From a virus: 28,658 nt of DNA. The DNA lies in IMG/VR virus record IMGVR_UViG_3300025286_000102, positions 1 to 28,658 of that record. The stretch is one strand, 5' to 3'. The position numbers and the translations under genes are program-made. Positions 1 to 28,658 of the stretch are shown piece after piece. Numbering within the stretch: the stretch's first letter is position 1; each line of letters begins with the position of its first letter. A model generated the notes under the pieces. That model searched no databases and had not been told where the DNA came from. It saw nothing but the letters and a program-made list of their open reading frames with translations.

Positions 1-1
1 C

Positions 2-1147
2 GAGGTGCCGTCATACGAGGCGGACGAGATAGAAGCGATGAAACGGGGCCTCCTCGGCTCTCCCTTCGCGGCAGTACGTTACGAATCTCGTCCCGAACGC
101 TCCGGGGACGTGTTTCACACCATGTATCAGGACGCAAAGGAGGGGAACTCCGCGTCAGTGGCCTTCTTCGTGCCATGGTTCTCGGACGAGGAGCACGACT
201 GGCCCATCTCACGCCCGCTGTGGGATAACGCACCCGCCGCCATGGGGTATGACGACTTCCCCCTCAATGCCTCGGACGCGCTCATCAAGGACACCCACGG
301 GCTCTCGTGGTCGCAGATGCGGTATTGGAAATATGCACTCGACTTGGCTGGCGGCGACGAGGAGATGCGCGCCTCACAGATGGCAACCGATGACACCACC
401 TGCTGGAGGCTGGCAGGGAGCCCCGTGGTGCCCATGGGCATACTCGACTCACTCATGGATCAGGTAAGGCCACCGCTTCCAAAGGACCTCTACCCGGAGA
501 AGGACGACCTGGGCGGTATGCTCCGTCTCTGGCTCCGTCCTCAGCTTGGTGAGGCATACGCCATCTACGCAGACCCCGCAGAGGGCTATGTTACTTCCCA
601 CGATACAGCGATTGTCATACGCAGGGCACGGGACTGGGCATATGTAGGCGAGGTACGTGGGAAGATAAGCCCCGAGGATACGGGCCGTCTCATGGTCAAG
701 CTGGGACGACACTTCGGGAACGCACTCCTCGGCTGGGAGAGAGAGCCGCGCAGCGCCGGGATACGGGTTATCGCCATCGACCAGCACCGCTACCCCAATA
801 TCTTCACCTTCCGAGAGAAGAAGTGGGGACACCCCGACAACGAGCCGGGTCTACCCGTTACACGGTGGACAAAGGATGGGATTATCCAGTCCGTGATAGA
901 CTTTATGTCCAGTGGAGAGTATCAGGCCCCTAGCGCGGTCCTCGTAGAGCAGTATTCCATGCTCCAGAGAGAAACACGCTACAGCGCACGGGACGACAAG
1001 GTGCAGAATACCTATAACACGGCTCGGCTCGACCTACTCATGGCTGACGCGGGATGCTTCCAGATGAGAGACCAGGCACTGAGGCTCAACCGGCGCGTCC
1101 TGGCAACAAAACCCCCGGAGTACCTCCTGCCGCCATATCTGAGGTGA
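2..1147 (+). CDS. terL: Terminase large subunit, C-terminal part (5' truncated)
   Basis: This is the DNA-packaging motor subunit, which pumps and cuts phage DNA at the portal. The reading frame is open to the left edge, so the GTG at 5 is not taken as the true start; the Walker A and B ATPase motifs lie outside the window. What remains is the end of the ATPase domain, with a terminase-like stretch (HGLSWSQMRYWKYAL), and the RNase H-like nuclease domain. Candidate metal-binding acids, counting from the GTG at 5, are D190 in IYADPAEGY, E245 in GWEREP, and D330/D331 or D343 near the end. It ends 14 bases before the portal gene, the usual terminase-portal order. The family call is firm; the exact third catalytic acid is uncertain. 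Confidence 0.9.
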   Translation, partial: EVPSYEADEIEAMKRGLLGSPFAAVRYESRPERSGDVFHTMYQDAKEGNSASVAFFVPWFSDEEHDWPISRPLWDNAPAAMGYDDFPLNASDALIKDTHGLSWSQMRYWKYALDLAGGDEEMRASQMATDDTTCWRLAGSPVVPMGILDSLMDQVRPPLPKDLYPEKDDLGGMLRLWLRPQLGEAYAIYADPAEGYVTSHDTAIVIRRARDWAYVGEVRGKISPEDTGRLMVKLGRHFGNALLGWEREPRSAGIRVIAIDQHRYPNIFTFREKKWGHPDNEPGLPVTRWTKDGIIQSVIDFMSSGEYQAPSAVLVEQYSMLQRETRYSARDDKVQNTYNTARLDLLMADAGCFQMRDQALRLNRRVLATKPPEYLLPPYLR

Positions 1148-1161
1148 TGAGGGAGTAGATA

Positions 1162-3078
1162 ATGGCTCAGACGCTTAGCTCGAACGACCACATCATACTG
1201 AGGACGCTCGATAGCGCACGCGATATCTATGCTTCACGAAACCAACGTATCCGAGAGTCCTACGAGATGTACTACCAGTTCGATAAGCTACAGTCCGAAG
1301 GTGCCAAGACCATATCCACCAGTGACGTGCGCGCCGCAGCGGACATGGCGATCCACCTCCTCTCCCGTCACGGACACAGGGAACGCCTTCCCAAAAGCCT
1401 ACAGGACGTCTCCCAGCAGACAATGCGGGACAAAGCGGAACGCGCTGTCAAAGGCTGGTGGAGAAACGTGGACTTCGGGCCGCACGGGTATCTCAGACAG
1501 GGTAGGAGCTGGCACCAACGCGAGCTAGGGGCGTGGCAGGTCATCACGGGGTGGGCTGTACAGTACACCGCACTTATCCCAGGGGCGGACGGGAGCCCTA
1601 TACCAATCGCGAACCTGCTGGACGTCTCTAGCGTCTACCCATTCTGGGACGGCCCGTACCAGGAGCTGAGCCACCTGGGGTATGTCTACAGGACATCAGG
1701 GCGCCGCCTCAAGACAATGGCTCTTGTAGGTGCGTTCCCTATCGACGAGAACATACCTGACGACGCCGAAGTCTCGATACTGGACTATTGGGAGGAACGG
1801 TACAACCCACAGGACCGTAAGCAGCCTGATGTCCTCAACACCGTCTTCTACTCCATTGGCACACATTCTTCCCTCCCCGGTGCGTCAGGGAGCTGGGTGC
1901 TCCTTCGTGAGTCCTTCAACCTATCACCCAACTCCGTAGGAAAGATCAACGGCTTTCCCTGTCTCCCTTTCATCGTGCTCCGTGCCGATAACGTACCCAT
2001 TGCGTCGGCCTACGAGCAGGGACAGGCAGGACTCCACTCACTCACGACGGGTGGGCTCATCGGGCCGATGAAGAAGGAGTGGGAGGCGCTCAACGAGGTC
2101 ATCTCCACCTTCTGGCAAGACCTGAAAGAGGCGCTCAAGGACACGATGACCCTCGCGATACACTCCCCAGGAGGGCAGGACACCTTCACGGACTCGGAAA
2201 GAGGGCGCATCAAGCAGCTCGACTCGGACACGGGGCTATCACATCCCATCGCACGTAACCCGATAATGAGCCCGGTCAACGTCATGGTGGACTACCTACG
2301 CTCCCGTCTCTCTCACCTCTCGTTTACCTCCGAGGTGTTCGGGGATATGACCCGCGCCCTTTCGGGGGTCAGCCTCAAAACAGCACAGGAGGCGGCACGC
2401 ACCCCTGTGGAGCCGTATAAGACCGGCGGAGAGTTCCTCTACGGCGAGACTGGGAGGCTCTGGTTGGACGAGTACGCGAGGCGGTGGGCAAACTCCAGCA
2501 GGGGGAGGATACGGGTGCAGGGGCAAGACCCACGGCTGGGCTTCTACGATGAGGACTTCTCCCCAGAGGATATGCCCGATAGCACGTTCATGATCTCGGA
2601 GATAGACCTCGCACTCCCTGCTGATGAGATGATGCAGGCCAACATCTTCCGTGCGCTCAACCCCAATGCGAAGATGTCCCTCTCCTACCTACGTGAGAAC
2701 GTCATGAACGTCCCAGACATGAAGCTGGAGGCCGAGCAGCTCGCTGCGGACAACGTGGAGCAGTCTCCGGTGATGATAAATACCGAGGTAGCTCGGAAGA
2801 TGTTTGAGATAGCAGAAGCCGCCGAGACCGATGGTGATGCCCGCAAAGCTACGATATTCGCCTTGGCAGGCCAGGAGCTGATGATGTCACTCCTCCCGCA
2901 ACAAGGACGCGGCGTCCCAGAGCGGCCCGGGCAGGGGCCGCCAGAGGCTGGAGGGGTGAGGAGCAACCAGGGAGGTACGGAGCCAGCCCTCTCCCCGGCC
3001 AACATGCCCACAGAGCCCGGTGAGATAGCCGCCCCGGCGGGCGGCGGGCCTATGGGGCAAATAGAGAGGAATATCTAA
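1162..3078 (+). CDS. Portal protein
   Basis: Portal proteins form the twelve-subunit ring at one capsid vertex through which DNA enters and leaves. The 638-residue length, the position directly after the terminase, and the helical stretch around SGVSLKTAQEAAR followed by an acidic, helix-rich C-terminal part fit the family. The last 70 or so residues are Gly/Pro/Gln-rich and look disordered. ATG 1162 follows a purine-rich GAGGGAG element. The stop TAA shares its last A with the ATG of the next gene (TAATG), pointing to translational coupling. The last codons repeat the 11 bases that open the next gene (see findings). Confidence 0.88.
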   Translation: MAQTLSSNDHIILRTLDSARDIYASRNQRIRESYEMYYQFDKLQSEGAKTISTSDVRAAADMAIHLLSRHGHRERLPKSLQDVSQQTMRDKAERAVKGWWRNVDFGPHGYLRQGRSWHQRELGAWQVITGWAVQYTALIPGADGSPIPIANLLDVSSVYPFWDGPYQELSHLGYVYRTSGRRLKTMALVGAFPIDENIPDDAEVSILDYWEERYNPQDRKQPDVLNTVFYSIGTHSSLPGASGSWVLLRESFNLSPNSVGKINGFPCLPFIVLRADNVPIASAYEQGQAGLHSLTTGGLIGPMKKEWEALNEVISTFWQDLKEALKDTMTLAIHSPGGQDTFTDSERGRIKQLDSDTGLSHPIARNPIMSPVNVMVDYLRSRLSHLSFTSEVFGDMTRALSGVSLKTAQEAARTPVEPYKTGGEFLYGETGRLWLDEYARRWANSSRGRIRVQGQDPRLGFYDEDFSPEDMPDSTFMISEIDLALPADEMMQANIFRALNPNAKMSLSYLRENVMNVPDMKLEAEQLAADNVEQSPVMINTEVARKMFEIAEAAETDGDARKATIFALAGQELMMSLLPQQGRGVPERPGQGPPEAGGVRSNQGGTEPALSPANMPTEPGEIAAPAGGGPMGQIERNI

Positions 3079-5360
3079 TGGGGCAAATGAACGAATACTT
3101 CGGAGAGGGCGTCCCTATAGAAGGAAACCAAGAGTTAATAGAAAATCTGCAACAGCTCATTGCGGACCTCGAAGAGGAGGAAAAGGGACTACCTGGGAGC
3201 GCGGAGACTTGGACAGAAGGCGAAAAACGCCTGAAAGAGGTAAGGGCTAACCTAGAGACATACCACACCGCTATAGAAGACGTCCGTACCTCCATAGAGT
3301 CACGGAAAGAGGAGGGGAAAAGAGAGGAACAGAGGAGACGCCAAAGGCAAGAGCAGGACTACACATCCCGCCTATTGAAGGACGCTGCCGCCTTCAAGGG
3401 AAGCGCTCTCAGCCATAACCAGATCAACCAGGTGGGCCGTGTTATTAGGTCACGTATTCCACTGCGCTATCATATCCATGGAGACCCAAGTAGACAAGCT
3501 AGGGGTGCGTCACAGATAACCGACCCATTCGTGAGGTCGTGGCAGAGCGCCATTGGAGAACAGCAACGGGAAGGCGTCAGCACATTCTCAGAGTTCGTGA
3601 AGCCGATCGGCCCCCCCGCGCCCAAGGATTTAGGACCTACCCAACCGCCCCAACCGCAGCCGGATATCGGTCCCGCCACGCCCTGGAATGAGTTGACGGA
3701 CTTCCCAATTTCCAACGACCAAAGGGAAACACTGCGAGACATCGTTGTAACAATGACTGATTTGGAGACAGACCCAACTCGTGTTACGGACGCCATCTTG
3801 GATAATGTGATTCGTCACATTCGGACTTCAGAGTCGCTGAATGGCCGCCTTCCTATAACTACAGAGGATATTGGGCAAATCTTTCAGGCATTGACTGGCG
3901 AGATAAGGACAGATGGTTTGAGCGAATTAAACTCACATCGGTATTGGAACTTTGATGCGTCAATCAATTCTACCGATGGGGTGATGGATCTACAGGACGA
4001 AATAAATGACTTAGCAATAATGGATAAGGACGGCGATTTAGACCCAGACCGGATCGAGATGAAGATATCCCAGGAACTGTCTCGGATCATCAAGAATGAG
4101 GGCGCATGGGGAGATGATGAAGTCAGACCCGGAGAGTTAGCCGCCCATGTAGCTGGCATAGCGCAGCGAATATACGGTGATATCGTTGGCGATTTGTTGG
4201 GGCTCCCAATGGACATGTTGAACAACCCCAGGGCGTGGGGATCAAAGATAAACGAGTATGTCCGTACTAAGGCTAAAGAGATAATTGAATCCGGTGGCCT
4301 CAGCAATCATATGAAAGCCCCGCTCAGTACGATCCAAAAGGTGAGACAGCACATCTCTGCTAGTGGTCTCTTGCCAGATGATCCTACCGATGAATGGCGA
4401 ACTCAGATAGAGCCTATAGCGATAGCGGTAGAAAAAGCAATGAACGATTTGAAGATCGCTGGAAAAGACCAGAAAACTATCGACGAAGAGACGCCTGGGA
4501 TTATCGCTAGGGTGGTGGAAAAACGGCTCAAGGGCGAGGCGGATATTATCTCGACCAATGAGGCCGAGAGGCTGGCCGGGATTGACCTTCGTACCCGCTT
4601 TGACGCTGTGAGCGGACGCCCTAAGCGCCTTACTTTCGAGCATACCGACGATATAGACTTTTTACTAAACCGAGCATTTGAGATAAGCAAGCGCCGTTAC
4701 AACACGGCAGTTGCGTTGGACGAGAAGCCCAGCTTTGAGGCTATAGCTACTAAAGAGGTAGCTAAAGCCAAGAGCCAAGTTGGGGAAATCTCTGGGGCGG
4801 CAGCGGCCACGTTTGGTGCACAGCCACCTGGGATGGTAGATCGCCGAACTCCTCGCAAGAAGGGTGAGGAGATACCAGAAGATGAGGCAGCATTCATTGA
4901 AGAGTTCTTTGATGAGTGGGGACGTTACCCAGGCGAAGGCGAGGGCGGTAATTGGGCAATGGACGTGAGACTGCATGAGACTTGGAAACGTCAGGAAGCA
5001 CACAAAAAACAGGTGGATATCGACAGGCAAAAGACTGTAGATGAGCAGCAACGGGAGAGAGAACAGTTGGGCGAGGACCCGATGTCCGATGAAGAGATAG
5101 AAGACTTCATGGCAAGCCCATATACTGTAGATGAGCAGCGGAAGCCAGAAGGTCTAACCCCCAAGCAGGTCGCGGAAACGCCGTCAGGTCAGGCACAAAT
5201 GGCAGCTACCAGTCGCGATTTTAGTAGGGAGGGTATTCGGGCAATCCAACGAGGGGAGGCGCAACGACTGGAGGAGGAACGCAAGCGACTGGCACTAGAA
5301 AAAGAGGAACGTCAGAAGCTAGAAGCCCAGCCGAGACGGATCGGAGGGAGGGTGCGCTAA
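3078..5360 (+). CDS. Large charged coiled-coil protein, probable virion component
   Basis: No family is recognised. The 760-residue product is highly charged. Residues of roughly 15-95 are Glu/Lys/Arg/Gln-rich and should form a coiled coil; a Pro-rich linker (KPIGPPAPKDLGP and on) follows near 175-205; the middle is mostly helical; the C-terminal 45 residues are again an Arg/Glu/Gln-rich coil ending GGRVR. A 30-codon in-frame repeat encodes TVDEQ twice near residues 655 and 685. The start overlaps the portal stop and its own stop overlaps the next start (TAATG in both cases). Its place between portal and capsid genes suggests an internal (ejected) virion protein or a portal-associated core protein. 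By eye the centre (about 3700-4750) is more AT-rich than its neighbours. Confidence 0.75.
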   Translation: MGQMNEYFGEGVPIEGNQELIENLQQLIADLEEEEKGLPGSAETWTEGEKRLKEVRANLETYHTAIEDVRTSIESRKEEGKREEQRRRQRQEQDYTSRLLKDAAAFKGSALSHNQINQVGRVIRSRIPLRYHIHGDPSRQARGASQITDPFVRSWQSAIGEQQREGVSTFSEFVKPIGPPAPKDLGPTQPPQPQPDIGPATPWNELTDFPISNDQRETLRDIVVTMTDLETDPTRVTDAILDNVIRHIRTSESLNGRLPITTEDIGQIFQALTGEIRTDGLSELNSHRYWNFDASINSTDGVMDLQDEINDLAIMDKDGDLDPDRIEMKISQELSRIIKNEGAWGDDEVRPGELAAHVAGIAQRIYGDIVGDLLGLPMDMLNNPRAWGSKINEYVRTKAKEIIESGGLSNHMKAPLSTIQKVRQHISASGLLPDDPTDEWRTQIEPIAIAVEKAMNDLKIAGKDQKTIDEETPGIIARVVEKRLKGEADIISTNEAERLAGIDLRTRFDAVSGRPKRLTFEHTDDIDFLLNRAFEISKRRYNTAVALDEKPSFEAIATKEVAKAKSQVGEISGAAAATFGAQPPGMVDRRTPRKKGEEIPEDEAAFIEEFFDEWGRYPGEGEGGNWAMDVRLHETWKRQEAHKKQVDIDRQKTVDEQQREREQLGEDPMSDEEIEDFMASPYTVDEQRKPEGLTPKQVAETPSGQAQMAATSRDFSREGIRAIQRGEAQRLEEERKRLALEKEERQKLEAQPRRIGGRVR

Positions 5361-8300
5361 TGCCACATGATCCAAAGCCACAGGGCATCGTCAACGGCAT
5401 CTTTGCCGATACCGAGAGTCTGGTGAGAGACCGTATAGAAGAAGAGGACGGTGATGGCTTACTTGGGCGTCTCCTAGGGCCGTTTGCTCGTGCTCATGAG
5501 GTTATTTCTCGACCAACCCGTAGCGTGTTAGGCTTTGCCAAAGCTGAGATTGAGGCGCAACGCCAGCTTACCGAAGAGCGTGGGGACGATCTTTCTTGGG
5601 GTCAGCGTATATTCGGCGCAGGGGTTCCTGGCCTTGCAAGCATGGCTGACCCACGGCTACGTGAACGCAGGAAAGCCATCACCACCGAGGCTGGCGGTGC
5701 ATACCAATACTTCGATAACTTGAAGAGTTCCTTCCCTGGTGAGAAGTTCATCCTAGAGACTGTTTTTGACCCACTCAACCTTCTATTCGTTATCCCACCA
5801 CTTGGTGTCGCTCAGGCGGCCTTGCGAGCTGCTAGGGCAGGGCGTACTGCTGGCAGTATTGCTCAGCGAGCCCGGGCAGCTCGGGCTGCCCTTCCAATCC
5901 CGAAACCGCTGATCGGGAAGGAATCCCTAGCTCAGCTTCCATCGAATAGCCAGTTGAAGGCCGAGGGCTTCACCATGAATATGTTCCGTCGGATGGCGAA
6001 CACCGTCCGTAAAGCAGAAAGTGGTGCTCTCCCACTTCTCGCCAAGCCGCTAAACATTGTGAACCCTTCTGGCATTGTAGACCTAGCTCGGGCGGGCGAC
6101 CAGCCAACCATCGAGATGTTCTTGCACAAACGGCTGCAAGACTCCGCAGATAACGTCATCGCCAGGGATATCGCTCCTATCAAGGTACTGGAGCAGACCG
6201 GCATCTTTGAGCCTTTCGCCAAGGATGGTAACCTCTACGTGCGGGCCACGCGAAAAGCAGCAGCTCAGGCTGAGGACGTCCCTTTGGGGGACGTTATGGA
6301 GCGCTTCGGAAGTTTCAATTTGAATGAAGCGGAACTGGGTCTTATTAAGGTTGCTGACGAATTGATTGATGCCTACGCAGGGGCGGCAGTGCGTGAAGGG
6401 GTAGACGTTCCATTCCTCATATTCGGCAAAGGCGAGCATTACTTTCCCCGTATCGTCACTGCCATCAAAGATATCCAGAACCACCGTTCGTGGGTATCAG
6501 GCGGTGGAGTTGGAGCAAAGCCCAGCTTCACACGGACCCGCCTCCATGAGTTCGTTGAGGAGGCTATTCAGAACGATGTCAAATATCTTGGCGTCGGCTC
6601 CCGCACCCCAATTTCGGACATCCTAGAGACCTACATGAAGTCAATGATGAAGACCCGAATGGATAAACGCCTTGCCAATGGCTTAAGGCCTATGGGTACG
6701 CTGCTCAAAGAGCGATACCCGGTAGAGTTAGCTAGACGGGCTGTCCATACATTGAACTTTGTACGCATAGGCAAGCACGCTGTACGCAATCTAAATGACG
6801 CCTTTCATGGTAAGAGGCTTGCTAGTGCCGAGATTGGCACCATAGCCCGGTTCAGCCCTGAGCTTGGGGAGCGTCTCCGTGCGGTTAACAAGCTCACCTC
6901 CATGGAGGAAATGATAAAAGCCATTGACCCAACCCTAGAGAGGGCGTTGAGATCGCAAAGGATAAGCCAGCAGCGTCGGCTACAACTGCATGATATAGCC
7001 CAAGAGAAGACACAGTGGTTGAAATTGCAACGGGCTAAGCGCGACACTCAGCTTCTCGAAATCAAGAACGCCGCAGATTTTATGCTGGAGGAGGCGAAGA
7101 TGGTTGCCAGAGAGGCAGCCTCCGTCCGCAAGCAGGCGATAGCGAGAGTGGCGAGACCACTTGGGCTGGCACCTATCCCGCACCCAGCATTCTCTGGGCG
7201 GCTCTTCCCACAGGAGATGGTTGACAGGGTTGTTAAGGAGCTAAACCCAGAGGTGAACAGCCTCCTACAGAACGTGGGTGATGTGGGGAACCTGATGCGG
7301 CTTGGGTCGCTGACCCTGGACGCCGGTTTCCCACTTATCCAGGGCCTTATGGTGCTACCCAGAGCACCAATCACATGGGTGAAGGCAGTTAAGGAGTCCT
7401 TTATGGCCTTAATTGACCCAAAGGTACAGCAGGCATTCATAGCCAATCCGACGAACCAGGCGACTCTTGCTTTCTTCCAGGGACGTATACACCTGGGGTC
7501 TAACGAGTTCACGCAAGCTATTCAGGCGGGGGTGGGTCAACGACCAGGAATAGCCCTCCGTATCGCGGAGAGAGTCCCGTTAGCGGGAGCGACCTTGAAG
7601 CACGTATTTGGACGGGCGCAGGCATCCTTTGAGACATTCTTTGATGTGGCACGCGTCAAGATGGCCGAAGGTTTCATCCCAATGGTGAACTCTGGGAGGG
7701 CGAACCTAGATGAGGTAGCCTCGTTTGTCAATAAAATGACAGGAGTCACCTCCAGCAGGGGACTCGGGGTCTCAGCCACTCAGATAGAAGTGGAGGCCTC
7801 TGCCTTCTTCTTGGCACCGAGGTATACCAGGGCCACCTTCGCCCTCATGGCCGACGCTTTCCAGGGCGGCTTCCGTGGAGATCAGGCAAGGAAATCATTG
7901 GGAGCGTTCTTCGGCGGCACGGCGGCGGCCTATGTAGGCATGGCGTATGCGCTTGGACAGGAGCCGAAACTCGACCCCAGAGCTACCAGCGATGGCGGCG
8001 ACGGCGGCCGCTTTATGACCGTTGAAATTGGAGGCCAGCACATCGGTCTTGGCTCCAAGCCATACTCCATGATTAGGACGCTCATAAAGATGGGCGGTGA
8101 CCCTGTGAACGCTCCTTACTATGCTAAACGTTTTTTGCGCTCTGGGTCTGCCCCAGTCACGGGTGCTGCTGCCGATATTATTACGGGACGCACCTTCATG
8201 GGCGAACCAGTAGGCTTCAACATCGACGGCTTCAGACATATCGGCGGGAGGTTCCTGCCATTCTGGGTAGAAGCTATTATAAACGACACGCCACGCCCTG

Positions 8301-9358
8301 GACCCGCGGGAGTGGGAGCTGAGTTAGCAGGTCTCAGGTCGTGGCCCATCCAGGTCCACGAGCGTCGTGACGTGGTGCAGGATGACATGGCCTCTTTCTT
8401 CCCAGTGAGGGAACTTACCACAGACCAGGTGCGGGAGATGGACAACCAGGGCTTGGACAGACCTACCTGGGACATCCTGAGTATCAGTCAACAGAGGAAG
8501 GTTGGCCTGGGCAAGACGGGTATCTCCGATATAGACAGTCGTGCCGAAGAGCTGAACGGTTTGATTGAGAAGGCGAAGCTCATCCAGCAGCAGAGGGGCG
8601 AAGAGTCGGTGACCGCCTTCTTCCAGGACCGAGAGTCCGTGAAGACTGAATGGGAGGAGGAGTCGAAAAAATACGCTCTGGCCGTCACTGAAGGGCGGCA
8701 GACCCCCGAATGGTTCCTAGGTCAGATGGCTCAACTGAACAACAGAATCGCAGGGCTCAACGAGGATATCTTCGACCCCAATGGGGACCACGCTGAGGCC
8801 CACGATTTCTTTAAAGAACGACAGAGGCAGGGAGACTTTGTGCCGCTGGCAGATGTAGCTAGGGACGAGTATATCGCTGAACTTATCTCTACGGATGAGC
8901 TAGAGGACAGAGATGGTAACTACCTTTTTGAAAATGCTGAGCAGCGCAAACGAGAGCTGGAGCAGAAATATGGACTGAACATCATCAGTGAGATTGAAGA
9001 GTCTTTCCTGCTGGGTAAAAAGACACCAGCCCTCTGGCGGTTCTGGATACGGGACAGAGAGCGCCTACGCAGGTACTGGAAACTTAAAGATGACTATCTG
9101 AGAAGGAACCCACAGGCAAGGAGTGCAAATGCGGCTATGGAGCGGGCAAGAAACACGGGCAACTTACGTGTGGAGCAGAACCTCAAAAACCATTCTGCAA
9201 TCAGGCGCATGAACCGAGAACTTACAATCCTTAAGCAAGAGTTGCGACGGCGCGATCCTGAGATGGATTCCCTCCTGCGGTTCTGGGGCAAAACTACCCG
9301 ATTTATGACACGCGAAGCGGAGCGGAGGTTCACTCTGCGCTGGTCGGAGGTCGGTTAG
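5360..9358 (+). CDS. Giant virion protein, likely internal/ejection protein with LPD-like C-terminal region
   Basis: This is the largest gene in the window (1332 residues) and starts by TAATG overlap with the gene before it. An Ala/Arg-rich hydrophobic stretch lies near residues 135-170. A long helical and charged middle part follows. Around residues 810-945 is a conserved-looking segment (aromatic PRYTRATF, then Ala/Gly-rich helix, RFMTVEIGGQHIGLG, and D-I-I-T-G-R-x-F-x-G-E-P). I know this pattern from the C-terminal parts of very large phage proteins (large polyvalent protein-associated domains). The last 300 residues are charged coiled coil. In podoviruses, proteins of this size near the portal are usually stored in the capsid and ejected with the DNA. 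No lysozyme or other catalytic motif was recognised, so the ejection role is inferred from size and place. Confidence 0.75.
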   Translation: MPHDPKPQGIVNGIFADTESLVRDRIEEEDGDGLLGRLLGPFARAHEVISRPTRSVLGFAKAEIEAQRQLTEERGDDLSWGQRIFGAGVPGLASMADPRLRERRKAITTEAGGAYQYFDNLKSSFPGEKFILETVFDPLNLLFVIPPLGVAQAALRAARAGRTAGSIAQRARAARAALPIPKPLIGKESLAQLPSNSQLKAEGFTMNMFRRMANTVRKAESGALPLLAKPLNIVNPSGIVDLARAGDQPTIEMFLHKRLQDSADNVIARDIAPIKVLEQTGIFEPFAKDGNLYVRATRKAAAQAEDVPLGDVMERFGSFNLNEAELGLIKVADELIDAYAGAAVREGVDVPFLIFGKGEHYFPRIVTAIKDIQNHRSWVSGGGVGAKPSFTRTRLHEFVEEAIQNDVKYLGVGSRTPISDILETYMKSMMKTRMDKRLANGLRPMGTLLKERYPVELARRAVHTLNFVRIGKHAVRNLNDAFHGKRLASAEIGTIARFSPELGERLRAVNKLTSMEEMIKAIDPTLERALRSQRISQQRRLQLHDIAQEKTQWLKLQRAKRDTQLLEIKNAADFMLEEAKMVAREAASVRKQAIARVARPLGLAPIPHPAFSGRLFPQEMVDRVVKELNPEVNSLLQNVGDVGNLMRLGSLTLDAGFPLIQGLMVLPRAPITWVKAVKESFMALIDPKVQQAFIANPTNQATLAFFQGRIHLGSNEFTQAIQAGVGQRPGIALRIAERVPLAGATLKHVFGRAQASFETFFDVARVKMAEGFIPMVNSGRANLDEVASFVNKMTGVTSSRGLGVSATQIEVEASAFFLAPRYTRATFALMADAFQGGFRGDQARKSLGAFFGGTAAAYVGMAYALGQEPKLDPRATSDGGDGGRFMTVEIGGQHIGLGSKPYSMIRTLIKMGGDPVNAPYYAKRFLRSGSAPVTGAAADIITGRTFMGEPVGFNIDGFRHIGGRFLPFWVEAIINDTPRPGPAGVGAELAGLRSWPIQVHERRDVVQDDMASFFPVRELTTDQVREMDNQGLDRPTWDILSISQQRKVGLGKTGISDIDSRAEELNGLIEKAKLIQQQRGEESVTAFFQDRESVKTEWEEESKKYALAVTEGRQTPEWFLGQMAQLNNRIAGLNEDIFDPNGDHAEAHDFFKERQRQGDFVPLADVARDEYIAELISTDELEDRDGNYLFENAEQRKRELEQKYGLNIISEIEESFLLGKKTPALWRFWIRDRERLRRYWKLKDDYLRRNPQARSANAAMERARNTGNLRVEQNLKNHSAIRRMNRELTILKQELRRRDPEMDSLLRFWGKTTRFMTREAERRFTLRWSEVG

Positions 9359-9387
9359 GGATGGTATACCGCCAATCCCAACGGGAA

Positions 9388-9418
9388 ACTTGACATATTT
9401 AAATAAATCGTGTAATCC
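9388..9418 (+). promoter_or_regulatory. Possible promoter upstream of scaffold/capsid genes
   Basis: A perfect -35 element TTGACA (9390-9395) is followed 17 bases later by TAATCC, a poor -10. The spacer is very AT-rich (TATTTAAATAAAT) in an otherwise GC-rich genome. It lies in the 138-base gap 9359-9496, the longest gap inside the virion block, where an extra promoter for abundant capsid proteins would make sense. The 12 bases ACTTGACATATT recur at 26610-26621. The weak -10 keeps confidence low. Confidence 0.35.
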
Positions 9419-9496
9419 TTTTGCTATGTAAAACCAAAGAGACCTGCTCGCACCTCCATAGCGAGGGGAAGCCTGTAGGGGAACTCGGAGGGAAAG

Positions 9497-10183
9497 ATGA
9501 CCACTCAGCAGGAGGCAACTCCAGAAGCAGCTCAGGAGCAGGCCGTAGACCAGTCGGGCGGGCAGGCTCAGCCTGATGGACGGCGTACCCCTGGGAGGCC
9601 ACGGCAGAACGCCACTGTAGATGAGATAAACCAGCTACGGGATCAGCTAGTTGCCATGGGTCAGCAGTTCTCTGATTTTAAGTCCAACGCCAGCAGACGT
9701 GAGGGAGACCTGACTCAGAGGGCTATGCGGGCCGAGAAGGCAGCAGAGTACGGGCCTGACTCCGACGAGTACAAGTCCTGGGAGCGCGAGGATACAATGC
9801 GCCAGGGACGGATGCAGGCAGACCAGGAGACGTCAGCGGCGAAGCGGGACGCAGCCATGTGGAAGATACGGGCTGAGTACCCACAGGTGCCTGCTGAGGT
9901 ATATTCTGCGGAGACTGATCCCGTGACAATGGAGAACCAGGCACTGCGTTGGCTCACCACGAGAGGGGTTGCCCAACAACCCATCGCGCAGCCTACCGCG
10001 GATATGCACCCAGAGGCTCCTGCTATCATGACGCAAGGAGGGGTGGGTGCCCCTGGGCAGAGTGACCAGGACTGGATCAACCAGTACGGTGATGAGGTTA
10101 ATGGCGGTATTCCCGGGACGCCTGAGAACGCAAGACGGGCGTCAGAATTGATAGCGAGGGGACTCACGCCGCAAACTAGATAA
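9497..10183 (+). CDS. Capsid scaffold-like protein
   Basis: The 228-residue product is Gln/Glu/Ala-rich and acidic overall, with a helical segment from about residue 35 to 120 and a flexible Gly/Pro-rich C-terminal third. It has no recognisable enzyme motif. It sits 11 bases before the major capsid gene, the classic place of a scaffolding protein, which shapes the procapsid and leaves before maturation. A TPGRPRQ segment near residue 30 resembles an AT-hook, unusual for a scaffold. ATG 9497 follows a strong GGAGGG ribosome site. The assignment rests on composition and gene order. Confidence 0.7.
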   Translation: MTTQQEATPEAAQEQAVDQSGGQAQPDGRRTPGRPRQNATVDEINQLRDQLVAMGQQFSDFKSNASRREGDLTQRAMRAEKAAEYGPDSDEYKSWEREDTMRQGRMQADQETSAAKRDAAMWKIRAEYPQVPAEVYSAETDPVTMENQALRWLTTRGVAQQPIAQPTADMHPEAPAIMTQGGVGAPGQSDQDWINQYGDEVNGGIPGTPENARRASELIARGLTPQTR

Positions 10184-10194
10184 GGAGAATAGAA

Positions 10195-11088
10195 ATGCCA
10201 GGTGGAAATACTACAAGTTCTGCCTTGGCCGACAGCCTTGATGTCGTCGCTGCTTCAGCGCGTACCGTCAGGGAACAGGTAGGCCAAAACTTTGTAAGCT
10301 CAGTAGACCGGAAGCAGATGCCAATGGGCTCTGGCTCCTCATGGCGGGAGATCGACCTCTCAAAGATCACCGCCTCTTCAGTGCCGGAAAACACCAAGAT
10401 GGATAACCCGCAGCAGTTGGTGGACGCTGTCATCAGCGTAGAGCCCACTATGAGCGGCGTTCATATTATTCTGACGCCAGAGGCGCAGCAGTATGTGAGC
10501 AGCATGGTTGCAGCCCAATGGGGACAGCTAACCCAGAATGCCATCCAACGGAAGAAGGATAGGGACGGCCTCAACATATACGATGGCGCAACAGTAACCG
10601 GCGGCGGGACAGGGACTACCCTCAACAGCGGCATCGTATCGGCGATGGTAGCGCAGATTCAGGGAGATACCGACGAGTCCGCTCTGGAGACAGAGGAGGT
10701 ATTTGCATTCCTCCATGGGTTCCAGTTGCATGATATCCGCTCAGAACTGACATCTGGTGTCGGCACATACCCTCTCCCCGCTGGTATCACCTCTGACGCC
10801 TTCGCAAGGGGAGCTGGAGTAGCCCAGATGGTTGGCGGTGCGATAGTACGCCGTGATAACAACATCCAGGTGGATTCAACCCCAGACGCCCATGGCGGGA
10901 TTCACGCCAGGTCTGGGATCGTGCTCGTGGAGGTATCTGGAAAGCAGCGGGCATTCACCGAGAGCCTCTCCAACATGGCAGGGGCAACCGCACTGTGGCT
11001 CTACGACTGGTACGGATACCTGGAGCGCAGCGCAGGGAACCTGGTAAAGCGCATCCTCACTGATGCTACATCGCCAACCACAGGCTAA
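10195..11088 (+). CDS. Major capsid protein, HK97-like
   Basis: The 297-residue product is the shell subunit. It follows the scaffold directly, has the mixed alpha/beta composition expected of an HK97-type fold, and contains stretches typical of capsid proteins: a long helix region (SGIVSAMVAQI), an LHGFQLHDI-type segment near 175-185, and a conserved-looking end (RAFTESLSNMAG ... LYDWYGYLERSAGNLVKR). AAGGAG lies 8 bases before ATG 10195. There is no obvious N-terminal protease-cleaved delta domain and no neighbouring protease gene, so maturation probably relies on the separate scaffold. I cannot name the closest capsid family without a profile search. Confidence 0.78.
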   Translation: MPGGNTTSSALADSLDVVAASARTVREQVGQNFVSSVDRKQMPMGSGSSWREIDLSKITASSVPENTKMDNPQQLVDAVISVEPTMSGVHIILTPEAQQYVSSMVAAQWGQLTQNAIQRKKDRDGLNIYDGATVTGGGTGTTLNSGIVSAMVAQIQGDTDESALETEEVFAFLHGFQLHDIRSELTSGVGTYPLPAGITSDAFARGAGVAQMVGGAIVRRDNNIQVDSTPDAHGGIHARSGIVLVEVSGKQRAFTESLSNMAGATALWLYDWYGYLERSAGNLVKRILTDATSPTTG

Positions 11089-11096
11089 ATTTAATG

Positions 11097-11138
11097 CTCT
11101 GGACACCAATGAAATTGTCAACTTATTGACAACCAGAG
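11097..11138 (+). terminator. Stacked hairpin after the capsid gene
   Basis: A perfect 7-base inverted repeat TTGTCAA (11115-11121) / TTGACAA (11126-11132) with a 4-base loop is directly enclosed by CTCTGG (11097-11102) / CCAGAG (11133-11138). The result is a 13-pair structure with one 12-base bulge. No T-run follows, so it may be an mRNA-stabilising or partial-termination element after the abundant capsid message rather than a full terminator. Confidence 0.5.
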
Positions 11139-11161
11139 GCGTCTAGAAAAGGAGCGGAAAG

Positions 11162-12049
11162 ATGTTAAGGGTACTAAGAGATAGACTCCAGCGGGGCCGG
11201 AATGGTCAGCGGGTGAACATAACTAGGGGGCAGGTAAACCCGAAGGGTATGCTCACCTCCCCTGATGGCAGGTGGCACTACTATAAGGGGATGTGGATGC
11301 CTGCCGTTGCAGGTGGTGCACTGGACGTCGGAGAAGGCATGGATGAGGTTCACTTCGGCTTCTATGGTGACCTTATACCAGACGAGCTGGCAACCAGCAG
11401 CGACTCTGGGACAATCACCGCAAATGTCGGCCTCTCTGGCGGCGGTGCGGGCCGTGCCTCTATCCTGCGAGTTGATAACTCAAACAATGGCGACAATGAG
11501 TTCGCAGAGGTGGACTTCGGCGCACTTAACTACCAGGTGCAGGACGGCCAGATGTATATGAAGGCGCGGGTACTACTGGAGAGAGTAGTCTGCGCTGTGA
11601 ACGTAGGGTTTAACGATGATACCTTGGAGGGTGGGAATACCCTCCCCGTGGAGCTTTCAGGGACTACCTGGACTAGCGGAGCCAGCACATGGATCGGCTT
11701 CGCATTCGACTCTGACGCCACGAACGACAACTGGCACGTCTTCTGGGTTGACGACGATGGTGACACTAGCGTTCCCATAGCCACGCTAAACACCGGCATA
11801 GCCGTGGCGGCTTCGGTTTGGTACACCATGACTATCCAGGTTACTGACGCTGGTTCAGGGAATAGAGCGTCGGCTATCTTCGATCTGACTGATGGCAGCA
11901 ACCACTTCCACTACCGTGCCTCGGATACCATAGACCGCGACGTGGCCCTGGTGCCACATATCGGGGTAGAGAACAGGACGACCACGGGTGCCTTCCTTGA
12001 TATCGACGACATCTGGGCAGGGAAGTCACGACAGGATACAGCTCCGTAA
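11162..12049 (+). CDS. Lectin/jelly-roll-like head decoration or fibre protein
   Basis: The 295-residue product has a short, very basic N-terminal end (RVLRDRLQRGRNGQR), then an almost purely beta-strand body rich in Gly, Ser, Thr, Asn and Asp. The body shows the alternating pattern of a concanavalin/LamG-like jelly roll: residues of roughly 100-290 contain SILRVDNSNNGDNEFAEVDF, a central WIGFAFDSDATNDNWHVFW and an ending FLDIDDIWAG. Folds of this kind bind sugars or decorate phage heads and fibres. AAAAGGAG lies 5 to 9 bases before ATG 11162. Its place right after the capsid gene favours a head-decoration or head-fibre role; this is inferred. Confidence 0.6.
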   Translation: MLRVLRDRLQRGRNGQRVNITRGQVNPKGMLTSPDGRWHYYKGMWMPAVAGGALDVGEGMDEVHFGFYGDLIPDELATSSDSGTITANVGLSGGGAGRASILRVDNSNNGDNEFAEVDFGALNYQVQDGQMYMKARVLLERVVCAVNVGFNDDTLEGGNTLPVELSGTTWTSGASTWIGFAFDSDATNDNWHVFWVDDDGDTSVPIATLNTGIAVAASVWYTMTIQVTDAGSGNRASAIFDLTDGSNHFHYRASDTIDRDVALVPHIGVENRTTTGAFLDIDDIWAGKSRQDTAP

Positions 12050-12063
12050 ACCTAGGTGAATAA

Positions 12064-12222
12064 GTGGCGACATCTATGAGGGAAAGCCTACGGAAGTTCC
12101 TCTGTCGCCGCTATGGTAGCGAGAAGGCCCGTCAAGTAGCATACCGGATGGACGGGCCAAAGGCGGGCCTTCTCACGCAAAGGTTAAAGGACAAAGAGAA
12201 AAGGTTGCGCGCACTCGGATGA
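12064..12222 (+). CDS. Small basic protein (52 residues)
   Basis: GTG 12064 is preceded by AGGTG at a 6-base spacing and the frame runs 53 codons to TGA 12220-12222, which overlaps the next ATG (ATGA). The product is strongly basic (about 14 Arg/Lys) and helical, with the pattern YGSEKARQVAYRMDGPKAGLL. Similar short Arg-rich proteins are common between head genes of phages; no function is known to me. An internal ATG at 12076 lacks a ribosome site. The coding sequence contains two overlapping inverted repeats (see findings). Confidence 0.6.
   Translation: MATSMRESLRKFLCRRYGSEKARQVAYRMDGPKAGLLTQRLKDKEKRLRALG
12121..12174 (+). repeat. Two mutually exclusive inverted repeats
   Basis: GAGAAGGCCCG (12121-12131) is the exact reverse complement of CGGGCCTTCTC (12164-12174). 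The overlapping GGCCCGTC (12126-12133) is the exact reverse complement of GACGGGCC (12151-12158). The left arm is shared, so an mRNA can form either the 11-pair or the 8-pair stem but not both. All of it lies inside the 52-codon gene. Confidence 0.75.
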
Positions 12223-12611
12223 TCAAAGTGGTTGATAGGATTCCAGACGACTGGATGGCTGACCAGCTCAGGGAACGGGACATTATCCACCTGAATGCTG
12301 ACGGCTCAAACAGTCTCCACCGGGTGCAGACCATCTATGCCAAGCACGACAATAATCAGTACCAGGAGGAGACGGACCTCGGCGAGGCGAGTCTCTATGA
12401 CCACGAGCCGATGCTCATAGCAGCCCTTGGGCGCACAATGGTTGGGAAGGTACGGGAGATGGCTGAAAGAGAACGCGCAGAAGCCACCCTCGTAAAGCGG
12501 TACGGCCTTGAGGTTCCTGACTTCAAGGGGCTCTACCTACAATACGCAGAGGAAGCCTGGAAGCAGAAGAACCACATCAGCACATTCGGTGCTGGTATAA
12601 GGACGAGGTGA
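12219..12611 (+). CDS. Unknown virion-block protein (130 residues)
   Basis: No family is recognised. The product is acidic and mixed alpha/beta, with a helical middle (MLIAALGRTMVGKVREMAERERAE is the approximate region, residues 68-92) and no Cys clusters or membrane segments. Its start overlaps the stop of the preceding small gene (ATGA), and no separate ribosome site is visible, so it is probably made by coupled translation. Its stop lies 4 bases before the next ATG. By position it could be a head-completion or accessory head protein, but nothing in the sequence shows this directly. Confidence 0.65.
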   Translation: MIKVVDRIPDDWMADQLRERDIIHLNADGSNSLHRVQTIYAKHDNNQYQEETDLGEASLYDHEPMLIAALGRTMVGKVREMAERERAEATLVKRYGLEVPDFKGLYLQYAEEAWKQKNHISTFGAGIRTR

Positions 12612-12615
12612 TGGC

Positions 12616-13359
12616 ATGACAATGGTTCCAGAGACAATCCCTGACCTAGAGGAGATTCTACGCGGCCAGGGTGCCACGCTGACCCCCGTGGAGCCGCATA
12701 TGGAGCAGCTTCAAGACCTCGCAACAGCGGACGGTAGGTTCCAGGTGTCTCCTGCACAGAATATGCGCCGCAATGAGCAGGCAGTTACCCTGTACCGCAC
12801 TGATACCGCTGAGGCTATCCCGACAGACACCAATATCGTCAAGAGTAGGCTCGTAAAGACGTTCCCGATAAAGGGTGAGAACGCAAGTATGCACCCACAG
12901 CTAGCGGGAAAGTTCGCCTTCACGCTGGGTGTTTGGAATAGGCTCACTGCGGTGTATGACCCGCCGGAGCCGATGCTCAAGCCGCGTGTCGGCGGAGAGC
13001 TATGCTGGCTTAACCCAATGTCACCGCAGTTTGAGTACACGCGCAGCCTTGGCATCATCTCAGTGTGTCGCTATAAGTCTCCATGGAGTAGTATTGGACT
13101 GGAGGATCACATCACGTCCAAACACCTCGGCGTGTGGCCGCTCATTGAGCGGGACCGGGAGACCAAGCGCGCTCAGGAAGAGAAAGACAGGCTTACATTC
13201 CTCATAGAGGCGGCCATCCGTAAGCAAGGCCCCGACTTAGCCCAAGCCCCGAAGATGGCACAGGCTATCATCGAAGCGGCAGAGACAGCCCCTGTACCCC
13301 AAGCACGGCGCAGGGTCAAGGCCAAGAGAGTACGGACAAAGGCTAGGGCGCAAACATAA
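12616..13359 (+). CDS. Zinc-finger-like phage protein with basic tail
   Basis: The 247-residue product has an arrangement C130-x20-C151-x13-H165-x4-H170 that could hold one zinc ion; the segment from ELCWLNP to HITSKHLGVW resembles a recurring unnamed phage protein with a C2H2-like site. The last 30 residues are very basic (ARRRVKAKRVRTKARAQ) and could bind nucleic acid. ATG 12616 follows GAGGTG. A start two codons later is possible (MVPET). It lies between head and fibre genes. Function unknown; a DNA- or RNA-contacting structural role is a guess from the tail. Confidence 0.65.
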   Translation: MTMVPETIPDLEEILRGQGATLTPVEPHMEQLQDLATADGRFQVSPAQNMRRNEQAVTLYRTDTAEAIPTDTNIVKSRLVKTFPIKGENASMHPQLAGKFAFTLGVWNRLTAVYDPPEPMLKPRVGGELCWLNPMSPQFEYTRSLGIISVCRYKSPWSSIGLEDHITSKHLGVWPLIERDRETKRAQEEKDRLTFLIEAAIRKQGPDLAQAPKMAQAIIEAAETAPVPQARRRVKAKRVRTKARAQT

Positions 13360-13422
13360 ATAGGGGCTAACAAGCTCCTGTACCGTCCTGGCGCAGGAAA
13401 AATCCAGGCAGGAGGATAGACA

Positions 13423-14721
13423 ATGGCAGGCCCGAGTAGTACCCACAGTGGCTGGTGGTATGACATCCCCAATAGCGAGCTTGAGGTTATTCGTAGGGGT
13501 ACGTCAGAGATCACCATAACTAGCTCCGCGGTTTCCCCCTCAACCAGCGACGGCGCTGCATTAGGTACGGCTTCACTCATGTGGAGTGACCTGTTCATGG
13601 CATCAGGCAGCGTTATCAACTTCAACGCCAGTGATGTGACGATCACCCATGCCTCCAACGCCCTAACCATTGAGAGTGGCAATTTGTTTGTAGGCAATGG
13701 CTTCGGCGTAATAGTAGGCTCCAACACACAACTGACAACCTCTGTTTCTGACGGTGCTTCCGGCACAACCCCAGAGTTGCAGGTATTGGGGACTGGGTCG
13801 GATGATTCCTCGCTGATGCTAGGAAACTTTGGTACAGGCGGCACACCTGCTAGCTTGTACTTTCTCCGTTCTCGGAACACAGCTATTGGGAGCAATACAA
13901 TAGTTACAGATGGTACATCGCTTGGGAGCATTGTGTTCGCCGCCGACGATGGAAATGACTACCTTACCCTTGGAGCGATGATACGTGCTGACGTAGATGG
14001 CGACCCAGGGGAGAATGATATGCCCGGGCGTCTAGAGTTCTACACCACCGCTGATGACGCAGCGGCTCCTACTGAGAGATGGCGGATCAGTCAAGTCGGC
14101 AACCTAACCTCTCTCGCGGCTGATGCGGCTAATGCCGCCAACGTAGATGGCGGTATAATCGCTACGGGTGGGATCGCATTCACCGATGTAGCCAACGCTT
14201 GGATCGACGACGCGTCTCGCGGCAGCGGCACGGTTGCCCACTACATCGGGAACCAGGCGATCACAACCTCCTCGGATATGCGCCTCAAGACGGACATTGA
14301 GGACAGCATGGTCAATGCCACTGATATGCTTAGGAAGTTCCGTGTGGTTGATTACTCTTGGGGTGAGAACTACTCGCCCCATGAATCCTATAACGCACGT
14401 GGTCGCTGGATGGGAATGATTGCCCAAGAGGCCATTGAGGTTGCCCCGTGGATCATCAACGCTCCTGGAGATTCAAAGGACTGCTGGGACTGCCGGGCGG
14501 GCCTTGAGTGTGAGAAGCACGTGAACGAGGACGGGACCCCCCAGTGGTGGTTCGTCAACTACGATTACCTCGTCCCCACGGTTGTGAAGGGCTTCCAGGA
14601 GTTGGATGTGCGACTGCGTGAGGACGAACTGATCCTCGGCCTAGCGGAGGAGAAGATCGATGCTCTTGAGGAGGCATACAAGATTCTTCAAGGGCGAATC
14701 CACGAGCTAGAGACTACATAA
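13423..14721 (+). CDS. Tail fibre/spike with C-terminal S74 intramolecular chaperone
   Basis: The 432-residue product has a beta-rich, Ser/Thr/Gly/Asn-rich fibre part (1-283) and a C-terminal peptidase_S74 domain. These domains help trimeric fibres fold and then cut themselves off just before a Ser-Asp pair. That pair is S284-D285 in SDMRLKTDI, with K289. Conserved landmarks follow: MIAQEAIEVAP, NYDYLVPTVVKGFQEL, and a terminal coiled coil. Unusually, residues 354-366 add C-x2-C-x5-C-x2-H between two conserved blocks, a possible zinc site. GGAGG precedes ATG 13423. It probably binds the host surface. Confidence 0.85.
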   Translation: MAGPSSTHSGWWYDIPNSELEVIRRGTSEITITSSAVSPSTSDGAALGTASLMWSDLFMASGSVINFNASDVTITHASNALTIESGNLFVGNGFGVIVGSNTQLTTSVSDGASGTTPELQVLGTGSDDSSLMLGNFGTGGTPASLYFLRSRNTAIGSNTIVTDGTSLGSIVFAADDGNDYLTLGAMIRADVDGDPGENDMPGRLEFYTTADDAAAPTERWRISQVGNLTSLAADAANAANVDGGIIATGGIAFTDVANAWIDDASRGSGTVAHYIGNQAITTSSDMRLKTDIEDSMVNATDMLRKFRVVDYSWGENYSPHESYNARGRWMGMIAQEAIEVAPWIINAPGDSKDCWDCRAGLECEKHVNEDGTPQWWFVNYDYLVPTVVKGFQELDVRLREDELILGLAEEKIDALEEAYKILQGRIHELETT

Positions 14722-14738
14722 GAAAGGAATAGATTACA

Positions 14739-14930
14739 ATGCCGAATCTCACGGTAACACTCAGTAATGCTCAGAACGCACGGTTCAAGGCGGCTTATGA
14801 AAAGATACAGGCAGTGTCGGACGCAGACGCCGCTACGCTTCAGGCTTGGCTGTTATCGCAGATAGTTTCGCTTGTCAACGAGGCGGAGCGCAAAACAGCA
14901 GAGCAGAGTATCTCAGTCGCCGCATTCTAA
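14739..14930 (+). CDS. Small helical protein (63 residues)
   Basis: No family name is recognised. The product has a short beta start (PNLTVTLSNAQ) and then two amphipathic helices; short proteins of this type often follow fibre genes in phages. AAAGGA lies about 8 bases before ATG 14739 and the frame ends 19 bases before the next start, so it fits the operon. No Cys, no membrane segment. Function unknown. Confidence 0.6.
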   Translation: MPNLTVTLSNAQNARFKAAYEKIQAVSDADAATLQAWLLSQIVSLVNEAERKTAEQSISVAAF

Positions 14931-14949
14931 CCAGTCGGTTGGGGGCTAT

Positions 14950-15345
14950 ATGACTACTGATGCCACAGTAGAGGCACATAATAAGAAGGACTATCCCAAC
15001 GGCTCCACGCCTATGGTGACGCTCGACGCACTGGAGCGGATCGGGCTCTTAGGTATGCTCCCAAACGAGAGCGATGTCTTCACTCTCAAGATTATACGCG
15101 ACCTGAAAGACCACTTGGGGTTGTCAGAGCAGGAATTGGAGCAGCTTGCTATACGCCAAGGGTCCATCAATGTTGAGGTCGCCAGTGCAATCACGAAAGA
15201 TATCCCTATGGGAGAAAAGGCATCCGAGATTGTAAGGGCGTGCCTTCAAGAACTCTCCAATCAAAAGAAGCTCGGAATTCATTGCCTTACCCTGTACGAG
15301 CGGTTTGTAGAAGGGCACAAGAACGGGTCTGAGCTGGAGGAATAG
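14950..15345 (+). CDS. Unknown helical protein (131 residues)
   Basis: No family is recognised. I chose ATG 14950 because GGGGG lies 4 bases upstream and because the frame upstream would overlap the previous gene heavily. The product is soluble and mostly helical, with an acidic end (NGSELEE). The N-terminal half contains LDALERIGLLGMLPNE and an ISEQ-like helix (LGLSEQELEQLAIRQG). Its TAG is directly followed by the next ATG. The context suggests a small structural or assembly protein; there is no direct evidence. Confidence 0.6.
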   Translation: MTTDATVEAHNKKDYPNGSTPMVTLDALERIGLLGMLPNESDVFTLKIIRDLKDHLGLSEQELEQLAIRQGSINVEVASAITKDIPMGEKASEIVRACLQELSNQKKLGIHCLTLYERFVEGHKNGSELEE

Positions 15346-15807
15346 ATGACCGTAGAATATACAGCGCTGACAACCCTTACTGGCTTAACCGCCACCCCTA
15401 ACTACTCTAGTGAAGATGCGCTTGGGACGCTTACAACGCTAGCTGTCCCATTCAACCGTGGCGTTATCGAGTCAGTGGTGGTAGTAGACCTTTCTTCCAC
15501 GACTGGCATCAACATTGATATTATGGTTCTGGGGGACAACCAGGTGTCCGGCACAGCGGTCACAGACCAGACGGATAATGCTGCCTTCTCTCTTGCCGAT
15601 GCCGACGTAGCAGCCGTCCAGGGCGTGGTGCAGGTCAACTCCTGGTTTAATGCAGGAAACTCAAATGCAGTTGGCACAGAGACAAACGTAGGGCTTCCCT
15701 ATGTGTCACGAGACGGCAACCTGTATCTCTTCTGCATCAGCCGTGGGGCGCACAACCTTGTTGCCATCACAGATATCCGCATCGCCTTTGGGGTGCGTAA
15801 CTCGTAG
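15346..15807 (+). CDS. Small beta-rich structural protein (153 residues)
   Basis: The product is almost all beta-strand by composition (Thr, Val, Gly, Asn, Asp-rich, few charges), like small phage decoration or tail-fibre-associated proteins. It starts with the codon right after the previous stop, and a GGAGG element in the end of the previous gene serves as ribosome site. There are no Cys clusters except one Cys near residue 131 and no signal peptide. It is probably a virion protein; the exact role is not visible. Confidence 0.6.
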   Translation: MTVEYTALTTLTGLTATPNYSSEDALGTLTTLAVPFNRGVIESVVVVDLSSTTGINIDIMVLGDNQVSGTAVTDQTDNAAFSLADADVAAVQGVVQVNSWFNAGNSNAVGTETNVGLPYVSRDGNLYLFCISRGAHNLVAITDIRIAFGVRNS

Positions 15808-15844
15808 TAAACGGGCATCTATTGATGAGGAAGGAATAGAAGCT

Positions 15845-16072
15845 ATGCCAAGGCATGGGCCTCCAGGGAACCCACATAACCTCCCGGTGAGACGACGCGC
15901 GGTGCGTCGTCTTCCGGTGCGCCGTCCTCCAGTCATATCTGAAGAAGCGCGTCGTCTACTAGAGCTAGAGCGCATACGGAGAGCAGGCGCAGCAGGATCA
16001 CCATTGCGACCAGCGCGGAGGAGAACTGTAACCGCGCCTTCGCCAGCGAGGCGACGCAGACCGGAGAGATAA
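15845..16072 (+). CDS. Very basic Arg/Pro-rich peptide (75 residues)
   Basis: About one third of residues are Arg, in clusters such as RRRAVRR, RPARRR and ARRRRPER, mixed with Pro. Only a short central helix (SEEARRLLELERIRRAG) looks folded. AAGGA lies about 9 bases before ATG 15845. Protamine-like composition suggests nucleic-acid binding, for instance charge neutralisation of packaged DNA, but this is inference. In-frame codons upstream are open, so a longer protein is possible, though no better ribosome site is seen. Confidence 0.5.
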   Translation: MPRHGPPGNPHNLPVRRRAVRRLPVRRPPVISEEARRLLELERIRRAGAAGSPLRPARRRTVTAPSPARRRRPER

Positions 16073-16073
16073 T

Positions 16074-16226
16074 ATGCCGCTTAAAGGAGGCAAGAGCAAG
16101 GCTACCGTATCTGCTAACATCAAGAAATTGATGGGAGAGGGTATGCCGCAGAAGCAGGCAGTTGCTGCCTCTCTTTATACAGCCCGTAAGTCAGGGGCGA
16201 AAATTCCTCGTAAAAAGAAGAAGTAA
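16074..16226 (+). CDS. Small Lys-rich phage peptide (50 residues)
   Basis: ATG 16074 comes one base after the previous stop, with GGAGAG upstream. The product starts PLKGGKSKATVSANIKKLM and continues with a helix rich in Ala/Gln (MPQKQAVAASLYTARKSG), ending in PRKKKK. I know this 'KGKSK...IKxxMxxGxPQKQAVAxAL' pattern from many short unnamed proteins among phage virion genes; their role is unknown. It is too short for many gene finders. Its basic character matches the gene just before. Confidence 0.75.
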   Translation: MPLKGGKSKATVSANIKKLMGEGMPQKQAVAASLYTARKSGAKIPRKKKK

Positions 16227-16237
16227 AGGAATGAGCG

Positions 16238-17572
16238 GTGCCAGAACTTCCGACCCGTGCATCAATTATCGTCGATGCTGCCCGCAAGTCTGGCCTTCTG
16301 AGCTATGAGGGTACAGCGACTGCGGGGGCTTCGGGCACACTTACTGACACCAATGTACTTATCCATCCTTCAAACAACGACCTACGTGGGTTCGAGATAT
16401 ATATCCACACAGGGAACGCCGCTGGGGATGTACGGGTAACCTCAGCCTCCACATCCTCCTCCTCGCTCGTCACTGTAAGCCCTAACTGGTCTTCTACCCC
16501 GAACACTACGTCACAGTACCTGATGTTCCGCCGGCGTGAGGGCGCTCTTATCACGAGGCTCATCCTCGATGGCATCGACGGTGGGATGCGCCACATCCGC
16601 AAACGGTTCCTTACCTCCAAGACCAATCTTGAGTACGTCTTGCAGGACCTCCTGTGGGGATATGGGGCCATGCAGCGTTGGACAAACGGCGCGTCAGCAG
16701 CACCAGACGGCTGGACGCTAGCGGGCTCCGGGGCAGCAGCGGCACGTTCCACAACGATACCAAACCAGCTCACATACTCGGCGCAGGTAACGTCGGGTTC
16801 TTCAAATACCGCCTCGCTGAGTAGGAGCATCGCGCAGTACGGTCAATACCATGACCTCTCAGCAAGCCTGTACGGGTGGATCAGAGCCAACGTAGCCTCC
16901 AGGGTCACCCTACGTGTTACAGACGGGGTTAGTACGAACAACTCGGATGCGCTCACGACTGTGGACACCTGGTATGAGGTGGGTCCTGGCAAAGACATTG
17001 ACTTGAGCGTCCTAAATATTGGCACCAACCCGACCGAGCTTACCGCTTCATTGCAGATATCCACTGGGTCGGCAGTGGTGGCGACAGTCTCTGACCTCCG
17101 CCTTATCCTGTCTGGGCGCACCCTCCAGCGCTTTGAACTACCAGCTACAAACGGCTATGGAGGAGACCTCACATCGTTTCAGTGGATACACACCGTCCTA
17201 GTTGAAGACCCTCCACAGTCCTGGGTCTTCCCGAGGAGTAGCTTCATATCTCCACAGCACCTCAATGTTGTATATGAAGAGGGGACGAGGTTCCTCTATG
17301 TGCTCTTGTCTGACCTGACGGGGTTAGCGAACCGACGCCTGTTCATCCAGGGACAAGAGGGGCCACCGATCCTCACCTCCAATAGTGGGACGACCTCAGT
17401 GGACTCTGACTACCTCAGTGCCTACGCAGCATGGTACGCACTGCGTTCTCTCACGAATAAGTCCAATAACGAACGCGAGACTCTCGCACGTCTGGAGCAG
17501 GAGTGGAGGGAGATAGACCGCCTTATCAGGGGCAAGCCGGTGGCGGGCAGCATACCTGTTGAGAAGACGTAG
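16238..17572 (+). CDS. Tail/connector protein with carbohydrate-binding-like insert
   Basis: GTG 16238 follows AAAGGA at 8 bases. Residues 1-135 (beginning RASIIVDAARKSGLL) and the C-terminal 150 residues look like a connector or adaptor that joins head and tail; the last 60 residues form a helix pair (YAAWYALRSLTNKSNNERE and on). Between them, roughly residues 144-290, sits a beta-sandwich module starting QRWTNGASAAPDGWTLAGSG, typical of galactose-binding-like carbohydrate modules. The gene lies just before the beta-propeller tail protein, like the tubular A/B pair of T7-type phages. The split reading is an inference from sequence style. Confidence 0.6.
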   Translation: MPELPTRASIIVDAARKSGLLSYEGTATAGASGTLTDTNVLIHPSNNDLRGFEIYIHTGNAAGDVRVTSASTSSSSLVTVSPNWSSTPNTTSQYLMFRRREGALITRLILDGIDGGMRHIRKRFLTSKTNLEYVLQDLLWGYGAMQRWTNGASAAPDGWTLAGSGAAAARSTTIPNQLTYSAQVTSGSSNTASLSRSIAQYGQYHDLSASLYGWIRANVASRVTLRVTDGVSTNNSDALTTVDTWYEVGPGKDIDLSVLNIGTNPTELTASLQISTGSAVVATVSDLRLILSGRTLQRFELPATNGYGGDLTSFQWIHTVLVEDPPQSWVFPRSSFISPQHLNVVYEEGTRFLYVLLSDLTGLANRRLFIQGQEGPPILTSNSGTTSVDSDYLSAYAAWYALRSLTNKSNNERETLARLEQEWREIDRLIRGKPVAGSIPVEKT

Positions 17573-17575
17573 CGC

Positions 17576-19660
17576 ATGACCATTTCTATGCGCCTCAATA
17601 GTGTTAACTATGTCCTTGTACCCGACGGTAATGGCAACCATATACGCGAGGAGCGTATCGAGCCGCTAGCCACCACGGTGAAGCAGGAGGGCATCCAGCG
17701 CCCGAACTTCGTCCTACCGCACAACAAGCTCATCCTGCCCCCTCCGACCCACGGTATCGGGTTGCCGAAGATACTGGCACGGGATATTGACAACCCGCAT
17801 AAGCTGGCCCGTAGCAAGATATCCGAACTCGACACCCGCTTTATCCCCACTACACTCCCTCGTCAGGCTGAAGGATTAACTGAGCCCACCAATTCTGGAG
17901 ACACCATTTATACCCCTAGAGTATGGACGTATTACAATAACCTGCTTTACGTCATGTTCGATGGGGCGATCACCTCGTCGGGTCAGCCGGGTATACATAA
18001 CGTGAGCTATTCCGCAGGTTCTTGGACGCATCATGGGAAAACAGGGTTTACAGGCGGGGGTATGCCTGGGACCGGCGATGCTCGTATACCATTGAGCGTG
18101 GTACAAGACGGGAACCAATGGATTCTCTTACAGGCCACTGTAGATGATCAGCGTATATGGCGATCCACTGACCTTTCCGGTGCATGGAATCAAATAACCA
18201 CTAACCCCACAGGCAGTCAGCTTGTTAATAATGTTACTAAAGGAGAAGATATTGACGCAGGCAAGCTGGTTAACGTCCCTGGTTACGGCACCATTGCCGT
18301 TCTCTGGGATGAAGACAACAAAGTTGTTGATGTCTTCAAGTCCACTGACCAAGGCGACACATGGTCTTCTGATAAAACTAATGCGACTACGGCTATAAAC
18401 GGTATACACGGAGCGGCACTCTACTATGACCTGAACGGCGATGTAGCCCCTGTCTTTGTCACAGACGATGCGATCTGGGCATACGATACTTCTGCCACAG
18501 CAGTCCACCTTCTCGCTGCTATCCCCGCCAGTTCCAATAACGGAAAGGCAATAGCAGTATGGGCAAACCCTTTCTTAGAAGGAAGGCAGGTACTCTACGT
18601 TGGGCTAGGTGACGGGCGAGTATTGGAGTACCTATGGATTGGCACCTCTACGGCACCACGCATTCGGATTCTCTTTATGAACTACCACGGTGCCTTGGAC
18701 GCCGACATGGAAGGCCGCTTCATCAGGTTCCTCCCAACCAGCCAGTGGCTGTACGGTTCCTTGAGCGGACATGACGGCAGCGGCAAGGCGTGGATCGCAG
18801 CCTATGACGGGAGAGCTTCAGCGCAATCCGCAGATACCTTCGACCCGTCGGAGGGTTGGCACTTCATGACCCAGCACGGGACAGCCAACAGGGAGATCGA
18901 CTTCCTCGCGATAGACCCTGATGGTGACTTGGTGTTCAGTATGAGGACTGGGACGACCACCTCCGATACCCAGTACATACAGAACGCTCAGTCACCCCCA
19001 AACTCTGGGGACACGATAAACTACGAGTCCTCTGGTGTGCTGGACCGACCACGGGTGGATGGCGGGTTTCCCCATGACTCCGGGGCGTGGCTGGCAGTGG
19101 CATATGAGGCGGACGATTTGTCCGCCAGCAACTCCGGTGAGTATATCAACCTGGATCGTGGGGTGAACGCTGCTACCCCATCTACGGACGTCGGGGATAT
19201 CCTGAGTGGCACACGGGCTTTGGCCCTCGTTTCCGGGGCTGGCATTGAAGGCCGTGAGTTCCAGCTCAGGGAGAACTACCACCGTGCGGGGACAACCACG
19301 AACACGCCCAAGGGGCACGACGTGGAGATAATGTACCGCAAGAAGATAAACAAGCTTACTGCGGGGAATGATAACTCCGACTCCCTGCGCCGCTTCACCG
19401 TAACTGTGGATATAGACGCATCTGTATCTGCAAATGAGAGCGTTACCAGGGAGGATGTTCTCAACGGCCTCTTTGATGCAGAGGGTAACCAGCCGCTCCA
19501 GACCTTGGAGGTAGCGACAATCGGTATTTCATCTGCGAAGCGGTATGTGGACGTGAAGGTGCTGGCGATGTCTCACAACCTGGACATGATGTCCCCAGAG
19601 TATCTGAACCAGGCATCCGCCGTGAAGCTCGTAACGCTGTCTATGGAAGAAGTAGTATAG
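17576..19660 (+). CDS. Beta-propeller tail protein (nozzle/tubular B-like)
   Basis: The 694-residue product is beta-rich and carries Asp-box-like (BNR) turns: IWRSTDLSGAWNQ near residues 193-205 and VFKSTDQGDTWSS near 252-264, the S-x-D-x-G-x-T-W signature of propeller blades. Residues of about 100-470 appear to form the propeller and the C-terminal 200 form another beta domain. Podovirus tail nozzles (T7 gp12 and P22 gp10 relatives) are propellers of similar size encoded after the tail adaptor, which fits. A sialidase-like enzyme is an alternative, but no catalytic Arg triad was recognised. ATG 17576 lacks a clear ribosome site; it starts 3 bases after the previous stop. Confidence 0.65.
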   Translation: MTISMRLNSVNYVLVPDGNGNHIREERIEPLATTVKQEGIQRPNFVLPHNKLILPPPTHGIGLPKILARDIDNPHKLARSKISELDTRFIPTTLPRQAEGLTEPTNSGDTIYTPRVWTYYNNLLYVMFDGAITSSGQPGIHNVSYSAGSWTHHGKTGFTGGGMPGTGDARIPLSVVQDGNQWILLQATVDDQRIWRSTDLSGAWNQITTNPTGSQLVNNVTKGEDIDAGKLVNVPGYGTIAVLWDEDNKVVDVFKSTDQGDTWSSDKTNATTAINGIHGAALYYDLNGDVAPVFVTDDAIWAYDTSATAVHLLAAIPASSNNGKAIAVWANPFLEGRQVLYVGLGDGRVLEYLWIGTSTAPRIRILFMNYHGALDADMEGRFIRFLPTSQWLYGSLSGHDGSGKAWIAAYDGRASAQSADTFDPSEGWHFMTQHGTANREIDFLAIDPDGDLVFSMRTGTTTSDTQYIQNAQSPPNSGDTINYESSGVLDRPRVDGGFPHDSGAWLAVAYEADDLSASNSGEYINLDRGVNAATPSTDVGDILSGTRALALVSGAGIEGREFQLRENYHRAGTTTNTPKGHDVEIMYRKKINKLTAGNDNSDSLRRFTVTVDIDASVSANESVTREDVLNGLFDAEGNQPLQTLEVATIGISSAKRYVDVKVLAMSHNLDMMSPEYLNQASAVKLVTLSMEEVV

Positions 19661-19678
19661 TTGGCACTGGAGGGAATT

Positions 19679-19852
19679 ATGGGCAAGCTACGGCCTCAGA
19701 TATTCCTAGCAATCCTCTGCGGCACTGCATTTGGCATAATCGGTATGTACATAGGCTGGCAGATGGGGGCAACTGAGGTTGTGACCGCTATAGTTGGCAG
19801 TGTGTTCGGCTTCCTTGGTGGAGTTGCACTCAAGGTGTTGGAGGCTGAATAG
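19679..19852 (+). CDS. Two-helix membrane peptide, holin candidate (57 residues)
   Basis: I chose ATG 19679 because GGAGGG (19669-19674) lies 4 bases upstream; a TTG at 19661 would put this site inside the gene. Two membrane helices, residues 8-28 and 34-54, are joined by a 5-residue turn, with basic residues (K3, R5) at the start and acidic ones at the end. Small proteins of this build after tail genes are often holins, which open the inner membrane at lysis. No endolysin was found nearby, so holin is only a candidate; a membrane-anchored accessory protein is possible. Confidence 0.6.
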   Translation: MGKLRPQIFLAILCGTAFGIIGMYIGWQMGATEVVTAIVGSVFGFLGGVALKVLEAE

Positions 19853-21172
19853 GTGAAAAACCCTCTACGGCTCCTCCCTTCCTTTAGGCTCCACAGGCCG
19901 GCGTTCCGGTTACCCCGCTTTCTGCACTGGCTCAGGGTCTTCCGGTTCATGCGGGTGCTGACGATCCCGGTAGGGCTGCTGCTGGTATCCACAGGTGGGA
20001 TTGGCGTGGCGCTCATGCTCCAAGGCATGGCACTGCTGGCTGCCGTGGGGGTGAATATCCCAGAGGTCACATACGCCGTCGAGACCATGCTGCTGACGCC
20101 CATGGAGTCTCTCATAGGGTTCTCGGCTATCGTTGTCCTCGGCCTGGCGGTGCTACACAGGGCCATCATCCGCTGGAGCATAGCCGCCTTCTGGTGGACT
20201 GTTCGGCTCCCCGGGGTGCTATGGCAATCACCGCTGAAGACGTATCGCTCAGTTATCCGCGGGCGGGACTGGCTCCTCGCTTTGGTAGCGTCGCTCCAGG
20301 CTGAAAGCCAGAAGTGGAAGACCACATTCAACATACTGAAAAGCCCCTACAGCCTATTACGCGCCTTCGGCTTGAGCCCACAGATGGCCGCAACCATGCT
20401 GATTGGAGCCTCGACCGTCGGGACAGGCGTCATAGTCAACGAGACGATACTGGATGGCAGATCGTTCAGTGCTGGAGATGCTGGCGTGTACCTGGCACCT
20501 GGGGACGCCCCAGTCAGTTATGTCACTGACCCGGAAGAGCCTGGATACAATACGCTCCGGATTGACCTCGGATCAACCCCCGTGAGGGCCATCACCATAG
20601 AGAACGTGTCAATTGGAACCGTGTTTACCGGCTCCGCTCTGCCGTCTGGCGTCCAGAACGCTGTCGAGGTGGGAGGGGTGGTATCAAGCTCCGGGTTCAC
20701 CGGGACCCGGCTGGAGGTAGGGCACCTCGTTTTTGAGAAGTCGAGGTGCAAGAAGCTGGAGCTATCAGACATTCAGGCCCATACCATCATAGTCCGCGGA
20801 AATGCATCGGACGGCCAAAGTCTGGCGATGTCTCCAGGAGCCTCTAGGATGAGGGCGGTCGGAGGCGGGCATCACCAGGCCGAGGCGATGCTGCATAGCG
20901 GTGGGACGTTTGACCGCATCTGGATACAGGCACCCACCTCTGGCGTGAACGGCAAGGTGGACAAGTTGACGCTCAGTAATTTATATACAAAGGGCGGGCC
21001 GTGTAAGCTACACCGTATGAATATCGGGACGCTGGAGATACTGCTGAACGAAATCGGCGAGGGCAATGGGTTCGCGACCAAAGAGTTCACCATTGCAACA
21101 AACGTCACTGGCGCAGTAATTACCGTAGAAGACAACGTCGAGGTAACGATTGCAGAGCCAGCGACCAGCTAG
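19853..21172 (+). CDS. Membrane-anchored beta-rich protein (439 residues)
   Basis: GTG 19853 directly follows the previous stop, with GGAGG upstream. The N-terminus is Arg-rich (about residues 1-34). Membrane segments are likely at about 36-68, 88-116 and 178-197, with a charged amphipathic part between. Residues 200-439 change to beta-rich, repetitive Ser/Thr/Gly/Ile sequence without long helices, resembling a beta-helix or stacked-strand domain. I do not recognise a family. Possible roles are lysis control, a membrane-penetrating virion part, or a surface protein that alters the infected cell; none is shown. The pairing with the two-helix peptide suggests they act together. Confidence 0.6.
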   Translation: MKNPLRLLPSFRLHRPAFRLPRFLHWLRVFRFMRVLTIPVGLLLVSTGGIGVALMLQGMALLAAVGVNIPEVTYAVETMLLTPMESLIGFSAIVVLGLAVLHRAIIRWSIAAFWWTVRLPGVLWQSPLKTYRSVIRGRDWLLALVASLQAESQKWKTTFNILKSPYSLLRAFGLSPQMAATMLIGASTVGTGVIVNETILDGRSFSAGDAGVYLAPGDAPVSYVTDPEEPGYNTLRIDLGSTPVRAITIENVSIGTVFTGSALPSGVQNAVEVGGVVSSSGFTGTRLEVGHLVFEKSRCKKLELSDIQAHTIIVRGNASDGQSLAMSPGASRMRAVGGGHHQAEAMLHSGGTFDRIWIQAPTSGVNGKVDKLTLSNLYTKGGPCKLHRMNIGTLEILLNEIGEGNGFATKEFTIATNVTGAVITVEDNVEVTIAEPATS

Positions 21173-21180
21173 GGATAAGA

Positions 21181-21200
21181 GTTAAGGTGTGCACCTTAAC
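21181..21200. repeat. Palindrome upstream of small gene
   Basis: Arms GTTAAGGTG (21181-21189) and CACCTTAAC (21192-21200) are exact reverse complements around a TG centre. It sits 8 bases after the stop of the membrane protein gene and just ahead of a strong AAGGAGGG ribosome site. It could be a repressor operator or an mRNA hairpin between two cistrons; no T-run follows directly. Confidence 0.7.
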
Positions 21201-21219
21201 TTATAGAAGGAGGGATGGC

Positions 21220-21453
21220 ATGAAGCTTGCACTGAGGTTTCTACCTAGGTACTACAGAGATATGGCTGAACTGGGGATACGGATGTTCAGTGCGCTGGAC
21301 ACGGAGGAGGAACGGAAGATCGTACTCTGGCACGCCCTTGGGATGTTTGACCCAGATGGCCCAGCCGGGACGAGGGTGACCGTAATTGAATGGACGCGCC
21401 TGGGAGGGCTGCTCAAAATATTGCGGGGACCAAATAAAAAAACCAAAACATAA
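21220..21453 (+). CDS. Small phage protein of unknown role (77 residues)
   Basis: ATG 21220 is chosen over the in-frame GTG at 21187 because GGAGGG (21209-21214) is 5 bases upstream and the upstream codons run through the palindrome. The ATG at 21215 only gives a 2-codon frame. The product is helical, with ALDTEEERKIVLWHALGMF and VTVIEWTRLGGLLKILRGP, a pattern seen in short unnamed phage proteins near the lysis or tail end, and a basic tail. It is the last gene of the rightward block, before the terminators. Confidence 0.7.
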   Translation: MKLALRFLPRYYRDMAELGIRMFSALDTEEERKIVLWHALGMFDPDGPAGTRVTVIEWTRLGGLLKILRGPNKKTKT

Positions 21454-21465
21454 AAGTCTTCCTTA

Positions 21466-21482
21466 GCCCGTCATGTACGGGC
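21466..21482 (+). terminator. Hairpin 1 after the rightward block
   Basis: GCCCGT (21466-21471) and ACGGGC (21477-21482) form a perfect 6-pair stem with a 5-base loop, 12 bases after the stop of the last plus-strand gene. The tail is pyrimidine-rich (CTCTTCTCCTT) rather than a pure T-run. Confidence 0.5.
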
Positions 21483-21496
21483 CTCTTCTCCTTCGG

Positions 21497-21564
21497 CCCC
21501 CAGGTTCGGGCAGTGTCTTCATGTGCTGCCCGACGTAAGCCTACCTCCAGGGCCTGGGGGTTTT
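21497..21564 (+). terminator. Branched terminator closing the rightward block
   Basis: CCCCCAGG (21497-21504) pairs perfectly with CCTGGGGG (21553-21560), followed by TTTT. Inside lies a second perfect 8-pair stem, TCGGGCAG (21506-21513) / CTGCCCGA (21526-21533). It separates the converging operons that end at 21453 and 21574. Confidence 0.7.
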
Positions 21565-21573
21565 ATCCGGCAT

Positions 21574-21798
21574 CTATTCTAGGTCTCTGAAAAGTGTCAT
21601 AAAGACAGGCGTCATTTCTCCTACCCATGCCCCAACCACATTGACATCAAAGAATTCTACGGCCTCGTCATAGTCCATGCCGTCCCGCTCGACCAGTATC
21701 TCAAGGCACTTATCCCGGTCATAGGCAGCTACTTCATTTATCCCGAACCGTGAACACAGGCCGACAAACGCCTCTTCAAACCCGTCTGCTAGTACCAC
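21574..21798 (-). CDS. Small acidic phage protein (74 residues)
   Basis: This is the last gene of the leftward operon. The product is acidic and helical, with YDRDKCLEILVERDGMDYDEAVEFFDVNV, matching a very common group of short phage proteins with the pattern 'YDxxKxIEILxxRDGMxxEEAxEF'. Their role is not known to me. The GTG at 21798 has only a weak upstream site (TAAGAA). A short frame ending at 21802 lies just before it, so coupling is possible. Confidence 0.75.
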   Translation of the reverse strand: MVLADGFEEAFVGLCSRFGINEVAAYDRDKCLEILVERDGMDYDEAVEFFDVNVVGAWVGEMTPVFMTLFRDLE

Positions 21799-21994
21799 TT
21801 CTTACGGGGTTCCATGATTTTCATCTATCCACTCATGCACGTTCTTCATGCTTGCATAATCCTTGTGAATGTTTCCCAAGCGTTATTATCAGACTGCGAG
21901 AGCTACAGTAGTGCTCGTAGAGGAGCATGGAACCCCTTGGGTGGTGCCTAAGTCCACCTGGCGCGTTTCATGTGCCTCTATGGACATGGGTTTG

Positions 21995-22012
21995 TTGAAG
22001 TGTAAACTTCAA
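21995..22012. repeat. Palindrome at the end of the 62-residue gene
   Basis: TTGAAGT (21995-22001) and ACTTCAA (22006-22012) are exact reverse complements with a 4-base loop; they overlap the stop codon of the minus-strand gene that ends at 22009. There is no T-run on the minus side. It could limit read-through or stabilise the upstream message. Confidence 0.5.
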
Positions 22013-22197
22013 AAGGGGAGATCGTCCGGTCCGTGCTCTTTATCCTCTCCCTCGGCGAACTGCGCGTACACCTCCTCCGCTTGGGCGTCTGCATAGTACC
22101 CCTCCCACTTCGCCTGTTCCGCCTCCTGCCTGCAATCCCAGCAGATGGGGTGATCGGTATCGACAGGGCCTTGGCACCATAGGCAGTGGTTGTTCAT
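22009..22197 (-). CDS. Zinc-ribbon protein with SSB-like acidic tip (62 residues)
   Basis: Residues C5-x2-C8-x10-C19-x2-C22 form a zinc ribbon, followed by an acidic helix (residues 24-52) and the end GPDDLPF. The last residues match the acidic-aromatic tip by which single-stranded DNA-binding proteins recruit replication and repair partners. ATG 22197 has a GGAGGTG site placed in the last codons of the gene before it. I infer an adaptor in phage replication or recombination. No nucleic-acid-binding fold apart from the ribbon is visible. It is the sixth gene of the leftward operon. Confidence 0.75.
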   Translation of the reverse strand: MNNHCLWCQGPVDTDHPICWDCRQEAEQAKWEGYYADAQAEEVYAQFAEGEDKEHGPDDLPF

Positions 22198-22200
22198 CCC

Positions 22201-22632
22201 TTACACCTCCTTTAGCGATTTGAAAACGAGCTTTGGATTCCCAGGCACCCGCGCCCGGTCTATGATTGCCAGCGCACTCTCTCCGTACCGCCGCCCCAAC
22301 GCCAAGACCTTGACCGTATCCCACTTCGCGGGCACCGTTTGCACCTCCTGCCGTTCTGGGGTATAGCACCGTGCGAGGTCAGGCTCATTGAAAAATTCTT
22401 TTAGCGGCGTGAATGCGCTTTGGTCGTAGCTGTTAACAGTCGTACTCTCGCACTGGTATCTTTCGCTGGGGATAGAGGTGGCGCACCGCTCCCTCATCCG
22501 GTGGTGCATCTCCGCCTCTAGGGAGTCAGACTGTCTGCGGATTGAACTAAATGCCTCCCGCACTAGGGAGTATGCGGCCAGCAATGAATCGTCATCCTTG
22601 TCTCGATGCGGCCTATCCCAAGGTATTGTCAT
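22201..22632 (-). CDS. Unknown phage protein (143 residues)
   Basis: The product has an N-terminal helix with basic and acidic residues (about 15-50, ending HHRMRERCATSIPSERY), and a C-terminal half including CYTPERQEVQTVPAKWDTVKV and LGRRYGESALAIIDRARVPG. This layout recalls unnamed phage proteins found beside recombination genes, where 'M-R-E-R-x-A-T-x-I-P' and 'V-P-A-K-W' recur. I cannot assign a function. ATG 22632 has GGAGG upstream; the gene lies 1 base from its upstream neighbour and 3 bases before the next start. Confidence 0.65.
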   Translation of the reverse strand: MTIPWDRPHRDKDDDSLLAAYSLVREAFSSIRRQSDSLEAEMHHRMRERCATSIPSERYQCESTTVNSYDQSAFTPLKEFFNEPDLARCYTPERQEVQTVPAKWDTVKVLALGRRYGESALAIIDRARVPGNPKLVFKSLKEV

Positions 22633-22633
22633 G

Positions 22634-22945
22634 TTATTCCTCCCCGAACTGTATTTTCGACCAGGTCATACCGGATATCGGAATCCCTATCTGGCTTTCC
22701 AGCGCCTCGGAAATCCGAGTAGGTAGCACACCAGTCACTTTACTTTGGCCCTTCGGCCACCTACTACTAGTCTCGGCTGCGTGTACCATCCACCTGCCAG
22801 AGGCGGCGACCCGCTTCCCATATACTGAGAACGTGAACACCCTAGCCTGTGGCTGTATGGAGTGCCATGGGCCTGGTACCACTCCATGTGTGTTCCAGAT
22901 TTGCACCAAATAGACATCCGACGTTGTGGTTGATCTGTAACTCAC
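22634..22945 (-). CDS. Unknown protein (103 residues)
   Basis: I placed the start at GTG 22945 because GGAGGG lies 4 bases upstream and because starts further upstream would run deep into the preceding gene. The product is basic, with a beta-rich first half (VYLVQIWNTHGVVPGPWHS, FTFSVYGKRVAASGRW) that could be a small barrel, then a Ser/Gly/Pro-rich part and end KIQFGEE. It might bind single-stranded nucleic acid given its position after a recombination-type gene, but no motif proves it. Confidence 0.55.
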   Translation of the reverse strand: MSYRSTTTSDVYLVQIWNTHGVVPGPWHSIQPQARVFTFSVYGKRVAASGRWMVHAAETSSRWPKGQSKVTGVLPTRISEALESQIGIPISGMTWSKIQFGEE

Positions 22946-22961
22946 TATCCCTCCGTAGGTC

Positions 22962-23834
22962 TTATATGAACAGCTCCTCGGTAGTGTAGTCTGGCTCCTC
23001 CTCCGGGGCGTCAGGCGGCATGATGGTGACAGGCGCGAACACGTCCGCCGCTTGGGAGGCGTTATACTCATCGGCTAGAGCCTTGTTGATGGCTAGTGGT
23101 TTCAGGTTACATGCGCTCACAGAGCAGGTGTAAAATGGTGGATACGGCACCCTAGAGTTTTTCCCTACTCCTGCGGGCTGAAGCCTGTTTGGGCCATGAC
23201 CAGCCACTGGGCATAGCGGTATGAACAGCTCCTCGGTAGTTGCGTCCGAGTCGTGGTCGGCGGGCTTAGGCGGGGGTCCACTGGTGGCCGCATTAGGCGT
23301 GGGTACACTGGGTGGCGCTGACTCCATTTCCTCGTAGGGAGTGGCTTCATAACCAGCCAACACTGCCACCCATGCCAAGCACGAACGATAAGCCCTTGAT
23401 ATAGCACGAGTCTGAGCCATAGATTTCCGTGAAAATGTCGGTTCCTTTGCCCACCTCGGCTCGTCAGATGTCCCGCAAATGGAGTCACCACTCCCGACCT
23501 GACTATCGAATTTATCGAAAATCTTTACTCGTGCTACCCATGCGTTGGGCTCTTCTGTATCACGCTCAACAGGCCCATCTAGTAACGCTCGATATTCATA
23601 CGCCTTCCCAAGGTATTGCCAAGCTTCGACCTTTAGATAAACCGGCGCTTCTGGCCCGTGCCCCCGCAGACTAACCGCCCACTTGTCCTTCTGTTTTGCG
23701 ATGACGTTATTTAATTCCTTGGCAACAGATGCGGCAGTTGCCAATTCTCCAGCGAATCGATCCTTTGGCGTGATAGCAGATTCCGTAATCTCTCCAGTGC
23801 CTAGTGCCACTATCCCTGTAGTTTCGTTATTCAT
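22962..23834 (-). CDS. Recombination/annealing-type protein with zinc site and doubled acidic tip
   Basis: I chose ATG 23834, since GGAGAGAAGAG lies directly upstream; the longer start at 23918 adds residues that overlap the SWIM gene. Residues 1-170 contain YLKVEAWQYLGKAY, a Cys at CGTSDEPRW, and SMAQTRAISRAYRSCLAWV followed by AGYEATPYEEM, a pattern I know from phage single-strand-annealing or DNA-binding proteins encoded with recombination genes. After a Pro-rich linker comes TTEELFI (199-205), then a zinc site C208-x4-H213 ... C237-x4-C242, and TTEELFI again at the very end (284-290). The tip resembles the SSB C-terminal peptide. It overlaps the upstream gene by 8 bases. Confidence 0.7.
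   Translation of the reverse strand: MNNETTGIVALGTGEITESAITPKDRFAGELATAASVAKELNNVIAKQKDKWAVSLRGHGPEAPVYLKVEAWQYLGKAYEYRALLDGPVERDTEEPNAWVARVKIFDKFDSQVGSGDSICGTSDEPRWAKEPTFSRKSMAQTRAISRAYRSCLAWVAVLAGYEATPYEEMESAPPSVPTPNAATSGPPPKPADHDSDATTEELFIPLCPVAGHGPNRLQPAGVGKNSRVPYPPFYTCSVSACNLKPLAINKALADEYNASQAADVFAPVTIMPPDAPEEEPDYTTEELFI
22965..23240. repeat. 21-base direct repeat, 255 bases apart, in frame
   Basis: The 21 bases at 22965-22985 are identical to those at 23220-23240. On the minus strand both encode (T)TEELFI in the same frame, 85 codons apart; one copy ends the protein and the other lies before the zinc-binding part. A duplication with insertion of a module would explain it. Confidence 0.85.
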
Positions 23835-24180
23835 CTCTTCTCTCCGATTCTGCGTTTTGTTGTGTGCTCTGGTCTGCCACATGCCTGTGGGTTGGGCATA
23901 CTGGTGTGAATACTCCATCCACGCGAGTCGTGCCGCACGCTATATCGCTACAATCTCCCTCAAATGGATCATCTCCCACCCATCCGCACCTGGTTGGGTT
24001 GCTGCTGAGCACTGCCTCTAGGTGTGTGCAGTAGTTGCTAGGCTCATGTAGAGACCCGCATGACTCACAGCGCCAGGTGCCACTCCCGTAGTACCAAACA
24101 GCGGTCCCGATTCCCAGCGCAGTCACCTCCCATGTGCCGGTGGTTCTCTCCCGTACCACCATTGGTGCCTCGCCAGTCAT
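23827..24180 (-). CDS. SWIM-like zinc-finger protein (117 residues)
   Basis: Residues C38-x2-C41-x9-C51-x-H53, in the setting TWRCESCGSLHEPSNYCTHLEAVL, closely resemble a SWIM zinc finger (C-x-C...C-x-H) that binds DNA or partner proteins. A second possible site uses C77, C82, C95 and H98. ATG 24180 has AAGGAGGG upstream and overlaps the preceding stop (ATGA); its own stop overlaps the start of the annealing-type gene by 8 bases. It is probably a regulator or accessory factor of recombination. The extra Cys spacing (C-x2-C) is atypical for SWIM. Confidence 0.7.
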   Translation of the reverse strand: MTGEAPMVVRERTTGTWEVTALGIGTAVWYYGSGTWRCESCGSLHEPSNYCTHLEAVLSSNPTRCGWVGDDPFEGDCSDIACGTTRVDGVFTPVCPTHRHVADQSTQQNAESERRDE

Positions 24181-24332
24181 GATCCCTCCTTCTTTGGCGG
24201 CCTTCCCCCTCGTCTGATGCGTTCCACAATGCAGTCATTGCAGTAGCGCCTTCGCGAGCCCTGTGTAGCCTGGAATGCCCCACCACATTGTGTGCACACA
24301 AACGTGAGGCCGTTAGGTATTGGTGCCTCCAT
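24177..24332 (-). CDS. Zinc-ribbon/AT-hook peptide (51 residues)
   Basis: ATG 24332 follows a strong GGGGAGG site; the frame ends at TGA 24177, overlapping the next start (ATGA). Residues C13-x2-C16-x14-C31-x2-C34 form a zinc ribbon and the end RRGGRPPKKEG resembles an AT-hook, which binds the minor groove of AT-rich DNA. It is the first gene of the leftward operon, so it could regulate that operon or mark AT-rich sites such as the palindromes just upstream. Confidence 0.72.
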   Translation of the reverse strand: MEAPIPNGLTFVCTQCGGAFQATQGSRRRYCNDCIVERIRRGGRPPKKEGS

Positions 24333-24384
24333 GCTTACCTCCCCTTCTCAATATGGTTATTAAGGCTTGACGCCCTATGCCTAG

Positions 24385-24413
24385 ACTATACCACGCTTGT
24401 CGTGGCAGGTCAA
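24385..24413 (-). promoter_or_regulatory. Sigma70-type promoter of the leftward operon, with operator-like spacer
   Basis: On the minus strand TTGACC (plus 24408-24413) is 17 bases from TATAGT (plus 24385-24390), close to consensus in both hexamers and spacing. It lies about 53 bases upstream of ATG 24332. The spacer holds the inverted repeat CCACG (24391-24395) / CGTGG (24401-24405), placed where a repressor would block the polymerase. Confidence 0.7.
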
Positions 24414-24456
24414 CGGGTAGGGTGACCAATTGCGTATAGGTTTGGGGAGAAGAACA

Positions 24457-24470
24457 TTTAGTGTTTAGTG
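24457..24470. repeat. Tandem 7-base repeat TTTAGTG
   Basis: TTTAGTG occurs twice head to tail (24457-24463 and 24464-24470). TTTAG also begins the left arm of the inverted repeat at 24479 and appears in the 31-base palindrome, so these may be half-sites for one DNA-binding protein. Confidence 0.6.
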
Positions 24471-24478
24471 CCCCTATA

Positions 24479-24499
24479 CGTTTAGCACTATACTAAACG
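24479..24499. repeat. Inverted repeat CGTTTAG / CTAAACG
   Basis: Perfect 7-base arms (24479-24485 and 24493-24499) flank CACTATA. TATA on each side extends the symmetry with one extra G on the right. Confidence 0.7.
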
Positions 24500-24515
24500 G
24501 TATATGTAGTGGCTA
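24487..24515 (-). promoter_or_regulatory. Possible second leftward promoter
   Basis: On the minus strand TAGCCA (plus 24510-24515, 4 of 6 matches to TTGACA) is 17 bases from TATAGT (plus 24487-24492). The -35 lies inside the long palindrome and the -10 inside the inverted repeat at 24479-24499, so both would be covered by bound regulators. Confidence 0.35.
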
Positions 24516-24532
24516 ATTTAGCCACTACATAT
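24502..24532. repeat. 31-base perfect palindrome
   Basis: Two perfect 15-base arms (24502-24516 and 24518-24532; core GTAGTGGCTAA / TTAGCCACTAC) meet at a single central T. It begins about 20 bases downstream of the ATPase gene's stop on the minus strand. No T-run follows on either strand, so it looks more like an operator or origin element than a terminator, although transcribed RNA would form a very stable stem. Confidence 0.85.
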
Positions 24533-24553
24533 TAGGGATTGAAGCTGCTGGTG

Positions 24554-25807
24554 TCATCGCATTACCTCCTCTCGGTCTTCTCTGAGGGCATAGATCGCCT
24601 CCCTGCCCTCCTTGGGCAGTTGCACGAATAGATCGGTTCGTATTGCTACCGATACGTCTCCTCTGTGAATCCCTGTTTCCTCGCTGATCTCCTTGGCAGT
24701 GGCCTTGCCCACATCGGATAGGAAGCTGGTGATCCTCTCAACCCGGCTCATCCCCTTCAGGGTAGCCAGCTCCGGGTATTCGTTCGACCTGGCAGTGCGG
24801 AACCCAGTGAGGCCGCTACCGTCTTCGGCGAACTCCAGCGAATAGTAGGCTGGGCTCGGTTTTTTAGCATCGTTCATCTTGGTCACCTCAAGCCTGACCC
24901 CTACCGTGCTGCCCCTCGTCTCAGACCTCACCTGTATACCGATATCCTGCCCAGCCTCGAAATGAATTGAACCGAACGAGTGGTCCGTGGTGGCTCTCGG
25001 GGTGTGGGCGATCCCGAGCCATGTACCCCAGCCGTTGAGCTGGTCAATAATGCGGTTGGCTGTCTCATCCTCCTTGAGAGAGCCTTGCCCCGCCCTCGAT
25101 ATGGAGTCTTGGAATATCACACACCCAGGGTGGTTCGCTACGAACCGGCTGACCGCCTTCCCGATGGCTTGCATCCCAGCCCCCCTACCGTGCAGGTACG
25201 TGACCCCGCTTTTCTCCTCCACCCCCATAACGGCGCGTATGTCCCGTTCACGGACTAGGAGCGTGTTGCGTGGCCGCTCCAGGTTCAGGTACAGCACGTC
25301 CCTTGGCGGGCCTGTTTCCCAAAAGTCGCTCCGGCCTGTCCCGATTGAGACGGCCATGATTTGTGTGATGTAGCTTTTAGCTGACTCAGGAGGCCCAAAC
25401 GCGATGGTGCCACCCCCATCGATGATGTACCGTCCGAGGGCAAACGATACTGGGATTACTGGCTCGTTGGGGTTGAACTCCTCAAACGTAAATCGCCCTT
25501 CCTCCCACCCTTGTGGCGCTTCCAGCAGGAATAGTTGCAGCAGGTGGGTGAGGTGTGGTAGCGGGATCGAGTCCTGGAGCAGTGGAGAAAGAGACGCGTG
25601 TGCGGCTTTTGCCAGCCGGGTGCGCTCCTCGCGACGGTCTACGTTAAACGTGTCCGACTCGACAATCGTTTCGCCGAGCGTAATGGCTACCAGGGCGTGT
25701 ACGCCAGTCCGCTCACGTCGGATATTCCGCGCCCGGATTCCTAGCACATCGCCTGTCACTAGGATTTCCTCATAGTTAACGCCACTATCCAAGTAGTCTA
25801 ATTTCAT
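24554..25807 (-). CDS. RepA-like replicative ATPase (AAA_25/RecA fold) with C-terminal winged helix
   Basis: The protein likely works as hexameric helicase or helicase loader in phage replication. I chose ATG 25807 because GGGAG precedes it; ATG 25825 lacks a site. Residue numbers from ATG 25807: Walker A GPPESAKS (138-145; note Ala where Gly is usual before K144), Walker B CVIFQD with D234, and a sensor-like GIAHTPR at about 265-271. The last 70 residues (TAKEISEETGIHRGDVSVAIR) form a winged helix-turn-helix. Residues 1-125 are a separate N-terminal domain. It overlaps the end of the primase gene, so the two are translated together. Confidence 0.82.
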   Translation of the reverse strand: MKLDYLDSGVNYEEILVTGDVLGIRARNIRRERTGVHALVAITLGETIVESDTFNVDRREERTRLAKAAHASLSPLLQDSIPLPHLTHLLQLFLLEAPQGWEEGRFTFEEFNPNEPVIPVSFALGRYIIDGGGTIAFGPPESAKSYITQIMAVSIGTGRSDFWETGPPRDVLYLNLERPRNTLLVRERDIRAVMGVEEKSGVTYLHGRGAGMQAIGKAVSRFVANHPGCVIFQDSISRAGQGSLKEDETANRIIDQLNGWGTWLGIAHTPRATTDHSFGSIHFEAGQDIGIQVRSETRGSTVGVRLEVTKMNDAKKPSPAYYSLEFAEDGSGLTGFRTARSNEYPELATLKGMSRVERITSFLSDVGKATAKEISEETGIHRGDVSVAIRTDLFVQLPKEGREAIYALREDREEVMR

Positions 25808-26624
25808 CGCTCCCGTTCTCCTCATGTGGATACTGAACTACGCCCTTTTTATAGGCGCTGCGTATTGTTCTGTCGAGTTCGTCCCAGGTGATTTCACCTT
25901 TCTCGTAGTCCTTGTCAAATCGAGCTGCCATCAGAGACAGAGCCTGTTCAAGGCTCATGCCCGCATCCCTCAGCTTATGGGCCTCAATGTAAGCGGTGTT
26001 GTTCCGTAAGGTTGTCACACGTTCTGTCCACGCCCGTTGGGGAGCTACCCCATCGCTACCCTCGGGAATGGAGAATTGCCCTGGCGCAACTTCCTTCATG
26101 CAGTCCATCCAGAACTGGTAAGCAGATTCTATATCCAGCTCTCGCTTCGGCGACTCTTTTGTGGAGAGGGTGTAGCCAGGGGTTGGTGGTGCTGCTACCT
26201 GGGTGCCAGTGGACTTCAGCTCTACCTGAACGAGCTTCCCCTGCCACAAAACTTGGTTTGTTGACGACTTCCCCGGATGACCCGTGGCCTGAAAATATAG
26301 GTGGCCTCTATTTCTGATGGTCCTCACCCACCGCATACAATCCACACCGCCCATCGCTACAAGCGTCGCATTGAACAGTGATTCATCATCAATATCGAGG
26401 ACACAGAGGCCGCTGGACTGCTCCCCAAGCGCGATGCCTAGGCCGTGTGCACCCCTCCAGTGGAGGGAGCGCACCGTCTCTTCGCTACGCACCAGCGACG
26501 TCCATCCGATGCTGATCGGACGTTTGGGGAACCCTAAATCGTCTAGCCGCAGAGGGATCGCCAGCCAGCCCCTTTCAAGCAGAACCAGGGCGGCTTTGAG
26601 GAAGTCAGGACTTGACATATTCAT
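25785..26624 (-). CDS. Bifunctional primase-polymerase (prim-pol) protein
   Basis: Prim-pol enzymes make primers and can extend DNA in plasmid and phage replication. Residues 1-160 carry the family landmarks: an N-terminal helix (DFLKAALVLLERGWLAIPLR), GIALGEQSSGLCVLDIDD with metal-binding D77 and D79, a histidine at H108 (NRGHLYF), and VELKSTGTQVAAPPT with E135. A linker and a C-terminal helical part (TWDELDRTIRSAYKKG, 247-262) resembling primase C-terminal domains follow. At 279 residues it lacks a fused helicase; the next gene supplies the ATPase. The start (M1, or M3) has a poor ribosome site and lies about 7 bases from the predicted transcript start. Confidence 0.85.
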   Translation of the reverse strand: MNMSSPDFLKAALVLLERGWLAIPLRLDDLGFPKRPISIGWTSLVRSEETVRSLHWRGAHGLGIALGEQSSGLCVLDIDDESLFNATLVAMGGVDCMRWVRTIRNRGHLYFQATGHPGKSSTNQVLWQGKLVQVELKSTGTQVAAPPTPGYTLSTKESPKRELDIESAYQFWMDCMKEVAPGQFSIPEGSDGVAPQRAWTERVTTLRNNTAYIEAHKLRDAGMSLEQALSLMAARFDKDYEKGEITWDELDRTIRSAYKKGVVQYPHEENGSDEIRLLG

Positions 26625-26641
26625 TCACCATGCCGTACAGT
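26612..26641 (+). promoter_or_regulatory. Rightward promoter of the nuclease operon
   Basis: TTGACA (26612-26617) and TACAGT (26636-26641) are 18 bases apart, 18 bases ahead of ATG 26659. The -35 lies inside the first codons of the divergent primase gene. The -10 overlaps that of the opposite promoter. Confidence 0.5.
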
Positions 26642-26669
26642 ATACAAGAGGTGCCACCATGATTGTCAA
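26639..26669 (-). promoter_or_regulatory. Leftward promoter of the primase-ATPase pair
   Basis: On the minus strand TTGACA (plus 26664-26669) and TATACT (plus 26639-26644) are 19 bases apart, a slightly long spacer. The -10 ends 14 bases from ATG 26624, so the leader would be only a few bases. The -35 lies within codons 2-4 of the divergent zinc-ribbon gene. Confidence 0.5.
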
Positions 26670-26790
26670 GGCGCAGAAGCCCCGCATAACCAGGCTGGTT
26701 TGTTTGCGCTGCAACCACCAGTGGGTGCCGAGGATTCAGATAGTCCGGCGCTGCCCACGGTGTGGCGTAATTAGCTGGGACAGACCTTGA
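26659..26790 (+). CDS. Zinc-ribbon peptide (43 residues)
   Basis: ATG 26659 follows AGAGGTG by 4 bases. Residues C15-x2-C18-x13-C32-x2-C35 form a standard zinc ribbon with basic flanks, so it could bind nucleic acid or the nuclease encoded next. Its TGA stop overlaps a TTG in the nuclease frame (26787). It is the first gene of the rightward nuclease operon. Confidence 0.75.
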   Translation: MIVKAQKPRITRLVCLRCNHQWVPRIQIVRRCPRCGVISWDRP

Positions 26791-26819
26791 CCGAGCCCGC
26801 TGCGCTGATTATCCGCGCA

Positions 26820-27110
26820 ATGACCGAGCGCGACTTGCAGGGGTTCGTTATTGAACTCGCCCGTTGGATGGGATACTCCCTCATTTACCACTCTTGGACC
26901 AGCATCCACTCGCCTGGAGGGTTCCCTGACCTCGTGCTATGCCGCCCAACCGACGGGAAGCTGCTCTTTGTCGAGCTGAAGCGCGAGGTTGGCAAGGTGA
27001 CGGTAACCCAGCAGCTTTGGCTTGATGGGCTACGGGCCTGTGGGTCGGCTGCTTACGTCCTGCGCCCTAGTGACTGGTACTCCGGGCATATCGAGGAGCT
27101 GTTACAGTGA
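26820..27110 (+). CDS. VRR-NUC family nuclease
   Basis: Stand-alone VRR-NUC proteins are small phage nucleases of the PD-(D/E)xK group, thought to cut branched DNA. From ATG 26820 the 96-residue product has the family start TERDLQGFVIELARWMGY, then the catalytic SPGGFPD (D37), VELK (E52, K54) and Q64/Q65, ending with VLRPSDW. The frame opens at TTG 26787, which overlaps the previous stop, and may start there. I prefer 26820 because family members start about 'MTExxLQ'; neither start has a clear ribosome site. Its end overlaps the next GTG (GTGA). Confidence 0.88.
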   Translation: MTERDLQGFVIELARWMGYSLIYHSWTSIHSPGGFPDLVLCRPTDGKLLFVELKREVGKVTVTQQLWLDGLRACGSAAYVLRPSDWYSGHIEELLQ

Positions 27111-27505
27111 GCCCCGAGGCGAACCGCCACAACGAATGCCCCAAGTGCAAAAAGCTCAAACGGAAACCCGCCAGCCAGTGTGTCACCTGCTACCGTGCGG
27201 AGAGACGCAGGGCTGCAATAATCTTCACCTGCCCTCAGTGCCGTAGTCGGAGGCACCATGCCGCAGAACTATGCAGTAATTGTCGGGAGGTGCGCCGGAA
27301 GGCGTTAGCTGAGTTTGCGTCCCGGAGCCGGATACTCCGGCAGAGCACTGACTGTGTGCACCACTGGCTGATTGAAAGCCCTACTGGTGGGCCTACCGCA
27401 CGGGGTAGATGTATCAACTGCGGCATCGAGGGAGATTTCCTGACCTCGCTCCCAGATGTCTACTCGCCAGGCACGAGTAGACACCGAGCTACTGCGGAGG
27501 AGTAA
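27107..27505 (+). CDS. Triple zinc-site protein (132 residues)
   Basis: GTG 27107 overlaps the nuclease stop. Two zinc ribbons follow each other with identical spacing: C11-x2-C14-x10-C25-x2-C28 and C42-x2-C45-x10-C56-x2-C59. A third site is C83-x-H85-H86-W ... C102-x2-C105, in the setting HHWLIESPTGGPTARGRC. I have seen the C-x-H-H-W-x-I-x-x-P motif in Chloroflexota proteins, a weak hint at the host. Basic linkers suggest nucleic-acid binding. It likely acts with the VRR-NUC enzyme or regulates genes. The last 25 residues look unstructured. Confidence 0.78.
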   Translation: MSPEANRHNECPKCKKLKRKPASQCVTCYRAERRRAAIIFTCPQCRSRRHHAAELCSNCREVRRKALAEFASRSRILRQSTDCVHHWLIESPTGGPTARGRCINCGIEGDFLTSLPDVYSPGTSRHRATAEE

Positions 27506-27568
27506 CTGCCAGGGGCCCCACGCCATCGACGTAGAGCCCCCTAGCAGCCCCATAGCAGGGTGTTTACC

Positions 27569-28291
27569 TCACATGAGGGGCTTGCCTATAATCGCAAGCT
27601 GTTCGTTCCAGTTGCTCTCCTTGTAGGCCGTGCGTTGGATACTGTTGTGCAGCGCCAGGTTCTCTGCTTGGAGTTCCTCCAGCCGCAGTTTGTATTTCTG
27701 GAACCCTGAAAGTTCCTCCTCCAGCCTGGTGATCTCCGCAGCCTGTTTGGCTAGCGTCTCCCGAAACTCCGTTACCCGGTCCACAAACGCCGTTACGAAT
27801 TCCGCCGTGTTGACGGTACTCGGTTCCGGTGCTACAGGGTCGGCCAACTGGGCACGGTACTCGCCTTGCATTCTTGCTCTGAGCAGCAGCCTGATCCGCT
27901 GTTTTTCCAACTCTGCGGCAAACTGGGGATTATGATTCCGCCATCGGTTTATCGTCGCTCGTGCTACGCCCACAGCCAGTGCTGTATCAACCTCGCGTTG
28001 GCCCCGCACCATCATATCAATCGCATTCAACTGCCTGACGGCCAATTGGCGAGGTACGTTACGACGGGGATCAGCGAGCGTAGGATAGGGTGGGTTTATT
28101 AACATACCGCTCCTCCCAAAGTCTCTGCGCCAACCGGAAATCGTATTGAACGCTATGTTGTTCACCCCAGTAAGGTGTTTCAGAGAGGCGAACGCCTCCT
28201 TTATGCTTTGTCCCTGGTCTATGAACGTCTGCCATTGGGCTACCATCTGTAGTTTCTGTTCCGTAGAATACGGGCTCGGTCCACGGCTCAT
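27569..28291 (-). CDS. Helix-turn-helix/coiled-coil DNA-binding protein, small-terminase candidate
   Basis: The 240-residue product has one helix-turn-helix-like region at about residues 8-55 (SIKEAFASLKHLTG ... ISGWRRDFG) and a second at about 90-125 (DTALAVGVARATINRWRNHNP), followed by a helix and, from about 170 to 215, a coiled coil. Small terminases combine N-terminal helix-turn-helix DNA binding with coiled-coil oligomerisation, so it is a candidate to mark DNA for packaging; a transcription regulator is the alternative. It is on the opposite strand from the large terminase. ATG 28291 overlaps the upstream stop (ATGA), with a GGGGGTG site. Confidence 0.62.
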   Translation of the reverse strand: MSRGPSPYSTEQKLQMVAQWQTFIDQGQSIKEAFASLKHLTGVNNIAFNTISGWRRDFGRSGMLINPPYPTLADPRRNVPRQLAVRQLNAIDMMVRGQREVDTALAVGVARATINRWRNHNPQFAAELEKQRIRLLLRARMQGEYRAQLADPVAPEPSTVNTAEFVTAFVDRVTEFRETLAKQAAEITRLEEELSGFQKYKLRLEELQAENLALHNSIQRTAYKESNWNEQLAIIGKPLM

Positions 28292-28419
28292 CCCTGCACC
28301 CCCTGTGGTGATGTTCTCCTGCTAACCTCAGTGGGAGTCCAGTAGATAGTCTTGTCCTTTAGCTTGACCTGCCACCAGCCATCGTATAGGCGTCGTCCAA
28401 CAGCTTCTGTGCGCTTCAT
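28288..28419 (-). CDS. Small basic protein (43 residues)
   Basis: ATG 28419 follows GGAGG by 9 bases and overlaps the methyltransferase stop (ATGA); its own TGA overlaps the next start. The product, with RLYDGWWQVKLKDKTIYWTPTEV, is beta-rich and basic. No family known. Being linked by overlaps on both sides supports it as a real gene despite its size. Confidence 0.65.
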   Translation of the reverse strand: MKRTEAVGRRLYDGWWQVKLKDKTIYWTPTEVSRRTSPQGVQG

Positions 28420-28658
28420 GTTATGCATCCTCCATCGTTTATTCTGCCTATCCTTAGAAACTCTGCTGCTGATCCCGGCACGATGCCGTTGCCCAATGCT
28501 TTGAGCATATCCACCCTCTTGGGTTGTGACGGTGCTACTCGTGGCAGTCCTCGCTCCTCATCCCACCAGGTGGCGTCAGCCATGGCCTCAAGCCATTCCT
28601 GGTACTCTTCTGGTGGCAGTGGATCGAGGGATACCCATCCAAGCGGCAGACCCATCAC
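28416..28658 (-). CDS. DNA cytosine-5 methyltransferase, C-terminal part (5' outside the window)
   Basis: Only the last 80 codons are present; the frame is open at the right edge. The end of the target recognition region shows MGLPLGWVSL (family pattern 'MGxPxGW'), then KALGNGIVPGSAAEFLR, the motif X (G-N-x-x-V-P) that completes the S-adenosylmethionine pocket. Such phage enzymes protect DNA from host restriction or change gene control. A C5 methyltransferase fits best, though the catalytic Pro-Cys motif is not in view. It is the first visible gene of the leftward set of three. Confidence 0.8.
   Translation of the reverse strand: MMGLPLGWVSLDPLPPEEYQEWLEAMADATWWDEERGLPRVAPSQPKRVDMLKALGNGIVPGSAAEFLRIGRINDGGCIT

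Follow-up and report, generated by a model that had tools for sequence, protein, structure and literature searches.

The 28,658-nucleotide stretch of viral DNA analysed here (the window; positions 1 to 28,658 of IMG/VR record IMGVR_UViG_3300025286_000102) contains a minus-strand gene whose product ends in the peptide TTEELFI, and the same peptide is present a second time inside the chain, directly ahead of a putative zinc site. How did one protein come to carry this motif twice, in which direction might it have been copied, and what could two copies do that one does not? The parts of the gene that bear on these questions are as follows.

22962–23834, minus strand: gene for the annealing-type protein, 290 amino acids, starting at ATG 23834 (phrog_19042, E 6e-12)
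23319–23777, minus strand: core domain, residues ~20–172 (AlphaFold2 pLDDT mostly >90; conserved columns; RAD52 best in the PDB)
23241–23318, minus strand: first linker, Pro/acid-rich, residues 173–198, ahead of the internal copy (low pLDDT)
23240–23220, minus strand: internal TTEELFI copy, residues 199–205, followed by CCG CTA TGC, the P-L-C of the predicted zinc site
23106–23213, minus strand: putative zinc ribbon CPVAGHGPNRLQPAGVGKNSRVPYPPFYTCSVSACN, ligands C-x4-H ... C-x4-C, residues 208–243 (homologous to the tail of relative L014)
22986–23105, minus strand: second linker, Pro/acid-rich at its end (PPDAPEEEPDY; low AlphaFold2 confidence)
22985–22965, minus strand: C-terminal TTEELFI copy, the last seven codons, with TAA directly after it
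22943–22964, minus strand: stop codon, followed by the next gene's ribosome-binding site (GGAGGG) and GTG start, as read from the sequence

The motif is encoded twice by identical DNA

Both copies of TTEELFI lie in frame in one minus-strand ORF and are encoded by the same 21 bases (codons ACT ACC GAG GAG CTG TTC ATA), and their start-to-start distance is 255 bp, or 85 codons; an earlier note on this DNA had reported the repeated peptide, its identical DNA and its spacing, and we confirmed the positions and the frame. This 21-mer is the sole exact direct repeat of at least 17 nt within the 28,658-base record, and the record holds no further copy of it at up to 3 mismatches. About 1e-4 repeat pairs of 21 nt are expected by chance in the record, and a chance origin was rejected on this value. 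Under the record's own codon usage the probability of identical codons, given the peptide, is ~0.0012, so the two copies are either of common DNA ancestry or have been homogenised; this supports the earlier reading of a duplication at the DNA level, and convergence on the peptide alone would not yield identical codons. The TTEELFI repeat is a real, non-random, one-off copy, and the copying was probably recent.

The protein is a likely Rad52-type annealing protein

The longest ORF of the gene runs from 23918 to 22962 on the minus strand (318 amino acids). Translation most likely starts at the ATG at 23834 rather than at the first ATG of the ORF, because a GAGAAGAG stretch precedes the former and because of the overlap with the stop of the upstream ORF. 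The genomic neighbours encode a primase-polymerase and an AAA_25 helicase, and the gene thus fits a replication-recombination region. A VRR-NUC endonuclease or resolvase-like gene (26787–27110, plus strand) adjoins the replication genes.

Residues 65–171 match the profile of phrog_19042, a phage protein family without an assigned function, with an E value of 6.1e-12 (PHROGs has no curated cut-off for family matches), and 60 of the 62 relatives scanned match the same profile, so the protein belongs to this family. An AlphaFold2 model built from 62 sequences has a confident core (residues 20–170; mean pLDDT 90 when the core is modelled alone) and a tail that is predicted to be disordered. In the model the core is made up of a helix, three long strands and a helix at 133–159 that carries an SMAQTRA..R motif and a family-conserved TPxEE. 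When its fold was compared with the PDB, human RAD52 chains came first (probability 0.96–0.99 for the best ones, E 3e-3 to 1e-2), a modest match with TM values of 0.2–0.4 and E above 0.001, and the matches among the viral structures in BFVD include RecT, ERF and Rad52/59/22 proteins. Members of the Rad52/Erf/Sak3/RecT superfamily (PMC11783212) have a core of beta-sheet, helix and beta-hairpin; the helix and beta-sheet core predicted here may be of that kind, but the protein has no significant sequence match to entries of Pfam, NCBIfam or the PDB. The two fold comparisons bear out the earlier description of an annealing-type protein, and we take it to be, in all likelihood, a Rad52-type single-strand annealing protein of a phage.

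Homologues that have a common helical C-terminal domain are present in many Hymenobacter and Pontibacter genomes (L089–L168, and others), which suggests that the annealing-type gene of these bacteria is chromosomal and not confined to phages.

Relatives carry exchangeable zinc modules but not the repeat

The sequence between the two TTEELFI copies contains CPVAGHG...FYTCSVSACN. When this ribbon, without the tip, was aligned to the tail of relative L014 (CPACGGP...AFGACLDRECN), the score was well above that of shuffled sequences (Z = 7.0; 0/500 shuffles). The ligands are paired as two knuckles in both proteins, with spacing C-x4-H / C-x4-C here versus C-x2-C / C-x4-C in L014, and the ribbon has no Pfam match. 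Zinc binding is predicted from this Cys/His spacing, and the homology to the L014 ribbon strengthens the case for the zinc site that had been proposed earlier. Of the 87 non-redundant members of the family, 16 have zinc modules of several kinds C-terminal to the core, and the modules change state at least 10 times on a tree of the 87 cores that has weak branch support and on which the present protein is the longest branch. Among ~200 distinct relatives, post-core zinc modules are found in L003, L009, L023, L034, L060, L129, L253, L285, L328 and others; L003 consists of the core and a Cys module, and its record also encodes a homologue of the neighbouring helicase. Since such modules occur and change often in relatives that have no repeat, the ribbon appears to be one exchangeable tail module among many, and a duplication is not needed to explain where it came from.

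The repeat itself sets this protein apart from the other sampled members of phrog_19042. The earlier note had proposed a search for homologues that stop at the first tip; among the ~200 distinct relatives none does so or contains TTEELFI, and repeated heptamers of any kind are likewise absent from them. Phage protein searches gave no close relative, nor did viral contigs sought through the neighbouring helicase and portal genes. No other IMG/VR protein ending in TTEELFI was found among the contigs searched, a set outside which near-identical records may lie; the sole IMG/VR match to TTEELFI is antisense within a helicase gene and was taken as chance. A search of ~300 genomes from the phylum to which the L129 genome belongs yielded one further strong homologue, which was uninformative. 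The TTEELFI duplication is seen in this record only.

Relatives of the phage were also sought through its probable capsid protein (10195–11088, plus strand), which has no PHROG match and is ~37–45% identical to proteins encoded on at least 80 viral contigs, most of them short; judged by sequence, these capsid relatives appear to be an uncharacterised virus group. An annealing gene is present in 1 of 24 records of capsid relatives (L253), with a zinc module and without the tip, and the record of L011, a further capsid relative, has neither a zinc module nor the tip.

Extent and origin of the copy

Between the DNA that follows the internal copy and the sequence at the end of the gene (stop, ribosome-binding site, 3′ flank), identity was at or below chance. 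The 234 nt between the copies, compared with the 255 nt before them, gave a best local score within that of codon shuffles (P = 0.3), and a tandem duplication of a 255-nt unit was rejected because the inter-copy region is unlike the region that precedes it. On the 5′ side of the copies the linkers show weak identity, 19/33 nt (P = 0.0005 at that length and 0.01–0.3 at others), of which a common Pro/acid codon bias could be a partial cause. With no flanking identity 3′ and weak identity 5′, the copied piece is ~21 bp and possibly up to ~54 bp long, and its edge lies exactly at the last sense codon.

The history that we favour, and judge on balance probable, is that a short docking motif was copied across an older zinc ribbon in a Rad52-type annealing protein of phrog_19042. 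According to this reconstruction the core would bind and pair single-stranded DNA, and the disordered tail would carry exchangeable modules, the ribbon here having an origin other than duplication. An in-frame, non-tandem DNA copy of ~21 bp would then have put the seven-residue linear motif on the other side of the ribbon, so that it would be displayed both ahead of the ribbon and at the free C-terminus.

As to the direction of copying, the internal copy could have come first, as a native border of the ribbon, and the C-terminal copy could have been templated from it to make a new protein end. In L014, whose own C-terminus has no tip, EEPLSIF directly precedes the ribbon at the place of EELFIPL here, so the internal copy, which had been regarded as the older end of the protein, is equally possible as an original part of the ribbon's border. 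However, this EE..F likeness requires a 3-residue gap, is based on one sequence and is absent from L003 and other zinc-bearing relatives, and we consider such a history unlikely, though the most credible of the alternatives.

In the history proposed by the earlier note, the first TTEELFI was originally the C-terminus; the protein then gained a zinc module, and a duplicate of the tip came to lie at the new end. A Pro/acid linker such as the one ahead of the internal copy often comes before real C-terminal tips, and deletion of the DNA between the copies yields a clean shorter protein with a TTEELFI end. However, the sequence downstream of the internal copy bears no likeness to the stop and 3′ flank of the gene, and no relative among the ~200 terminates at the internal position. 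Addition of the zinc module by duplication fares no better, since the inter-copy 234 nt do not match the preceding 255 nt, many relatives have zinc modules at this position but no repeat, and the ribbon is homologous to that of the tip-less L014. We regard this course of events as improbable.

Alternatively, the repeats might delimit a recombination cassette: their pairing, perhaps by the annealing protein itself, would excise the ribbon in frame and leave the same C-terminus, and the phage population would alternate between a long and a short form. The computed deletion product (loss of 255 bp, 85 codons) is an intact 205-amino-acid protein ending in TTEELFI, and the exact DNA identity and the multiple-of-three spacing fit as well, but every in-frame exact repeat shares these properties, no short form was found among the records covered, and we give this proposal little credence. 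Chance or an assembly artefact is the least credible origin of all, for although the repeat comes from one metagenomic virus record and was found in no second one, ~1e-4 repeats of this length are expected, both copies lie in open frame, and the end copy stops exactly before a proper ribosome-binding site.

Is TTEELFI a docking motif?

The C-terminal tip of SSB consists of acidic residues followed by a terminal P-F, as in DDDIPF. The tip of the present protein, PDYTTEELFI, is like it in that acidic residues precede a hydrophobic end and that the tail bearing them is predicted to be disordered, but it differs in ending in L-F-I and in having a second copy inside the chain; a terminal Pro-Phe behind an acidic stretch, or a close variant of this arrangement, is absent. 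With two glutamates and a final L-F-I instead of P-F, it is an SSB-like acidic tip, as the earlier note had it, in a loose sense. The bacterial beta-clamp-binding motif is Q-phi-x-[L/M]-[F/L] (PMC11139829); the L-F of TEELF matches at positions 4–5, but T stands for Q at position 1 and E for an aliphatic residue at position 2, and TEELF does not fit the beta-clamp consensus.

Other members of the family do have ends of the SSB type. P-F or P-V ends with at least two acids before them occur in 5 of the 87 non-redundant members versus 0.1 expected from shuffled tails, and SSB-type C-termini (LDVPF, DDIPF, DDVPF) are found in relatives L032, L041, L059 and L067, with EDDIPF at the end of L041 and EDDVPF at that of L059. 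This enrichment makes C-terminal docking tips plausible for the family. The tails of annealing proteins are known for protein contacts. In Red-beta, for example, residues 178–261 make contacts with lambda exonuclease and potentially with SSB (PMC9512822).

Elsewhere in the window, a 62-amino-acid ORF (22009–22197, minus strand) behind a AGGAGGTG ribosome-binding site contains two CxxC pairs and ends in PDDLPF, a true SSB-type tip; it has no PHROG match.

We infer that TTEELFI probably serves to dock a partner protein of replication or recombination, and the likely gain from having two copies would be avidity. Several points weigh against this explanation: the motif matches no established docking consensus, no homologue among those compared shares it, the internal copy lacks a free carboxylate and might act differently from the end copy, and the RAD52 fold match is modest, as given above.

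What the locus may mean for this protein family

If a docking motif was indeed copied across an older ribbon, the locus would be a case in which a phage recombination protein gained a second copy of a short interaction motif from its own sequence. It also points to a so far unnamed family whose members are likely annealing proteins; zinc modules are swapped in their tails, some members end in true SSB-type tips, and the recruitment of such annealing proteins to replication forks becomes a testable question.
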